Assembly: GCF_017356265.1 (NCBI RefSeq)
Contig: NZ_JAFNAW010000001.1
Coordinates: forward strand, 124,001-188,000
Length of the DNA: 64,000 bases
Direction of reading: 5' to 3'
From: Paracoccus fontiphilus
GTDB lineage: Bacteria; Pseudomonadota; Alphaproteobacteria; Rhodobacterales; Rhodobacteraceae
The notes under the pieces were generated by a model. The model was not told where the DNA came from, did no database searches, and saw only the letters and a program-made list of their open reading frames with translations. A program made the position numbers and the translations under genes. Below, in pieces: positions 1 to 64,000 of the stretch; within the stretch, counting starts at the first letter, position 1, and each line of letters begins with the position of its first letter.

Positions 1-519
1 CAGGACGCGGCGCGGCAGGCGGTCCAGAAGGAACAGGTCGTCCGAGATCAGGCCCAGTTCCTCGCCCGGGATGCCGGGCAGGGCGGGGCGTCCGCCGACC
101 GCGATCAGGATGTGCTTGGCCGTTTTTCGCGTGCCGTCGGCCAGGGCGACCGTGTGGTGATCGACAACCGTGGCGCGCTGGTGAAAGATCTCGACCCCGG
201 ATTTCTCAAGGTTCGCGGTATAGATCACCTCGAGCCGGGTCAGCTCGGCGTGCAGCTTTTCGCGGAACACCTCCCAGTCGAAGCGGCCCGCCTGCGCCCC
301 TTCCCAGCCATAGCCGCGCATCTCCTCGGCCATCAGCCCGGCCTGGCTGGCGAAGATCATCAGCTTCTTGGGCACGCAGCCGCGGATAACGCAGGTGCCG
401 CCCATGCGGCTTTCCTCGGCCAGGGCCACGCGTGCGCCATGTTCGCCCGCCGCGATCCGCGCCGCCCTGACGCCGCCCGAGCCGCCGCCGATCACGAACA
501 GGTCATAGTCGAAAGTCAC
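1..519 (-). CDS. gor: Glutathione-disulfide reductase, N-terminal part (cut by window edge)
   Basis: The first 173 residues of a flavoprotein disulfide reductase are present and the rest lies beyond the left edge. Residues 10-16 form the FAD-binding GGGSGG turn. The redox disulfide motif GGTCVIRGCVPKK follows, with cysteines at about 43 and 48. The sequence around it matches glutathione reductase (NADPH-dependent reduction of GSSG in the cytoplasm) better than lipoamide dehydrogenase or mercuric reductase. The start is a GTG preceded by AAGGAGA, and that ribosome-binding site lies inside the last codons of rpiA, whose stop is only 4 bp away. The two genes are therefore co-transcribed and probably translationally coupled. 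Confidence 0.9.
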   Translation of the reverse strand, partial: MTFDYDLFVIGGGSGGVRAARIAAGEHGARVALAEESRMGGTCVIRGCVPKKLMIFASQAGLMAEEMRGYGWEGAQAGRFDWEVFREKLHAELTRLEVIYTANLEKSGVEIFHQRATVVDHHTVALADGTRKTAKHILIAVGGRPALPGIPGEELGLISDDLFLLDRLPRRVL

Positions 520-523
520 AGTC

Positions 524-1279
524 TCAGTCTCCTTCGCCGGCCAGCATGTCGGCGTCTATATCGGCATTGCGGTCAAGGCGGACAACCGTGCCATCGGGCT
601 TGCCGATGATCGCAAGGCTGCACATGCCCAGGAACAGCCCGTGTTCCACCACCCCCGGAATGGCGGCCAGGGCACGCGCCAGCGCCACCGGATCGGGGAT
701 GCATTGCAGGTGCAGGTCCAGGATCCAGTTCCCCTCGTCCGTCACCCAGGGCTCGCTGCCCTTCAGGCGCAGCAGGACGTCGCGGTCGCCAAGGTCCAGT
801 TCCTCCAGCGCGCGGCGGATCAGCGTGCGCGTCGTCTCGAAGCCGAACTGCAGCACCTCGACCGGCAGGGGAAAGGCGCCAAGCTGCTCGACCACCTTGG
901 CGGGATCGGCGATCACGACCATCCGCTTGCTGGCCGCCGCCACGATCTTCTCGCGCAGGTGGGCGCCGCCGCCGCCCTTGATCAGGTGCAGGTCGGGATC
1001 GACCTCGTCCGCGCCGTCGATGGTCATGTCCAGCCAGCCGATCCCGTCCAGGCTTTCGATGCGCAGCCCCAGGCTTTCGGCCAGTTCGCAGGTGGCCTTC
1101 GACGTGGCCGCGCAGCGCAGCGACAGCCCCTCAGCCCTGACGCGGGCGGCCAGTTCGCGGACCATGATGCTGGCGGTCGATCCGGTGCCAAGGCCCAGCT
1201 TCATGCCGTCCTGCACAAGGGCCACCGCCGCGCGGGCGGCCGCCAGCTTGGCGGGATCGGGTTCGGAACTCTGCGCCAT
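524..1279 (-). CDS. rpiA: Ribose-5-phosphate isomerase A
   Basis: This 251-residue cytosolic enzyme interconverts ribose 5-phosphate and ribulose 5-phosphate in the pentose phosphate pathway. Family motifs are complete: GLGTGSTAS (about residues 29-37), DGADEVD (88-94), which carries catalytic and substrate-binding acidic residues, and KGGGGAHLREK (101-111). The ATG at 1279 is chosen over a longer upstream frame because a GGAGG sequence sits 6 bases ahead of it and homologues start near this point. It lies between the histidine kinase gene (69-bp gap) and gor (4-bp gap), all on the minus strand. Confidence 0.95.
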   Translation of the reverse strand: MAQSSEPDPAKLAAARAAVALVQDGMKLGLGTGSTASIMVRELAARVRAEGLSLRCAATSKATCELAESLGLRIESLDGIGWLDMTIDGADEVDPDLHLIKGGGGAHLREKIVAAASKRMVVIADPAKVVEQLGAFPLPVEVLQFGFETTRTLIRRALEELDLGDRDVLLRLKGSEPWVTDEGNWILDLHLQCIPDPVALARALAAIPGVVEHGLFLGMCSLAIIGKPDGTVVRLDRNADIDADMLAGEGD

Positions 1280-1348
1280 GGGCGGCCTCCATCCATGATT
1301 GTCGCAATGGTTATAGGCCAGGGTCCTGCCGCCCGCCACCGGCAAAGC

Positions 1349-2461
1349 CTATCCGCGGCTGGCGCTTTCCGGCAGGATCACCGTGAAGGTGCTGCCCTTC
1401 CCGCGGGTGCTGTCGATGCGCAGCCGGCCCCGGTGGCGGTTGACGATGTGCTTGACGATGGCAAGGCCAAGCCCCGTGCCGCCCTGCGCCCGCGACCGGT
1501 GCGTATCGACGCGGTAGAAACGCTCGGTCAGGCGCGGCAGGTGCATCCCCTCGATCCCCTCGCCCCGGTCGCGGATCTCGACCGCCCATGCCGGGCCGCG
1601 CAAAAGCGGCTCGTGGTCGATGCGGCGCAGGGAAACGCCCAGATAGCCGCCCGACGCGCCGTATTTCAGCGCGTTCTCGATCAGGTTCTGGAACACCTGC
1701 ACAAGCTGGTCGGGATCGCCCGGCACCCGCTGGCTGCCTGCCAGCCCGTCCGTCTCGACGGTGATGCCCGCCGCCCTTGCCGCGTTGTCCATCGTGGCCA
1801 GCACGCCCCGCAGCAGCAGCGGCAGGTCCACCTGCGCCGACGGACGGCGCCGCTCCTCGGCCTGGACGCGGCTGAGGGACAAAAGGTCGCTGACCAGGCG
1901 GTTCATGCGCGCCGCCTCGCGCTCCATGATGTCCAGGAAACGGTCGCGGGCCTTGGCATCGTCGCGGGCGGGGCCGCGTAGCGTCTCGATGAAGCCGATC
2001 ATCGCGGTCAGGGGCGTCTTCAGCTCGTGGCTGACATTGGCCACGAAGTCCCGGCGCATCTGTTCGGCTTCCTCGGTTTCCGAGCGGTCCAGAACGGCGA
2101 TGGTGGCCCCCCGCCCCAGCGGCGAGGGAAGCCGCGCCACGGTGATCTCTGCCGCGATGTCGCGCCCGTCGGCCACGATCACGGCATTCAGGATCGCCAC
2201 GCCGTCGGTGGGCACGGGCAGCGACGGGTCGGGCGTGGGCGCCGGGTGGCGGTCGGGTTCCAGCACCCAATCGACCGCCGCCACGACGGCCGGGTGGCGC
2301 AGGATCGTCACGAAGGGACGGTTCAGCAGGTCGCCCCCGCCGAACAGCGCGACCGCCGCGCGGTTGGCGCCGATGGTGCGCGCCTTGCCGTCGACGGCCA
2401 GCATCGGGACGGGAACGCCCTCCAGCAGATCGGATGCCCGGCGCTGCGCGTCTTGGCTCAT
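1349..2461 (-). CDS. Soluble PhoR-like sensor histidine kinase
   Basis: A 370-residue histidine kinase. A PAS-like region (about residues 11-125) is followed by a HisKA domain with phosphoacceptor His145 in VSHELKTPLT. The HATPase domain has an N box (NLIENALKYG), a G1 box (RDRGEGI) and a G2 box (GGTGLGLAI). The architecture resembles PhoR of the phosphate regulon, but no hydrophobic segment is long enough for a membrane anchor, so it is probably cytoplasmic. No response regulator or pst transport gene is adjacent here, so assignment to phosphate control is only by similarity. It sits 43 bp after gmk and 69 bp before rpiA, in the same direction. Confidence 0.8.
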   Translation of the reverse strand: MSQDAQRRASDLLEGVPVPMLAVDGKARTIGANRAAVALFGGGDLLNRPFVTILRHPAVVAAVDWVLEPDRHPAPTPDPSLPVPTDGVAILNAVIVADGRDIAAEITVARLPSPLGRGATIAVLDRSETEEAEQMRRDFVANVSHELKTPLTAMIGFIETLRGPARDDAKARDRFLDIMEREAARMNRLVSDLLSLSRVQAEERRRPSAQVDLPLLLRGVLATMDNAARAAGITVETDGLAGSQRVPGDPDQLVQVFQNLIENALKYGASGGYLGVSLRRIDHEPLLRGPAWAVEIRDRGEGIEGMHLPRLTERFYRVDTHRSRAQGGTGLGLAIVKHIVNRHRGRLRIDSTRGKGSTFTVILPESASRG

Positions 2462-2504
2462 GGATGCCGCCCCGATCCGGCCGCGGAATGGTCGCGGCGC
2501 CGGA

Positions 2505-3134
2505 TCATGCGTCCTCCTCCATCAGGTTTCTGACAAAGCGCCCCAGTCCGGCCTGACGGTCGCGGCGCAGGCGTTCGGCCGTCAGGATGGCGCGCAGCCG
2601 GCCCTCGGTCTCGTCCAGGTCGTCGTTGACCAGGACATAGTCGTATTCCGCCCAATGGCTGATCTCGGCGCGGCTCTTCTCCATCCGAGAGGCGATGACG
2701 GCGTCGCTGTCCTGCCCGCGCCCGCGCAGCCGCCGTTCCAGTTCCGGCAGCGACGGCGGCAGCACGAAGATCGACACGACATGCCCGCCCAGGGCCGAGG
2801 CCCGGATCTGCTGGCCGCCCTGCCAGTCCACGTCGAACAGCGTGTCCCGGCCGTCGCGCATCGCGGCCTCGACCGGGGCGCGGGGGCTGCCGTAAAGGTT
2901 TCCGAAAACCTCGGCATATTCCAGCATCTGGCCCTGTTCGACCATTTGCCGGAAGGCGCCGGGGGTGGTGAAGTAGTAGTGCTGCCCCTCGACCTCGCCC
3001 GGACGGGGCGCGCGCGTCGTGGCAGAGACCGAAAAGCGCAGCGAGGGGTCCCAGTCCATCAGGCGCCGGGCCAGCGTGGATTTCCCCGCGCCCGAAGGCG
3101 ATGACAGGATGATCAACAGGCCGGTGCGGTCCAT
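2505..3134 (-). CDS. gmk: Guanylate kinase
   Basis: A 209-residue nucleotide kinase converting GMP to GDP with ATP. The P-loop [10 protein letters not shown] lies at about residues 10-19, followed by the GMP-binding stretch [15 protein letters not shown] and the lid region. Length is typical. The ATG at 3134 is preceded by AAGGAAGG at a good distance, which decides it against the frame-open extension upstream. It is the first gene of the minus-strand group gmk, histidine kinase, rpiA, gor. Its promoter must lie in the 200-bp divergent region shared with the PAS_5 gene, which contains a CtrA-type site. Confidence 0.95.
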
Positions 3135-3222
3135 GGGCGTCCTTCCTTTTTGGCGTGACGGCGGGATGGACCAGCACCGCCGGACGGTCAAGGGCCGCCG
3201 GAGACAGGTTTGTGCGACAGAG

Positions 3223-3238
3223 TTAACCATTCGTTAGC
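3223..3238. promoter_or_regulatory. CtrA-type box, TTAA-N7-TTAG
   Basis: The sequence TTAACCATTCGTTAGC matches the CtrA full site TTAA-N7-TTAA(C) except for the last base of the second half. It also contains the known half-site TTAACCAT. It lies in the 202-bp region between the divergent gmk and PAS_5 genes, about 90 bp from the gmk start and 100 bp from the PAS_5 start. Binding is inferred from consensus only. Confidence 0.45.
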
Positions 3239-3264
3239 AAAACGACTCGGCAGCGCCCCGGATA

Positions 3265-3292
3265 TTGTTTATCATGGCGTTGTAGTAACAAT
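3265..3292 (+). promoter_or_regulatory. Possible promoter for the PAS_5 gene
   Basis: A -35-like TTGTTT (3265-3270) and a -10-like AACAAT (3287-3292) are separated by 16 bp, about 45 bp before the PAS_5 start. The two ends also form the inverted pair ATTGTT/AACAAT. The match to sigma-70 is moderate. Confidence 0.3.
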
Positions 3293-3336
3293 GCATCCGC
3301 GTATCGGGATGCGTATTCGGTAACGAGGGTAAGGCA

Positions 3337-4119
3337 TTGTCGGAATGTCAGGACGACGACGCGCGTTCGCATCTGCCGCTGGTGGATCGGACAGGCCAGA
3401 TCTTGCATCTGGCGGACTTCAACCCGACGCAGCCTGCGCGAATCCTGAACGACCTGCGCGCATACTGGGACAGTCTTCGGCGGGGCCGCGCGGTTCCCGC
3501 AAGGTCCGATATCCAGCCCCAGGGCATCCGCCGGGCGCTGGATTACGCGTTCATCCTGGAACGTATCGCGCCCGGTGCCGCGCGCTTCCGCCTGGCCGGA
3601 CAGCACCTGATCGACCTGATGGGCATGGAGGTGCGCGGCATGGCCTTCTGTTCGCTGGCCAACGGCAGTTCGCGCGGACGGCTGTCCGACGTGCTTGAAT
3701 CGGTGTTCCGCGCCCCGCAACTGGCGCAGATGACGCTGCACGCCAAGGCCGAATATGCCCGCCCCGAACTGTCGGCGCGGATGCTGCTGCTGCCGCTGAC
3801 CTCGGATCTGGGGGACGTGACCCGCGCCCTCGGCTGCATCATCGCGGAAGGCCAGATCGGCGTCGCGCCGCGCCGCTTCGACCTGATCGGCGACGAGGTG
3901 ATGCCGATCCTGGAAGGCGGCAAGACGCTGGCGCCATCGCCCTCGGCCTTCGACCAGGACCGCCTTTCGGGGGGGCGCCAGGGAACGCCGATCCGGCCAA
4001 TCGCCTCAATGGACCGGCCGGAAAAGCGCGACGCCAGCGCCGAAGCGCGCCGCGCCGGCTTCAGGGTCATCACCTTGCCGCAGGCAACGCTGCCGACGGG
4101 CACCACCAAGACACCCTAG
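3337..4119 (+). CDS. PAS_5 (PF07310-type) regulatory protein
   Basis: A 260-residue protein whose residues of about 25-170 (LRAYWDSLRRGRAVPARSD onward) match the PAS_5 family, common in alphaproteobacteria and often called a PAS domain-containing protein. No output domain or DNA-binding motif is obvious, and the C-terminal 80 residues look disordered. The best start is a TTG, preceded by a GAGGGTAAGG stretch; no ATG in this frame fits. It is divergent from gmk, with a CtrA-like box between them. Its TAG stop shares the palindrome CTAG with the stop of the convergent acetyltransferase gene. Function is unknown; a sensory or cell-cycle-linked role is only suggested by context. Confidence 0.7.
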   Translation: MSECQDDDARSHLPLVDRTGQILHLADFNPTQPARILNDLRAYWDSLRRGRAVPARSDIQPQGIRRALDYAFILERIAPGAARFRLAGQHLIDLMGMEVRGMAFCSLANGSSRGRLSDVLESVFRAPQLAQMTLHAKAEYARPELSARMLLLPLTSDLGDVTRALGCIIAEGQIGVAPRRFDLIGDEVMPILEGGKTLAPSPSAFDQDRLSGGRQGTPIRPIASMDRPEKRDASAEARRAGFRVITLPQATLPTGTTKTP

Positions 4120-5099
4120 GCCCGCACGCGCCTGCGCCAGCGATAGATGGCAGCGGGCGCCGGCTGGCTGCGGGCAAGCGAGGACAGCATCCGGTCCTCC
4201 TCGCGCTGGAAGCCTAGGTTCTTCAGCAGGCGCCGCGAGGGCTGGTTGTCCAGGAACACGTCGGCCAGCAGCTCGGGCGGATCAAAGCGGGCGACGATCT
4301 CGGCCAGGAAGGCGCGGCCCATTTCCTCGCCCAATCCCTGCCCCGCCAGCGCGGGATCGAGGAAATAGAACACGCGCGGCGGATCGCCCGCGCTCATCCC
4401 GATCGAGCCCGCCACTTGCCCCTGGTGGCGCACGGTCAGCCGCATGGGCGGAAGCAGGCCGTCGGACTGGAACAACGGGGCCATGTCCTCGGGCGTCATG
4501 TCCGGGTGGAACAGCAAAAGCTTCGCGGCGACCTCGGGGAGGGTGGCAATCCGGTGCAGGTCGGGCAGGTCAGCAGGGCGGAACGGTTCGATGACAAGGC
4601 GCGGCGTCGTCAGGGCGATGGCGTGGCGCCGGGCGAAATCGGCCCGCGTCAGGCCCAGCGACAGGCCCGGCAGGTGACGCTGCTGCGGTTGCGACCACAG
4701 CATGACCTCGACCCGCGGGCGAAAGCCCAGACGGGACAGCAGGGCGGCGGATGGGGTGTTGCCCTGCAGGCAGTTGGCCTCGACATCGGCGGAACGCTGC
4801 AGGAAACGCCGCGACAGGGCCATGACAGACGCCCGTTCCGCAAGCCCCTGCCGCTGCGCGAAGGGCGCCATCCAGATGCCGAAGCTGGACGAGGCGCGGA
4901 CCATGCCCAGCAGCCGGTCGCCCTGCCGGACGGCGTATTCGCCCAAGCCCGCCTCGGTGATGAAGGCGGTCGCATCCGCCGGGCCATAGGGCCAGGGCAC
5001 GGCGGTCAGCCATCGCGTCAGCTGCCAATCGGACAGAGCATCGACGATGGCTGCGGTATCTTCGGGCCGCGGACGGGTCAAGGTCAGCGGCGCGGTCAC
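4116..5099 (-). CDS. Tandem GNAT-domain acetyltransferase
   Basis: This 327-residue protein consists of two GNAT N-acetyltransferase folds joined head to tail (about residues 5-150 and 160-315). Each half starts with a similar strand (LTLTRPRPED and LVIEPFRPAD). Each keeps an acetyl-CoA pyrophosphate-binding turn of the Q/RxxGxG/A type: QRQGLAER in the first and AGQGLGEE in the second. Each also ends with the usual N-P-S neighbour-of-active-site helix (NTPSAALL, NQPSRRLL). The likely reaction is acetylation of an amine, probably RimJ/RimL-like, but the substrate cannot be read from sequence. It ends inside the PAS_5 stop codon and lies 5 bp upstream of the rnd stop. Confidence 0.75.
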   Translation of the reverse strand: MTAPLTLTRPRPEDTAAIVDALSDWQLTRWLTAVPWPYGPADATAFITEAGLGEYAVRQGDRLLGMVRASSSFGIWMAPFAQRQGLAERASVMALSRRFLQRSADVEANCLQGNTPSAALLSRLGFRPRVEVMLWSQPQQRHLPGLSLGLTRADFARRHAIALTTPRLVIEPFRPADLPDLHRIATLPEVAAKLLLFHPDMTPEDMAPLFQSDGLLPPMRLTVRHQGQVAGSIGMSAGDPPRVFYFLDPALAGQGLGEEMGRAFLAEIVARFDPPELLADVFLDNQPSRRLLKNLGFQREEDRMLSSLARSQPAPAAIYRWRRRVRA

Positions 5100-5104
5100 G
5101 GCGG

Positions 5105-6286
5105 CTAGCCCACGGGCACGACGCGAACCGCGCCGCCCTTGGCCGAAAGCGCGATCTCTCCGCCCGCCAGGCGCAGGGCGTCCTGGCCGAAGACCTCGGC
5201 GCGCCAGCCCTTCAGCGCGGGCAGGTCACGCTCGCCCGAGGCGATGGCGTCCAGTTCCGCGGACGAGGCGATCAGCTTCGGCGCCACCCCCGCCGCGTCG
5301 GCCTTGGCCTTCAGCAGCACCCGCAACAGATCCGACAGCGCGGCGTTGCCCGGCTTGCCGGGTTCCTCTCCCTTGGGCTGCGGCAGGTCCTTGGCCTCGG
5401 TCCCCGCCTTGACGGCGGCCAGGATGCCGTTCGCGATCTCTCCCTTGCGGGCCTCGCGCAGCAGCAGGCGCGACCGGCCCAGGTCGGCCTCGGTCACGGG
5501 CTTGGTCGAGGCGACCTCGATCATGGCATCGTCCTTGAAGACCCGCGACCGGGGAATGTCGCGTTCCTGGGCATAGGCCTCGCGGAAGCGGGCCAGTTCG
5601 CGCAGGATCGCCAGGAAGCGCGGCGAGTTGGTGCGCGTGCGGACCTTGAGCCAGGCTTCCTCGGGTCGGGTGATGTAGGTTTCGGGGTCTTCCAGGACCG
5701 CGATCTCCTCGGCCAGCCAGCTTTCGCGGTCGTTCTTGCGAAGCTCGGCCGACAGGAATTCGTAGATGACGCGCAGATGCGTCACGTCGGCCAGGGCATA
5801 GGCCGCCTGCGCGTCCGACAAGGGGCGGCGCGACCAGTCGGTGAAGCGCGAGGACTTGTCCAGGTTCGCCTTGGCGATCTTGCGCACCAGCGTTTCATAG
5901 CCGACCTGCTCGCCGAAGCCGCAGACCATGGCGGCGACCTGCGTGTCGAACAGGGGCTGCGGGAAAAGGCCCGCGTCGTGGAAGAAGATTTCCAGGTCCT
6001 GCCGTGCGGCGTGAAAAACCTTGACCGTGCCGGGATGGCGGAACAGGTCGTAAAGCGGCTCCAGCGACAGGCCCTCGGCCAAGGGGTCCACCAGCACGGC
6101 CTCGCCCCCTGCAGCCTTGGGGGTCGATGCGGGCGGCAGCGCCATCTGGATCAGGCACAGCTTGGACCAATAGGTCCGTTCGCGCAGGAATTCGGTGTCG
6201 ATCGTGACATAGGGCGCGGCTTTCGCGGCCTCGCAGAAGCGGGCAAGCTCCTCGGTCCGGGTGATCGTGATGATGTCGTCGCTCAT
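5105..6286 (-). CDS. rnd: Ribonuclease D
   Basis: A 393-residue 3'-5' exoribonuclease of the DEDD family, used in tRNA 3'-end maturation. The four acidic signature regions are visible: IDTEF near the N terminus, FHAARQDLEIF, DTQVAAM, and YALADVTHL. An HRDC-type helical domain follows at about residues 210-290. Length is normal for the family. The ATG at 6286 follows a stretch containing GAAAGACCC, only a weak ribosome-binding site. tgt, another tRNA-modification gene, lies 97 bp upstream in the same direction, so the pair may be transcribed together. Confidence 0.93.
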   Translation of the reverse strand: MSDDIITITRTEELARFCEAAKAAPYVTIDTEFLRERTYWSKLCLIQMALPPASTPKAAGGEAVLVDPLAEGLSLEPLYDLFRHPGTVKVFHAARQDLEIFFHDAGLFPQPLFDTQVAAMVCGFGEQVGYETLVRKIAKANLDKSSRFTDWSRRPLSDAQAAYALADVTHLRVIYEFLSAELRKNDRESWLAEEIAVLEDPETYITRPEEAWLKVRTRTNSPRFLAILRELARFREAYAQERDIPRSRVFKDDAMIEVASTKPVTEADLGRSRLLLREARKGEIANGILAAVKAGTEAKDLPQPKGEEPGKPGNAALSDLLRVLLKAKADAAGVAPKLIASSAELDAIASGERDLPALKGWRAEVFGQDALRLAGGEIALSAKGGAVRVVPVG

Positions 6287-6383
6287 GAGGGTCTTTCAAA
6301 CCGGGCGGTTCGTCCGCCAATCTGCAACGGATAGGGGCAAGTTGAGGCGATGAAAAGCGTTTTTGGTCAATCGGCCGCACGGA

Positions 6384-7517
6384 TCACAGAGGGGGGATGT
6401 CGCCCTGCGCCCGTGCCGCATGGAAATCGGCCACGTGATCGTCCAGCCGCCCTTCGGCAATGGCGCCGCGCAGGCCCTCCATCAGTTCCTGGAAATAGTG
6501 CAGGTTGTGCCAGGTCAGAAGCATCCCGCTGATCATCTCGCCCGCCCGGAAGACGTGGTGCAGATAGGCGCGGCTGTAGCCGGTACAGGCCGGGCAGGTG
6601 CAATGCTCGTCCAGCGGGCGCGGGTCGTCGGCATGGCGGGCGTTCTTGATGTTGACCTGGCCCCGCCGCGTCCAGGCCTGTCCCGTGCGCCCTGACCGCG
6701 AGGGCAGCACGCAGTCCATCATGTCGACGCCGCGCTGCACGGCCCCCACGATGTCGTCGGGCTTGCCCACGCCCATCAGGTAACGCGGCTTGTCCACCGG
6801 CAGGAAGCCGGGCGCATAGTCGAGAACGCCGAACATCGCCTCCTGCCCCTCGCCCACTGCCAACCCGCCGATGGCGTAGCCGTCGAAGCCGATGGATTTC
6901 AACGCCTCGGCGCTTTCCTCGCGCAACTCGGGCGTGACGCCGCCCTGCATGATGCCGAACAGCGCGTGGCCGGGACGGTCGCCAAAGGCGTCGCGCGACC
7001 GCTGCGCCCAGCGCATCGACAGGCGCATGGACTGGGCCACCGCCTCCTCGGTCGCCGGAAGCGCCGGGCATTCGTCGAAGCACATCACGATGTCGCTGCC
7101 CAAGAGGCGCTGGATCTCCATGCTGGTTTCGGGCGACAGCGTGTGCTTGGACCCGTCGATATGGGACGAGAAGGTGACGCCGTCCTCGGTCAGCTTGCGC
7201 AGCGCGGCCAGCGACATCACCTGGAAGCCGCCGGAATCGGTCAGGATGGGCCGGTCCCAGTTCATGAAGCGGTGCAGCCCCCCCAGGCGGGCGATCCGTT
7301 CGGCGCCGGGGCGCAGCATCAGGTGATAGGTGTTGCCCAGCAGGATGTCGGCCCCCGTGGCGCGCACCGATTCCGGCAGCATCGCCTTGACGGTGGCGGC
7401 GGTGCCGACGGGCATGAAGGCGGGGGTGCGGATTTCCCCGCGCGGCGTGTGGATGGTGCCGGTCCGGGCGCGGCCGTCGGTCGTGCGGAGGGTGAAGTGG
7501 AAACGCTCGCTCATCAT
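6384..7517 (-). CDS. tgt: Queuine tRNA-ribosyltransferase
   Basis: A 377-residue tRNA-guanine transglycosylase that swaps guanine-34 for the preQ1 base in tRNAs with GUN anticodons. The TIM-barrel hallmarks are intact: [11 protein letters not shown] with the substrate-binding aspartate, and PSRSGRTGQ with the nucleophile region. The zinc site [16 protein letters not shown] lies near the C terminus. Two ATG codons in a row (7517 and 7514) could serve as start, with only a weak purine-rich sequence before them. It is divergent from the SufT-like gene and upstream of rnd. Confidence 0.96.
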
Positions 7518-7582
7518 GGGGCCTGTCGCTGGAACCGGCCGTGTCTAACGAATGCGGCAGGGCTTCGCAATCCGTCCCGTCT

Positions 7583-7612
7583 CTGGACGGGGCAAGGGCC
7601 TGCGCCTATATA
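7583..7612 (+). promoter_or_regulatory. Possible promoter for the SufT-like gene
   Basis: A -10-like TATATA (7607-7612) lies 18 bp after a -35-like CTGGAC (7583-7588), 26 bp before the start codon at 7639. The AT-rich TATATAAA stands out in this GC-rich gap between tgt and the DUF59 gene. Confidence 0.4.
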
Positions 7613-7638
7613 AAGGGCGCATTTGACAGGAACACGCC

Positions 7639-7992
7639 ATGACCGAACTGCAGGAAGGCGCCCCGCTGATCGCGCCCTCGTCCACCGACCATCCGCTTTA
7701 TGACAGCGTCGTCGAAGCCTGCAAGACCGTCTACGACCCCGAGATACCCGTCAACATCTTCGACCTGGGGCTGATCTACACGATTGGCATCAATGACGGG
7801 AACGAAGTCCGCGTGGTCATGACCCTGACCGCGCCCGGCTGCCCGGTCGCGGGCGAGATGCCGGGCTGGGTCGCCGACGCGGTCGAGGCCATCCCGGGCG
7901 TCAGGCAGGTCGATGTGGAGATGACCTTCCAGCCGCAATGGGGCATGGACATGATGTCCGACGAGGCCCGGCTGGAACTGGGCTTCATGTAG
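7639..7992 (+). CDS. sufT: SufT-like DUF59/MIP18-family iron-sulfur assembly protein
   Basis: A 117-residue protein of the DUF59 (MIP18) family, which helps deliver or mature iron-sulfur clusters. The core is complete: VYDPEIPVNIFDLGLIY (about residues 35-51) and MTLTAPGCPVAGEMPGWV, with the conserved cysteine, then the C-terminal amphipathic tail. It carries no other domain. The next gene in the same direction is an A-type cluster carrier, as at the end of suf operons in related bacteria, but the rest of a suf operon is not in this window. The symbol rests on family similarity. Confidence 0.8.
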   Translation: MTELQEGAPLIAPSSTDHPLYDSVVEACKTVYDPEIPVNIFDLGLIYTIGINDGNEVRVVMTLTAPGCPVAGEMPGWVADAVEAIPGVRQVDVEMTFQPQWGMDMMSDEARLELGFM

Positions 7993-8008
7993 GCCTCGCG
8001 GGTGCAAG

Positions 8009-8063
8009 CCGGGGGACTTCACGTCCCCCGGTCCCCCTGTGGGATATTTGGTCCAAGATGAAA
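8009..8063 (+). repeat. Hairpin-plus-box intergenic element, copy 1
   Basis: A perfect 9-bp stem (CCGGGGGAC at 8009-8017, loop TTCAC, GTCCCCCGG at 8023-8031) is followed by a 22-bp box, GGATATTTGG...AAGATGAAA, at 8042-8063. The identical 22-bp box, again next to a CCGGGGG hairpin, occurs in opposite orientation at 37663-37714, and a diverged copy at 58799-58867. The stem could act as a terminator or processing site between the sufT-like and sufA-like genes. Confidence 0.7.
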
Positions 8064-8127
8064 ACGCCCGCGTCTTGATGGGCGCGGGGTGCGGGACTAT
8101 CTTTCTTGCGAACAGAAGGAACGCGCC

Positions 8128-8499
8128 ATGTTTGCCATTCCCGGATCGGTTCCGGTCACCATCACGCCCGCCGCCGAACGTCAGATCGCCCGGCTGATGG
8201 CCGGCAGGAACGCCTTTGGCCTGCGGATCGGGCTGAAGAAGGGCGGCTGCGCGGGCATGGAATACACCATGGATCTGGTCGAAGCGGCCGAGCCGAACGA
8301 GGAAGTGGTCGAACAGGGCGCGGCCCGCGTGCTGATCGCGCCCAAGGCGCAGATGTTCCTTTTCGGGACCGAGATCGACTATGAGACCGGGGTGCTGGAA
8401 TCGCAGTTCAGGTTCCGCAACCCCAATGTGACCGACGCCTGCGGCTGCGGCGAATCGGTACGGTTCGAGCCCCTGGAAGGCAGCCGCGCCGGCGGGTGA
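8128..8499 (+). CDS. sufA: SufA/IscA-type iron-sulfur cluster carrier (HesB family)
   Basis: A 123-residue A-type carrier that receives iron-sulfur clusters from a scaffold and passes them to apoproteins. The three conserved cysteines are present: KKGGCAGM in the middle and the C-terminal DACGCGESV pair. The ATG at 8128 is chosen because AAGGAA lies 7-8 bases upstream and the family starts here; upstream codons in frame have no ribosome-binding site. It follows the sufT-like gene with a 135-bp gap that holds a hairpin-box repeat. It could equally be called iscA or erpA-like; the suf name follows its neighbour. Confidence 0.85.
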   Translation: MFAIPGSVPVTITPAAERQIARLMAGRNAFGLRIGLKKGGCAGMEYTMDLVEAAEPNEEVVEQGAARVLIAPKAQMFLFGTEIDYETGVLESQFRFRNPNVTDACGCGESVRFEPLEGSRAGG

Positions 8500-8549
8500 T
8501 TTCCCGGCCGGTTGCGGCGCTATCATGATTGCGAAGCGCGTCCTGCCGC

Positions 8550-8576
8550 CCTAAGCCACTGGCGTAGCTTAGGAGG
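8550..8576 (+). promoter_or_regulatory. Leader hairpin overlapping the tpiA ribosome-binding site
   Basis: CCTAAGC (8550-8556) can pair with GCTTAGG (8567-8573). The right arm supplies the first three bases of the Shine-Dalgarno AGGAGG (8571-8576), which sits 6 bases before the tpiA ATG. Partial occlusion of the site is possible. The stem is short, so this is a weak inference. Confidence 0.35.
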
Positions 8577-8582
8577 AATGGC

Positions 8583-9329
8583 ATGGCACCGCGCAAACTG
8601 GCAGCCGGAAACTGGAAGATGAACGGCAACCTGGCCGCACTGGACGAGATCGACGTCCTGATCGCGGCCCAGCCTGCCCCCGGTTGCGATGTTCTGATCT
8701 GCCCGCCCGCCGTGCTGCTGCACCCGTTGAAGGCGCGGGTCGGCGACAAGGCGATCGCGCTTGGCGGGCAGGATTGCCACGCCAAGGCTTCGGGCGCCCA
8801 CACGGGCGACATCTCTGCGGCGCAGTTGAAGGACGCGGGCGCGGCCTTCGTTATCCTGGGCCATTCCGAGCGCCGCGCCGACCACGGCGAGACCGATGCG
8901 GTCGTTGCCGCCAAGGCCGCTGCCGCGCATGACGCGGGCCTGACGGCGATCATCTGCGTGGGCGAGACCGAGGCGCAGCGCGACAACGGGCAAACGCTGG
9001 CCCTCATCGCCTCGCAACTTGACGGGTCCATTCCCGAGGGCGCGACGGCGACAAACACCGTCATCGCCTATGAGCCGGTCTGGGCCATCGGCACCGGGCG
9101 CACGCCCACCAACGACCAGATCGCCGAGGTCCATGCGCTGCTGCGCGAGCGGCTTGGCGGCAGGATCGAGGATGCCGCGCAGGTCCGGCTGCTCTACGGC
9201 GGCAGCGTCAAGCCCGGCAACGCGGCAGAAATCTTTGCAATCGCCAACGTGGACGGTGCCCTTGTCGGCGGCGCCAGCCTGAAGGCCGCCGATTTCGGTC
9301 CTATCATCGCGGCCCTGGAAGCATCGTAA
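8583..9329 (+). CDS. tpiA: Triosephosphate isomerase
   Basis: A 248-residue glycolytic TIM barrel interconverting dihydroxyacetone phosphate and glyceraldehyde 3-phosphate. Key residues are visible: NWKMNG (catalytic Asn and Lys), LGHSERR (catalytic His), [10 protein letters not shown] (catalytic Glu) and the phosphate-binding [16 protein letters not shown] stands 6 bases before the ATG. The last 26 bp overlap, on the opposite strand, the 3' end of the GGDEF cyclase gene. Confidence 0.97.
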
Positions 9330-10311
9330 GCGTTCCCGCCGCCGCGAGGGGGGCGACGGAGACGCGCCCCTTGCCACCCCGCTTGGATCGATACAGGGCA
9401 ACATCGGCATCGTTCAGCATCCGGTCGATGTCGTCCGGCCCATAGCCTGCGGACAGCACGATTCCCAGGCTGGCGGATACATCGCAATCCCCGGGCGAGA
9501 CCTGCCTGATCCCTTCGATGATCCGTGTCCCGATGCCGGTCAGCGCCTGACGGGACCATGAGCCGCCCAGCAGCAGGACGAACTCGTCCCCGCCGATCCG
9601 GGCGACATGGTCGTGGCTGCGGGTCACCCGGCCCAGGACCTGCGCCACGTCCCGCAGCAGGCGATCGCCGGCGGAATGACCCAGGCGGTCGTTCACCGGC
9701 TTGAAGTTGTCCAGGTCCAGATGGATCAGCGCGAAGCACCGCCCGTCGCGTCCATCCAGGGCCTCCCGCATCGCAGACAGCAGCCCGCGCCGGTTCAGGA
9801 CGGCGGTCAGCGGATCGGTATGGGCCTCTCGCTCGGCATCCTGGCGGGCCAGCATCAGGTGACGGTTGAAGCGGGCGAGTTCCTGCTGGATGGCGCGGTT
9901 GGCTTCCTGCAGGAACATCAGTTCAAGCGCCAGTTCGGGAGGCGCGAAATCGCTCTCGGTCAGGCCGAAGGCCGCGACGGCGTCCGACAAGCCGACCCTG
10001 AAGCCGAAGTTTAGCAGAAGGCTGCCGGAACCCGGCGCGACGGCGTGCCCGCGCAACAATGTCTGGGGATGGCACCGCAACCGCAGCGACAGCCGGCTGC
10101 CGGCACCGGCGGAGCGGATGGAATCCATGACGCAGACGGGTTCGGCCGTCTTTGCCCGGACGAAGACATCCTCGGCTGTTTTGGCATCGGGCGGGATCAG
10201 CTTGCGCATCGTGGGTCCGGCGAAACGGATCTGGCCATCCTCGGACAGGCACAGGTGCATCGGCATCAATCGGTCAAGCGCGGCTTTCCCCAGGGTCAGC
10301 GCCTGCGTCAT
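9304..10311 (-). CDS. Diguanylate cyclase with N-terminal HNOBA/PAS-like sensor region
   Basis: A 335-residue protein. Residues 1 to about 140 resemble the region that follows H-NOX domains in cyclases (HNOBA, PAS-like), ending in a short linker helix. The GGDEF domain spans about 163-325. The active-site GGDEF (240-244) is intact, and the product-inhibition site RxxD is present as RSHD (231-234), so it should be an active, feedback-inhibited maker of cyclic di-GMP. No membrane segment is seen. Its ATG overlaps the stop of the H-NOX-like gene (ATGA), so the sensor and cyclase are expected to be made together and to interact. Confidence 0.85.
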
Positions 10312-10820
10312 GCCGGTCGCGCCCTGGATGACAGGTGGAACGTCCGCGCCTCGGCGAAGGCCGAATCAGAGACGTCGATGCAGATCCCCTCGGGCCCGCG
10401 CGTGATGACGCAAAGCGTGCCATAGTCGTCGGCCATGGCCCGCAAGAGACCGGCCAGCAGCGCGTCCCAGCCGGGCGGACCGCCCGAGACCGTCACCCAG
10501 ACCAGGCCGTCGGCGCTTCGGGACAACGCGATGTCGGGAACATCCACATCGTCCGCGATCAGGCGAATCCGCTCGGGCAACTCGTCCAGGTGCAGCAGGA
10601 AATCCAGGAAGTCGCTGCCGCAGAAGCGCAGAAGACGCCAGATTTCATGCTGCTGCACCAGCCAGGCGCCCAGATCCTCGGTCAGTTCGTCGAGGGGCTT
10701 GCCCGACTGCGCCGCCGCATCCTGGAGCATCTGGCCAGGAGAGAGCAGCCCTGCCTCGACCCGGTGGATGGCCTCGTCGTGCAGGAACTTCTCGATGGCC
10801 CGGCTGGCAAACTCGTGCAT
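10308..10820 (-). CDS. H-NOX-like (haem-NO-binding family) protein lacking the haem ligand
   Basis: A 170-residue protein with the length and layout of an H-NOX domain, including the helix LLRFCGSDFLDFLLHLDELP and the C-terminal LLAGLLRAMADDYG segment. Aligned by eye with classic H-NOX proteins, the iron-ligating histidine falls at Pro82 (LDELPERI in place of a HDxxH-type motif). The YxSxR haem-propionate clamp is also missing (SGGPP region). It therefore probably does not bind haem in the usual way. Its stop overlaps the start of the GGDEF gene. GGAGGTGACGA precedes its ATG. It may sense another ligand, or act as a protein-protein regulator of the cyclase. Confidence 0.75.
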   Translation of the reverse strand: MHEFASRAIEKFLHDEAIHRVEAGLLSPGQMLQDAAAQSGKPLDELTEDLGAWLVQQHEIWRLLRFCGSDFLDFLLHLDELPERIRLIADDVDVPDIALSRSADGLVWVTVSGGPPGWDALLAGLLRAMADDYGTLCVITRGPEGICIDVSDSAFAEARTFHLSSRARPA

Positions 10821-10871
10821 TCGTCACCTCCGGCGCCCTTTCTAGGGCCAGGAAGTGAACAAATCGCAAAC

Positions 10872-11159
10872 TCAGACCTGCCAGCCATAGCTTCCCGGCC
10901 CGGCAAGCGCCGTGCGCGCATGTAGAAGATCGCCAGGCGCGACCTGCATCCCCGCGGCTGCATCCATGACGCGCCGGTCGTCCTCCAGCAGATAGTCCAG
11001 GACATACAGCGCCAGGTCCGGGCTGGAAGCCACCTTGCGCAGATCCTGCGGCTGAAGGCCCGTCGCGCCCAGGAACTGGGCCATCAGGTCGGGCTGCTCC
11101 GCCAGGTAAAGCAAGGCCGTCGTCGCCAGCTCATGCGCGGATTCTCGCGTATATGTCAT
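10872..11159 (-). CDS. DUF3572 family protein
   Basis: A 95-residue all-helical protein matching the DUF3572 family (pattern ALLYLAEQPDLMAQFLGATG...LDYLLEDDRRVMDAA), confined mainly to alphaproteobacteria and of unknown function. It has no signal peptide or metal motif. It is divergent from the PleD-like gene (102-bp gap) and 51 bp upstream of the H-NOX-like gene in the same direction, so it could be the first gene of a DUF3572/H-NOX/cyclase transcript. This link to cyclic-di-GMP signalling is positional only. Confidence 0.75.
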   Translation of the reverse strand: MTYTRESAHELATTALLYLAEQPDLMAQFLGATGLQPQDLRKVASSPDLALYVLDYLLEDDRRVMDAAAGMQVAPGDLLHARTALAGPGSYGWQV

Positions 11160-11261
11160 TGCACGTCCCCGGTTCTGTCATTCCCGCCGCCTGTTTGGAA
11201 ACCCTTTCTTAAGGAATCAATGCCATTCTTCCGCTCAGGCCGTCGGAAGGGGGGCGTTACG

Positions 11262-12647
11262 ATGACCGCGCGTATCCTCATAGCAGAAAGCAGCGCCACG
11301 AGCCGGATCAGCCTGAAGGTGCGGTTGTCCGGGGCCTGCTATGACGTGCTGACGGCCGCCAATGCTGGTGAACTGCTGACGCAGCTGCGGCTGGGCCGTC
11401 CCGACCTGATCCTGCTGGGCACGGGGTTCACGGACCTGCCACTGGGCGAATTCTTCCGCCTTGTGTCCGTCGAACGCGCGCGCACGCCCGTGCTGGCGCT
11501 TGCCGACGGTCAGCGCCGGGTCGAGGCGCTGGAGGCCGGTGCGTCCGCCGTGCTGGACCCGAGGGTCGAGGAGCAGATGTTGCTGGCCCGTGTCCGCGGA
11601 TTGCTGCGCGACGCGGAAACCGACGACGCCCCGGAACTGGGCATGGCCGAGGCGGCGGCGGGCTTTGCCCCGGCGCCGTCGGGCAACGTGGTCCTTGTGG
11701 CGGATCAGCCGGCGCGCGCCCAGCGCTGGCGCCATATTCTGCAACCCCGGCTGAACTGCCGCTTCGCCATCTCCAGCCCCGACGAGACGCTGAGCGCGGC
11801 CGCCCAGGGCGACGGCGCGGATCTGTACATCATCGCGGCGGATATCGACCGCAAGGGCGACGGGCTGCGGCTGCTGTCCGAGCTTCGGTCACGCAACGGA
11901 TCGAAGGAGGCGGGCTTTGCCGTCCTTGTCGCGCCCGAGCGCGAGGAGCTTTGCGCCATCGCTCTCGACCTCGGCGCCGGAGAGGTCCTGCCGCTGGACC
12001 CGACGGCCGAGAACAATGCCGAGATCGCCGCCCTTTCCCTGCGCAACCAGTTGAACCGCAAGCGCAGGGCAGACAGCCGCCGCAAGGAAATACGGCAGAG
12101 CATGGCCTGGGCCATGACCGATCCCCTGACAGGGCTTTACAACCGGCGCTATGCGCAGCCGCAACTGGCGGAAATCGCCCGCTGCGCCATGCGGCGCCAG
12201 TCCGGTTTCGCGGTGATGGCGCTGGACCTGGATCGGTTCAAGACGATCAATGACAGCTTCGGCCACTCTGCCGGCGATGCCGTCCTGTGCGACGTCGCCC
12301 GCCGGATCGAGGCGATCGTGGCGGGCCGGGGCATGACCGCGCGTCTTGGAGGAGAGGAGTTCCTGGTCGTCCTGCCGGACGCGAGCGAAGGCGAAGCCCA
12401 TCGCATGGCCGAGGACATCCGCCATGCCGTCGAGACGAGGCCCACCCTGCTGCCCCGCATCTCGGGCGGGGGGCAGGTCCAGGCGACCCTGTCGGTCGGC
12501 GTCGCGCTAGAACAGGCGCCCTTTCACATCAGCCGCCCCGACCTGGTGGCCGAGATCGCGCTGGAACGGGCCGACCGGGCCATGATGGCGGCGAAGTCGC
12601 TGGGCCGCAACCTTGTCCTCATGGCGCCCATGCAGCCCGTCCATTGA
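11262..12647 (+). CDS. PleD-like diguanylate cyclase with degenerate receiver domains
   Basis: A 461-residue protein with PleD architecture: receiver-like domain 1 (about 1-118), receiver-like domain 2 (about 141-262), a linker, and a GGDEF domain (about 280-455). The catalytic GGEEF (363-367) is intact. In domain 1 the phosphoacceptor position is Gly53 (LILLGTGF where PleD has LLDVMMP), the acidic pocket reads AES and the conserved lysine is lost, so phosphorylation there is unlikely. Domain 2 is also far from consensus. The RxxD inhibitory site before GGEEF is absent (AGRG). The ATG at 11262 follows GGAAGGGG. A PleD role in cell-cycle or motility control is inferred from layout only. Confidence 0.8.
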   Translation: MTARILIAESSATSRISLKVRLSGACYDVLTAANAGELLTQLRLGRPDLILLGTGFTDLPLGEFFRLVSVERARTPVLALADGQRRVEALEAGASAVLDPRVEEQMLLARVRGLLRDAETDDAPELGMAEAAAGFAPAPSGNVVLVADQPARAQRWRHILQPRLNCRFAISSPDETLSAAAQGDGADLYIIAADIDRKGDGLRLLSELRSRNGSKEAGFAVLVAPEREELCAIALDLGAGEVLPLDPTAENNAEIAALSLRNQLNRKRRADSRRKEIRQSMAWAMTDPLTGLYNRRYAQPQLAEIARCAMRRQSGFAVMALDLDRFKTINDSFGHSAGDAVLCDVARRIEAIVAGRGMTARLGGEEFLVVLPDASEGEAHRMAEDIRHAVETRPTLLPRISGGGQVQATLSVGVALEQAPFHISRPDLVAEIALERADRAMMAAKSLGRNLVLMAPMQPVH

Positions 12648-12750
12648 AGCACCGCGACGAAGGGAACAGGCAGCGGGCGCCTTGAAGGACTGGCATCGCG
12701 GCGCATCAGCCCCTAGATTGGCGCCCTGCCCCATGATGCCGGAGATTGCC

Positions 12751-13161
12751 GTGTCCCATCCCCTTGCCCCCAGCGATCCGTCTGAACGCCCGACCGGGCA
12801 AGCCATGCTGCGCAGTGCCCTGGGGCGGTGTCCGGCCTGCGGCGAGGGCAAGTTGTTCCGGTCCTTCCTGAAGGTCGCCGATCATTGCCCCGCCTGCGGC
12901 GAGGCCCTGCATCACCAGCGCGCCGACGACGGGCCGGCCTATCTGACGATCCTGCTGGTCTCGCACCTGGGCGCACCGATCCTGCTGGCCTGCTATGTGG
13001 CGTGGCGTCCCTCGGCCATGACGATGATCTGGACCTTCGGCCTGGGGGCGATCATCCTGTCCCTGCTGCTGCTGCCGCGCATCAAGGGCGCCTTCGTGGG
13101 CCTGCAATGGGCGCGGCGGATGCATGGCTTCGACGACCTCGCACCCCGGTCCGGATCGTGA
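12751..13161 (+). CDS. DUF983 membrane protein
   Basis: A 136-residue protein of the DUF983 family. Two CPAC motifs (RCPACGEG and HCPACGEA, 17 residues apart) form a likely zinc ribbon. Two membrane helices follow (about residues 70-90 and 95-112). I choose the GTG at 12751 because GGAGA lies 6 bases before it; two ATG codons at 12733 and 12736 in the same frame have no ribosome-binding site. The stop overlaps the GTG of the Nudix gene by 4 bp. DUF983 proteins often sit beside cytochrome oxidase or Nudix genes; their function is unknown. Confidence 0.8.
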   Translation: MSHPLAPSDPSERPTGQAMLRSALGRCPACGEGKLFRSFLKVADHCPACGEALHHQRADDGPAYLTILLVSHLGAPILLACYVAWRPSAMTMIWTFGLGAIILSLLLLPRIKGAFVGLQWARRMHGFDDLAPRSGS

Positions 13162-13841
13162 CCGACGCGACACCCATCCGCGACGCGGCGACGGTCATCC
13201 TGCTGCGCAGGCAGGCGGGGGGCGTGTCGGTCCTGATGGGAATGCGCGGCGCGGGCGCGGTCTTCATGCCGTCCAAATACGTCTTTCCCGGCGGCGCGGT
13301 CGATCCCGCCGACGCCGGGGCGCCCCTGGCCGCCCCCGTGGCCGAGCCGCATCGCGGCCGCCTGCTCCAGCAGCCGCGCCCTGATTGTGCCCCCGCCCCC
13401 GATGCGATCGCCGCCGCCGCCCTGCGCGAACTGGCCGAGGAAACCGGTCAGCTGATCGGGCGCCCCGGCCGCAGCGACTGGCCGGGCTTTGCCGAGGCGG
13501 GCCTTTGCCCCGATGCCTCGGCCCTGGTCTATCTGTTCCGGGCCATCACGCCGCCTGGCCGCCCGCGTCGGTTCGACGCGCATTTCTTCGTGGCCGACGC
13601 CGCGCGCCTTGCCACCGATCCCGACGACTTTGGCCGCGCCTGCGACGAGCTTTCGCACCTGCACTGGGTGCCCCTGCAGGAAGCCCGCGCCCTGGACCTG
13701 CCCTTCATCACCGAAGTGGTCCTGGCCGAACTGGCCGAGCTGGTGGCGGACCTGCCCCTTGGCGCGGCCTTGCCGGTTCCGGACACGGTGCCGTTCTTCG
13801 ACAATCGCACCCCCACGCCGCGTTTCTCGCAGATCGCCTGA
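13158..13841 (+). CDS. Nudix hydrolase
   Basis: A 227-residue Nudix protein of the NUDT7/NUDT19-like type. FPGGAVDPAD lies near the N terminus. The Nudix box ends in ALRELAEETGQLI, carrying the REXXEEXG metal-binding core. Such enzymes cleave nucleoside diphosphates linked to another group, for example CoA or NAD(H) derivatives; the exact substrate cannot be told. The start is a GTG inside the DUF983 stop (GTGA), so translation is coupled. Its stop is immediately followed by the convergent stop of the enoyl-CoA hydratase gene. Confidence 0.85.
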   Translation: MTDATPIRDAATVILLRRQAGGVSVLMGMRGAGAVFMPSKYVFPGGAVDPADAGAPLAAPVAEPHRGRLLQQPRPDCAPAPDAIAAAALRELAEETGQLIGRPGRSDWPGFAEAGLCPDASALVYLFRAITPPGRPRRFDAHFFVADAARLATDPDDFGRACDELSHLHWVPLQEARALDLPFITEVVLAELAELVADLPLGAALPVPDTVPFFDNRTPTPRFSQIA

Positions 13842-14612
13842 TCACCGGCCGGAAAATCGCGCCGGGCGCTTTTCCAGAAAGGCCGTAACCCCCTCGATGA
13901 AATCGGCCGTGCGCCCCGCCTCGCCCTGCAACCGCGCTTCCAGCGCAAGCTGCGCGTCCATGTCGTTCTGGGTCGAGGCCTGGACCGCCTCGCGGATGGC
14001 GCGATAGGCGGCGGTCGGCCCCTGCGCCAGCTGGCGGGCACGGGCGGCAACGCCCTGGGCAAAGGCCTCGTCCGGCAGGGCTTCCCAGATCAGCCCCCAG
14101 TCGGCCGCCTGGCGCGCGCCGAGAGGTTCGGCGAACAGCATCATGCCCAGCGCCCGCGCCGCGCCCACGGCGCGCGGGATGATGAAGGTGCCGCCTGCGT
14201 CGGGAACCAGCCCGATCCGCGTGAAGGCCTGGATGAAGCTGGCGCTTTCGGCGGCGATCACCACGTCCGCCGCCAGCGCGAGGTTGGCCCCCGCGCCCGC
14301 CGCCACGCCGTTCACCGCTGCGATCACCGGCACGCGGCAGGCGCGGATCGCCCGCAGCATGGGTTCGTATTCATCGCGCAGGGTTCCCTCCAGATCGGCC
14401 GCCGCAGCCCGGTCGGTCAGATCCTGTCCCGAGCAGAACCCCCGGCCCGCCCCCGTGAGGACCAGGCAGCGCACCTCGTCGGGCAGGTTCGTGACGGCCT
14501 CGGTGATCTCGCGCCGCATCTGGCTGCTCAGCGCGTTCATCACCTGCGGACGGTTCAACGTCAGCGTGGCCACGCCGTCCGCGACGGCGAACTGGATGGT
14601 TTCATAGGTCAT
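13842..14612 (-). CDS. Enoyl-CoA hydratase/isomerase, PaaG-like
   Basis: A 256-residue crotonase-fold enzyme. The oxyanion-hole motifs are present (GAGRGFCSGQDL and the GVAAGAGANLALAADV loop). The active-site stretch LVPDAGGTFIIPR, with Asp rather than Glu in the second acidic position, and WGLIWE resemble PaaG, the ring-opening 2-(1,2-epoxy-1,2-dihydrophenyl)acetyl-CoA isomerase. No other phenylacetate genes are present in the window, so a general enoyl-CoA hydratase/isomerase role is equally possible. No base separates it from the convergent Nudix gene (joint TGATCA). Confidence 0.8.
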   Translation of the reverse strand: MTYETIQFAVADGVATLTLNRPQVMNALSSQMRREITEAVTNLPDEVRCLVLTGAGRGFCSGQDLTDRAAAADLEGTLRDEYEPMLRAIRACRVPVIAAVNGVAAGAGANLALAADVVIAAESASFIQAFTRIGLVPDAGGTFIIPRAVGAARALGMMLFAEPLGARQAADWGLIWEALPDEAFAQGVAARARQLAQGPTAAYRAIREAVQASTQNDMDAQLALEARLQGEAGRTADFIEGVTAFLEKRPARFSGR

Positions 14613-14675
14613 GGCTGTCCCCCTTTTTCAGGGCATCATGACCGAAATGCCGACCGGGGAAAGCCCGACCCCGCG

Positions 14676-15131
14676 TCAGTCGCGCATGATCTGGTCCAGC
14701 CGCTCGCGTTCGGCCTGGCTCAGCGTTTCGGTTGTCTCGGGGCGGGCTTGCGCGCGGCCGCGCAGGAACCGCCAGGCCGACAGCAGGGCCAGCAGCGCCA
14801 TGACCGGACCGGCCAGCCACAGGACCAGGTTGCCGCCCCGGGCGCGCGGCTCGAACAGGACGAACTCGCCGAAGCGGTCCACCACCGCGTCGATCACCTC
14901 GTCGTTGCTGTCGCCGGCCACGATCCGCTCGCGCACGTAAAGCCGCAGGTCGCGGCTGATGGGCGCATTGGATTCGTCGATGTTCTCGCCCTGGCAGACC
15001 GGGCAGCGCAGCATTTGAGAGATTTCGCGCGCCCGCGCCTCTTGACCGGCATCGGGCAGCACCTCGTCCGGCTGCACGGCGAAGGCCGCGACGGGCAGAA
15101 GCAGGGCGATCAGAAGAACAAGCCGTCTCAT
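14676..15131 (-). CDS. ccmH: Cytochrome c maturation protein CcmH
   Basis: A 151-residue membrane-anchored periplasmic thiol-disulfide protein (also called CycL). A signal peptide (1-18) precedes the LRCPVCQ motif with Cys43 and Cys46, used to reduce apocytochrome c before haem ligation. A membrane helix lies at about 103-122 and the tail is cytoplasmic. Its ATG overlaps the stop of ccmF (ATGA), so both are translated from one mRNA. The E. coli-type CcmI extension is absent, as in the short CcmH form. Confidence 0.93.
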   Translation of the reverse strand: MRRLVLLIALLLPVAAFAVQPDEVLPDAGQEARAREISQMLRCPVCQGENIDESNAPISRDLRLYVRERIVAGDSNDEVIDAVVDRFGEFVLFEPRARGGNLVLWLAGPVMALLALLSAWRFLRGRAQARPETTETLSQAERERLDQIMRD

Positions 15132-17089
15132 TCCGCGGCCACCGCCCTGGCAGGCGCGGGCCGCGCCCCGGCCGCCACGCGATAGCGGCGGTCGGACAGG
15201 CTGATGATCCCGCCAAGCGCCATCAGCAGGGCGCCCGCCCAGATCCAGTTGGCGAAGGGCTTGATGTAGATGCGCACCGCCCAGCCTCCGTCGGCCTGCG
15301 CGTCGCCGATCACCAGATAGATGTCGCGGAAGATGCCGTTGTCGATCGCGGCCTCGGTCGTGGGCATGGCCTGGACGGGATAGACGCGTTTTTCAGGCTG
15401 CAGGACCGCGACCGGCCTGCCGCCCCGCGCAACCTCCATCGTCGCCGTGGTCGAGAGGTAGTTCGGCCCCTCGACCTCGTCCACGCTGGTCAGGGTGATC
15501 TCGTAATCCGCGACCTGGAACGGCTGGCCGACCTGGGCCACGCGGATGTCCTCGACCTGCCAGGCGGTCAGAAGGGCGATGCCGATGAAGGTGACGCCAA
15601 GCCCCGCATGGGCGGTGGCCTTGCCCCAGTCGGCGCGCGGCAGGCGCAGCAGCCGGGATAGGCCCGACTGGCCGGTCCGGTGAACCAGTTCCGCCAGCGC
15701 GCCGAAGATCATCCAGGCGCCAAGCCCCGCGCCGATCACCGCCAGCGCCGACCGCCCGGTCGAGACGGCCCAGACAAGCGCCATCACCGCCCCGGTCAGG
15801 GCCAGCGCCCCCCCCAGGGGCCGCATGGCCCGGCCGAGGGTCGCGCGCTTCCAAGGCATGATAGCCCCCAGCGGCAGGGCCAGCGCCAGGACGATCATGA
15901 AGGGCGTGAAGGCCTTGTTGAAGAAGGGTGCGCCGACCGACAGCTTGCGGTCCCACAGCAGTTCCGCGATCAGCGGCCACATGGTGCCGATGAAGACCAC
16001 GAAGGCCGCGACCGCCAGCAGCACGTTGTTGAGAACCAGGGCGCCCTCGCGCGAGACCGGCGCAAAGACCCCCTTCGCGGTCATCGAGCCTGCCCGCGCG
16101 GCATAAAGCGTCAGCGCGCCGCCCGTGAAGACGACCAGGATGGCCAGGATGAAGACGCCCCGTGCCGGATCGCTGGCAAAGCTGTGGACCGAGGTGATGA
16201 CGCCCGATCGCACGATGAACGTGCCGACCATGGAAAAGCCGAAGGCCATGATTGCCAGCAGGATGGTCCAGCTTTTCAGCGCCTCTCGCTTTTCGACGAC
16301 GATGGCGGAATGCAGCAGGGCGGCGGCCAGCAGCCAAGGCATGAAGCTGGCGTTCTCGACCGGGTCCCAGAACCAGAAGCCGCCCCAGCCCAGTTCGTAA
16401 TAGGCCCACCACGACCCCAGCGCGATGCCCACGGTCAGGAACATCCAGGCGGCCAGCGTCCAGGGCCGCACCCAGCGTGCCCAGGCGGCGTCCACGCGCC
16501 CGTCGATCAGCGCGGCGACCGCGAAGGAAAACGCCATCGAAAGGCCCACATAGCCCAGATAAAGGAACGGCGGATGGAAGGCCAAGCCGGGGTCCTGCAG
16601 CAGCGGGTTCAGGTCGCGCCCGTCGAAGGGCGGGCTTGCCAGCCGCAGGAACGGGTTCGAGGTGAAGATGATGAAGCCGTAGAAGGCCGCGCCGATGGCG
16701 GCCTGCACCGCCAGCACCCGCGCCCGCAAGGCAGGGGGCAGGTTGTCGCCGAAGGCCGCAGCCGCGGCCCCGAACAGCGACAGGATCAACACCCACAGCA
16801 GCATCGAGCCTTCGTGGTTTCCCCAGACGCCGCTGATCTTGTAAAGCATCGGCTTGGCCGTATGCGAATTCTCGTAGACCAGCTTCAGCGAGAAGTCCGA
16901 GGTGACGAAGGCCGCCGTCAGCGCCGCGAAGGACAGGCCGACCAGCAGGAACTGCGCCACGGCGGCGGGGCGGGCGCTGTCCATCCATCCTGCCCAGCCC
17001 TTCGACGCCCCGACCATCGGCACCACCATCTGATACAGTGATACCGCAAAGGCGAGGATCAGGGCGAAATGGCCGAATTCTGCTGTCAT
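15128..17089 (-). CDS. ccmF: Cytochrome c haem lyase subunit CcmF
   Basis: A 653-residue polytopic inner-membrane protein that attaches haem from CcmE to apocytochrome c. The tryptophan-rich WWD motif region (ELGWGGFWFWDPVENASFMP) and many membrane spans are visible. The ATG at 17089 (MTAEFGHFALI) is the usual family start; the longer open frame upstream has no support. It lies directly upstream of ccmH. ccmE, which hands over haem, is not adjacent but about 11 kb away after murI. Confidence 0.95.
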   Translation of the reverse strand: MTAEFGHFALILAFAVSLYQMVVPMVGASKGWAGWMDSARPAAVAQFLLVGLSFAALTAAFVTSDFSLKLVYENSHTAKPMLYKISGVWGNHEGSMLLWVLILSLFGAAAAAFGDNLPPALRARVLAVQAAIGAAFYGFIIFTSNPFLRLASPPFDGRDLNPLLQDPGLAFHPPFLYLGYVGLSMAFSFAVAALIDGRVDAAWARWVRPWTLAAWMFLTVGIALGSWWAYYELGWGGFWFWDPVENASFMPWLLAAALLHSAIVVEKREALKSWTILLAIMAFGFSMVGTFIVRSGVITSVHSFASDPARGVFILAILVVFTGGALTLYAARAGSMTAKGVFAPVSREGALVLNNVLLAVAAFVVFIGTMWPLIAELLWDRKLSVGAPFFNKAFTPFMIVLALALPLGAIMPWKRATLGRAMRPLGGALALTGAVMALVWAVSTGRSALAVIGAGLGAWMIFGALAELVHRTGQSGLSRLLRLPRADWGKATAHAGLGVTFIGIALLTAWQVEDIRVAQVGQPFQVADYEITLTSVDEVEGPNYLSTTATMEVARGGRPVAVLQPEKRVYPVQAMPTTEAAIDNGIFRDIYLVIGDAQADGGWAVRIYIKPFANWIWAGALLMALGGIISLSDRRYRVAAGARPAPARAVAAE

Positions 17090-17131
17090 GGCGGCGGTCC
17101 CTTGGTGCCTGCCCAGCATAGGGCCATGCAA

Positions 17132-17153
17132 AAGGGGGGAAAAGTCCCCCCTT
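17132..17153 (-). terminator. Terminator after the holin gene
   Basis: On the minus strand an 8-bp stem AAGGGGGG/CCCCCCTT with a 6-nt loop is followed by TTGC. It lies between the holin stop (17192) and the ccmF start (17089) and would end the endolysin-holin transcript. Confidence 0.6.
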
Positions 17154-17191
17154 GGTCTGCCGTCCGGGTTTTTGAGCGCCGCGGCTGCGGC

Positions 17192-17713
17192 CTATGCGCG
17201 CAGGCTCGCCAGCCAGTCGCGCAGCGCGGCGTTGTCCGAGAAGTCGTCATCCCCGTTCCGGACTGCCGCAACCTGCTGCGTCGTGACGGTGGTCCTGACC
17301 TGCCCGGCGGGCCAGACGCGGTGGCGGAAATGATGGGCCTCGCGGGCACCGAAGTAGAAGCCGACGATGGCGCCCAGCAGCCACCACAGGGGCTCGGGCA
17401 CCTGCTGCAGGCCCACCATGCGCAGGCCGAAGCCCGCGGGCTCGACCATGGCATAGATGAACAGGCCCATGGTCCCCAAGGCCAGCAGCGGCCGGGGAAG
17501 GCGGTTCAGGCCGTTGACGAAGCTGTCGAAGAAGCCGGGGCGAACCGCCTGGAACTCCTGCCCCAACTGGTTGATTGCGCGGGCATAGGCCTCTTCCTCA
17601 AGCTCCATCTTGCGGGTGGCGTTCTGGGTGAAGACCTCGGCCATGCCTGTCGCGGCGCTGCCAAGCGCGGTGACGCCCTGGCCCAGGCCGATGAAGCGGT
17701 CGATCATGCCCAT
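17192..17713 (-). CDS. Holin-family (3TM type) protein, likely GTA lysis holin
   Basis: A 173-residue protein of the holin_3TM type: an N-terminal helical region, two or three membrane segments (LLALGTMGLFIYAMVEPAG, PLWWLLGAIVGFYFGAREA) and a charged cytoplasmic tail. Holins open the inner membrane so an endolysin can reach peptidoglycan. It overlaps the endolysin gene by 10 bp. In Rhodobacter capsulatus an endolysin-holin pair placed away from the GTA structural cluster releases the gene transfer agent. This pair has the same composition and isolated position, and no phage structural genes are nearby. The GTA role is inferred. Confidence 0.75.
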   Translation of the reverse strand: MGMIDRFIGLGQGVTALGSAATGMAEVFTQNATRKMELEEEAYARAINQLGQEFQAVRPGFFDSFVNGLNRLPRPLLALGTMGLFIYAMVEPAGFGLRMVGLQQVPEPLWWLLGAIVGFYFGAREAHHFRHRVWPAGQVRTTVTTQQVAAVRNGDDDFSDNAALRDWLASLRA

Positions 17714-18315
17714 TTGGCGGTCCTTTCGCGATGCTCGGCCTCGGTCAGGTGGTAACGGGGACTGATGAACTCCTCGGCGCGGGTGATCCAGCCGCCCTTC
17801 CCGCCCGCCTTGGTGCGGGCATACTTGCGGCTGGCAGGGCGCTGATCGGCCAGGGAGTAGTAATAGTTCCGCCGGGCGATCCCGTAGGCATCGGCGAAGT
17901 GATCGGGGGCTGCCGCCGCCGCGTCATGCGCCGCCGCGATGGTCTGCGGGCCGATCGCGCCGTCGGCGGTCGCGGCAAAGCCCATCCGCGCGACCAGCCG
18001 CTGCAGGATCTTCACGGCATTGGCCCCGGCGTTCACATACATGTCGAAGACGCTGGCCTGCACCGTGTCCGGCAGTTCGGACAGGCGCGGACGCTTGAAG
18101 TAGTGTTCCACGAAGATCTGCTGCGCCTGCGCGCGGGTCAGCATCCGCACGTCCGTGGCATCGACGCGGCCGTCCTTGTTCAGGTCCAGCCCCAGGGATT
18201 CCATCGTCCCGACCGTGACGCCAAAGTTCGTGGCCCCGCCCGGATCGTCCGGATCGTTCACGTAACCGCCCTCACGCGCGACGATCTGCGCGGCGACTTC
18301 CTCAACGCTTGGCAT
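17704..18315 (-). CDS. N-acetylmuramidase endolysin (glycoside hydrolase 108 family)
   Basis: A 203-residue peptidoglycan hydrolase. The catalytic signature REGGYVNDPDDPGGATNFGV covers residues 14-33 with Glu15 as the likely catalytic acid. A helical peptidoglycan-binding region (MYVNAGANAVKILQRLV, ATADGAIGPQTI) follows. There is no signal peptide, which fits an endolysin needing a holin. The ATG at 18315 follows GAGGGTGCCC. A perfect CtrA box lies 46 bp upstream, matching the known CtrA dependence of GTA lysis genes in Rhodobacter. It could also belong to a decayed prophage, but no other phage genes are nearby. Confidence 0.82.
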   Translation of the reverse strand: MPSVEEVAAQIVAREGGYVNDPDDPGGATNFGVTVGTMESLGLDLNKDGRVDATDVRMLTRAQAQQIFVEHYFKRPRLSELPDTVQASVFDMYVNAGANAVKILQRLVARMGFAATADGAIGPQTIAAAHDAAAAAPDHFADAYGIARRNYYYSLADQRPASRKYARTKAGGKGGWITRAEEFISPRYHLTEAEHRERTAKWA

Positions 18316-18361
18316 GGGCACCCTCGTCCTGCAAATGAGGCACAAGGGTGCTGTGGCCGCG

Positions 18362-18377
18362 TTAACGGCCTGTTAAC
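18362..18377. promoter_or_regulatory. Perfect CtrA box (TTAA-N7-TTAAC) upstream of endolysin-holin
   Basis: TTAACGGCCTGTTAAC fits the CtrA consensus TTAA-N7-TTAAC exactly, and on both strands (GTTAAC at each end). It lies in the 75-bp gap between the cinA stop and the endolysin start, 46 bp upstream of the latter. Binding itself is inferred. Confidence 0.65.
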
Positions 18378-18390
18378 CGGCCGCGCGTTG

Positions 18391-18861
18391 CTAGCGGCTC
18401 AGCGCGTCCAGCAGCATCTGCAGCGCGTGTTCCACGGTAGCGGCGCGGACCTGGCTGCGGCCGATGGCGCCGAATTCGACGGTTTCGGTGCGGGTGCCGA
18501 AGGGTTCGGCGATGCCGAAGCAGACCCGACCTTCGGGCTTGTGTTCCGACCCCCCCGGCCCCGCGATGCCGGTGACGGCCACGGCGATCCCCGCGCCCGA
18601 GTTGCGCAGCGCCCCCGAGACCATTTCCGACGCGACCTGTTCGCTGACCGCGCCATGCGCCTCCAGCGTTTCCGCCCGCACGCCCAGCATCTGCTGCTTG
18701 GCGGCGTTGGAATAGGTGACGAAGCCCCGGTCCACGGCGTCGGACGATCCCGGCACCTCGGTCAGGGCGCCGATGACCAGCCCGCCGGTGCAGCTTTCGG
18801 CGGTGGCGATCAGCACGCCCCGCGCGCGGGCGGCGTCCAGGACATCGGAAGCCAGGGTCAT
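18391..18861 (-). CDS. pncC: CinA-family nicotinamide-nucleotide amidase (PncC type)
   Basis: A 156-residue protein matching only the C-terminal domain of CinA, which deamidates nicotinamide mononucleotide in NAD salvage. Motifs include TAESCTGGL (about residues 18-26), GFVTYSN and GIAGPGGS. Stand-alone single-domain forms are common (PncC/YgaD), so this is not a truncation. Its ATG overlaps the pgpA stop (ATGA). It ends the run purL-ispDF-pgpA-cinA, before the endolysin gene. Confidence 0.85.
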   Translation of the reverse strand: MTLASDVLDAARARGVLIATAESCTGGLVIGALTEVPGSSDAVDRGFVTYSNAAKQQMLGVRAETLEAHGAVSEQVASEMVSGALRNSGAGIAVAVTGIAGPGGSEHKPEGRVCFGIAEPFGTRTETVEFGAIGRSQVRAATVEHALQMLLDALSR

Positions 18862-19346
18862 TGCAGCAGTCCATGGTAGATCCCGGCCAGGACGACCGAG
18901 ACGATCCCCGCGAACAGCCCGGCCCACAGGTCGTCCATCATCACGCCCACGGCCCCGCCCTGCCGGTCGGCCCGGCCCACCAGCCAGGGTTTCCAGATGT
19001 CGAACAGGCGGAACAGCAGGAAGGGCACGACAAAGCCCGGCCAGGCGTCCAGGATCGAGACCCCGTGCCGCCACAGCGGGATCACGGTGAAGGACATGGC
19101 GAGCCACTGGCCCGCGACCTCGTCGATCACGATCCACGACGGATCTTCGTCCGTGGTCATGCGCAGCGCCTGCGGGACGGCCCAGAAGCCGATCAGGGCG
19201 GCGAGGAGCGCGCCCAAGGGGATCAGCAGCGCGCCCCCGGCCTGATAGACCAGGACGGCCAGCAGGACGGCTGCGGCCGATCCCCAGGTGCCGGGGCCGG
19301 GACGCAGCCGGCCGATGCCGAAGACGGTGACGATGGTGGCGATCAT
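18858..19346 (-). CDS. pgpA: Phosphatidylglycerophosphatase A
   Basis: A 162-residue inner-membrane enzyme that removes phosphate from phosphatidylglycerol phosphate, the last step to phosphatidylglycerol. The GRLRPGPGTWGS start and WIVIDEVAGQWLA motif, with conserved acidic residues, are characteristic. Several hydrophobic helices are visible. It lies 4 bp after the ispDF stop and overlaps the cinA start, within one minus-strand operon. Confidence 0.93.
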   Translation of the reverse strand: MIATIVTVFGIGRLRPGPGTWGSAAAVLLAVLVYQAGGALLIPLGALLAALIGFWAVPQALRMTTDEDPSWIVIDEVAGQWLAMSFTVIPLWRHGVSILDAWPGFVVPFLLFRLFDIWKPWLVGRADRQGGAVGVMMDDLWAGLFAGIVSVVLAGIYHGLLQ

Positions 19347-19350
19347 GGGT

Positions 19351-20493
19351 TCACGCCTTCATCAGCGCGGCGGTGGCGATGGCCGCGATGCCTTCGCGCC
19401 GTCCGGTGAAGCCCAGCCGTTCCGAGGTGGTCGCCTTGACGCTGACGCGGCTGGCGTCCACGCCCATGATGGCGGCTAGACGCGCCTGCATGGCGGCGGC
19501 ATGGGGTCCGATCTTCGGCGCTTCGCAGATCAGCGTCACGTCGGCGTTTCCGAAGATGAAGCCCCGTTGCCGGGCCAGATCGGCGGCGTGGCGCAGGAAG
19601 ATCGCGCTGTCGGCGCCCTTCCATTGCGGGTCGGACGGGGGGAAGTGGCGGCCGATGTCGCCCTCGGCCAGCGCGCCATAGATGGCATCGGTCAGCGCGT
19701 GCATCCCGACATCGGCGTCGGAATGGCCGACCAGGCCCGCGTCATGCGCGACCTGCACGCCGCAGAGCCAGACGTAGTCGCCCGGCCCGAAGGCGTGGAC
19801 GTCGTAGCCGTTGCCAAGGCGAATATCCATCGCGGTCCCCAATATCCGTTCGGCCCGCGCGAAGTCGGCGGGAAAGGTGATCTTCAGGTTGTCCTCGGAC
19901 CCCGGCGTGATCGCGACGGGAACCCCGGCCTTGAGGGCCAGTTCCACATCGTCGGCGGCGTCGTCCGGGTGCAGGCGGTGCGCCTTGGATATTTGGTCCA
20001 AGGCAAAGCCCTGAGGCGTTTGCGCGCGGAAAAGCCCGTCGCGGGGGGCGGTGGCGGTCACGGCATTGTCCGCGCCGCGCCACAAGGCATCCGTCACGGG
20101 CAGCGCCGGAGCGGCGGCGGGCGCGCCCGCCTGCAGCGCGTCGATCACGCCCTGAATCACGGCCTCGCCGACCAGGGGCCGCGCGCCGTCATGGATCAGG
20201 ACATGGGTGGCCTGCCCTTCCAACGCCTCAAGCCCGGCCATGACGCTGGCCGCGCGGGTGTCGCCGCCGCTCACGATAGTGACGCCGCCCGCGTGGTCGC
20301 GGAGGGCAAGGCCCATATCGTCGGGATGGACCACCAGCACCACGCGGTCAAAGCCCGCAAAGGCATCCAACGCGCGCGCCAGGACGCTGCGGCCGCCCAG
20401 GTCGCGCCATTGCTTCGGGGCGCCGCCCGCACGGGTGCCGCGTCCGGCGGCGGTGACGATGGCGGCATAGCCCGCCGGCGCCCTGACCGTCAT
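19351..20493 (-). CDS. ispDF: Bifunctional IspD/IspF isoprenoid synthesis enzyme
   Basis: A 380-residue fusion catalysing two non-consecutive steps of the MEP pathway. The N-terminal half is 2-C-methyl-D-erythritol 4-phosphate cytidylyltransferase ([24 protein letters not shown]). The C-terminal half is 2-C-methyl-D-erythritol 2,4-cyclodiphosphate synthase, with metal ligands in GNGYDVHAF and [14 protein letters not shown]. Such fusions are frequent in alphaproteobacteria. Its ATG overlaps the purL stop (ATGA). Codons for residues LDQIS contain a 17-bp match to the window's intergenic repeat box, probably by chance. Confidence 0.95.
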
Positions 20494-22685
20494 GCGTGGT
20501 CCGGCATGTCGCCCCGGATCGCCTTGGCGAAGGCAGTGCGATACAGGTCCGACAGGTCCGCCAGATCGCCGGCATCGTCGCCCATCTGCACGGCCATGCC
20601 GCCGAAGACGCCGACCTGGGCGGCGGGAACACCCGCAGCCTCGGCGGCCTTCAGCAGCGCGTCCGCGCCCGCGGCGTCGCAGGCGACCAGATAGCGGGCC
20701 TGATCCTCTCCGAACAGTTGCGCGATGTCGCCCGAGTCCAGGCGCAGGCCGATGCCCGCCGCCTCGGCCATCTCGAAGGCGGCCAAGGCAAGGCCGCCGT
20801 CGGACAGGTCGGTCGCGGAGGTCACATGGGCGCGGTTGGCGCGCAGGAACTCTCCGTGCTTGCGTTCGGCGGCAAGGTCCACGTGCGGCGCGTCGCCGTC
20901 CTCGATCCCGAAGGCCTCGGCGGCAAGCGCGGACTGGCCCAGATGTCCGCGCGTCTCTCCGATGACGATGGCCACGTCGCCTTCGGACGGCAGGCCCGCG
21001 ATCAGGTTCGACAGGTCGTCGATCAGGCCCACGCCGCCGATGGTCGGGGTGGGCAGGATGCCCTTGCCGTCGGTCTCGTTATACAGCGACACGTTGCCCG
21101 ACACGATGGGGAAATCCAGCGCCGCGCAGGCTTCCCCGATGCCTTTGATCGCGCCGACGAACTGGCCCATGATCTCGGGCTTTTCGGGGTTGCCGAAGTT
21201 CAGGTTGTCGGTCGTGGCCAGCGGCAGTGCGCCCACGGCGGACAGGTTGCGGTAAGCCTCGGCCACGGCCTGCTTGCCGCCCTCGAAGGGGTTGGCCTTG
21301 ACGTAGCGGGGCGTCACGTCGCTGGTGAAGGCAAGCGCCTTGTTGGTGCCGTGGACGCGGACCACGCCCGCGCCCATGCCGGGACGGCGGATCGTGTCGG
21401 CGCCGACCTGGGTGTCGTACTGTTCCCAGACCCAGCCCTTGTGGGCATGGGACGGGCTGCCGATCAGCGCGCGCAGCGCCTGGATCGGCGTGATCGCGGG
21501 CAGGTCCGGCATGGGTCCGGCGGCGGGAGTCTCGACCCACGGACGGTCGTATTCCGGCGCAGAGGAGGACAGCTTCGACAGCGGCAGGTCGGCCTTCGTC
21601 TCGTTGCCATGGACGATCAGGAAACGGTCCTCGGCGATCGTCTCGCCCACGATGGCGAAGTCCAGATCCCATTTCTCGAAGATGGCGCGGGCCTCGGCCT
21701 CCTTCTCGGGCTTGAGGACCATCAGCATCCGTTCCTGGGATTCCGACAGCATCATCTCGTAGGCCGTCATGTTCGTTTCGCGCTGCGGCACGGCGTCGAG
21801 GATCAGCTTGATGCCAAGCCCACCCTTGTCGCCCATCTCGACCGCCGAACAGGTCAGGCCCGCCGCGCCCATGTCCTGGATGGAAATGACGCTGTCGGTC
21901 TGCATCAGCTCGAGGCAGGCTTCCAGCAGGCATTTTTCGGTGAAGGGATCGCCCACCTGCACGGTGGGGCGCTTTTCCTCGATGGTGTCGTCGAACTCGG
22001 CGCTGGCCATGGTCGCGCCGCCGACGCCGTCGCGGCCGGTCTTGGCGCCCAGATAGACCACCGGCATGCCGATGCCCGAAGCCGCCGAGTAGAAGATCTT
22101 GTCCGCATCGGCCAGGCCCGCCGCGAAGGCGTTGACCAGGCAGTTTCCGTCATAGCTGCGGTGGAAGCGGACCTCTCCGCCCACGTTCGGGACGCCGAAG
22201 GCGTTGCCATAGGCGCCGATGCCTTCCACCACGCCCTTGACCAGATGCGCGGTCTTGGGATGCTCGGGGCGGCCGAAGGACAGCGCGTCCATGGCGGCAA
22301 TAGGGCGTGCGCCCATGGTGAAGACGTCGCGCAGGATGCCGCCCACGCCGGTCGCAGCGCCCTGGTGCGGCTCGATGTAGCTGGGGTGGTTGTGGCTTTC
22401 CATCTTGAAGACCACGGCCTGCCGGATCCCCTGTTCATTGGCGCCGATGTCCACCACGCCCGCGTTCTCGCCGGGGCCGCAAATGACCTGCGGGCCGGTC
22501 GTCGGCAGGGTGCGCAGCCATTTCTTCGACGACTTGTAGGAACAATGCTCGTTCCACATGGCGCTGAAGATGCCCAATTCCGTGAAGGTGGGTTCGCGCC
22601 CGATGATCTGCAGGATGCGATCGTATTCGTCGGGCTTCAGCCCGTGCGCAGCGATCAGGTCGGGGGTGATCGTCGGTTCCTGCAT
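20490..22685 (-). CDS. purL: Phosphoribosylformylglycinamidine synthase subunit PurL (small type)
   Basis: A 731-residue ATP-dependent subunit of FGAM synthase in purine synthesis, the short form that works with PurQ and PurS. Motifs include [36 protein letters not shown], and two AIRS-like halves with [10 protein letters not shown] and [11 protein letters not shown]. The ATG at 22685 (MQEPTITPD) is preceded by GAAGGCC. The 302-bp upstream region contains a short leader ORF ending at a strong terminator, so expression may be controlled by attenuation or by a promoter after the terminator. It is the first gene of purL-ispDF-pgpA-cinA. Confidence 0.96.
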
Positions 22686-22778
22686 GTCATGGCCTTCCTG
22701 CGCGTGGGATCTGGCGCCTTTTATGGCCAGTCGGCGCACATGGGAAGGGCCGCGCCGACGCGCCGCCCAAGGCAGGCC

Positions 22779-22805
22779 AAAAAAAAGCCGGGCACGAGGC
22801 CCGGC
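22779..22805 (-). terminator. Strong intrinsic terminator upstream of purL
   Basis: On the minus strand GCCGGGC-CTCGT-GCCCGGC is followed by eight T residues (A tract at 22779-22786 on the plus strand). It lies 93 bp before the purL start and ends transcripts coming from the LysR side or from a leader RNA. Confidence 0.85.
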
Positions 22806-22853
22806 CTAAGTCCAACAGGGAGGTAGAAGGTGATGAGCGATTACGCTGACCAT
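22806..22853 (-). CDS. Possible 15-residue leader peptide
   Basis: ATG at 22853, in-frame stop at 22806-22808, peptide MVSVIAHHLLPPCWT. GAAGG lies only four bases upstream of the ATG. The stop codon abuts the first base of the terminator stem (22805), so a translating ribosome would mask that hairpin, as in attenuators. The Pro codons are CCT CCC, part of the anti-Shine-Dalgarno-like stretch. Coding status is unproven. Confidence 0.35.
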   Translation of the reverse strand: MVSVIAHHLLPPCWT

Positions 22854-22987
22854 CGCCTTCGAAGCCCGATTTATGGGCAGGCTGTTAACGGTTCAAGAGG
22901 GATCATGCCGCAGCCGCAGCATAGCTGACATGCAGTTGCGGAATAGCTACACGCCTAGATTGCAAAAGCCACAGGCGGCGCTGCCGT

Positions 22988-23893
22988 TCAGGCCAGCATC
23001 GCCTCGCTTTGGCGGCGGCGGTAATCCTGGATTTCCTCCAGCACGAAGTCGCGGAAGACGGCGACGCGGCGGGTCTGGCGCAACTCCTCGGGATAGGCCA
23101 GGAAGACCGGCACCTCGCCCGATTCCAGGTCGGGCAGCACGCGGACCAGTTGCTTGTGGTCGGCAGTCAGGTAATCCGGCAGGACCCCGATGCCGAGGTT
23201 TGCCAGCACCGCCTGCAACACGCCGAAATAGTTGTTCACCGTCAGGGTCGAGACGATGTTCTGGGCCATGATCTCCTGCACGAGGCGCGCGCCCGCCGCG
23301 ACCTGCGGCTGGTCGGGCTTCTGGCAGATCAGACGGTGCGACGACAGATCGGCTATGGTCTGGGGGACGCCGGCCTTTGCCAGGTAATCCTGGGTCGCGT
23401 AAAGCCGCATCCGGATATTCAGAAGGCGGCGCCGGATCAGGTCGGACTGGCTGGGCTCCTTCATGCGGATGGCGACATCGGCCTCGCGCATAGGCAGGTC
23501 CAGCAGACGTTCCTCCAGCATCAGGTCGATCTTGAGGTCGGGAAACTTTTCATAAAGCTTGACCAGACGCGGCGCGAGCCACAGCGTGCCGAAGCCCACG
23601 GCGGCGGTGACGCGCAATTCGCCGAAGACATGCTCCTCGCTGTCGCGGATGCGGGCGGCGGCCGTGTCCAGCTTGCGCGCCATGGCCGAGGTGGCGTCGA
23701 ACAGCAATTCGCCCTGTTCCGTCAGAATCAGCCCCCGCGCGTGGCGGTGGAACAGCGTCGTTCCCAGCGATTCCTCCAGTGCGCGAATCTGCCGGCTGAC
23801 GGCGGATTGCGACAGGTGCAGCGTGTCGCCGGCATGGGTCAGGCTGCCCGCATCGGCAACGGCGTGAAATATTCTGAGCTTGTCCCAGTCCAT
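22988..23893 (-). CDS. LysR-family transcriptional regulator
   Basis: A 301-residue LysR regulator. The winged helix-turn-helix is at about residues 1-60 (LRIFHAVADAGSLTHAG, LSQSAVSRQIRALEE), followed by a two-lobed effector domain from about residue 90. The ATG at 23893 (MDWDKLRIF) is the normal family start; the longer open frame lacks support. It is transcribed away from the indolepyruvate oxidoreductase gene across a 149-bp region, so it is the natural candidate regulator of that gene. The effector is unknown. Confidence 0.88.
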   Translation of the reverse strand: MDWDKLRIFHAVADAGSLTHAGDTLHLSQSAVSRQIRALEESLGTTLFHRHARGLILTEQGELLFDATSAMARKLDTAAARIRDSEEHVFGELRVTAAVGFGTLWLAPRLVKLYEKFPDLKIDLMLEERLLDLPMREADVAIRMKEPSQSDLIRRRLLNIRMRLYATQDYLAKAGVPQTIADLSSHRLICQKPDQPQVAAGARLVQEIMAQNIVSTLTVNNYFGVLQAVLANLGIGVLPDYLTADHKQLVRVLPDLESGEVPVFLAYPEELRQTRRVAVFRDFVLEEIQDYRRRQSEAMLA

Positions 23894-23944
23894 GCTGTTA
23901 CAATCCTGCCGTGTCAGCCATGCGTTTTTTGCAGACCTACCCCG

Positions 23945-23985
23945 AATGCCGCATCCCGGCAAGAGAAAGCGGCTGCGGCATTTTT
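23945..23985 (+). terminator. Terminator-like hairpin upstream of the indolepyruvate oxidoreductase gene
   Basis: AATGCCGC (23945-23952) pairs with GCGGCATT (23975-23982) and is followed by a run ending TTTTT (23981-23985). No plus-strand gene precedes it. It may insulate the downstream promoter or be part of a LysR operator region. Confidence 0.4.
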
Positions 23986-23988
23986 CCT

Positions 23989-24017
23989 TTGTTCGGTCAG
24001 CAAAGCTGACCTATACT
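23989..24017 (+). promoter_or_regulatory. Promoter with a dyad operator filling the spacer
   Basis: The -35 TTGTTC (23989-23994) and -10 TATACT (24012-24017) are exactly 17 bp apart. The spacer is a perfect inverted repeat, GGTCAGC-AAA-GCTGACC (23995-24011). The start codon of the oxidoreductase gene follows 25 bp after the -10. A regulator bound here would directly control access of RNA polymerase. Confidence 0.7.
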
Positions 24018-24042
24018 GAGGGCCGGTGGAGGAGTTATTGGA

Positions 24043-27000
24043 ATGAGCAAGCAGGAATTCTCGCTAGCCGACCGCTTCGATCTGGCAAAGCCGCAGGTGC
24101 TGCTGAACGGCACGCAGGCCTTGGTGCGGCTGATGCTGATGCAGGCCGCGCGCGACAAGGCGGCGGGGCTGAACACGGCGGGCTTCGTGACCGGCTATCG
24201 CGGATCGCCTCTGGGGGGCGTCGATCTGGCGATGATGCGCGAAGGCAAGCGGCTGTCGGCATCGAACATCCTGTTCCAGCCCGGCCTGAACGAGGATCTG
24301 GCCGCGACCGCGATCTGGGGCACCCAGCAGGCGGAACTGCGCGGCGAAGGGAAATATGATGGCGTCTTCGCGCTGTGGTATGGCAAGGGTCCGGGCGTGG
24401 ACCGGTCCGGCGACGTGATGCGCCACGCCAACATGGCCGGCACCTCGACGCATGGCGGCGTGGTCATGGCCATGGGCGACGACCATACCGGCGAAAGTTC
24501 GTCCGTGCTGCACCAGTCCGACTGGGCGATGATCGACCGCTATATCCCGGTGCTGTCGCCTGCCGGGGTGCAGGAAATCCTGGACTATGGGCTTTATGCC
24601 TTTGCCCTGTCGCGCTTTGCGGGCGTCTGGACCGGCCTCAAGACCATGAAGGACACGGTCGAGGCGACCTCGGTCGTGAACGGCGATCCTTTCCGGCTGT
24701 CCTTCGTCGCGCCCGAGTTCCAGATGCCCGAAGGCGGGCTGAACATCCGCCTGCACGACACGCCCGTGGCGTCCGAGGCGCGGATGATCGACTACAAGCG
24801 TTGGGCGGCCGAGGCGTTTTCGCGGGCCAACAAGATCGACCACAAGGTCTGGGGCAAGCCGGGCGCCAAGATCGGCTTCGTCGCGGCGGGCAAGAACTGG
24901 CTGGATCTGGTCCATGCCCTGTCCCTGCTGGGCATCGACGAGGACGAGGCCGAACGCCTGGGCCTGACCACCTACAAGGTCGGGCAGACCTGGCCCCTGG
25001 ACATGAAGTCCTTCCAGGAATGGTCGGAAACGCTGGAGCTGATCGTCTGCGTCGAGGAAAAGCGCAAGCTGATCGAGGTTCAGTTGAAGGAAGCGATCTT
25101 CGACAACCGCCACGGCCGCCGCGTCCACGGCTGGAAGCACGACCGGACGGGGGCGGAACTGTTCCCCACCCGCTATGCCCTGGACCCCGTGATGATCGCC
25201 CAGAAGATCGGCGAGATCCTGATCGAGGAAGGCCGCGGCACCGACCACATCAAGGCGGGCCTGACCCGCCTGTCCGAGGTCCGCCGCGCCGACAACGCGC
25301 CCGAGATCGCCACGCGGACCCCGTGGTTCTGTTCGGGCTGCCCGCACAACACCTCGACCAAGCTGCCCGAGGGAAGCCGCGCCTATGCCGGGATCGGCTG
25401 TCACTACATGGTGCAGTGGATGGACCGGGAAACCACCGGCTTCACCCATATGGGCGGCGAGGGCGTGAACTGGGTCGGCGAGGCGCCCTTCAGCAAGACC
25501 AAGCACGTGTTCCAGAATCTGGGCGACGGCACCTACAATCACTCGGGTTCCCTGGCGATCCGCGCGGCCATCGCGGCGGGCACGACCATCACCTACAAGA
25601 TCCTGTTCAACGACGCGGTCGCCATGACCGGCGGCCAGCCGAACGAAGGCGGGCTGACCGCGCATCAGATCGCCGCCGAGCTGGTGGCGATGGGCGTGAA
25701 GCCTCTGGTCGTCGTCTATGACGAAAAGGAAGATATCGACCAGAAGCAATTCCCGGCGGGCCTTCGCTTCGAGGAACGCGCGGAACTGATGGCCGTGCAG
25801 CGCGAACTGGCGGAAACCGAGGGCGTCAGCGCGATCCTCTATATCCAGACCTGCGCCGCCGAAAAGCGTCGCCGCCGCAAGAAGGGCCAGTTCCCCGACC
25901 CCGACCGCCGCGTCTGGATCAACCCCGAGGTCTGCGAGGGCTGCGGCGACTGCGGCGTGCAGTCGAACTGCGTGTCGATCGTGCCCTTGGACACCGAACT
26001 GGGCCGCAAGCGCCAGATCGACCAGTCGTCCTGCAACAAGGATTACTCCTGCCTCAAGGGCTTCTGCCCCAGCTTCGTCACCGTCGAAGGCGGCAAGCTT
26101 CGCAAGCCCAAGGCCGAAGCCTTCGACATCCCCGACCTGCCCCTGCCCGCCCTGCCCGCGATCAGCGGCACCCACAACGTCGTCATCACCGGCGTCGGCG
26201 GCACCGGCGTCGTGACCATCGGCGCGGTACTGGCCCAAGCCGCCCATATCGACGGCAAGGGCGCCGGCATGATGGAGATGGCGGGTCTCGCCCAGAAGGG
26301 CGGCGCGGTCCATATCCACCTGCGGCTGGCGAACAAGCCCGAGGACATCAGCGCCATCCGCGTCGCCGTGGGCGAGGCCGACTGCATCATCGGCGGAGAC
26401 CTGGTGGTGACGGCGGGCGCCAAGACCATCGGGCTGATGACAACGAACCGAACCGGCGCGGTGGTCAACGACCACGAGATCATCACCGGCGACTTCACCC
26501 GCCTGCGCGATTTCCGCGTGCCCTCGGACCAGTTGAGGGTCTCGCTCCAGGCGCGGCTGCGCGACCGGGTGGCCTTCTTCGACGCCAACGATCTGGCGCT
26601 GCGGATGCTGGGGGATTCGATCTATTCCAACATGCTGGTGCTGGGTGCCGCCTGGCAGCAGGGCCTGATCCCGCTGTCGCTGGAGGCGATCATGCAGGCG
26701 ATCGAGCTGAACGGCGCCAAGGTCGCGGAAAACCAGCGGGCCTTCCAGATCGGCCGCTGGGCCATGGCCTTCCCCGACCAGACCCGCAAGCCCGCCCCGG
26801 TGACGCAACTGCCCCCCGATCCCGTCGCCTATCGCGAAGCCCGGCTGGTGGGCTACCAGAACAGGCGCCTCGCCCGCCGGTTCCGCAAGCTGGTGGATGC
26901 GGCCCCTGCCCCGCTGCGGGAAAGCGTCGCGCGCGGCTATTACAAGCTGCTGGCCTACAAGGACGAATACGAGGTCGCCCGGCTGCACCTGACGACCGCC

Positions 27001-27432
27001 GAACAGATCGCGGCGCAATGGGACGGGGACACAAAGCTGACCCTGCACCTTGCACCACCGATCCTGGGCGGCAAGAACTCCGAGGGCCGTCCCAGGAAGC
27101 GCGAGTTCGGCGCCTGGATGCTGACCGGCTTCAAGGTTCTGGCGCGCATGAAGTTCCTGCGCGGCACGCCCTTCGATCCCTTCGGCTACATGGCCGAGCG
27201 CCGCCACGAACGCGCCGCCATCCGCGAGTATGAGGCCGACATGCGCGAAATCCTGACCAAGGTCACGGACGCCACCATGCCCGTCGCCCTCGAACTGGCC
27301 GAACTGCCCCTGGCGGTGCGCGGCTATGGCCCGGTCAAGGCCCAGGCCGAGGCGGCGGCGGCGGTGCGCCGCACGGAACTGCTGGCGCAGTTCCGCAGCG
27401 GGAAGGCACCCTTGCAGCAGGCCGCCGAATGA
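24043..27432 (+). CDS. Fused indolepyruvate ferredoxin oxidoreductase
   Basis: A 1129-residue single-chain form of the archaeal-type IorAB enzyme. The order is a pyrimidine-binding region with TGYRGSPLGG, a thiamine-diphosphate domain (GIGCHYM, GGEGVNW, NDAVAMTGGQ), a cysteine cluster for iron-sulfur binding (CEGCGDCGVQSNC and a following CNKDYSC), then a gamma-type domain (GVGGTGVVTIG). Such enzymes oxidatively decarboxylate aryl pyruvates from aromatic amino acids to acyl-CoA. The ATG follows GGAGGAG. It is divergent from a LysR gene and monocistronic as far as can be seen. Confidence 0.9.
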   Translation: MSKQEFSLADRFDLAKPQVLLNGTQALVRLMLMQAARDKAAGLNTAGFVTGYRGSPLGGVDLAMMREGKRLSASNILFQPGLNEDLAATAIWGTQQAELRGEGKYDGVFALWYGKGPGVDRSGDVMRHANMAGTSTHGGVVMAMGDDHTGESSSVLHQSDWAMIDRYIPVLSPAGVQEILDYGLYAFALSRFAGVWTGLKTMKDTVEATSVVNGDPFRLSFVAPEFQMPEGGLNIRLHDTPVASEARMIDYKRWAAEAFSRANKIDHKVWGKPGAKIGFVAAGKNWLDLVHALSLLGIDEDEAERLGLTTYKVGQTWPLDMKSFQEWSETLELIVCVEEKRKLIEVQLKEAIFDNRHGRRVHGWKHDRTGAELFPTRYALDPVMIAQKIGEILIEEGRGTDHIKAGLTRLSEVRRADNAPEIATRTPWFCSGCPHNTSTKLPEGSRAYAGIGCHYMVQWMDRETTGFTHMGGEGVNWVGEAPFSKTKHVFQNLGDGTYNHSGSLAIRAAIAAGTTITYKILFNDAVAMTGGQPNEGGLTAHQIAAELVAMGVKPLVVVYDEKEDIDQKQFPAGLRFEERAELMAVQRELAETEGVSAILYIQTCAAEKRRRRKKGQFPDPDRRVWINPEVCEGCGDCGVQSNCVSIVPLDTELGRKRQIDQSSCNKDYSCLKGFCPSFVTVEGGKLRKPKAEAFDIPDLPLPALPAISGTHNVVITGVGGTGVVTIGAVLAQAAHIDGKGAGMMEMAGLAQKGGAVHIHLRLANKPEDISAIRVAVGEADCIIGGDLVVTAGAKTIGLMTTNRTGAVVNDHEIITGDFTRLRDFRVPSDQLRVSLQARLRDRVAFFDANDLALRMLGDSIYSNMLVLGAAWQQGLIPLSLEAIMQAIELNGAKVAENQRAFQIGRWAMAFPDQTRKPAPVTQLPPDPVAYREARLVGYQNRRLARRFRKLVDAAPAPLRESVARGYYKLLAYKDEYEVARLHLTTAEQIAAQWDGDTKLTLHLAPPILGGKNSEGRPRKREFGAWMLTGFKVLARMKFLRGTPFDPFGYMAERRHERAAIREYEADMREILTKVTDATMPVALELAELPLAVRGYGPVKAQAEAAAAVRRTELLAQFRSGKAPLQQAAE

Positions 27433-27472
27433 CACTTTGGTGGGCGACCTGATCTAAGTCATTTCCAAAATA

Positions 27473-27501
27473 CGCGAGGCGCCCTAGAAAGACGCCTCGC
27501 G
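27473..27501 (+). promoter_or_regulatory. Hairpin in the murI upstream region
   Basis: CGCGAGGCG (27473-27481) and CGCCTCGCG (27493-27501) form a perfect 9-bp stem with an 11-nt loop, 20 bp before the murI ATG. The preceding CATTTCCAAAATAC resembles the box of the window's intergenic repeat, so this may be a diverged copy. It could be a 5' leader structure or a weak terminator after the oxidoreductase gene. Confidence 0.45.
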
Positions 27502-27521
27502 CGACGGACAAGGGTGACATC

Positions 27522-28334
27522 ATGGCAGTAGGCGTCTTCGATTCGGGTCTTGGCGGGCTGACCGTCCATCAGGCCATCGCCGCCCGCCTGCCCGACCTGC
27601 CGCTGGTCTATCTGGGCGACAACGCCCATACCCCTTACGGCACCCGCACCGCCGAGGATATCTTCAACCTGACCTGCGCCGGCGTGGAACGGCTTTGGGC
27701 CGAAGGCTGCGACTTGGTGATCCTGGCCTGCAACACGGCGTCCGCCGCCGCGCTGAAGCGGATGCAGGAAAAATGGCTGCCTGCCGACAAGCGCGTCCTG
27801 GGCGTCTTCGTTCCCATGATCGAGGCGTTGACCGAACGCCGCTGGGGCGACAACTCGCCGCCCCGCGAGGTCGCGGTCAAGCACGTCGCCCTGTTCGCCA
27901 CCCCGGCAACCGTCGCCAGCCGCGCCTTCCAGCGGGAACTGGCCTTCCGCGCCGTGGGCGTCGATGTCGAGGCGCAGCCCTGCGGCGGCGTCGTCGATGC
28001 CATCGAGATGGGCGACGAAATCCTGGCCGAGGCGCTGGTGGCCTCTCATGTCGAGGCGCTTCTGCGCCGGATGCCCCACCCCGAGGCCGCCGTGCTGGGC
28101 TGCACCCATTACCCGCTGGTCGAGGCCGCGTTCCAGAAGGCCCTTGGCCCCGAGGTCAAGGTCTTCAGCCAGGCGGGACTGGTCGCGGAAAGCCTGGCCG
28201 ATTACCTGCAGCGCAGGCCCGAATTCCTGGGATCGGGCACGGAATCGAAGAACCTGACCACGGGCGATCCGGTGCGGGTGTCCGGCAAGGCCACGCAGTT
28301 CCTGCGCCGTCCGATCCACTTCGAGGCAGCATGA
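27522..28334 (+). CDS. murI: Glutamate racemase
   Basis: A 270-residue cofactor-independent racemase producing D-glutamate for peptidoglycan. The catalytic cysteine pair is visible in ACNTAS and [18 protein letters not shown] at residues 5-15 is the family N-terminal motif, with the conserved aspartate. It precedes ccmE by 10 bp on the same strand, so the two are likely co-transcribed although functionally unrelated. Confidence 0.95.
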
Positions 28335-28344
28335 GGTCAAGACC

Positions 28345-28803
28345 ATGGCTGGCATGAAATCATTGAAGAAACGCCGCCGCATCCAGGTGATCGTGGCCGC
28401 CGCCGTGGCGCTGGTGATCGCCGTCGCGCTGATCGGCTATGGCTTCCGGGACGGCATCAACCTGTACCGCTCGCCCGCGCAGGTGGCCGAGGCCACCCCC
28501 GAGCCCGACGAATATTTCCAGCTTGGCGGCTTGGTCAAGGAAGGGTCCATCGTGAACCGCGACGGGGTGTCCTTCGACTTCGTCATCACCGACGGCGCGG
28601 CGGAAATCCCCGTCAGCTATGTCGGCCGCGATCCGCGCCCCGACCTGTTCACCGAGGGCCAGGGCACCATCGCCAAGGGATACTACCGCGACGGCCGCTT
28701 CGAGGCCCGCGACCTGCTGGCCAAGCACGACGAGACCTACATGCCCAAGGAAGTGATGGACACGCTGAAGGAAAGCGGCGTCTACCAGGACCCGAACAGC
28801 TAG
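28345..28803 (+). CDS. ccmE: Cytochrome c maturation haem chaperone CcmE
   Basis: A 152-residue periplasmic haem chaperone, anchored by one N-terminal helix (about 13-34). The haem-binding signature LLAKHDETYMPKE has the covalent haem ligand His128 and Tyr132. It takes haem from CcmC and passes it to CcmF. It is separated from ccmFH by about 11 kb and lies 10 bp after murI. Its TAG stop shares a CTAG palindrome with the stop of the convergent TetR gene. Confidence 0.95.
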   Translation: MAGMKSLKKRRRIQVIVAAAVALVIAVALIGYGFRDGINLYRSPAQVAEATPEPDEYFQLGGLVKEGSIVNRDGVSFDFVITDGAAEIPVSYVGRDPRPDLFTEGQGTIAKGYYRDGRFEARDLLAKHDETYMPKEVMDTLKESGVYQDPNS

Positions 28804-29348
28804 GGCCTTGCGTCGTCCAGCAGCCCGGCGATGTCCGCGAAGATCGCCCGCCATTCCGCATCGTCCTGCGGCATGAAGCGCAGGTAATGCAGCAGGAACG
28901 CGCCCTCGCAGGCCAGAAAGGCCAGCCGGGCGCGGCGCCCCTCGGGCGTGGCGACATCCAGTCCGGCCAACCGGTCGCGATACCACGCTTCGGTCGAGGC
29001 CAGGTGCTCGGGCGTCTGCATCAGGCCGGCCATCAGGCTCGCGGCCTTTGTCATCGACACGTCGTCCCCGTCGCGCGTGGCCAGGACATGCGCGCGAAGC
29101 CGACGGTCCGGGCTGGCATCAGGCCCGGCAAGGGCCGCGAACTTCACGTCGTAATCGCGGTTCCACCGCGCGAACATCGCGTCAAGGATGTCGTCCTTGG
29201 TCCCGAAGGCATATTGCACGCCGCCCTTGGTGATCCCGCAGGCGCGGGCCAGCGCGTCGATGGTCAGCGCCGCCGCGCCCTGGTTGCGGACCAGATCCTC
29301 GGCTGCGTCCAGCAGCCTTTCGCGGTCGATGCTGCGCGGTCTTGCCAT
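28800..29348 (-). CDS. TetR-family repressor
   Basis: A 182-residue TetR regulator. The N-terminal helix-turn-helix (about residues 8-50) reads RLLDAAEDLVRNQG...RACGITKGGVQYAFGTKDDIL; the C-terminal helices form a ligand pocket of unknown specificity. GGAGG precedes the ATG. It is divergent from an MFS drug-exporter gene, and a perfect 12-bp palindrome sits 16 bp upstream of its start. The layout is that of a local repressor of the exporter and of itself. Confidence 0.88.
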   Translation of the reverse strand: MARPRSIDRERLLDAAEDLVRNQGAAALTIDALARACGITKGGVQYAFGTKDDILDAMFARWNRDYDVKFAALAGPDASPDRRLRAHVLATRDGDDVSMTKAASLMAGLMQTPEHLASTEAWYRDRLAGLDVATPEGRRARLAFLACEGAFLLHYLRFMPQDDAEWRAIFADIAGLLDDARP

Positions 29349-29363
29349 GAAGCCTCCATTTCC

Positions 29364-29375
29364 ATACGATCGTAT
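29364..29375. promoter_or_regulatory. Palindromic operator between tetR-type and MFS genes
   Basis: ATACGATCGTAT is a perfect 12-bp palindrome in an AT-rich pocket (followed by TTAAATAA) in the 82-bp divergent region, 16 bp from the regulator start and 56 bp from the exporter start. It is the obvious candidate binding site for the TetR protein. Confidence 0.65.
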
Positions 29376-29430
29376 TTAAATAAACCTGCGGCGACTCGCC
29401 AGCCGGTCGCGCTTCATTTTCAGGTGAAAG

Positions 29431-30918
29431 ATGACTGTCCGTTCGCCCTGGCTTGTTTTGGCCATCGTTTCCAGCGCGCTGTTCCTGATCGTCATCGACA
29501 TGACGGTGCTTTACACGGCGCTGCCGACGCTGACACGCGAGCTTGACGCCTCGGCCACGGAAAAGCTGTGGATCGTCAACGCCTATTCGCTGGTCGTGGC
29601 GGGTCTGCTGCCGGGCGCCGGGGCGCTTGGCGACCGCTATGGACACCGGCGGATGTTCACCATCGGGCTGGTGATCTTTGCCGTGGCCTCGCTGGCGGCG
29701 GGCTTTGCGCCGTCCTCGGCCGCGCTGATCGCGGCGCGGGCCGCCCTGGCCGTGGGCGCGGCGGCGATGATGCCCGCGACGCTGTCGATCATCCGCCACA
29801 GCTTCGAGGACCCGGACCAGCGCGCCCTTGCCATCGGCATCTGGGCGGCGGTCGCGTCCGGCGGGGCAGCGCTGGGGCCGGTGATCGGCGGCGCGCTGCT
29901 GGAGCATTTCCACTGGGGCGCTGTGTTCCTGATCAACCTGCCGGTGGCGCTGCTGGCGCTGTTGATGACCCTGGCCTTCGTGCCGGGCGGCAAGGGGCAC
30001 GGGCACCATCCCTTCGATCCCGTCGGATCGTTGCAGGTCCTGGTCGGACTGGTCGGCGTCACCCTGGCCGTCAAGGAGATCGCCAAGCCCCATCCGTCCG
30101 TCGCCGTGCTGGTCCTGTCCGCCCTGGTGGGCCTGGCCGCCCTGGCGCTGTTCACCCGGCGTCTGCGTCGCAGCGCCAATCCGATGATTGACCTGGCGCT
30201 GTTCCGCGATCCCCGCTTCGCGGGGGGCGTGATCGGCGCAGTCGTCTCGGCCGCCGCGCTTCTGGGGGTGCAACTGGTGATCACGCAGCGCCTGCAACTG
30301 GTGCAGGGGCTGTCCCCCCTCCAGGCCGGGCTGTTCGTGCTGCCGATCCCGCTGGCCTCGTTCATGGCCGGGCCGGTTGCAGGCATGATGCTGGGGCGCG
30401 TCGGCGCGGGCCGGATGCTGGCGGCGACGCTGGCCGTCAGCGGGGCCGGCATCCTGATCTATGCGGCGGGCTTCGGGCACCGCTGGGCCGAGCTTGCAAG
30501 CTTCGCCATCACCGGCGCGGGCGTCGGCGCGGCGATGACGGCGGCGTCCTCGGCCATCATGCTGAACGCCCCGGCGGAACGCGCCGGCATGGCCGCCTCG
30601 GTCGAGGAGGTGTCCTATGAACTGGGCGGAGCGCTGGGGATCGCGCTGCTGGGCAGCCTGATGGCGGGCATCTACAGCGCCAGCTTTGCCGCCGCCGGGG
30701 GCTTGGGCGCGGATGCCACGGATTCGCTGGATGGCGCCCTGGCCCTGGCCGCCACCCTGCCCGCGCCCGAGGCCCAGCGGCTGCTGTTCCTCGCCACCGG
30801 CGCCTTCGACCGGGCCGCAGGGACGGTTGCCCTGGTGGCGGGCCTGATCCTGCTGGCGGCGGCGCTCTGGGTCGGGCGGATCAACCGCGCCGGCAGCCCG
30901 GCCCGCCAGGGCGCTTGA
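29431..30918 (+). CDS. MFS drug/proton antiporter, DHA2 (14-helix) type
   Basis: A 495-residue inner-membrane exporter resembling QacA/SmvA/EmrB-type transporters. Motif D1 (IDMTVLYTALPTL) lies in helix 1, motif A (GDRYGHRRMF) follows helix 2, and the antiporter motif C region (GGAALGPVIGGALLE) is in helix 5. About 14 hydrophobic spans are visible. Substrates are likely cationic or hydrophobic compounds. It is divergent from a TetR repressor. The downstream trkH gene starts 33 bp after its stop. Confidence 0.88.
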   Translation: MTVRSPWLVLAIVSSALFLIVIDMTVLYTALPTLTRELDASATEKLWIVNAYSLVVAGLLPGAGALGDRYGHRRMFTIGLVIFAVASLAAGFAPSSAALIAARAALAVGAAAMMPATLSIIRHSFEDPDQRALAIGIWAAVASGGAALGPVIGGALLEHFHWGAVFLINLPVALLALLMTLAFVPGGKGHGHHPFDPVGSLQVLVGLVGVTLAVKEIAKPHPSVAVLVLSALVGLAALALFTRRLRRSANPMIDLALFRDPRFAGGVIGAVVSAAALLGVQLVITQRLQLVQGLSPLQAGLFVLPIPLASFMAGPVAGMMLGRVGAGRMLAATLAVSGAGILIYAAGFGHRWAELASFAITGAGVGAAMTAASSAIMLNAPAERAGMAASVEEVSYELGGALGIALLGSLMAGIYSASFAAAGGLGADATDSLDGALALAATLPAPEAQRLLFLATGAFDRAAGTVALVAGLILLAAALWVGRINRAGSPARQGA

Positions 30919-30950
30919 CGCCCGCACGGGCGCGGGGCAAGCAAAAGGCC

Positions 30951-32402
30951 ATGACAGACCTGCGCCCCGTGGCCCATCCGATCGGCAAGATCATCGTGAC
31001 CCTGGGGGTTTCGATGCTGGCGCCCATGCTGGTGGACTGGTGGCACGGCGATCCGCACTGGGTCATCTTTCTTCAATCGGCGGCCCTGACGATGGTGGCG
31101 GGCACGCTGGTCTCGGTCGCGACCTGGGGCGATTACCGCAGCCTGTCGATCCAGCAGGCCTTCCTGCTGACATCCGGCCTGTGGGCGGTGCTGCCGGTCT
31201 TCGGCGCCCTGCCCTTCATGCTGGGCCAGCCCTATGCCAGCTTCACGGATGCCTATTTCGAATCCATGTCGGGCGTCACCACCACAGGCACCACGGCCTT
31301 TCCAGAACTGGACATCCTGCCCAAGGGCACGCATCTGTGGCGCGCGATCCTGCACTGGGTCGGCGGCCTGGGGATCGTGGTCGTCGCCATGGTCTTCCTG
31401 CCGATCATGAAGGTCGGCGGGATGCAGTTCTTCCGGTCCGAGGGCTTCGACACCCTGGGCAAGATCATGCCCCGCGCCGGAGAGATCGCGGCCGAGATGA
31501 CCCGCATCTACGTCATGCTGACCGGCTTCTGCACCGTGACCTATCTTCTGCTAGGCATGAACGGCTTCGACGCCATCGTGCAGGCCTTCGGCACGGTCTC
31601 AACCGGCGGCTTCTCGAACTACGACGCCAGCTTCGGGGCCTTTCTGGGGCCGCTGGAATGGGCGGCCTCGTTCTTCATGGTGCTGGCATCCCTGCCCTTC
31701 ATCCGGCTGGTGCAGGGGATGCGCGGGCATTTCACGCCGATCTGGCAGGACACGCAGATCCGCGCCTATCTGCGCTGGATCGGCTATGCCTGCGCGATCA
31801 TCATCGTCTATCGCGTGATCTTCCTGGACCATCAGGGCAACATCTTCGACATCACGCGGGAAACGGTGTTCAACACCGTCTCGACCTTCTCGGGCACGGG
31901 GTTCTTCTCGACCGACGTGATGAAATGGGGCCACCTGCCCATCGCCGTGCTGATCATCTGCGGGCTGATCGGCGGCTGCACCGGATCGACCGCCTGCTCG
32001 GTCAAGGTGTTCCGCTATCTGGTGCTGTTCCAGGCCGTTCGGGCGCAGTTGCGCCGGATGCATTCGCCCCATCGCGTTTATCCGCTGCGCTACGAGGGAC
32101 GCCCGCTGGACCAGGACGTCATCGATTCCGTCATGGCCTTCTTCACGCTGTTCACCCTGACCTTCGGACTGCTGATCGTCGGCCTGTCCCTGACCGGCCT
32201 GCACCCCCGGACCGCGCTGACCGCCGCCTGGACCGCCATCGCCAACATCGGCCCCGTCTGGGGTCCCGAGATCACCGCCAACGGATCGATCGTCCAGTTT
32301 CCGGAACCCGCCAAATGGCTGATGATCCTGGGCATGTACCTGGGCCGGCTGGAGCTTGTGTCCGTCCTGGTCCTGCTGCTGCCCCGGTTCTGGCGCCACT
32401 AG
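30951..32402 (+). CDS. trkH: Potassium uptake protein TrkH
   Basis: A 483-residue membrane channel subunit of the Trk potassium system. Four pore-loop repeats with selectivity-filter glycines can be found (GVTTTGTT, TVSTGGF, FSGTGFFST, GGCTGSTACSVK). It needs a TrkA regulator, which is not in this window. The ATG at 30951 (MTDLRPVAHPIG) matches family starts; a TTG overlapping the exporter stop is a less likely alternative. Confidence 0.92.
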   Translation: MTDLRPVAHPIGKIIVTLGVSMLAPMLVDWWHGDPHWVIFLQSAALTMVAGTLVSVATWGDYRSLSIQQAFLLTSGLWAVLPVFGALPFMLGQPYASFTDAYFESMSGVTTTGTTAFPELDILPKGTHLWRAILHWVGGLGIVVVAMVFLPIMKVGGMQFFRSEGFDTLGKIMPRAGEIAAEMTRIYVMLTGFCTVTYLLLGMNGFDAIVQAFGTVSTGGFSNYDASFGAFLGPLEWAASFFMVLASLPFIRLVQGMRGHFTPIWQDTQIRAYLRWIGYACAIIIVYRVIFLDHQGNIFDITRETVFNTVSTFSGTGFFSTDVMKWGHLPIAVLIICGLIGGCTGSTACSVKVFRYLVLFQAVRAQLRRMHSPHRVYPLRYEGRPLDQDVIDSVMAFFTLFTLTFGLLIVGLSLTGLHPRTALTAAWTAIANIGPVWGPEITANGSIVQFPEPAKWLMILGMYLGRLELVSVLVLLLPRFWRH

Positions 32403-32445
32403 GCGCCTCGGCGCTCCAGCGGCGGCGGACCGTTCCCGACCCGGA

Positions 32446-33765
32446 TCAGGGACGCAAGGGCGCGCTTTCCGCATCGGGCGCAGGCGCATCGTTCGCCGCC
32501 GGGGCCTTGCGCGCAAAGCTGTCCGACATCTCGGCCGCGATCCGCGCCTGGCCCTTGGCGTCCGCCGCAGGCCAGATCAGCACGAAGCCCTCGGCCCGCC
32601 CGTCGCGGACCCAGCCCTCGGCCCGGCCGATATGGGCATCGTTCGCGCCCTCCAGCAGGACATGGCCGGGCTTGATGCTGCGGACGGGCTGCGGCACCCA
32701 GCCAAGCGCCGTCACCAGACCCGAGAGATCCAGCAGTTCCTGTTGCCCGCCCGGCTGGCTGAACAGGATCAGCGCCGCGCCCGAGTTGTCCCTGGGGCCA
32801 TAGATCGACAGCGCGCGTTCCGTCCGGTCGAAGGCCAGCCGGTCCATCGGCGCCATGACCGACAGGCCCGTGGCGGGGTCGTCCAGGGTCGTCAGGCCGA
32901 CCTCGGTGCGCCAGGCATCGCGGCGGGCGATCAGTTCCGCCATCGCCGTGCCGGGATCGGTGGACAGCCGCTCGGCCAGGATCTCGGCCTGGATGGCGTC
33001 GCGGGTGCGGGGGCCGGTCTTGCCGTCGATCTCTCCGCCATAGACGCCGGCCCAGCGCAGGGCGCGCTGCACCTGGTCCATCGGCGGCATCTCGGCGGGG
33101 GCGGCGGGGGGCGCGGGAAAGCCGGGGGCCTTGCCCGCCTCGATCACCGCACCAAGCTCGGCTGCGTCCGACACGAAGGCGTCGTCCGGCACCACGTCGC
33201 CGTCCTTGAAGACGCGCAGCCAGGCATCGGCCGTGGCCCGGTCCACCGGCCCCAGCACCACCCCGAACCAGCCGTTCGGCAGTTCCGCCAGCCCGGCCTC
33301 GGGGAAGGTCCTGCGCCACTCGGCCAGGGCGGCATCGGCCTCGGAACGCGCCTGGACCGATTGCAGGCGGAGATAGGCCCCCGGCGCGGGCCCCGGCGCG
33401 GGCAGGTCGGGCTGGGGCGCGGCGGGTTGCGGCGTCCCGGCGACGGGCGTGGCCGCCTCTCCCACCGGGGTCAGGACCACGCCCTCCTCCGGCACGGTGA
33501 CGAAGCTGTCCAGGGGGATTTGCCGCGCTTCCTTCAGCGCGCCGATCCGCTTGCCCGCCTCCTCGGGGGACAAGGGACCGATGGCGATGGCCGTCCAGCC
33601 GCGCGGCAGCGGAAAGGTCACCACGTCGTCGAACTGGCTGGCCCAGCGGGCTGCGGCCTCCGACACCTCGGCATCGCGCTTGGATTCGATGCGGATCACG
33701 GCGTCCTGCGCCCACGCCGCCATCGGCAACCCTGCCGCCATCACCAAGAAAACCCAGCGCCGCAT
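32446..33765 (-). CDS. Exported protein with SPOR-like repeats and a peptidoglycan-binding domain
   Basis: A 439-residue protein with a Sec signal peptide (MRRWVFLVMAAGLPMAAWAQ). Two similar segments follow (about residues 25-85 and 145-205), each with a GW(T/F)...(A/V)(I/V)(A/L)GP core like SPOR-type repeats. A PG_binding_1 domain (QRALRWAGVYGGEIDGKTGPRTRDAI) comes next, then a C-terminal region of unknown fold. It probably sits in the periplasm and contacts peptidoglycan; no catalytic motif is seen. The ATG at 33765 is chosen because it begins the signal peptide. It is convergent with trkH and divergent from glyQ. Confidence 0.75.
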   Translation of the reverse strand: MRRWVFLVMAAGLPMAAWAQDAVIRIESKRDAEVSEAAARWASQFDDVVTFPLPRGWTAIAIGPLSPEEAGKRIGALKEARQIPLDSFVTVPEEGVVLTPVGEAATPVAGTPQPAAPQPDLPAPGPAPGAYLRLQSVQARSEADAALAEWRRTFPEAGLAELPNGWFGVVLGPVDRATADAWLRVFKDGDVVPDDAFVSDAAELGAVIEAGKAPGFPAPPAAPAEMPPMDQVQRALRWAGVYGGEIDGKTGPRTRDAIQAEILAERLSTDPGTAMAELIARRDAWRTEVGLTTLDDPATGLSVMAPMDRLAFDRTERALSIYGPRDNSGAALILFSQPGGQQELLDLSGLVTALGWVPQPVRSIKPGHVLLEGANDAHIGRAEGWVRDGRAEGFVLIWPAADAKGQARIAAEMSDSFARKAPAANDAPAPDAESAPLRP

Positions 33766-33875
33766 TCCCGTCCCCTTCGATCCCCAGGCCATTCGTGTGG
33801 CCTTTATTGACCCTGTTCCCCGCCCCGCCTAGAAGGCGCGCAAGCATGTGCTGATCTATGCAAAGGACGGCCCCG

Positions 33876-34793
33876 ATGACCAGCCCCAACCGACCCCGCA
33901 GCTTCCAGGAAATCATCCTGCGGTTGCAGAACTACTGGGCCGCCCAAGGCTGCGCCGTCCTGCAGCCCTATGACATGGAGGTCGGCGCGGGCACCTTCCA
34001 CCCTGCCACCACCCTTCGCGCACTGGGCGGGCGGTCCTGGGCGGCCGCCTATGTCCAGCCCTCGCGCCGGCCGACGGACGGGCGATACGGCGAAAACCCG
34101 AACAGGTTGCAGCACTATTACCAGTACCAGGTCATCATCAAGCCCTCGCCCGCGAACCTGCAGGACCTGTACCTGGGCAGCCTCCGCGCCATCGGCCTGG
34201 ACCCCCTGGTCCACGATGTCCGCTTTGTGGAAGACGACTGGGAATCCCCCACCCTCGGCGCCTGGGGATTGGGCTGGGAGGTCTGGTGCGACGGCATGGA
34301 GGTCAGCCAGTTCACCTATTTCCAGCAGGTCGGCGGCCACGACTGCCGCCCCGTCTCGGGCGAGCTGACCTATGGGCTGGAGCGTCTTGCGATGTACGTG
34401 CTGGGGATCGAGCATGTGATGGACATGCCCTTCAACGACCCCGATGCGCCGATCCCGCTGACCTATGGCGACATCTTCCGCCAGACCGAACGGGAATATT
34501 CGCGCTGGAACTTCGAGGTCGCGGACACCGACACCCTGTTCCAGCACTTCAAGGATGCCGAGGCCGAATGCGCCCGCATCCTGGCCGCCGATCCGGTGGA
34601 CGGCGCGGGCCGCACCATTCCCATGGCGCACCCGGCCTATGACCAGGCGATCAAGGCCAGCCACATCTTCAACCTGCTGGACGCACGCGGCGTGATCTCG
34701 GTCACGGAACGGCAAGCCTATATCGGCCGCGTCCGCGCCCTGGCGAAAGCCTGCGCCGACCTGTTCGTGACCACGGACGCGGCACAGGCATGA
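33876..34793 (+). CDS. glyQ: Glycine-tRNA ligase alpha subunit
   Basis: A 305-residue class II synthetase subunit that activates glycine in the alpha2-beta2 enzyme. The sequence [19 protein letters not shown], the [15 protein letters not shown] motif and the later [11 protein letters not shown] region are typical. The ATG at 33876 has AAAGGACGG upstream and is preferred to an ATG 18 bp earlier. It overlaps the DUF6446 gene by 4 bp (ATGA). Confidence 0.96.
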
Positions 34794-35251
34794 ACGGCAA
34801 GATCGTCGGCATCGGCCTGCTGGGCGTCGGCGCGGTTGCCGGCGTCGGCATGTGGTATCTGCAGGAATTCCACTTCTACGACGTCACCTATGCGGACAGC
34901 CTGACGATCCAGACCGCGACCGGCCCCGTGACCGTGCCGCTTGACGGATTCCAGGGCATAGACGGCGACAGTTCGCCCCTGAAATGGCGGGCCTGCGCGC
35001 GGCTTTCCGATCAGCCCGTCGACCCCGTGCCGTTCGAGGACGCCACGCCCCTTGGCGCGCCCTTCTGGTTCGACTGCTTCGACTACGGCCAGTTGACCGC
35101 CGACCTCGCCTCGGGCGCAGCCCGGGCCGTGCTGGGCCAGCCCGAGATCCGCCCCGACGTGGACCGCGTGCTGGCGATCTATCCCGACGGCCGCGTTTAT
35201 GGCTGGCACCAATACAACGACAAGACCCCGGAACGCGGAGTGATGGACTGA
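34790..35251 (+). CDS. DUF6446 family membrane-anchored protein
   Basis: A 153-residue protein with one N-terminal membrane helix (about residues 4-24) and a periplasmic domain with two cysteines ([16 protein letters not shown]). It matches the DUF6446 family, which in Rhodobacteraceae sits between glyQ and glyS, as here. It overlaps glyQ by 4 bp and the glyS ATG by 1 bp (TGATG), so its expression is tied to the synthetase. Its role is unknown, and nothing in the sequence suggests tRNA binding. Confidence 0.75.
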
Positions 35252-37533
35252 TGCCCGACCTGCTGATCGAACTGTTCTCCGAGGAAATCCCCGCCCGGAT
35301 GCAGGCCCGTGCCCGCGAGGATCTGAAGAAGCTGGTCACTGACGGGCTGGTAAGTGCCGGTCTGACGTATGCCTCCGCCGGCGCGTTCAGCACGCCCCGT
35401 CGCCTGACGCTCGCGGTCGAGGGGCTGACCGCGGGCAGCCCCACCACCCGAGAGGAACGCAAGGGCCCCCGCACCGACGCGCCCGAGGCGGCGCTCGAAG
35501 GCTTCCTCCGCTCCACCGGCCTGACCCGCGACCAGCTTACGGCGCGCGACGACAAGAAGGGCGCCGTCTGGTTCGCGGTGATCGAACGTCCCGGCCGCCC
35601 TGCGGCCGACATCGTGGCCGAGGTGCTGGAAGCCACGGTCCGCAACTTCCCCTGGCCCAAGTCGATGCGCTGGGGCGCGGGTTCGCTGCGCTGGGTCCGC
35701 CCGCTGCATTCGATCCTCTGCCTGCTGTCCGACGAGGCGGGCGCCACCGTGGTCCCCCTGACCGTCGAGGGCATCGCCGCAGGCAACACCACGCGCGGCC
35801 ACCGCTTCCTGTCCCCCGACGCCTTCACGGTGACAGGCTTTGACGACTACGCCGCCAAGCTGCGCCGCGCCCATGTCATCCTGGACAGTGCCGAACGCGA
35901 AGAAGCGATCCGCCAGGGCGCCGAAAACCTCGCCTTCGCGCGCGGCTGGGAAATCGTGGCCGACAACGCCCTGCTGTCCGAGGTCGCGGGCCTTGTTGAA
36001 TGGCCCGTTCCCCTGATGGGCGTGATCGAGGACCGCTTCCTGGACCTGCCGCCCGAGGTCCTGCAAACCTCCATGAAGGAACACCAGAAGTTCTTCTCGG
36101 CCCGCAACCCCAGGACCGGCCGCATCGAGGGCTTCGTCACCGTCGCCAACATCGAGACCCCCGACGACGGCGCGACGATCCTGGCCGGCAACCAGCGCGT
36201 CCTGGCCGCCCGCCTCTCCGACGCGGCGTTCTTTTGGGAAAATGACCTGCGCGAGGCAAAGGCCGGCATGGCCGCTTGGGCCGAGGGCCTGAAGTCCGTA
36301 ACCTTCCACAACAAGCTGGGCAGCCAGGCCGACCGCATCGCCCGCATTGCTGCCTTGGCCCGCGAAATTGCCCCGTTGGTCGGAGCCGATGCGGACCAGG
36401 CCGAACAGGCCGCGAAGCTGGCCAAGCTGGATCTCCGCAGCGCCATGGTCGGCGAGTTCCCAGAATTGCAGGGCACCATGGGCCGATATTATGCCCTAGC
36501 GGCGGGCCAGCTCGAGGCCGTGGCCGACGCCGCCCGCGACCACTATTCGCCGCTTGGACCGTCGGATGATGTGCCGACTGCACCGGTCTCGGTAGCGGTT
36601 GCCTTGGCTGACAAGATCGACACGCTAACTGGGTTCTGGGCGATTGATGAGAAGCCTACCGGGTCCAAGGACCCTTATGCGCTTCGCAGGGCAGCACTAG
36701 GAATTATTAGGCTGGCTCTTGAAAGCAAATCGAGAGTTAAGCTTTCGTACTTGGTAAATGCAGCTATGCAACGCCTTTACGAACTCGCAGCGCAGCGAAA
36801 TGCTATCGCTATCCTGCCAAGCAACTTCTCTGAGTTGGCTGACAATGAGACGTTAGAGGCAAGTTTTGCAAAAGATTTCGATTTTGCTGCCCCTGCCGAT
36901 AATCTCGTGTGGTTTGTACTTCTGACCCAACCAATTGTAGCGGCCAAAACTTGGGTCTCGGGATGGAAGCTAAACGCATCACGTGTTTATCCGTTGCCAG
37001 AGCGGGTAGCCGACCTCCTCTCCTTCCTCCACGACCGCTTAAAAGTCTATCTCCGCGACCAGGGCATCCGCCACGACATCATCGACGCCGTGCTGGCGCA
37101 GCCCGGCAACGACGACCTCGTGCTGGTGGTGAACCGCGCCACCGCGCTGAACACCATGCTTCAAACCGAGGACGGAAAAAACCTCACCCAGGGCCTCAAG
37201 CGCGCCGGGAACATCCTGACGCAGGCCGAGGATAAGGACGGCGTCGAATACAGCTTCGGCGCCGACGTGAAGTTCGCCGAAACCGACGAGGAACGCGCCC
37301 TCTTCGCCGCCCTCGACACCGCCGAACCGGCGATCAAGCAGGCCATCGCAGCGGAGGACTTCCCTGCCGCCATGACCGCCATCGCCGCCCTGCGCGCACC
37401 CATCGACGCCTTCTTCGAAGCCGTGCAGGTCAACACCGACAACCAGATCGTCCGGCGCAATCGCCTGAATCTGCTGCACCGCATCCGCGCCGCAGGCCAG
37501 CAGATCGCCGACCTCACCAGGGTTGAGGGGTAG
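35251..37533 (+). CDS. glyS: Glycine-tRNA ligase beta subunit
   Basis: A 760-residue tRNA-binding subunit of the heterotetrameric glycyl-tRNA synthetase. It begins [17 protein letters not shown], contains MKEHQKFFSARN and the HD-like core DKIDTLTGFWAIDEKPTGSKD, and ends with the DALR-type anticodon region. It is long for the family because of an unusual stretch at about residues 490-590. Codons at about 36590-37015 (tta, gta, aga, agg, ata-poor but att-rich) differ sharply from the rest of the gene. See the separate entry for that segment. Confidence 0.95.
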   Translation: MPDLLIELFSEEIPARMQARAREDLKKLVTDGLVSAGLTYASAGAFSTPRRLTLAVEGLTAGSPTTREERKGPRTDAPEAALEGFLRSTGLTRDQLTARDDKKGAVWFAVIERPGRPAADIVAEVLEATVRNFPWPKSMRWGAGSLRWVRPLHSILCLLSDEAGATVVPLTVEGIAAGNTTRGHRFLSPDAFTVTGFDDYAAKLRRAHVILDSAEREEAIRQGAENLAFARGWEIVADNALLSEVAGLVEWPVPLMGVIEDRFLDLPPEVLQTSMKEHQKFFSARNPRTGRIEGFVTVANIETPDDGATILAGNQRVLAARLSDAAFFWENDLREAKAGMAAWAEGLKSVTFHNKLGSQADRIARIAALAREIAPLVGADADQAEQAAKLAKLDLRSAMVGEFPELQGTMGRYYALAAGQLEAVADAARDHYSPLGPSDDVPTAPVSVAVALADKIDTLTGFWAIDEKPTGSKDPYALRRAALGIIRLALESKSRVKLSYLVNAAMQRLYELAAQRNAIAILPSNFSELADNETLEASFAKDFDFAAPADNLVWFVLLTQPIVAAKTWVSGWKLNASRVYPLPERVADLLSFLHDRLKVYLRDQGIRHDIIDAVLAQPGNDDLVLVVNRATALNTMLQTEDGKNLTQGLKRAGNILTQAEDKDGVEYSFGADVKFAETDEERALFAALDTAEPAIKQAIAAEDFPAAMTAIAALRAPIDAFFEAVQVNTDNQIVRRNRLNLLHRIRAAGQQIADLTRVEG
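36590..37015 (+). other. Low-GC, atypical-codon segment inside glyS
   Basis: By my hand count 36601-37020 has 213 G+C in 420 bases (51%), with the block at 36721-36780 at 42%. A 60-bp block earlier in the same gene (35461-35520) has about 78%. The segment uses codons rare elsewhere in the window (TTA, GTA, AGA, CGA, ATT). The reading frame stays open and the conserved VALADKIDTLTGFW core lies within it, so it looks like an imported allele segment rather than an insertion that broke the gene. Confidence 0.8.
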
Positions 37534-37634
37534 AACGCCCCCATAGAAGGCGGATCGGAAAAAGGGCCAGCTGACCTCTTTCCTGCCGGACAGGTCCAGC
37601 GGACCTTTCTCAGCGACGACCGCGCAAGGCGTAG

Positions 37635-37665
37635 AAAGGGCCGGAGGCAAAACCTCCGGCCCTTT
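37635..37665. terminator. Bidirectional terminator between glyS and sdhB
   Basis: A perfect 13-bp stem, AAAGGGCCGGAGG (37635-37647) / CCTCCGGCCCTTT (37653-37665), with loop CAAAA, lies between two convergent genes. The ends give T-rich tracts in both directions. Confidence 0.8.
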
Positions 37666-37714
37666 CATCTTGGTCCAAATATCCCGCGGGGGTCCGGGGG
37701 CGCGAAGCCCCCGG
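37663..37714 (-). repeat. Hairpin-plus-box intergenic element, copy 2
   Basis: Reverse orientation relative to copy 1. The 22-bp box (37663-37684) is identical to 8042-8063, and the adjacent stem CCGGGGGC (37694-37701) / GCCCCCGG (37707-37714) has loop GCGAA. Outer CCCGCG/CGCGGG arms (37683-37688, 37719-37724) extend the structure. It abuts the 13-bp terminator and ends 18 bp before the sdhB stop. Confidence 0.75.
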
Positions 37715-37731
37715 CCATCGCGGGACGCAAA

Positions 37732-38511
37732 TCACACCATCCGGTCGACCATCATGTGCTTGATGGACGCGATCGCCTTGGCCGGGTTCAACCCCTTGGG
37801 GCAGGTGTTGGTGCAGTTCATGATCGTGTGGCAGCGATACAGCTTGAAGGGGTCTTCCAGCTCGTCCAGCCGCTCGCCCGTCGCCTCGTCGCGGCTGTCG
37901 ATGATCCAGCGATAAGCGTGCAGCAACGCGGCCGGCCCAAGATAGCGGTCGCCGTTCCACCAGTAGGATGGGCAGGCGGTAGAACAGGACGCGCACAGGA
38001 TGCACTCATACAACCCGTCCAGCTTCTTGCGGTCCTCGATGGACTGCTTCCATTCCTTGCCAGGCGTGGGCGACTTGGTGATGAGGTAGGGGTTCACCGA
38101 GGCGTGCTGGGCATAGAAATGCGTCAGATCCGGCACAAGGTCCTTGACCACCGGCATATGCGGCAGCGGATAGATGCTGATGTCGCCCTTCACCTCGTCG
38201 ATGCCATAGATGCAGGCCAAGTGGTTGCCGCCGTCGATGTTCATCGCGCAGGACCCGCAGATCCCCTCGCGGCAGGACCGGCGAAAGGACAGCGTGGGGT
38301 CGATCTCGTTCTTGATCTTGATCAGCGCGTCCAGGATCATCGGACCGCACTTGTCCAGATCGACGAAATAGGTGTCCAGGCGCGGGTTTTCCCCGGTGTC
38401 GGGGTCCCAGCGATAGATCTTGAACTTGCGGACGTTCGTTGCGCCCGCCGGTGCGGGCCAGGTCTTGCCGACCCGGATCTGGCTGTTCTTGGGCAGGGTG
38501 AACTGGACCAT
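37732..38511 (-). CDS. sdhB: Succinate dehydrogenase iron-sulfur subunit
   Basis: A 259-residue subunit carrying [2Fe-2S], [4Fe-4S] and [3Fe-4S] clusters between the flavin subunit and quinone. The plant-type ferredoxin ligands appear in [16 protein letters not shown] with a later CIYG. The other clusters use [16 protein letters not shown] and [17 protein letters not shown]. It is the last gene of a minus-strand operon that starts at sdhC. Four of the six genes upstream are unrelated or structural partners, including a sulfotransferase-like gene 12 bp before it. Confidence 0.97.
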
Positions 38512-38523
38512 TGGGTGCTCCTC

Positions 38524-39366
38524 TCAGGAAGTGCCTTGCGACGGCGCGTCCGCCGCGAAAAGATTCTCGGCGCGGGCGACAAGATCGGCGACCTTGACAT
38601 GCGCGTGCGGGTTCAGCGCCAGGCCGTTCAGGCGGCGCAGGAATTCGGTGGCGCCGTCGTTCAGGCGGCTGTTCGTCGGACCGTCCAGCGGCTCCAGCGT
38701 GTCGATCAGGGTGTCTTCCAACCCCGCGTGGCGGAGAAGCTGGCGGCCGGGCCGCAGGGGATCAGCCTCGTCCTCCAGCCTGAAGCGGGTCACACGCCCG
38801 CCAAGATCGGCGGTCAGGCGGCGGATCAGGTCGCCCCAACCGGGCAGGCCAGCGGTCTCGTCCTCGAACTCGGCCAGGCTGCGTTCGTAGCCGTCGGTGC
38901 GGACGGCCTGCGCCCAGACGGACGGGCGCCAGGTCTTCTGCTTGCGCGTATAGACCACGAAGTCGACGTCGAAGTCCCGTGCCTCGGCCAGCAAAAGCGC
39001 GGCGATCTGCGGCAAAGCGGGGAAAAGCCGCGTCTCGCCGCCATTGCCGGGCATGGCACCCGCCAAGTTCTCGTGGCTGATCAGGACCGGGACATCGTTG
39101 CCGGGCAAGGTGTCCAGCACGTCGCGAAACGCAAGCTTCAGCGCATGCGCCCGCTCATCCGAGGGCTTCAGGCTGTAGGCGATGGCCGCCCGGCCCAGCG
39201 GCCGCATGGGCGAGCCTTCCTCGGGCGTGCGGACGACCAGATGCCCCGCCAGGGCATCGGCATTGCGGCGAAGGTGCCGCTGGATCGAGGTGCTGCCGGT
39301 CTTCTGAACGCCCATGTGAACGATCAGGCGCCGTGCCCCCTGTTCTTTACGATCTGCGCCTGCCAT
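38524..39366 (-). CDS. Sulfotransferase-like P-loop protein in the sdh operon
   Basis: A 280-residue protein whose N-terminal HMGVQKTGSTSIQRHL is a 5'-phosphosulfate-binding loop of the sulfotransferase kind (K-T/S-G-S/T-S). A strand-Arg motif similar to the 3'-phosphate site (VDFVVYTRKQKTWRPS) follows. Overall it resembles bacterial sulfotransferase-like proteins, which transfer sulfate from PAPS to sugars, lipids or proteins. It lies between a lipoprotein gene (3-bp gap) and sdhB (12-bp gap), so it should be co-expressed with succinate dehydrogenase. No link to that enzyme is known to me. Catalytic activity is unproven. Confidence 0.65.
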   Translation of the reverse strand: MAGADRKEQGARRLIVHMGVQKTGSTSIQRHLRRNADALAGHLVVRTPEEGSPMRPLGRAAIAYSLKPSDERAHALKLAFRDVLDTLPGNDVPVLISHENLAGAMPGNGGETRLFPALPQIAALLLAEARDFDVDFVVYTRKQKTWRPSVWAQAVRTDGYERSLAEFEDETAGLPGWGDLIRRLTADLGGRVTRFRLEDEADPLRPGRQLLRHAGLEDTLIDTLEPLDGPTNSRLNDGATEFLRRLNGLALNPHAHVKVADLVARAENLFAADAPSQGTS

Positions 39367-39369
39367 GGT

Positions 39370-39687
39370 TCAGCCCGTCCACCCCGGCTGTTCGGCCAGC
39401 GGCTGGCGCGGAGGCTGACCCGACCGGCGCCGGACGCAGCGGTCATAGACCACCGAGGGATCGCGCCCGGCCAGATAATCGCCCGACAGATCCACCGACA
39501 CGCTGCCAAAGCCCTGCGTATCGCCGTCAAAGCCCGTGCCGATGCCCACGGCGACATTGGTGCGCGGGCGAACGGCCAGTTCGGCGTCGCGCAGGCAGGT
39601 CAGTTCCGCCTGCTCGACCGGGACCGGGCCGCAAGCGGACAGGATGCCGATCAGAGCCAAGGCCATATGTCCCGCCCGCGCGCGCAT
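39370..39687 (-). CDS. Small lipoprotein in the sdh operon (second)
   Basis: A 105-residue predicted lipoprotein: short positively charged N terminus, hydrophobic stretch, and lipobox ILSAC with the cysteine to be lipidated at about residue 19. The mature part has two more cysteines (ELTCLRDAE and VYDRCVRRR), possibly a disulfide. I choose the ATG at 39687; a GTG one codon earlier is possible, and the ribosome-binding site is weak for both. It lies 4 bp after the first lipoprotein and 3 bp before the sulfotransferase-like gene. Function unknown. Confidence 0.6.
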   Translation of the reverse strand: MRARAGHMALALIGILSACGPVPVEQAELTCLRDAELAVRPRTNVAVGIGTGFDGDTQGFGSVSVDLSGDYLAGRDPSVVYDRCVRRRSGQPPRQPLAEQPGWTG

Positions 39688-39691
39688 CACA

Positions 39692-40057
39692 TCACGCCGT
39701 CCGCGCCGCCGCGGCGATGCACTGAGTGGTCGCCGGACGCGAGACGATCGCCGCCACGCTGTCCGCCGTGCCGGCCGCACCGGCGCGGGACGCCTGGGCA
39801 ATGTCGATCAGTTCCGCCGTCGTGGCGTTGTTGACCACGCAATCGGTGTAGGGCGCGACATTGGCGCCGGGCAGGCGCTTCTCCATCTCGGCGTTGATCA
39901 CCGTCCGGGCCACCTGGCGCGAGGCCGCGTCAAGCACCGTCGGCGTGGTGACGACAGCAGGCGGGGTCGTCACGGTCGTCGCGGGCGGAACCGGGGCCAC
40001 GCAGCCTGCCAAGGCGGCAGCGGCAAGACCCAGGGCGGCGAAAGTCTGGAAACGCAT
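39692..40057 (-). CDS. Small lipoprotein in the sdh operon (first)
   Basis: A 121-residue predicted lipoprotein with signal peptide [19 protein letters not shown] and lipobox LAGC. A threonine/proline-rich linker (about residues 22-42) leads to a helical domain with two cysteines (YTDCVVNN, TTQCIAAA). The start codon overlaps the sdhA stop by one base (TGATG), so translation depends on sdhA. I recognise no family. Small lipoproteins at this place occur in related sdh operons, but their role is undescribed as far as I know. Confidence 0.7.
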   Translation of the reverse strand: MRFQTFAALGLAAAALAGCVAPVPPATTVTTPPAVVTTPTVLDAASRQVARTVINAEMEKRLPGANVAPYTDCVVNNATTAELIDIAQASRAGAAGTADSVAAIVSRPATTQCIAAAARTA

Positions 40058-41859
40058 CAGTAAACCCTTTTCTTGGGAGCAATCTTCTTCAGGTCGATCC
40101 CGCCATCCGCTTCCTTGGTCAAGGGGTCCAGATGGACGGGGCGGTAATCCAGTTTAACCGCGTTTCCATCGACCCATGCAAGCGAGTGCTTGCGCCAGTT
40201 GGCATCGTCCCGCTCGGGCCAGTCCTCGTGCGCGTGGGCGCCCCGGCTTTCCTTGCGCGCCTCGGCGGCGACGATGGTCGCCAGCGCGTTCGGCATCAGG
40301 TTGGTCAGCTCCAGCGTTTCCATCAGGTCCGTGTTCCAGATCAGCCCGCGATCCGTGACCTTCAGGTCATCCACCTTGGCCGCGATGGCCGTCATCTTCG
40401 CGGCACCCTCGGCCAGGGTCTTGTCGGTGCGGAACACCGCCGCGTCGGCCTGCATGGTGCGCTGCATCTCCAGCCGCAGATCCGCCGTCGAGGTGCCGCC
40501 GTTGGCATGGCGCAACCCGTCGAAGCGGGCCAGTGCCTTGTCCACCTGGGCCTGGTTGGTCGGCGCGATATGGCCCTCGCGGTCGATCACCTGCCCCGCG
40601 CGGATCGCGGCGGCGCGGCCGAACACCACGAGGTCGATCAGGCTGTTCGAGCCAAGGCGGTTCGCGCCATGGACGGACGCGCAGCCCGCCTCGCCCACGG
40701 CCATCAGGCCCGGGAAGATGGCGTCGGGGTTGTCGGCGGTCGGCGCAAGCACCTCGCCCCAATAGTTCGTGGGAATGCCACCCATGTTGTAATGGACCGT
40801 GGGCAGGATCGGGATCGGCTGCTTGGTGACGTCCACGCCCGCGAAGATCTTGGCGGATTCGCTGATGCCGGGCAGGCGTTCGGCCAGGGCCTCGGGCGGC
40901 AGGTGCATCAGGTTCAGATACATGTGGTCCTTGTCGGGACCGACGCCGCGGCCTTCGCGGATCTCGATGGTGATGCAGCGCGACACCACGTCGCGCGAGG
41001 CCAGATCCTTGTAGGTCGGCGCATAGCGTTCCATGAACCGCTCGCCTTCCGAGTTCGTCAGGTAGCCGCCCTCGCCCCGCGCGCCCTCGGTGATCAGGCA
41101 GCCCGAGCCATAGATGCCGGTCGGGTGGAACTGCACGAACTCCATGTCCTGCAGGGGCAGGCCGGCGCGCGCCACCATGCCGCCGCCGTCGCCGGTGCAG
41201 GTGTGGGCCGATGTCGCGCTGAAATAGGCCCGGCCATAGCCGCCCGTGGCCAGCACCACCATCTTGGCGTTGAAGACGTGGATGGACCCGTCGTCCAGCT
41301 TCCAGCAGACCACGCCCGTGCAGGCGCCGTCCGTGACGATCAGGTCGATGGCGAAATACTCGATGAAGAATTCCGCGTTGTTCTTCAGAGACTGGCCGTA
41401 AAGCGTGTGCAGGATCGCATGGCCGGTGCGGTCGGCGGCCGCGCAGGTGCGCTGCACGGGAGGGCCTTCGCCGAATTCGGTCGTGTGGCCGCCGAAGGGC
41501 CGCTGGTAGATCTTGCCCTCCTCGGTCCGGCTGAAGGGAACGCCGTAATGTTCCAGCTCATAGACGGCCTTGGGCGCCTCGCGCGCCAGGTATTCCATCG
41601 CGTCCGTGTCGCCCAGCCAGTCCGACCCCTTGACGGTGTCGTACATGTGCCACTGCCAGTTGTCCGGGCCCATGTTCGACAGCGACGCGGCGATGCCGCC
41701 CTGCGCCGCCACCGTGTGGGACCGCGTCGGAAAGACCTTGGTCACGCAGGCCGTGCGCAGGCCCTGTTCGGCCATGCCCAGCGTCGCGCGCAGGCCCGCG
41801 CCGCCTGCGCCCACCACGACCACGTCGTAATCATGCGTATGGATATCGTATGCAGCCAT
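40057..41859 (-). CDS. sdhA: Succinate dehydrogenase flavoprotein subunit
   Basis: A 600-residue subunit with covalently bound FAD that oxidises succinate to fumarate. The dinucleotide fold [12 protein letters not shown] is followed by [15 protein letters not shown], with the flavin-linking histidine. Catalytic parts include [16 protein letters not shown] and the R/H residues near [11 protein letters not shown]. The ATG at 41859 has AGGAACACC before it; the open frame continues upstream only by chance. It follows sdhD by 8 bp and couples to a lipoprotein gene at its stop. Confidence 0.97.
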
Positions 41860-41867
41860 GGTGTTCC

Positions 41868-42254
41868 TCAGATCGCGACAGTGACCAGCGTCATCTTGGC
41901 CAGGGCAAAGACCGCCGCCGCGATGACCGCCCAGGAAAAGACCACCGAGACGATGATCGCCACCTTGCGCGCCGTGTGTTGGAAGTAATCGTCGATCATG
42001 ATCCGGGTGCCCTTGATGAAGTGCACCATGCCCACGACGATGAACAGCGCCGTGATCAGCGCCGGATAGGGACGGCCGAAATAGGCCACCAGTTCGGGAT
42101 GGCTCAGGCCGATGGCGTTGCCGACGACCAGCAGGAAGGCCGGTACCAGCAGCACCAGGGCGCAGGAACTGACCGTCAGGAACCAGTGGTCGGCGGTGCC
42201 GCTGTGGGCAGAGCCCAGACCCTGGGCGGCCTTGCGGGGGGTGATGTAGCGCAT
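41868..42254 (-). CDS. sdhD: Succinate dehydrogenase membrane anchor subunit D
   Basis: A 128-residue membrane anchor with three helices (about residues 25-48, 62-80, 97-120). The motif [10 protein letters not shown] near the end of helix 2 is conserved in SdhD and close to the quinone site, and His residues in GMVHFIKG fit the haem/quinone area. It lies between sdhC (12-bp gap) and sdhA (8-bp gap). Confidence 0.9.
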
Positions 42255-42266
42255 GGTCCGAACCCT

Positions 42267-42659
42267 TTAGGCGAAGAAGAACAGGATCAGGGACAGCAGC
42301 GTCAGGACCACCGACCCGATGATGATGGCCCAGCTCGCGCGCTCGGCCTCCTCGATCCGCAGAAGCTGGCCCGAATCGTAGAACAGGTGCCGGATGCCGG
42401 CCAGCGTGTGGAACCACAGCGCCCAAGCGGAACCCGTCAGCACGATGAAGCCGATCCAGGACCGCACCACCCAGTCGGCGGCGGCAAAGGCGCGCGGGCC
42501 GCTGACGGCGGCGACAAGCCACCAGACCAGCAGCAGAATGCCCGCGACAAGCGCGTGCCCCGTGATCCGCGTCATGATCGAGGTCACGGCGGCCATGGGC
42601 AGGCGATAAACCTGGAGATGGGGGGAAAGCGGCCGGTTGCCCCGGTTCACATCGGCCAT
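42267..42659 (-). CDS. sdhC: Succinate dehydrogenase cytochrome b556 subunit
   Basis: A 130-residue subunit anchoring the complex and carrying haem b. [11 protein letters not shown] at the N terminus and [11 protein letters not shown] in helix 1 are family motifs, and the haem ligand sits in [12 protein letters not shown]. Three membrane helices are evident. The ATG at 42659 ([15 protein letters not shown]) is the expected start, preceded by GGAGCGCC. It is the first sdh gene, and a 33-bp dyad shared with the sucC upstream region lies about 150 bp before it. Confidence 0.94.
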
Positions 42660-42809
42660 GATGCGGCGCTCCTTCAAACGGTTTGGCTTGACCCGTCCCA
42701 GGCGTGGCTGGCCTCGCGGGCTGGCGATTGACGCGTGTCTGTCCGGATTTGTTTCATGTGTCACCGGCAGATGACAGAGTTTCGACGGATTTCCCCCGCC
42801 CGGCATCCT

Positions 42810-42842
42810 TTGTGATCACGAGCGAAGGGCGTGTGATCACAA
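42810..42842. promoter_or_regulatory. 33-bp dyad upstream of the sdh operon
   Basis: TTGTGATCAC (42810-42819), 13 bp, then GTGATCACAA (42833-42842). The two TGATCA centres are 21 bp apart, two helical turns. Each arm is itself palindromic (GTGATCAC). It lies 151 bp before sdhC in the gap after mch. The same structure with the same spacing precedes sucC (47987-48019). Confidence 0.75.
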
Positions 42843-42890
42843 GAATGCCGCAACTGCAAAGGGGCGGCGACTCGGGGTCGGGCAGGCAGG

Positions 42891-43925
42891 TCAGACCGGC
42901 ATCAGCGCCCAGTAATCCAGATCCAGCAGCACTTCGGGCAGGTGACGCCCGTCGCCATCCTTCAGCGCAAAGGCGCCGCTGTCGCCCTTGGTCGCCACCA
43001 GCCGCAGCCGGATCGCACACACGCCGGGCGCGTCGGTCTCGGCCTTGTCCAGAACCTCGGACCAGGCGCGGATCGTGTCTCCCGCGAAGCACGGATTGGC
43101 ATGGGCGCCCGCGTTCAGCGCCACGATCATCTGCGCGTTGGCAAGCCCGTTGAAGGACAGCGCGCGGGCCATGCTGATGACATGGCCGCCATAGATCAGC
43201 CGCCTGCCGTCCTCGCGGTGCGTCGCGTCGAAATGGACCTTGGCGGTGTTCTGCCACAGCCGCGTGGCCAGCATATGCTCGGCTTCCTCGGTGGTGACGC
43301 CGTCCATATGGTCGATCTTCTCGCCCACCTGATAGTCGCCCCAGCGATGCGGCTCGCCCGCCAGGTCGAAGTCGTAGTCGCTGAAATCCAGCCCCTCGGG
43401 GATCACCAGTTCCTCGGGCGCGACGACTGGCGGCAGGTCCGGCACCACGGTTTCCGGCGCGGGGGCATCGGCATCGCGCTTGCGGACCATGACCCAGCGG
43501 ACATAGTCCAGCACGGGCACGTCCATCTGGTTCAGACCCTGCGTCCGCACCCAGACCACGCCCGACGTGCCGTTCGAGTTCTGCTTCAGCCCGATCACCT
43601 GCGATTCCGACCGCAGCGTGTCGCCCGGCCAGACCGGCGCCAGCCAGCGGCCCTGCGCATAGCCCAGGTTCGCCACCGCGTTCAGGCTGACATCGGGAAC
43701 GGTCTTGCCGAAGACGATGTGGAAGGCCAGCAGGTCGTCCATCGGACTGCCCTCCAGCCCGCAAGCCGTGGCGAATTCGTCGCTGGAATAGAGCGCATGG
43801 CGCGCGGGATAAAGCGCGTGATACAGCGCCCGCTCCCCCTCGGCCACAGTGCGGGGGACGGCATGGCGGATCACCTGGCCCAGGCGGTAATCCTCGAAGA
43901 AGCGGCCCGGATTGGTCTTGGTCAT
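42891..43925 (-). CDS. mch: Mesaconyl-C1-CoA hydratase
   Basis: A 344-residue double MaoC (hotdog) dehydratase, the length of the Rhodobacter enzyme. It interconverts mesaconyl-C1-CoA and beta-methylmalyl-CoA in the ethylmalonyl-CoA pathway for acetyl-CoA assimilation. The N-terminal half starts GRFFEDYRLGQVI. The C-terminal half contains WGDYQVGEKIDH and the hydratase motif region FDATHREDGRRLIYGGHVIS. It overlaps the DUF1737 gene by 4 bp, and mcl2, another enzyme of the same pathway, heads the operon. Confidence 0.88.
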   Translation of the reverse strand: MTKTNPGRFFEDYRLGQVIRHAVPRTVAEGERALYHALYPARHALYSSDEFATACGLEGSPMDDLLAFHIVFGKTVPDVSLNAVANLGYAQGRWLAPVWPGDTLRSESQVIGLKQNSNGTSGVVWVRTQGLNQMDVPVLDYVRWVMVRKRDADAPAPETVVPDLPPVVAPEELVIPEGLDFSDYDFDLAGEPHRWGDYQVGEKIDHMDGVTTEEAEHMLATRLWQNTAKVHFDATHREDGRRLIYGGHVISMARALSFNGLANAQMIVALNAGAHANPCFAGDTIRAWSEVLDKAETDAPGVCAIRLRLVATKGDSGAFALKDGDGRHLPEVLLDLDYWALMPV

Positions 43926-44128
43926 TGCTGCCCCAGTTTCATGTCGGGATGATACTCGGCCTGAACCTGCTTGGTGACGGCCTGGGCCATGCGCATCACG
44001 CCCTTGACGGGATCGAAGGCCATCGAGGGGCTGCCGTGCAGGGACCAGCCCTTGGACAGCGCCTCGCTGACGCGGTGGCAGAAGCGCGAGGTGTCGTCCT
44101 CGGTGATGCAGCGGTAAAGGGTGGTCAC
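43922..44128 (-). CDS. DUF1737 family protein
   Basis: A 68-residue protein matching DUF1737 (TTLYRCITEDDTSRFCHRVSEALSKGW...GSPSMAFDP), a small domain of unknown function common in proteobacteria. Its stop overlaps the mch ATG (ATGA), and it follows the NnrU-like gene by one base. It has no membrane or export signal. Co-translation with mch is the only clue to its role. Confidence 0.8.
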   Translation of the reverse strand: MTTLYRCITEDDTSRFCHRVSEALSKGWSLHGSPSMAFDPVKGVMRMAQAVTKQVQAEYHPDMKLGQQ

Positions 44129-44129
44129 G

Positions 44130-44678
44130 TCAGCCTCCGAACGGCCAGGGTCCGATCCAGCCGTGGATCAGGCCCACGACCAGCATCACGACCACCGCGC
44201 CCACGGCCGCCATGATTTCCTTGCGGGCGGGGAATGGCCCGGTCCGCTGCTTCCATGCGCCCGCGCGGTTCAGGATCGCGATTTCCACAAGCGCCCAGGC
44301 CAGCAGCCCGCCGAACAGGATGAACGACGCCAGATCGCCGTTCACCAGCAGATGCGCGACGGCCCAGAGCGAGAAGCCCGTCAGTTGCGGATGGCGGACC
44401 CAGGCGGTGACGCGCGTCCCCATCCCGTCGGCGGCATACAGATAGAACGCCAGCAGCATCAGCAGGTTGTTGATGCCGGTCGTGGCGGGGGACCGGCCCC
44501 ACCAGACAGGGCCACCGGCCTGCCCATAGCCGCGCGCCATCAGGAAGACCGACAGGATCAGCAGCACCGCCACCAGGCCCTTGCCCTTGTCGCCCAGGGC
44601 GGCGCGGGGACCGGGGGCCACGCGCTTGAACAGATGCGCCGCCCACCACAGGGCCACGCCCGAAATCAGCAGAACCAT
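44130..44678 (-). CDS. NnrU-family membrane protein
   Basis: A 182-residue membrane protein with five or so hydrophobic helices, matching the NnrU family (HLFKRVAPGPRAALGDKGKG, WVRHPQLTGFSLWAVAHLLVNGD, an isoprenylcysteine-methyltransferase-like layout). NnrU was first linked to nitric oxide/nitrite metabolism, but many copies, like this one, are not near denitrification genes. Here it is in the mcl2-to-mch operon. Function unproven. Confidence 0.8.
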   Translation of the reverse strand: MVLLISGVALWWAAHLFKRVAPGPRAALGDKGKGLVAVLLILSVFLMARGYGQAGGPVWWGRSPATTGINNLLMLLAFYLYAADGMGTRVTAWVRHPQLTGFSLWAVAHLLVNGDLASFILFGGLLAWALVEIAILNRAGAWKQRTGPFPARKEIMAAVGAVVVMLVVGLIHGWIGPWPFGG

Positions 44679-44720
44679 CTGGCTTTCCCTTCGCTGGATG
44701 TCTTGTGCCGCACCCTGCCC

Positions 44721-45569
44721 TTATCCGGCCATCGCCGCAATCGCCTTGGCGCGATCCAGCGTCTTGCGGGCGGTCTCGACATGCAGGTTCTCGACGATCT
44801 TGCCGTCCACGACGGCGACGCCCTTGCCCTCGGCGCTCGCCGCCTCGAACGCGTCGATCTGGCGGCGGGCGAGGTCGATCTCGGCCTCCGTCGGCGCGAA
44901 GGCCTGGTTGGCGATGGCAAGCTGGGCCGGATGGATCAGCGTCTTGCCATCGAAGCCCATGTCGCGGCCCTGCTCGCATTCCGCGCGCAAGCCTTCATCG
45001 TCCTTGAAGGCGTTGAACACGCCGTCCACGACCACCTTGCCATGCGCCTTGGCTGCCAGCAGGCACAGGCCCAGCCCGGCCTGCATCGGCAGCCGGTCAG
45101 GGCGAAAGCGACTGTTCAGTTCCTTGGCAAGGTCGTTGGTGCCCATCACCATCCCCTCGAGCCGGGGATGGGCGGCGATCTGCGCCGCGTTGAGCATCCC
45201 CAGCGGCGTTTCCATCATCGCCCACAGAGGCGTGTCAGGGACCAGCGCGGCCACCCGGTCCAGGTCGGCGGGGCTGTCCACCTTGGGGATCAGCACGGCA
45301 TCCGCCCTGTGCAGCGCCCCGCAGAAATGCGCGTCCGCCCTGCCCCATTCCGTCGTCAGACCGTTGATCCGCACGATCTTCGCCCGCGCGCCATAATCAT
45401 TGGTCAATGCCGCAGCCAGGGCATCGCGCGCCGCAGGCTTTTCGGCAGGCGCCACCGCGTCCTCCAGATCGAAGATGATCGCGTCGGCTGGCAGCGTCTG
45501 CGCCTTTTCCATCGCCCGCGCATTGGCGGCGGGGATGTACAGAACCGATCGGTAAGGACGCGCCATCAA
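44721..45569 (-). CDS. mcl2: (3S)-malyl-CoA thioesterase (CitE-like)
   Basis: A 282-residue CitE-like TIM-barrel enzyme. It hydrolyses (3S)-malyl-CoA to malate and CoA at the end of the ethylmalonyl-CoA pathway. The motifs FDLEDAVAP, WAMMETPLGMLNA and GMVMGTNDLAKEL closely follow Rhodobacter Mcl2, which is shorter and distinct from Mcl1 (malyl-CoA lyase). Two adjacent ATG codons are possible starts, with GAGGAGG just upstream. It is the first gene of the mcl2/nnrU-like/DUF1737/mch operon. Confidence 0.87.
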   Translation of the reverse strand: MMARPYRSVLYIPAANARAMEKAQTLPADAIIFDLEDAVAPAEKPAARDALAAALTNDYGARAKIVRINGLTTEWGRADAHFCGALHRADAVLIPKVDSPADLDRVAALVPDTPLWAMMETPLGMLNAAQIAAHPRLEGMVMGTNDLAKELNSRFRPDRLPMQAGLGLCLLAAKAHGKVVVDGVFNAFKDDEGLRAECEQGRDMGFDGKTLIHPAQLAIANQAFAPTEAEIDLARRQIDAFEAASAEGKGVAVVDGKIVENLHVETARKTLDRAKAIAAMAG

Positions 45570-45613
45570 AACCTCCTCGCAACTTTATTGCGTGACGCTG
45601 CCCTGCCCCGCCA

Positions 45614-45645
45614 GTTTTGGCAAGCGAAATTGCCGCGCTGCGGCG
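45614..45645 (+). repeat. Direct repeat flanking the TauE/SafE gene, copy A
   Basis: GTTTTGGCAAG (45614-45624), then TGCCGCGCTGCGGCG (45631-45645), directly after the permease stop codon. The matching copy is at 46435-46475 on the other side of the gene. The second part forms a small GCCGC/GCGGC hairpin. Confidence 0.6.
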
Positions 45646-46392
45646 TCAGGCCACGGCCTGCCAGACCAGCCGCAGCGACACGGCCAGCAGCCCCCAGGTG
45701 ATCAGCTTGTAGAACAGCGCCTCGGGGATGATCCTGACCAGCCGCAGCCCCGCCCAGACGGCAAGCAGCGCCACCGGCATCAGCACCGCCGCCGCCTTGA
45801 GGTTCGCGGGCGACAGCTGGCCCAGCGCGGCATAGGGGATCAGCTTGACCCAGTTGCAGATCGCGAAGAACCAGGTGGTGGTCCCGGCATAGATCAACGC
45901 GGGCAGGCGCAGCGGCTGCACATAGACCTGCCAGGGCGGCGCGCCCGCATGGCTGACAAAGCTGGTATAGCCCGACAGCACCCCCCAGAAGGTGCCGCGC
46001 GCGGGCGACGGCGCGCGCCCCTGGCCCGACAGCGCCGGGCGCAGCAGCGCGTTCAGCGCGAAGATCAGCCCGACCGCCCCCACGATCAGCGTCACGCCGT
46101 CCACGGGCACCACATGGGCCCCGGCCCAGCCGATGCCGATCCCGGCGATGGCGCCGGGCAAGGCGGTCGCCAGCACCCGCAGGTCGAAGTCGCGGCGGAA
46201 CGCGATCAGCCCGCCGATGTCGGACACCACATAGATCGGCAGCATCAGCCCGGCCGCCTGCACCGGCGACATCGCCAGCGACAGCACGGGAACCGAGATC
46301 ATGCCCACCATCGCCAGCCCGCCCTTGGCAAGCCCCACAGCCGCCGCCGCGATGATGGCCAGCACCCAAGTTCCGATCGTCAAGTCCAGCAT
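45646..46392 (-). CDS. TauE/SafE (TSUP) family permease
   Basis: A 248-residue membrane protein with about eight helices and the duplicated layout of the TSUP family, which exports sulfite or other organosulfur anions. Each half starts with a Gly-rich stretch (VGLAKGGLAMVG, GVLSGYTSFVSHAGAPP); the second matches the family motif. The ATG at 46392 (MLDLTIGTW) follows GGAAGGGGG. The substrate is unknown. The gene is bracketed by direct repeats at 45614-45645 and 46435-46475, which hints at a mobile or duplicated unit. Confidence 0.85.
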   Translation of the reverse strand: MLDLTIGTWVLAIIAAAAVGLAKGGLAMVGMISVPVLSLAMSPVQAAGLMLPIYVVSDIGGLIAFRRDFDLRVLATALPGAIAGIGIGWAGAHVVPVDGVTLIVGAVGLIFALNALLRPALSGQGRAPSPARGTFWGVLSGYTSFVSHAGAPPWQVYVQPLRLPALIYAGTTTWFFAICNWVKLIPYAALGQLSPANLKAAAVLMPVALLAVWAGLRLVRIIPEALFYKLITWGLLAVSLRLVWQAVA

Positions 46393-46434
46393 CGCACCCC
46401 CTTCCGCACGCAGCAGCCATGCGGCCCGGCGGTC

Positions 46435-46475
46435 GTTTTGGCAAGTGTCAGCGCCAACATCGCCGCGCTGCGGCG
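46435..46475 (+). repeat. Direct repeat flanking the TauE/SafE gene, copy B
   Basis: GTTTTGGCAAG (46435-46445), then CGCCGCGCTGCGGCG (46461-46475), same orientation as copy A, with a longer spacer between the two parts (15 versus 6 bases). It lies in the 155-bp divergent gap between the permease and mdh. Confidence 0.6.
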
Positions 46476-46532
46476 GCGGAGGCTTGCGATTCCTTGCGCG
46501 ACCCCCTAACCACGGCGCAACAATCACCATGA

Positions 46533-47510
<978 letters not shown>

Positions 47511-47527
47511 TCCGGCATCACGTCTGC

Positions 47528-47556
47528 AAGGCGCGTCCCGTCGCGGGGCGCGCCTT
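47528..47556 (+). terminator. mdh terminator
   Basis: AAGGCGCGTCCCG (47528-47540) pairs with CGGGGCGCGCCTT (47544-47556), 13 pairs including one G-U, loop TCG, followed by TGCATTTG. It begins 17 bp after the mdh stop. Confidence 0.75.
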
Positions 47557-47626
47557 TGCATTTGACGATGTTCATCTTTCCCGTTCCGTCGTAGCATTCC
47601 GGTGTCCAGTGAACCCGGAGGTGACC

Positions 47627-47959
47627 ATGACGCGGACCGCCCTTCCTGCCGTTCTTCTGCCCCTGCTGCTGAGCGCCTGCCAGGCCCCGCCCACGTCGCC
47701 GCGGCCGACCGATCAGCTGCCTTTCATGGGAAGCTGGGATTGCGGCGTCACCACCATGACGTTCACGCCCACCGACTATCTGCCGTCGAACGATGCGCAG
47801 CCCATCAAGATCCGCAAGTTCTCCACCCAGAACCGCGTGACGACCATGACGCTGGACGACGGCGCCGTGATCCAGGTCCAGTGGCAGAACGACAACCGGA
47901 TCACCTGGCTGTCGCAAAGCACCGGAGACAGCTTCGACTGCAGCCGCGTCGCCGGCTGA
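47627..47959 (+). CDS. Small lipoprotein between mdh and sucC
   Basis: A 110-residue predicted lipoprotein: MTRTALPAVLLPLLLSAC gives a clear signal and lipobox (LSAC). The mature part is short and beta-rich (SWDCGVTTMTFTPTDYLP, TTMTLDDGAVIQVQW) and ends FDCSRVAG, with two cysteines that may pair. GGAGGTGACC precedes the ATG at 47627. It is separated from mdh by a terminator and from sucC by the 33-bp dyad, so it is probably transcribed alone. I recognise no family. Confidence 0.7.
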   Translation: MTRTALPAVLLPLLLSACQAPPTSPRPTDQLPFMGSWDCGVTTMTFTPTDYLPSNDAQPIKIRKFSTQNRVTTMTLDDGAVIQVQWQNDNRITWLSQSTGDSFDCSRVAG

Positions 47960-47986
47960 CCCGCCCGCGAATCCCGCCCGGCCGCA

Positions 47987-48019
47987 TTGTGATCACGGCA
48001 TTTCAGCCCGTGATCACAA
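47987..48019. promoter_or_regulatory. 33-bp dyad upstream of the suc operon
   Basis: TTGTGATCAC (47987-47996), 13 bp, then GTGATCACAA (48010-48019), with the arms and 21-bp centre spacing identical to the sdh dyad at 42810-42842. An extra A and T extend the symmetry at the ends (ATTGTG...CACAAT). It lies 110 bp before the sucC ATG. The 13-bp spacers of the two sites differ, so the arms have been selectively kept. Confidence 0.8.
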
Positions 48020-48129
48020 TTTGCGGGTTCCGGCGGTTTTAGGCGTTTTCCCGGTGAAATCGGTTCCGAACTTCCCTCGGCTGTGGCAAGAGGCCGCCAA
48101 ATCTGTCGAACCGAACGAGGGGGTTTGCG

Positions 48130-49323
<1,194 letters not shown>

Positions 49324-49329
49324 AAGAAG

Positions 49330-50214
49330 ATGGCCGTTCTCGTTAACAAAGACACCAAAGTCATCTGCCAGGGGATCACCGGGTCCCAGGGCACCTTCCA
49401 CACCGAACAGGCGATCGCCTACGGCACGAAGATGGTCGGCGGCGTGACGCCCGGCAAGGGCGGCTCCGAACACCTGGGCCTGCCGGTCTTCAACTCGGTC
49501 CACGAGGCCGTGGCGAAAACCGGCGCCAATGCCAGCGCGATCTACGTTCCGCCCCCCTTCGCGGCGGATTCGATCCTGGAAGCCATCGACGCGCAGATCC
49601 CGCTGATCGTCTGCATCACCGAAGGCATCCCGGTGCTGGACATGATGCGCGTCAAACGCGCCCTGCAAGGGTCGCAGTCGCGCCTGATCGGGCCGAATTG
49701 CCCCGGCATCATGACCCCGGACGAATGCAAGATCGGCATCATGCCCGGTTCCATCTTCCGCCGCGGCAGCGTCGGGGTGGTGTCGCGTTCGGGCACGCTG
49801 ACCTATGAGGCCGTGAAGCAGACCTCGGACGTGGGCCTGGGCCAGTCCTCGGCGGTCGGCATCGGCGGCGACCCCATCAAGGGCATGGAGCATATCGACG
49901 TGCTGCAGATGTTCCTGGACGACCCCGAGACCGAGTCGATCATCATGATCGGCGAGATCGGCGGTTCGGCCGAGGAGGAGGCGGCCGAGTTCCTGGCCGA
50001 GCAGAAGAAGAAGGGCAAGTGGAAGCCGACCGCCGGCTTCATCGCGGGCCGCACCGCCCCTCCGGGCCGTCGCATGGGCCATGCCGGCGCCATCGTGTCC
50101 GGCGGCAAGGGCGACGCGGAATCGAAGATCGAGGCGATGAAGCGCGCCGGGATCGTCGTGGCCGACAGCCCGGCCGGCCTGGGCGAGGCCGTGCTGAAGG
50201 CCATCAAGGGCTGA
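49330..50214 (+). CDS. sucD: Succinyl-CoA synthetase alpha subunit
   Basis: A 294-residue subunit with a CoA-binding Rossmann domain ([20 protein letters not shown]) and the transient phosphohistidine site within [29 protein letters not shown] is also diagnostic. It lies 6 bp after sucC. A 73-bp gap leads to the first of three small lipoprotein genes before sucA. Confidence 0.97.
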
Positions 50215-50287
50215 AACTGAACCCGGCCCGCGGCGCGGGCGTTCCCCCGGCACGATCAACCGTCTGGTCAAACACAGGAGACTGAAG

Positions 50288-50635
50288 ATGAAAATGCTTT
50301 CCGCTGCCATCGTCGCCTCGACTGTTGTGCTGGGGGCCTGCGCGCCCGAGCCGATCACCCGCGTCGAAACCACCGTCACCACCAGCCCGGTCGATACCGA
50401 GGCGCTGGGGATGGCGACCGGCCTGCCCGCCGATGCGGTGCTTGGCGTGACGCGGACCGGCAACCAGTATGTCGTCTTCTACCGCGAGGAAGGCGTCACC
50501 GCCGAACAGCTGGCGGATGCGCCCCGGACGATCTGCGCCAACACGGCCTCGACCGTGTTCAGCGCCGATCCGGTGGATACCACCGCGCCGCAGTTCAGCA
50601 GCGGCGTGCAGCGCATGACCGTCACCTGTTCGTGA
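50288..50635 (+). CDS. Suc-operon lipoprotein 1
   Basis: A 115-residue predicted lipoprotein (MKMLSAAIVASTVVLGAC, lipobox LGAC). AGGAG precedes its ATG. The mature domain reads YVVFYREEG...RTICANTAS... and ends RMTVTCS. The pattern of an aromatic beta strand, a central cysteine and a cysteine at the extreme C terminus recurs in the next two genes, so the three look like diverged paralogues. A disulfide between the two mature cysteines is likely. Function unknown. Confidence 0.7.
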   Translation: MKMLSAAIVASTVVLGACAPEPITRVETTVTTSPVDTEALGMATGLPADAVLGVTRTGNQYVVFYREEGVTAEQLADAPRTICANTASTVFSADPVDTTAPQFSSGVQRMTVTCS

Positions 50636-50698
50636 CGCATTTGAAATGCCGTGCCCCCGGCTTACCTTTGGGGGCACTGGCAGCACCAGGGGAATGAC

Positions 50699-51094
50699 GT
50701 GGACCAGCCGCAATGCGCCGCAGCCTTTCCGACGGACCGGGCTTCCGCCCGTGCCCGCCGCTGCATCGCGCCCTTGTCGCTGAGCGCCCTGGTGGCCCTG
50801 ACCGCCTGCGGGCGCGCGCCGACCGACGACATCCTGCCCGGTGGCATCCCCGCCATGACGGACCTGCACCAGGCCAGCACCCTGCCCCCCGATTCCGTGC
50901 GCACGGTGGCCCGGCGGGATTTCGGCTGGCGCCTGATCTACCATCCCGCCCGGGCGCCCGTGGGCGCCGACCAGGGCGCGGCCCGCGCGCTTTGCGGGCT
51001 CGAGCGGCGGCGTGTCGCGCGGATCGAGCGTTTGCCGCGCCTTGATCCCACGGCTGATCCCGGCGCGGCCATCATCGACATCATCTGTGCCTGA
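50699..51094 (+). CDS. Suc-operon lipoprotein 2
   Basis: A 131-residue predicted lipoprotein starting at a GTG preceded by AGGGGAATGAC; an ATG-less frame upstream has no ribosome-binding site. The N-terminal region is long (about 30 residues) before the hydrophobic stretch and lipobox LTAC, so export efficiency is uncertain. The mature part has WRLIYHPARAP, a central ARALCGLE cysteine and ends IDIICA, the same plan as its two neighbours. Confidence 0.6.
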   Translation: MDQPQCAAAFPTDRASARARRCIAPLSLSALVALTACGRAPTDDILPGGIPAMTDLHQASTLPPDSVRTVARRDFGWRLIYHPARAPVGADQGAARALCGLERRRVARIERLPRLDPTADPGAAIIDIICA

Positions 51095-51101
51095 GGCGGT
51101 C

Positions 51102-51563
51102 ATGACATCCAGAACCCGATCAACCCCCATCGTGAACATGCCGCGCCTTTCGGCCATCCTTGCCGCCTGCGCCCTTGCCGGATGCATGGCACCCGCCACG
51201 GCCCCGGCGCCGCAGGCCCCTGCCGCCCCCGTCGCGCCTGCCGCGCCGCGCGTGGTCACGCCATCGGTGCCCGTGACGCCGTCCGTCACGCCGCCCGCCG
51301 CTCCTGCCGTTCCCACCGGGCCGGTCGATGGCCGCACCGGGTTGCACCAGGCCGCGCTGATTTCCGTCACCGGGGATGCGGACAGCCGCTTCACCGTGCT
51401 GTTCCGCCCCGCCCAGACCGATGCCGCCAAGATCGACGCGGCGCCCGCGCAACTGTGCCTCCAGGCCGGACGCGGCCTGGAGGACAGCCGCACCAACAAG
51501 CCGGGCGCGGGCAGCGCGATGCCCGGCGTCCAGATGATGATCGTCACCTGCAGCGCCGCCTGA
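51102..51563 (+). CDS. Suc-operon lipoprotein 3
   Basis: A 153-residue predicted lipoprotein (signal around MPRLSAILAACALAGC, lipobox LAGC). I take the ATG at 51102; a second at 51138 would start exactly at the signal peptide and is an alternative. An Ala/Pro-rich linker of about 45 residues precedes the domain FTVLFRPAQ...AQLCLQAG...MMIVTCSAA, matching the two preceding lipoproteins. It ends 44 bp before sucA. Confidence 0.65.
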   Translation: MTSRTRSTPIVNMPRLSAILAACALAGCMAPATAPAPQAPAAPVAPAAPRVVTPSVPVTPSVTPPAAPAVPTGPVDGRTGLHQAALISVTGDADSRFTVLFRPAQTDAAKIDAAPAQLCLQAGRGLEDSRTNKPGAGSAMPGVQMMIVTCSAA

Positions 51564-51607
51564 CGCCGCACATCCCATTCCCCATTGCGTCAAGGACGCG
51601 AGATCAG

Positions 51608-54574
51608 ATGACCGACCAACCCAACAACGCCGATTTCCACGACTCGTCCTTCCTTCAGGGTCACAACGCCGCCTATATCGAACAGCTCTACGGCCAGTGG
51701 GCGCAGAACCCGCAAGCCTTCGATGCGGGCTGGGACGCCTTCTTCCGCAGCCTGGGCGACGCCGGAGAGGATGCCGCCCGCGAGGCCAGCGGCGCAAGCT
51801 GGAAGCGCGCGGACTGGCCGCCGGTTCCCTCGGACGAGACCACGGCGGCGCTGACCGGCGAATGGCCGATGGCCTCCAAGACCGAGGCGACCGCCGCGAT
51901 GAAGAAGATCGCCGCCAAGGCCGAGGAAAAGGGCGTCAGCCTGACCGAGGACCAGATGCGCCAGGCGGTGCTGGATTCGATCCGTGCGCTGATGCTGATC
52001 CGCGCTTATCGCATCCGGGGCCACCTGCACGCGAACCTTGATCCCCTGGGCCTGCGCGACGTGCCCGACCATGGCGAACTGAACCCGGCGACCTATGGCT
52101 TCGGCCCCGGCGACATGGACCGCCCGATCTTCATCGACAACGTGCTGGGGCTCGAGATCGCCTCGATCCGCCAGATCACCGACCTGATGAAGCGGACCTA
52201 TTGCGGAACCTTCGCGATCCAGTTCATGCACATCTCGAACCCCGAGGAAGCCGCCTGGCTGAAGGAGCGGATCGAGGGCTACGGCAAGGAGATCCAGTTC
52301 ACCCAGGAAGGCCGCCGCGCCATCCTGAACAAGCTGGTCGAGGCCGAGGGCTTCGAGAAGTTCCTGCACGTGAAATACATGGGCACCAAGCGCTTCGGCC
52401 TTGACGGGGGCGAGGCGCTGATCCCGGCCATGGAACAGATCATCAAGCGCGGCGGCGCGCTTGGCGTGAAGGAGATCGTCGTGGGGATGCCCCACCGCGG
52501 CCGCCTGTCGGTGCTGGCCAACGTGCTGTCGAAGCCCTACCGCGCGATCTTCCACGAATTCCAGGGCGGCAGCTTCAAGCCCGAGGACGTGGACGGGTCC
52601 GGCGACGTGAAATACCACCTAGGCGCGTCCTCGGACCGCGAGTTCGACGGCAACACCGTCCACCTGTCGCTGACCGCCAACCCCTCGCACCTGGAGGCCG
52701 TGAATCCGGTCGTGCTGGGCAAGGCGCGCGCCAAGGGCGACCAACTGGGCGACACGCATGATCGCACGGCGGTGCTGCCGATCCTGCTGCATGGCGACGC
52801 GGCCTTCGCGGGCCAGGGCGTCGTGGCGGAATGCCTGCAGTTGTCCGGCATCCGCGGCCACAAGACCGGCGGCACGATCCACATCGTCGTGAACAACCAG
52901 ATCGGCTTCACTACCGCGCCGCATTTCAGCCGCACCTCGCCCTATCCGACAGACATCGCCCTGATGGTCGAGGCGCCGATCTTCCATGTGAACGGCGACG
53001 ACCCCGAGGCCGTGGTCCACGCTGCCAAGGTCGCGACCGAGTTCCGCCAGAAGTTCCACAAGGACGTGGTCCTGGACATCTTCTGCTATCGCCGCTTCGG
53101 TCACAACGAAGGCGACGAGCCGATGTTCACCAACCCGGCGATGTACACCCAGATCAAGGGCCACAAGACCACCCTGCAGCTTTACACCGAACGCCTGGTC
53201 GCCGATGGCCTGATCCCCGAGGGCGAGATCGAGGACATGAAGGCCGCGTTCCAGAACCACCTGGGCGAAGAGTTCGAGATCGGCAAGAACTACAAGCCGA
53301 ACAAGGCCGACTGGCTGGACGGCAAGTGGTCGGGCCTGGACCGCGAGGGCGCCGAATACGTCTCGGGTGAAACGGGGATCGAGCCGTCAACCATGGCGCA
53401 GATCGGCCGCGCGCTGACCACGGTTCCCGAAGGCCACAACCTGCACAAGACCGTGGGCCGCCTGCTGGAAGCCAAGAAGCAGATGTTCGAGTCGGGCGAG
53501 GGCTTCGACTGGGCCACGGGCGAGGCGCTGGCCTTCGGATCGCTGCTGGTCGAAGGCAAGACGGTGCGTCTGGCCGGTCAGGACAGCACGCGCGGCACCT
53601 TCAGCCAGCGCCATTCGGCCTTCATCGACCAGAAGACCGAGGACCGCTACTACCCGCTGAACAACATCGCCGAAGGCCAGGCCCGCTACGAGGTCATCGA
53701 CTCGATGCTGTCGGAATACGCGGTGCTGGGCTTCGAATACGGCTATTCGCTGGCCGAGCCGAACGCCCTGGTGATGTGGGAAGCCCAGTTCGGCGACTTC
53801 GCCAACGGCGCGCAGATCATGTTCGACCAGTTCATCTCGTCGGGCGAGAAGAAGTGGCTGCGCATGTCGGGCCTGGTGATGCTGCTGCCCCACGGCTTCG
53901 AGGGCCAGGGGCCCGAGCATAGCTCGGCCCGCCTGGAACGGTTCCTGCAGATGTGCGCCGAGGACAACTGGATCGTCGCCAACTGCACGACGCCAGCCAA
54001 CTATTTCCACATCCTGCGCCGCCAGATGCACCGCCGGTTCCGCAAGCCGCTGGTGCTGATGACGCCGAAATCGCTGCTGCGCCACCCCAAGGCCGTCAGC
54101 CGGGCCGAGGACTTCCAGTCGGGTTCGACCTTCCACCGCGTGCTGTGGGACGACGCGCAGCGCGGCGCGTCCGACATCACGCTGGTCCCGGATCACCGCA
54201 TCCGCCGCGTGGTGATCTGTTCGGGCAAGGTCTACTACGACCTGCTGAAGGCGCGGGACGAGGCCGGGATCGACGACATCTACCTGCTGCGGCTGGAACA
54301 GTTCTATCCCTTCCCCGCGCAGTCGATGGTCAAGGAACTGGCCCGCTTCAAGGATGCCGAGGTCATCTGGTGCCAGGAGGAGCCCAAGAACCAGGGCGGG
54401 TGGAGCTTTGTCGAGCCCTACCTGGAATGGTCGCTGGACCGGCTTGGCGCCAAGCACAACCGCGCCCGCTATGTCGGGCGCAACGCGGCCGCGTCGGTCG
54501 CCACGGGCCTCGGGTCGCGCCACAAGGCCGAACAGGAAGCCCTGGTGAACGAAGCGCTGTCGCTTGAAGGATAA
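51608..54574 (+). CDS. sucA: 2-oxoglutarate dehydrogenase E1 component
   Basis: A 988-residue thiamine-diphosphate enzyme that decarboxylates 2-oxoglutarate and transfers the succinyl group to SucB. The E1o N-terminal tail ([18 protein letters not shown]) is followed by the cofactor-binding domain with [14 protein letters not shown] and [11 protein letters not shown], and the transketolase-like C-terminal half ([20 protein letters not shown]). The ATG at 51608 begins the family N terminus. It lies in the suc operon after three lipoprotein genes and just before sucB (4-bp gap). Confidence 0.97.
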
Positions 54575-54578
54575 GCCG

Positions 54579-56174
54579 ATGCCCACCGAAGTCCGCGTGC
54601 CCGCACTGGGCGAGTCCGTCACCGAGGCGACCGTCGCCACCTGGTTCAAGAAGCCGGGTGACGCCGTCGCGATGGACGAAATGCTGTGCGAGCTGGAAAC
54701 CGACAAGGTCACGGTCGAGGTGCCAAGCCCCGCGGCTGGCGTCCTGGCCCAGATCATCGCGGCGGAAGGCGAGACCGTCGGCCCCGACGCCCTGCTGGCC
54801 CAGATCGGCGAGGCCGGCAGCGATACCCCCAAAGAACAACCGCAGGCCGCAACGGAAACGGCCCAGAAGACTCCGGAAGGACAAGAGATGAGCGGCAAAT
54901 CCGTGGACGTGATGGTGCCCGCGCTTGGCGAAAGCGTGACCGAGGCGACCGTGGCCACCTGGTTCAAGAAGCCCGGTGATACCGTCGCGGCAGACGAGAT
55001 GCTGTGCGAACTGGAAACCGACAAGGTTTCCGTCGAGGTTCCCGCCCCCGCCGCCGGCGTCCTGGCCGAAATCCTGGCCGAGGAAGGCGCAACCGTGGAC
55101 GCCAAGGCGCGCCTTGCGATCATCATCGAAGGCGCGGCGGGCAGCGCGGGCGCGGCAAGGCCCGCCAGCGGGTCGGCCGACCACAAGGGCGCCTATGGCA
55201 ATGCCGCGCCGGTCGGTTCGGCCTCGGGCGGAGAGGACGGGACCACCGCGGGCGAAGTCGGCTCGCCCGGCGCCGGCCCCGAGGACATGAAGCCCCGCGC
55301 GGATGTCGAGGATGCGCCCTCGGCCAAGAAGGCGATGGCCGAAAAGGGCGTCAGCCGCGACCAGGTGACGGGCTCGGGCCGCGATGGCCGCGTGATGAAG
55401 GAAGACGTGTCCAAGGCGCAGCCCGCGGCAAGGCCCGCCCCTGCCCCGGCGGCCCCCCGCCCGGCCCAGGACGCCGCGCGCGAGGAGCGCGTGAAGATGA
55501 CCCGCCTGCGCCAGACCATCGCCCGGCGCCTGAAGGACGCGCAGAACACCGCCGCGATGCTGACGACCTACAACGAGGCCGACATGAGCGGCGTCATGGG
55601 TCTGCGCAACGAATACAAGGACGCCTTCGAGAAGAAGCACAAGGTCAAGCTGGGCTTCATGTCCTTCTTCGTGAAGGCCTGCTGCCACGCCCTGAAGGAG
55701 GTCCCCGAGGTCAACGCCGAGATCGACGGCACCGACGTGGTCTACAAGAACTACGTCAACATGGGCGTCGCCGTCGGCACGCCCTCGGGCCTCGTGGTTC
55801 CGGTCGTGCGCGACGCCGACCAGAAGTCCTTCGCCGCGATCGAGAAGGAAATCGCCGAGCTTGGCGCCAAGGGCCGCGACGGCAAGCTGACCATGCAGGA
55901 AATGCAGGGCGGCACCTTCACCATCTCGAACGGCGGGGTGTATGGCTCGCTGATGTCCTCGCCGATCCTGAACCCGCCGCAGTCGGGCATCCTGGGGATG
56001 CACAAGATCCAGGACCGCCCGATGGTCGTCGGCGGGCAGATCGTCATCCGCCCGATGATGTATCTGGCGCTGTCCTATGACCACCGGATCGTGGACGGCA
56101 AGGGCGCCGTGACCTTCCTGGTCCGCGTCAAGGAAGCCCTTGAAGATCCGCGCCGCCTGCTGATGGATCTGTAG
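54579..56174 (+). CDS. sucB: Dihydrolipoyl succinyltransferase (E2) with two lipoyl domains
   Basis: A 531-residue acyltransferase core of the 2-oxoglutarate dehydrogenase complex. Unlike the common single-lipoyl E2, it has two near-identical lipoyl domains, with lipoylation lysines at about 43 and 149 (both in ELETDKV). An Ala/Pro linker, a peripheral subunit-binding domain ([26 protein letters not shown]) and the catalytic domain ending with [13 protein letters not shown] follow. Met104, at the start of the second lipoyl domain, has a strong AAGGA ahead of it, so a shorter single-lipoyl form could also be made. It follows sucA by 4 bp. Confidence 0.96.
54877..54890 (+). promoter_or_regulatory. 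Internal ribosome-binding site and ATG inside sucB
   Basis: AAGGA (54877-54881) lies 6 bases before an in-frame ATG (54888-54890, Met104), exactly between the two lipoyl domains. Initiation here would give a single-lipoyl E2 of 428 residues. Confidence 0.45.
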
Positions 56175-56181
56175 GACCGCT

Positions 56182-56207
56182 GGCACCGCCGTCCCTGCGG
56201 CGGTGCC
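56182..56207 (+). terminator. Hairpin after sucB
   Basis: GGCACCGCCG (56182-56191) pairs with CGGCGGTGCC (56198-56207), loop TCCCTG, 7 bp after the sucB stop. Only GTTCGCTT follows, so it may be a partial terminator or mRNA-stabilising stem before the next gene. Confidence 0.55.
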
Positions 56208-56228
56208 GTTCGCTTGAAAGGACAGGCC

Positions 56229-56483
56229 ATGCAACTGATCGCCCATTACAGCGTGAACGACTATCCCGCCTTCAAGGCTTCCTTCGATGCCGATGCCGAG
56301 GACCGGGGCGCCAATGGCCTGTCCCTGCTGCAACTATGGAAAGAAAACAACGGCTCGGCCTGGGCGCTGTTCAGCGTCACCAATGCCAAGGCGGCGCGGG
56401 CCTACCTGGACGGCGCCGCCGCCGTCTTCAACAGCCAGGCCGGCGTCAGCGCCTTCAGCCATCACTTCGTGGAAACCGCCTGA
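56229..56483 (+). CDS. Small alpha/beta protein in the suc-lpd cluster (DUF3764-like)
   Basis: An 84-residue soluble protein (MQLIAHYSVNDYPAFKASFD...SVTNAKAARAYLDG...). The order strand-helix-strand-strand-helix suggests a ferredoxin-like (dimeric alpha-beta barrel) fold similar to DUF3764. No catalytic motif is seen. GAAAGGA precedes the ATG. It lies between sucB and the MAPEG gene (3-bp gap), so it is co-expressed with the oxoglutarate dehydrogenase genes. The family call is tentative. Confidence 0.6.
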   Translation: MQLIAHYSVNDYPAFKASFDADAEDRGANGLSLLQLWKENNGSAWALFSVTNAKAARAYLDGAAAVFNSQAGVSAFSHHFVETA

Positions 56484-56486
56484 GCG

Positions 56487-56879
56487 ATGATGACCCCCGA
56501 ACTGACGGTGCTGGCGCTGGCGGGCCTGCTGCAGGCGTTGCAGTTCGCGGCCTTTTCGGTCGCGGCGAACCTGCAGGTCGGGCCGCGCGTCGCCATGGGG
56601 CCGCGCGACGACCCGCCCCGGCTGACCGGCACCGCCGGGCGGCTGCAACGCGCGATGAACAACCACTTCGAAGGGCTGATCCTGTTCACGCTGGCCGTGG
56701 TCGTGGTCACCCTGGGCGGGCAGTCCGGCAGCGTGACCGCGACCTGCGCCTGGATCTACCTGCTGGCGCGCATCGCCTATGTCCCGGCCTATGTCTTCGG
56801 CTGGGTGCCCTGGCGATCCGCCATCTGGGCCGTGGGTTTCGCAGCCACCACCGTCATGATATTGGCCGCGCTGATCTGA
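56487..56879 (+). CDS. MAPEG-family membrane protein
   Basis: A 130-residue protein with four membrane helices and the MAPEG signature (RLQRAMNNHFEGLILF, YLLARIAYVPAYVFGW). Bacterial relatives are often glutathione-transferase-like, but activity cannot be assigned. It is placed 3 bp after the small alpha/beta protein gene and 54 bp before lpd. Similar MAPEG genes beside lpd occur in related bacteria. Confidence 0.85.
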   Translation: MMTPELTVLALAGLLQALQFAAFSVAANLQVGPRVAMGPRDDPPRLTGTAGRLQRAMNNHFEGLILFTLAVVVVTLGGQSGSVTATCAWIYLLARIAYVPAYVFGWVPWRSAIWAVGFAATTVMILAALI

Positions 56880-56933
56880 CCGCGCGGCATCGACAATGCC
56901 CTCCACGGGCCGAGGGACAAGAAGGAGCAAGCC

Positions 56934-58328
56934 ATGTCCACCTATGATCTGATCGTGATCGGCGCCGGGCCGGGCGGCTATGTCTGCGCCATCCGCGCCG
57001 CGCAGCTTGGCCTCAAGGTCGCCTGCGTCGAAGGGCGCGAGACGCTGGGCGGCACCTGCCTGAACGTGGGCTGCATCCCGTCCAAGGCGCTGCTGCACGC
57101 CAGCCACATGCTGCACGAGACGCACGAGAACTTCGAGAAGATGGGCCTGATGGGCGCCCATGTCGAGGTCGATTGGACCAAGATGCTGGGCTACAAGGCG
57201 GAAACCGTCGGCGGCAACACCAAGGGCATCGAGTTCCTGTTCAAGAAGAACAAGATCGACTGGCTGAAGGGCTGGGCGGTGATCGAGGCCGCCGGCAAGG
57301 TCAAGGTCGGCGAAACCACCCACGAGACGAAGAACATCGTGATCGCCTCCGGGTCCGTGCCTTCGACCCTGAAGGGCGTGACGGTGGACAACGACGCGGG
57401 CATCGTGGTCGACTCGACCGGCGCGCTTGCCCTGCCGAAGATCCCGAAATCCATGGTCGTGATCGGCGCGGGCGTCATCGGGCTGGAGCTTGGCTCGGTC
57501 TATGCCCGCCTTGGTGCCGAGGTGACCGTGGTCGAATACCTGGACGCCATCACCCCCGGCATGGACGGAGAGGTGCAGAAGCAGTTCCAGAAGATCCTGA
57601 CCAAGCAGGGCCTGAAGTTCGTCCTGGGCGCGGCCGTGTCGGGGGTCGAGACCACCGATGGCGGGGCCAAGGTCAGCTACACGCTGCGCAAGGACAACAG
57701 CGAACAGATGCTGGAGGCCGAGGTCGTTCTGGTCGCCACCGGCCGCCGTCCCTATGTCGAGGGCCTGGGCCTCGACAAGATCGGCGTGGCGCTGACCGAT
57801 CGCGGCTATGTCAAGGTGGACGGTCACTGGGCCACCTCGGTTCCCGGCATCTATGCCATCGGCGACGCGGCGCCCGGTCCCATGCTGGCCCACAAGGCCG
57901 AGGACGAGGGCATGGCCGTGGCCGAGGTGATCGCGGGCAAGCACGGCCACGTCAATTACGACGTGATCCCCGGTGTGATCTACACCATGCCCGAGGTCGC
58001 CGCCGTGGGCCTGACCGAGGACGCCGCCAAGGCGGACGGCCGCAAGATCAAGGTCGGCAAGTTCCCCTTCATGGGCAACGCGCGCGCCAAGGCCGTCATG
58101 CAGGCCGAGGGCTTCGTGAAGCTGATCGCCGACGCGGAAACCGACCGCATCCTCGGCTGCCACATCATCGGCCCGAACGCGGGCGAGATGATCCACGAGG
58201 TCTGCGTGGCGATGGAATTCGGCGCCTCGGCCGAGGATCTGGCGCTGACCTGCCACGCGCACCCGACCACTTCGGAAGCGGTGCGCGAGGCGGCGCTGGC
58301 CTGCGGGGACGGCGCGATCCATGTCTGA
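56934..58328 (+). CDS. lpd: Dihydrolipoyl dehydrogenase (E3)
   Basis: A 464-residue flavoprotein that re-oxidises dihydrolipoamide with NAD. FAD-binding [13 protein letters not shown], redox disulfide [13 protein letters not shown] (Cys42, Cys47), the NAD-binding [15 protein letters not shown] and the dimer-interface catalytic [10 protein letters not shown] are all intact. It closes the 2-oxoglutarate dehydrogenase gene set and could also serve other lipoyl enzymes. Its last 8 bp overlap the lytic transglycosylase gene. Confidence 0.97.
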
Positions 58329-58794
58329 CCTTGGTCGTCGTGGCCTGATCCTGGCCACGCTCGCCCTTGCCGCCTGTGGCGGCGGGGGCGGCCGGAAGAT
58401 GCCGGCCGGCCCCGGCCGCAACGGCCTCTACCCCAACGAGACACCGCAGCTGCGCTCGCGCATCAACTACTGGGCCGACCATTACGACGTGCCCCCCGCG
58501 ATCGTGCAGCGGATCATCCTGCGCGAATCGCAGCACCGCCCCGGAATGCGCAACGGTCCCTACTACGGCCTCATGCAGCTGCACCCGCAGACCGCCCGCA
58601 CCATGGGCCATCGGGGATCGCCCGCCGGCCTCCTGGATGCCGACACGAACCTGCGCTATGGCGTCAGATACCTGCGCGGCGCCTGGATGGTGGCCGATGG
58701 CGACCCGGACCAAGCGGTGATGTGGTATTCGCGCGGCTACTACTACGAGGCCAAGCGCAAGGGCCTGCTGAAGCGGACGGGCCTGCGCAGCTAG
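58321..58794 (+). CDS. Lytic transglycosylase-like lipoprotein (SLT domain)
   Basis: A 157-residue exported protein with a short signal and lipobox LAAC (residues about 16-19), then an SLT domain (about residues 48-150). The catalytic glutamate is in [12 protein letters not shown], followed by [16 protein letters not shown] and [11 protein letters not shown]. It cleaves peptidoglycan without hydrolysis. It overlaps the end of lpd by 8 bp in another frame, so translation is coupled to a TCA-cycle gene, an unexpected pairing. Confidence 0.82.
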
Positions 58795-58798
58795 GGCT

Positions 58799-58867
58799 TC
58801 TTCGTTGCCCAAATACCCTCGGGGGTGAATTGCGCCCCAGGCGCAAGAGGGGGCGCGAGCGCCCCCT
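58799..58867 (-). repeat. Hairpin-plus-box intergenic element, copy 3 (diverged), with terminator
   Basis: A box resembling copies 1 and 2 (TTGCCCAAATACC within 58804-58817, same orientation as copy 2) is followed by hairpin TTGCGCC/GGCGCAA (58830-58846). A second stem, AGGGGGCG/CGCCCCCT (58848-58867), ends in TTTCC. It lies between two convergent genes and can terminate both. Confidence 0.65.
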
Positions 58868-58874
58868 TTCCACG

Positions 58875-60080
58875 TCAGCCGTGCTGCGCGGCCTTCAAGG
58901 CGGCGACGCCCGGCAGTTCCTTGCCTTCCATCCATTCCAGGAAGGCGCCCCCGGCGGTCGAGATGAAGGTGAAATCCCCCGCCACGCCCGCCTTGTTCAG
59001 CGCCGCGACCGTATCCCCGCCGCCCGCGACCGAGATCAGCTTGCCGTCGCGGGTCAACTCCGCCGCCGCCTGCGCGGCCGCGTTGGTCGCGCGGTCGAAG
59101 GGCTCGATCTCGAAGGCGCCCAGGGGCCCGTTCCAGATCAGCGTCTTGCAACGGCCCATCGCCTCGCGCAGCGCCTCCACGGTGGCGGGACCCGCGTCCA
59201 GGATCATCGCGTCCGCCGGGCACTGGTCGACCGGCAAGACCTGGGACTCGGCGCCCGCCTTGAATTCGCGCGCCACGACGATGTCCAGCGGCAGATGGAT
59301 CACGCAACCGCCCTGGTCGGCCTTTTCCAGGATCTGGCGCGCGGTGGCGGCCATGTCGCGTTCGGCCAGCGACTTGCCCACCTCGACGCCCTTGGCCACT
59401 AGGAAGGTGTTCGCCATGCCGCCGCCGATCACCAGGTGATCGACCTTGTCCACCAGGTTCATCAGCAGGTCCAGCTTGGTCGAGACCTTGGCCCCGCCCA
59501 CGACCGCCATCACCGGCCGCTGCGGCGTGCCAAGGGCCGCGTCAAGCGCCTTCAGCTCGGCCTCCATCAGCCGACCCGCGCCTGACGGCAGCAGCCGCGC
59601 CAACCCTTCGGTGGAACCATGCGCCCGATGCGCGGCGGAAAAGGCGTCGTTGATAAAGACCTTGCCAAGCGCCGCCATCGAAGCCGCGAAGGTCGGGTCG
59701 TTCTTTTCCTCGCCCTCGTGGAAGCGGGTGTTTTCCAGCAGTGCCACGTCGCCCGGCTTCAGGTCGGCCACCACACGCTTGGCCGGGCCGCCGATGCAGT
59801 CGTCGGCAAAGACGACCGGCTGGCCCAGCGCGGCCTCCAGGGCGGGCACGATCTGCTTCAGGCTCATGGCGTCGACGCGCTTGCCCTTGGGCCGGTCGAA
59901 ATGCGCCAGCAGGACCGGGATGCCGCCGTTGGCCTGGATGTCCTTGATGGTGGGCACGATCTTCTCGATCCGCGTGGCATCGGTCACGCGGCCGTCTTCC
60001 ACCGGCACGTTCACGTCCACGCGGGTCAGGACGACCTTGCCGTCCATGTCCAGATCATCGATCGTCTTGAAATCGGCCAT
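58875..60080 (-). CDS. pgk: Phosphoglycerate kinase
   Basis: A 401-residue glycolytic kinase. Substrate-binding [13 protein letters not shown] near the N terminus, HFDRPKGKR, and the nucleotide-binding glycine-rich [11 protein letters not shown] near the C terminus are visible. The ATG at 60080 ([12 protein letters not shown]) follows AAAGGACG. It is monocistronic here, convergent with the transglycosylase gene, and divergent from the cyclophilin pair (162-bp gap). Confidence 0.97.
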
Positions 60081-60242
60081 CGTCCGTCCTTTCGGGCTTT
60101 TGGGGCGTCGCTGGCTTGTCCCGCATGGCGCAGGCGGCGTCAACTCTCGCGTAAGGGTGATCCGCCCGTGAAGGGGTTTGCGCGTTGCCCTTGGGGCGGC
60201 AAAGCCCTAGACCAAGGACCGAACGTGGCAAAGGAGGGCCGC

Positions 60243-60741
60243 ATGGCCGAGATCAAGGATCCCGAAAACACCATCATCATCGAATTGAAGGATGGTCCCG
60301 TCGTCATCGAACTGCTGACCGATGTCGCCCCCAAACATGCCGCGCGCATGAAGGAACTGGCCCGCGCCGGGAAATACGACAATGTGGCCTTCCACCGCGT
60401 GATCGAAGGCTTCATGGCCCAGACCGGCGACGTGCAGCACGCCAACATGGAAAACAACTACAATCCCGGCCGTTCCGGCACCGGCGGGTCGGACCTGCCC
60501 GACCTTCCGGCGGAATTCTCGAAGCTGCCGCATGATCGCGGCACCCTGGGCGCGGCGCGGTCGCAGAACCCGAACAGCGCCAACAGCCAGTTCTTCATCA
60601 ACTTCAAGGACAACCATTTCCTGAACGGCCAGTACACCGTCTATGGCCGCGTGATCTCGGGGATGGAGCATGTGGACAAGATCGCCCGCGGCGAGCCGCC
60701 CGCGAACCCGGACCGCATGATCTCGGTCAAGGTGGCCGCCG

Positions 60742-60749
<8 letters not shown>
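60243..60749 (+). CDS. ppiB: Cytoplasmic cyclophilin-type peptidyl-prolyl isomerase
   Basis: A 168-residue cyclophilin without a signal peptide, catalysing cis-trans isomerisation of proline bonds. The active-site core is complete: FHRVIEGFMAQTGD, with the catalytic Arg, and NSANSQFFINF. It starts at the ATG at 60243, preceded by AAGGAGGG. It overlaps the next gene, an exported cyclophilin, by 8 bp; the two look like a tandem duplication with different cellular locations. Confidence 0.93.
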
Positions 60750-61332
<583 letters not shown>

Positions 61333-61338
61333 CAATGG

Positions 61339-61362
61339 AAAAGGGGGCCCCGGCCCCCTTTT
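61339..61362. terminator. Terminator after the cyclophilin pair
   Basis: AAAAGGGGGCC (61339-61349) pairs with GGCCCCCTTTT (61352-61362), 11 perfect pairs with a 2-base turn, giving a T run at the end. The symmetrical A/T flanks let it work in both directions. Confidence 0.85.
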
Positions 61363-61406
61363 CGCGCTTGCAGCATCGGGCGCCGCGCGCCTATCTTTCG
61401 CGCGAC

Positions 61407-63950
61407 ATGGACCCGCGAAACCTTCCCGACGTGACCGAAATCACCCCCTCGGCCGGGGTCGAGCGTGCCTGTCACGGCTGGCGCGCGAAATGCCTGCAGC
61501 GGCTGGTCAGGATGCGCCTGCCGGTGCCGCGCAGCTTTGCCATCCCCTCGGAATCGGTTCAGTCCATCGCGACCGGCAAGCGGGTTGACCTGGCACCGCT
61601 GTCGGGCCTGTTCACCGAAGGCGATGGGCTGGTCAGCGTCCGTCCTTCGGCGCTGATGCCGGAATGGGGCGGTCCGGGCACCGTCCTGAACGTTGGCATC
61701 AACGACAAGACGCATGATCGGCTGGCGCTGCGGATCGGCAAGGCGAACGCCGACACGCTGTATCGCAGCTTCGTCCAGGGCTATGCGATCCACATCGCGC
61801 GGCTCGATCCCGACATGTTCGCCCAGGAAGGCGAGGATGCCCTGGCCGAGGCGCTGCGCTGCTATCGCGACGAAACGGACGAGGATTTTCCCCAGGACCC
61901 CGCTACCCAACTGGCCGAGGTGCTGCGGTCCATGGCGCGGGCCTGGGAAGGTCCGACCGCCTGCCTGCTTCGCCAGGCCAAGGGTGCCCCGCCCGATGCG
62001 CCGCTGGGCCTGGTGGTCCAGCAGATGGCGCTTGGCTTCGGTCCGGGGCTTTGCGGATCGGGCACGATCCAGTTCGTCGATCCCGTGACCGGCGCCCCGC
62101 GCGTCACCGGCCGCTTCAAGAGCCAGCATCACGGCGGCACCGACGGCACGAACGCCGAAACGCAGTTCCTGACCCGCGACGAGCGCGGCCCCTCGCTGGA
62201 GGACACCGCGCCCGCCGTCTTTGCCGACCTGATCCGCTTCGGCGTCGCCGCCCGCGAACGCCTGCGCGAGGAGATGCAGATCGAGTTCGTGGTTGTGGAC
62301 GGCCGCATCTCGATCATCGACGCCACGCGGGTGCAGCGTACGTCGCGTGCCAGCGTCCGCATTGCCGTGGCGCTGGCCCGCGACGGCATCATCCCCGAAT
62401 CCGAGGCGGTGATGCGCGTCGAACCCCGCGCGCTGGCGGATCTTCTGCACCAGCAGGTGGACCCGCGCGCCCCGCGCGAGGTGATCGCGCGCGGAATCAA
62501 TGCCAGCCCCGGCGCAGCCACCGGCCGGATCGTCTTCACCTCGGCCGCGGCGCAGGCCTCGGCCGCACGCGACGAGGCCTGCATCCTCGTCCGCCGCGAA
62601 ACGGTCCCCGAGGATGTGCGCGGGATGCACGCATCCGTGGGCGTGCTGACCGAACGGGGCGGCACCACCAGCCATGCGGCGGTGATCGCGCGCGGCATGG
62701 GCCTGCCCTGCATCGTGGGCGCGTCCGGCATCAGCATCGACGCGCGGCAGCGGGTGCTGCGCGCGGGCGACGTCACGCTGCGCGAGGGTGACGAGATCAC
62801 CATCGACGGATCGACCGGAGAAGTCCTGGCGGGCCGCGTGCCGCTGCTGGAACCGGCGCTCGACGACAACTTCTCGCAATTGCTGGACTGGGCCGACGCG
62901 GCGGGCGGCATCGGCGTGCGGGCCAATGCCGACACGCCCGAGGACGCGATGACCGCGCGGCGCTTCAACGCCCAGGGCATCGGCCTGTGCCGGACCGAGC
63001 ACATGTTCTTCGACGCCGAACGCCTGCCCGCCATGCGCGAGATGATCTTTGCCGACAAGGCCGAGGATCGCCGCCTTGCGCTGGACCGCATCCTGCCCAT
63101 GCAGCGCCAGGACTTCACCGCCCTGTTCGAGATCATGGCCGGCCTGCCCGTCACCATCCGCCTATTCGACCCGCCCCTGCACGAATTCCTGCCCCACGAC
63201 CGCGAGGGCCTGCGCGAACTTGCCGATTCCATGGACCTGCCGCTGTCCGACGTGACCCGCCGGGTCGATGCGCTGTCGGAATTCAACCCGATGCTGGGGA
63301 TGCGCGGGGTCCGCCTGGGGATCACCGTCCCCGAGATCTATGACATGCAGGCCCGCGCCATCTTCGAGGCGACGGTCGAGGCCAGCCGCAAGGGCGACCC
63401 GGTCGTGCCCGAGATCATGATCCCCCTGGTCAGCGCCATGCGCGAGGTCGAGCTGGTCAAGAACCGCATCGACGCCGTGGCCGCCGCCGTCCGGAACGAG
63501 CGGCACGCCGACTTCGCCTATCGCCTGGGGGTGATGGTGGAAACGCCGCGCGCCTGCCTGCGGGCGGGCGACATCGCCGCGCATTCGGCCTTCCTGTCCT
63601 TCGGCACGAACGACCTGACGCAGATGACCTATGGCCTGTCGCGCGACGATGCGGGCCGCTTCATGGGCACCTATGTCGGCCAGCATGTCTATGACGAGGA
63701 CCCGTTCCACTGTCTCGACCAGGATGGCGTGGGAGAGTTGCTGATGATGGGCGTGCAGCGCGCGCGCCAGCAGCATCCGCAGATCACCATCTCGGTCTGC
63801 GGGGAACACGGGGGCAATCCCGAATCCATCGGCTTCTGCCACGACGCGGGCCTGGACTATGTCTCGTGCTCGCCGTTCCGGGTGCCGGTCGCCCGCCTGG
63901 CGGCGGCCCAGTCGGCGCTGCGGGCCCGTTTACGGCACGATCGCGGCTGA
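61407..63950 (+). CDS. Pyruvate-phosphate-dikinase-like PEP-utilizing protein with decayed ATP-grasp domain
   Basis: An 847-residue protein aligned by eye with PPDK over its length. The phosphohistidine domain (ERGGTTSHAAVIARGMG) and the PEP/pyruvate barrel (GLCRTEHMFF, RLFDPPLHEFLP, VMVETPRAC, FGTNDLTQMTYGLSRDD, VCGEHGG) keep the catalytic residues. In the N-terminal nucleotide domain the GGKGANL loop is gone. The LQTR segment reads DATR, shifting or losing the ATP-contacting Gln and Arg, and an expected Asp is Gln. It may transfer phosphate between PEP and another partner. The start is uncertain: the ATG at 61407 lacks a clear ribosome-binding site, and one at 61335 overlaps the terminator. 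Confidence 0.75.
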   Translation: MDPRNLPDVTEITPSAGVERACHGWRAKCLQRLVRMRLPVPRSFAIPSESVQSIATGKRVDLAPLSGLFTEGDGLVSVRPSALMPEWGGPGTVLNVGINDKTHDRLALRIGKANADTLYRSFVQGYAIHIARLDPDMFAQEGEDALAEALRCYRDETDEDFPQDPATQLAEVLRSMARAWEGPTACLLRQAKGAPPDAPLGLVVQQMALGFGPGLCGSGTIQFVDPVTGAPRVTGRFKSQHHGGTDGTNAETQFLTRDERGPSLEDTAPAVFADLIRFGVAARERLREEMQIEFVVVDGRISIIDATRVQRTSRASVRIAVALARDGIIPESEAVMRVEPRALADLLHQQVDPRAPREVIARGINASPGAATGRIVFTSAAAQASAARDEACILVRRETVPEDVRGMHASVGVLTERGGTTSHAAVIARGMGLPCIVGASGISIDARQRVLRAGDVTLREGDEITIDGSTGEVLAGRVPLLEPALDDNFSQLLDWADAAGGIGVRANADTPEDAMTARRFNAQGIGLCRTEHMFFDAERLPAMREMIFADKAEDRRLALDRILPMQRQDFTALFEIMAGLPVTIRLFDPPLHEFLPHDREGLRELADSMDLPLSDVTRRVDALSEFNPMLGMRGVRLGITVPEIYDMQARAIFEATVEASRKGDPVVPEIMIPLVSAMREVELVKNRIDAVAAAVRNERHADFAYRLGVMVETPRACLRAGDIAAHSAFLSFGTNDLTQMTYGLSRDDAGRFMGTYVGQHVYDEDPFHCLDQDGVGELLMMGVQRARQQHPQITISVCGEHGGNPESIGFCHDAGLDYVSCSPFRVPVARLAAAQSALRARLRHDRG

Positions 63951-64000
63951 CGGATTCCGGATGATTCGCCGCCCGATCACGCGAAAAGTCGCGTCGTGAC

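Follow-up and report, generated by a model that had tools for sequence, protein, structure and literature searches.

The muramidase and holin genes that lie between ccmF and a cinA-domain gene in Paracoccus fontiphilus are, in all likelihood, the detached lysis module of a gene transfer agent (GTA) of the Rhodobacter capsulatus type (RcGTA), placed behind a proposed CtrA-controlled operator. The preliminary description had arrived at a GTA lysis module from the layout of the locus, and this reading is now supported by the protein families of the pair, by a structural cluster and a gafA homologue elsewhere in the genome, by the placement of the muramidase among cellular genes, and by the operator itself. 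The module is of a known kind and is expected for the family; what goes beyond the known is a composite operator, in which a full CtrA-type site is joined to a second element. The locus lies in a window of 64,000 nucleotides (the whole stretch of DNA that was analysed; contig NZ_JAFNAW010000001.1, positions 124,001 to 188,000), and its features are collected in Table 1.

Table 1. Features of the lysis locus and of a second gene carrying the operator. Positions are those of the window unless a contig is given.
Feature	Position	Strand	Basis or remark
Palindromic CtrA-type site GTTAAC-N5-GTTAAC	18361..18377	both	TTAA-N7-TTAAC exact on either strand
GCAACGCGCG element, upstream part of the composite operator, candidate GafA box	18382..18391	-	promoter alignment
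-10-like CACCCT, at a fixed distance from the second half-site	18345..18350	-	alignment of 43 promoter rows
Holin-associated N-acetylmuramidase (GTA endolysin), 203 aa	17704..18315	-	ATG 18315, stop 17704
GTA-type holin, 173 aa	17192..17713	-	PF11351 GTA_holin_3TM, 96.6 bits (cut-off 24.8)
Intrinsic-terminator-like hairpin and T run, closing the lysis unit	17135..17151	-	sequence scan
ccmF, conserved downstream neighbour	15128..17089	-	PF16327, 392.7 bits
cinA-domain gene, upstream neighbour	18391..18861	-	PF02464, 178.5 bits
764-residue tail-spike-like (pectate-lyase-like) gene	C104:12809-10518	-	lone; operator, with one mismatch, 56 bases upstream

Profile searches place the muramidase in NF040573, 'holin-associated N-acetylmuramidase', at 358.8 bits (cut-off 240), with further matches to PF05838 (93.9 bits) and PF09374 (73.5 bits). 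Together with the ORF coordinates, the family profiles confirm what had been claimed from the sequence, namely a GH108-type endolysin and an overlapping holin between ccmF and cinA; the overlap is 10 bases. Three hydrophobic peaks are found in the holin, two with means of 1.45 and 1.18 and a weaker N-terminal one of 1.08, so that the '3TM' label leans on the family more than on the hydropathy profile, and by simple hydropathy an obvious signal peptide is absent from the muramidase. The terminator proposed to end the unit is present as a hairpin, with coordinates that replace the earlier 17132-17153. No phage structural or integrase genes surround the pair among the ORFs read over approximately 14.0-21.5 kb of the window, and the GTA structural cluster, from which the pair is detached, lies on another contig, C131. 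Comparison was made with 80 named lysis loci, 44 of Paracoccus and 36 of other genera as split by record title. A holin match follows the muramidase in all 80, and ccmF lies downstream on the same strand in 66 (41 of the 44 Paracoccus loci), with cinA found upstream in just four of the 80. The closest named muramidase, from Paracoccus acridae, shows 95% identity, in a search that may omit records of the source genome.

The earlier proposal that this organism probably makes or made a GTA agrees with what the rest of the genome holds. A genome profile search finds PF13547 (GTA_TIM) on C131, and 13 of the 16 further ORFs of the cluster there can be assigned to families of phage head, tail and packaging proteins: terminase, portal, protease, capsid, two connector or head-completion families, tail completion, tail tube, GTA-gp10, TAC, DUF2460, a hub with BR0599, and NlpC/P60. 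No family was matched by the three ORFs assigned to g1, g3.5 and g11. The ORFs stand in the RcGTA order, in which the genes are labelled g1-g15. The capsid protein scores 517 bits against RcGTA Rcc01687 and 150.6 bits against the next PDB capsid, and the distal tail protein 328.7 bits against Rcc01695 and 141.8 against the next; with PF13547 and the 13 matching ORFs, these scores mark the cluster as RcGTA-like. Directly after it comes a tail-fibre-like DUF2793 gene. The genome also holds a gafA homologue, which encodes 379 aa (DUF6456, 191.9 bits) on contig C127 beside a divergent DUF6477 gene; GafA homologues of R. capsulatus are annotated as DUF6456 or helix-turn-helix in the available part of one report (PMC9638019). 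Among 61 Paracoccus genomes, PF20057 is matched in all 61 and a small-terminase query in 60. Approximately 5 kb from the end of the GTA cluster, at C131:83829, a palindromic CtrA-type site lies 71 bases upstream of the gene for a Hint_2-domain protein.

Across the family, the muramidase and the GTA tend to occur together. Among 295 genomes, NF040573 is matched in 260 (249 above the cut-off, a few weak) and PF13547 in 259, some of the latter matches being multiple per genome or much weaker, and these may be prophages. By hand count, both are present in 242 genomes, the lysis gene only in 18, GTA_TIM only in 17 and neither in 18, for an odds ratio of 14 (p 5e-10, uncorrected for kinship). The 18 genomes with the muramidase but without GTA_TIM bear on another explanation, that the cassette is kept for a different use, such as programmed lysis or the release of vesicles or DNA, independently of GTA particles. 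Loci of seven of the 18 were read, and the pair lies beside ccmF in four, with no ccmF match in the stretch examined for the other three; the four that keep it there (G071, G076, G240 and G249) are nearly complete genomes and have a TTAAC half-site, and in these gp15 alone may be missing. Set against such a use are the co-occurrence itself (242 of 260), the operator that links the pair to a tail-spike-like gene, and the GTTGC/GCAAC element that links it to the gafA and g1 promoters, both described below; a role independent of GTA particles is thus unlikely, and service to the GTA is the preferred reading.

The muramidase-holin pair taken by itself was rejected as proof of a GTA, since viral contigs carry the same pair: 429 relatives of the muramidase were confirmed in IMG/VR, and among the best 80 of these loci a holin match is found in 39 and ccmF in none. 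The case for a GTA therefore rests on context, tree and operator. A collection of 50,697 phage records yields 469 matches to the muramidase, all below 60% identity, and no match to the holin at E 1e-5, and in the best 45 of the 80 fetched IMG/VR loci the muramidases are 55-69% identical to that of P. fontiphilus. The IMG/VR figures speak for a rival view, in which an ordinary prophage left the pair behind as a remnant or carried it as cargo, a phage lysis cassette unconnected to a GTA. The muramidase tree has 114 rows (the P. fontiphilus sequence, 80 cellular, and 33 distinct viral sequences from the best 45 viral loci), and all 45 Paracoccus rows fall on one side of a branch (100/97), nested in a clade (96/94) with eight other cellular rows and no viral row. 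For these eight sister rows, the stretch examined contains no ccmF match. Outside the clade that contains Paracoccus, viral and cellular muramidases are partly interspersed, and L089 pairs with a viral row. Best matches to ordinary prophages, which the preliminary description had named as grounds for abandoning the GTA reading, were not what was found, as the muramidase falls among cellular genes of Paracoccus in the tree and the holin is unmatched in the phage collection. The viral pairs resemble the module in their two families and in the position of the holin after the muramidase; they differ in their lower identity, in the lack of ccmF, and in standing outside the Paracoccus clade. With these results, a single GH108 match in the whole genome, and ccmF retained downstream in Paracoccus, a prophage remnant is very improbable and the detached GTA module is again the reading to be preferred.

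The CtrA-type site upstream of the muramidase is palindromic, and hence TTAA-N7-TTAAC reads on both strands (18361-18376, minus; 18362-18377, plus). A perfect CtrA box had been described 46 bp upstream; the site is indeed exact, and 45 bases separate it from the ATG. The chance expectation of the pattern in the window is 0.01, and two matches were obtained in none of 100 shuffles. In the whole genome (4.1 Mb), 13 strand matches fall in nine places, against 1+1 for the reversed control pattern. The perfect site was discarded as a sole GTA-specific signal, as among these nine places those on C156, C164 and C181 (twice) have no visible link to the GTA. In the named loci, the 200 bp that precede the muramidase contain TTAA-N7-TTAA in 42 of 44 Paracoccus cases and in none of the 36 from other genera, and the pattern is absent from the remaining 366,811 bp of the named Paracoccus loci. 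Spacings from N3 to N12 other than N7 were found upstream of the muramidase in none of the 44 Paracoccus loci, and the other genera have spacings N3 and N6 at two loci each of 36. The -10-like hexamer retains its A and its T in all 43 aligned rows (the source genome and 42 Paracoccus). In the other genera, TTAAC occurs within 100 bp upstream in 30 of 36 loci (mononucleotide shuffles, mean 2.2 and maximum 8), and because the reversed pentamer CAATT is found in 12 of the 36, more weight is given to the spaced core, a half-site followed by 9 bases and NANNNT, which is present in 29 of 36 (shuffle maximum 2) and in 40 of the 44 Paracoccus loci. As judged from these sequences, the downstream half-site and the -10 are common to Paracoccus and the other genera, and the upstream half-site together with GCAACGNNCG has apparently been either gained in Paracoccus or lost in the other genera.

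In the Paracoccus lysis promoter, the CtrA-type site is embedded in a composite operator, GCAACGNNCG-N5-TTAA-N7-TTAA; in P. fontiphilus its upstream element starts on the final base of the cinA stop codon. In 42 of the 43 aligned rows, GCAACG precedes the first TTAA by 15 bases; position -7 is C in all 43 and position -6 is G in 42. At the 44 named Paracoccus loci, the muramidase is preceded by an exact operator in 40 and by one with a single mismatch in four, and the best that the controls reach, upstream of the holin (44 loci) or of ccmF (41 loci), is five mismatches. With at most one mismatch it is found in 124 of 125 Paracoccus genomes, a set that probably shares species with the named loci used to define the pattern, and the reversed pattern gives one match in each of four genomes. 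Other Rhodobacteraceae examined mostly retain one half-site. Judged by title or by the opening of the abstract, the open-licence papers listed on Paracoccus GTAs and CtrA and on gafA promoter motifs contain no description of the operator or of a 764-residue spike. The composite operator may mark a late-GTA regulon, a candidate one, under CtrA and possibly GafA.

The identity of the second factor is suggested by an element, GTTGC/GCAAC, that is conserved in position in 27 of 30 gafA promoters (row L152, a locus without a gene start, having been dropped), 28 of 30 g1 promoters and 36 of 44 lysis promoters; 100 dinucleotide shuffles of each set reach at most 8, and the lysis promoters of other genera have it in 3 of 36. 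As a stand-alone signal it is weakened by controls, for it is found in one 20-bp slot upstream of the holin in 22 of 44 loci and upstream of ccmF in 7 of 41. The stretch upstream of the holin is muramidase coding sequence, and conserved coding can thus mimic the signal. Because the pentamer is weak alone, reliance is placed on the composite operator and on the agreement among the three promoters. GafA is reported, in the accessible portions of two papers, to bind the gafA, g1 and lysis promoters in R. capsulatus (PMC6363796, PMC9638019), which makes it the natural candidate for the second factor, and whether it is GafA that acts on the GCAACG element is, by this analogy, about evenly balanced. 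Slightly short of even is the alternative that GCAACG serves a different regulator, be it IHF-like, quorum-sensing or unknown. It draws on C. crescentus, where mutation of ACTATG, which is unlike GCAACG, disrupted the GafY element (PMC11150451), and on the g1 promoter of R. capsulatus, where GafA bound 76-125 bp upstream in the part of the account available (PMC6363796) and over the -10/-35 (PMC9638019), the conserved Paracoccus GTTGC lying farther out than that fragment, approximately 200 bp upstream of g1; the positional conservation in all three promoters that GafA reportedly binds argues instead for GafA.

A CtrA-type site of the lysis kind does not extend to gafA, for TTAA-N7-TTAA was found in none of the 31 gafA loci (one of them without a gene start). 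A TTAA-N6-TTAA spacing occurs in three of the 31, the P. fontiphilus copy being at -68, and the R. capsulatus-type site TTAAC-N6-GTAAC is placed at 65-71 bases in the gafA promoter by the available part of PMC6363796.

From the genes and their order, the structural cluster, the gafA homologue, and the conservation and spacing of the operator, we infer a course of CtrA and GafA binding, start site, timing, lysis and particle production. In cells in which the GTA is switched on, particles would be assembled from the cluster on the other contig. The single composite operator that precedes the muramidase would then be bound by CtrA, probably as CtrA~P, at the -35 region, and immediately before it by a second factor that may be GafA. 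Transcription would start roughly 20-25 bases before the ATG and stop at the terminator; the holin would then permeabilise the inner membrane, the muramidase would reach and cut the wall, and the cell would burst. Consistent with such a course, CtrA and GafA are both required for expression of the R. capsulatus endolysin, and the lysis promoter is bound by GafA, according to the portions available of PMC6363796. Furthermore, excerpts of PMC9638019 assign putative CtrA half-sites to the late genes of R. capsulatus (head spike, tail fibre and lysis), and putative GafA sites to two of the three. The CtrA phosphorelay (ctrA/cckA/chpT) is widely conserved in alphaproteobacteria, as stated in the accessible part of PMC8116508.

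The closest known counterpart is the rcc00555/rcc00556 pair of R. capsulatus, likewise an endolysin and a holin detached from the structural cluster. Its lysis promoter has putative CtrA half-sites (PMC9638019) and its endolysin depends on CtrA and GafA (PMC6363796), in both cases as given in part of the source, whereas the Paracoccus promoter has a full palindromic CtrA-type site of two halves together with GCAACGNNCG; the two systems are likened by layout and promoter. In Dinoroseobacter shibae, the endolysin and holin Dshi_1756/1757 are among the homologues of R. capsulatus GTA genes, most of them induced by quorum sensing (PMC6473078, in part). LypABC of Caulobacter also releases a particle related to RcGTA, but there, in the section of the source available, no holin-endolysin genes were found and the proteins have anti-phage immunity domains (PMC13236601).

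The operator offers a sequence handle for finding dispersed late GTA genes, and it would put a concrete switch, CtrA plus a second factor, before self-lysis, so that the timing of its own death in a GTA-producing cell becomes testable in culturable Paracoccus. If the proposal is true, scattered GTA genes could be read off the chromosome sequence by means of the operator. Other genes carry the operator too. Twenty further regions were chosen among the operator matches listed, and the genes behind the site were read by script: a 764-aa-type protein in 11, a BrnA-like protein (PF14384) in three, the muramidase in two (L229 and L237), an 833-aa protein in one, an AhpC/TSA protein in one, and no clear ORF in two. 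At one of the last two (G302), the 764-aa gene is present by homology search.

In P. fontiphilus, the 764-residue gene stands alone, with a dihydrolipoamide-dehydrogenase-like gene on one side and, on the other, a pyridoxamine-oxidase-like ORF and then an acetyl-CoA-synthetase-like gene. Matches to the protein are found in 58 of 61 Paracoccus genomes, and in three of these the match is split into pieces. Its promoters have the operator within two mismatches in 23 of the 30 best-matching loci, seven of which (that of P. fontiphilus included) share 89% identity or more with the P. fontiphilus protein and are not independent; 600 mononucleotide shuffles never fell below four mismatches. At the more distant loci the GCAACG half is often degenerate. 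Pectate-lyase and tail-spike matches are weak, the best over some 50-60 residues, and NCBIfam gives no match. A known phage protein was considered and set aside, as the spike has no match in the 50,697 phage records. A spike-like gene under the same operator fits a late gene class and, if confirmed, would be a new particle component, for which the open-licence literature searched, in the extracts available, gives no GTA link. A dedicated late-GTA operator, fusing a GafA box to a full CtrA site with a fixed spacing and timing lysis with a spike that decorates the particle or binds its receptor, and with a BrnA-like protein in part of the genus, is put forward tentatively, with a probability somewhat under one half. 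Viral contigs searched for the spike yielded three loci. Two of them, on the IMG/VR contigs L390 and L391, have the spike gene (58% identical) at the contig end, next to an integrase-like ORF, and the layout looks as if phages insert beside the spike gene.

The BrnA-antitoxin-like gene is found with the operator in part of Paracoccus (L228, L232, L234 and L270-L291), and in L234 it adjoins a serB-like gene. The operator lies within two mismatches in 16 of 22 loci, with eight weaker-matching loci left out, and the gene matches 37 of 61 Paracoccus genomes, many of them weakly; in the P. fontiphilus genome there is no close copy (best E 9e-6).

Further perfect CtrA-type sites in the genome stand close to other genes. 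One lies 42 bases upstream of a comM/YifB-like gene of the Mg_chelatase family (C13:86050), and the title of a cited paper connects CtrA-controlled GTA uptake in R. capsulatus with genes for DNA import. Another is found 62 bases upstream of the gene for a 308-aa calcium-binding-repeat protein that scores below family cut-offs (C122:33887), and an RTX homologue represses RcGTA, as a second cited title has it. A third, at C2:57659, lies 42 bases upstream of the gene for a glycosyltransferase with an MshEN domain.
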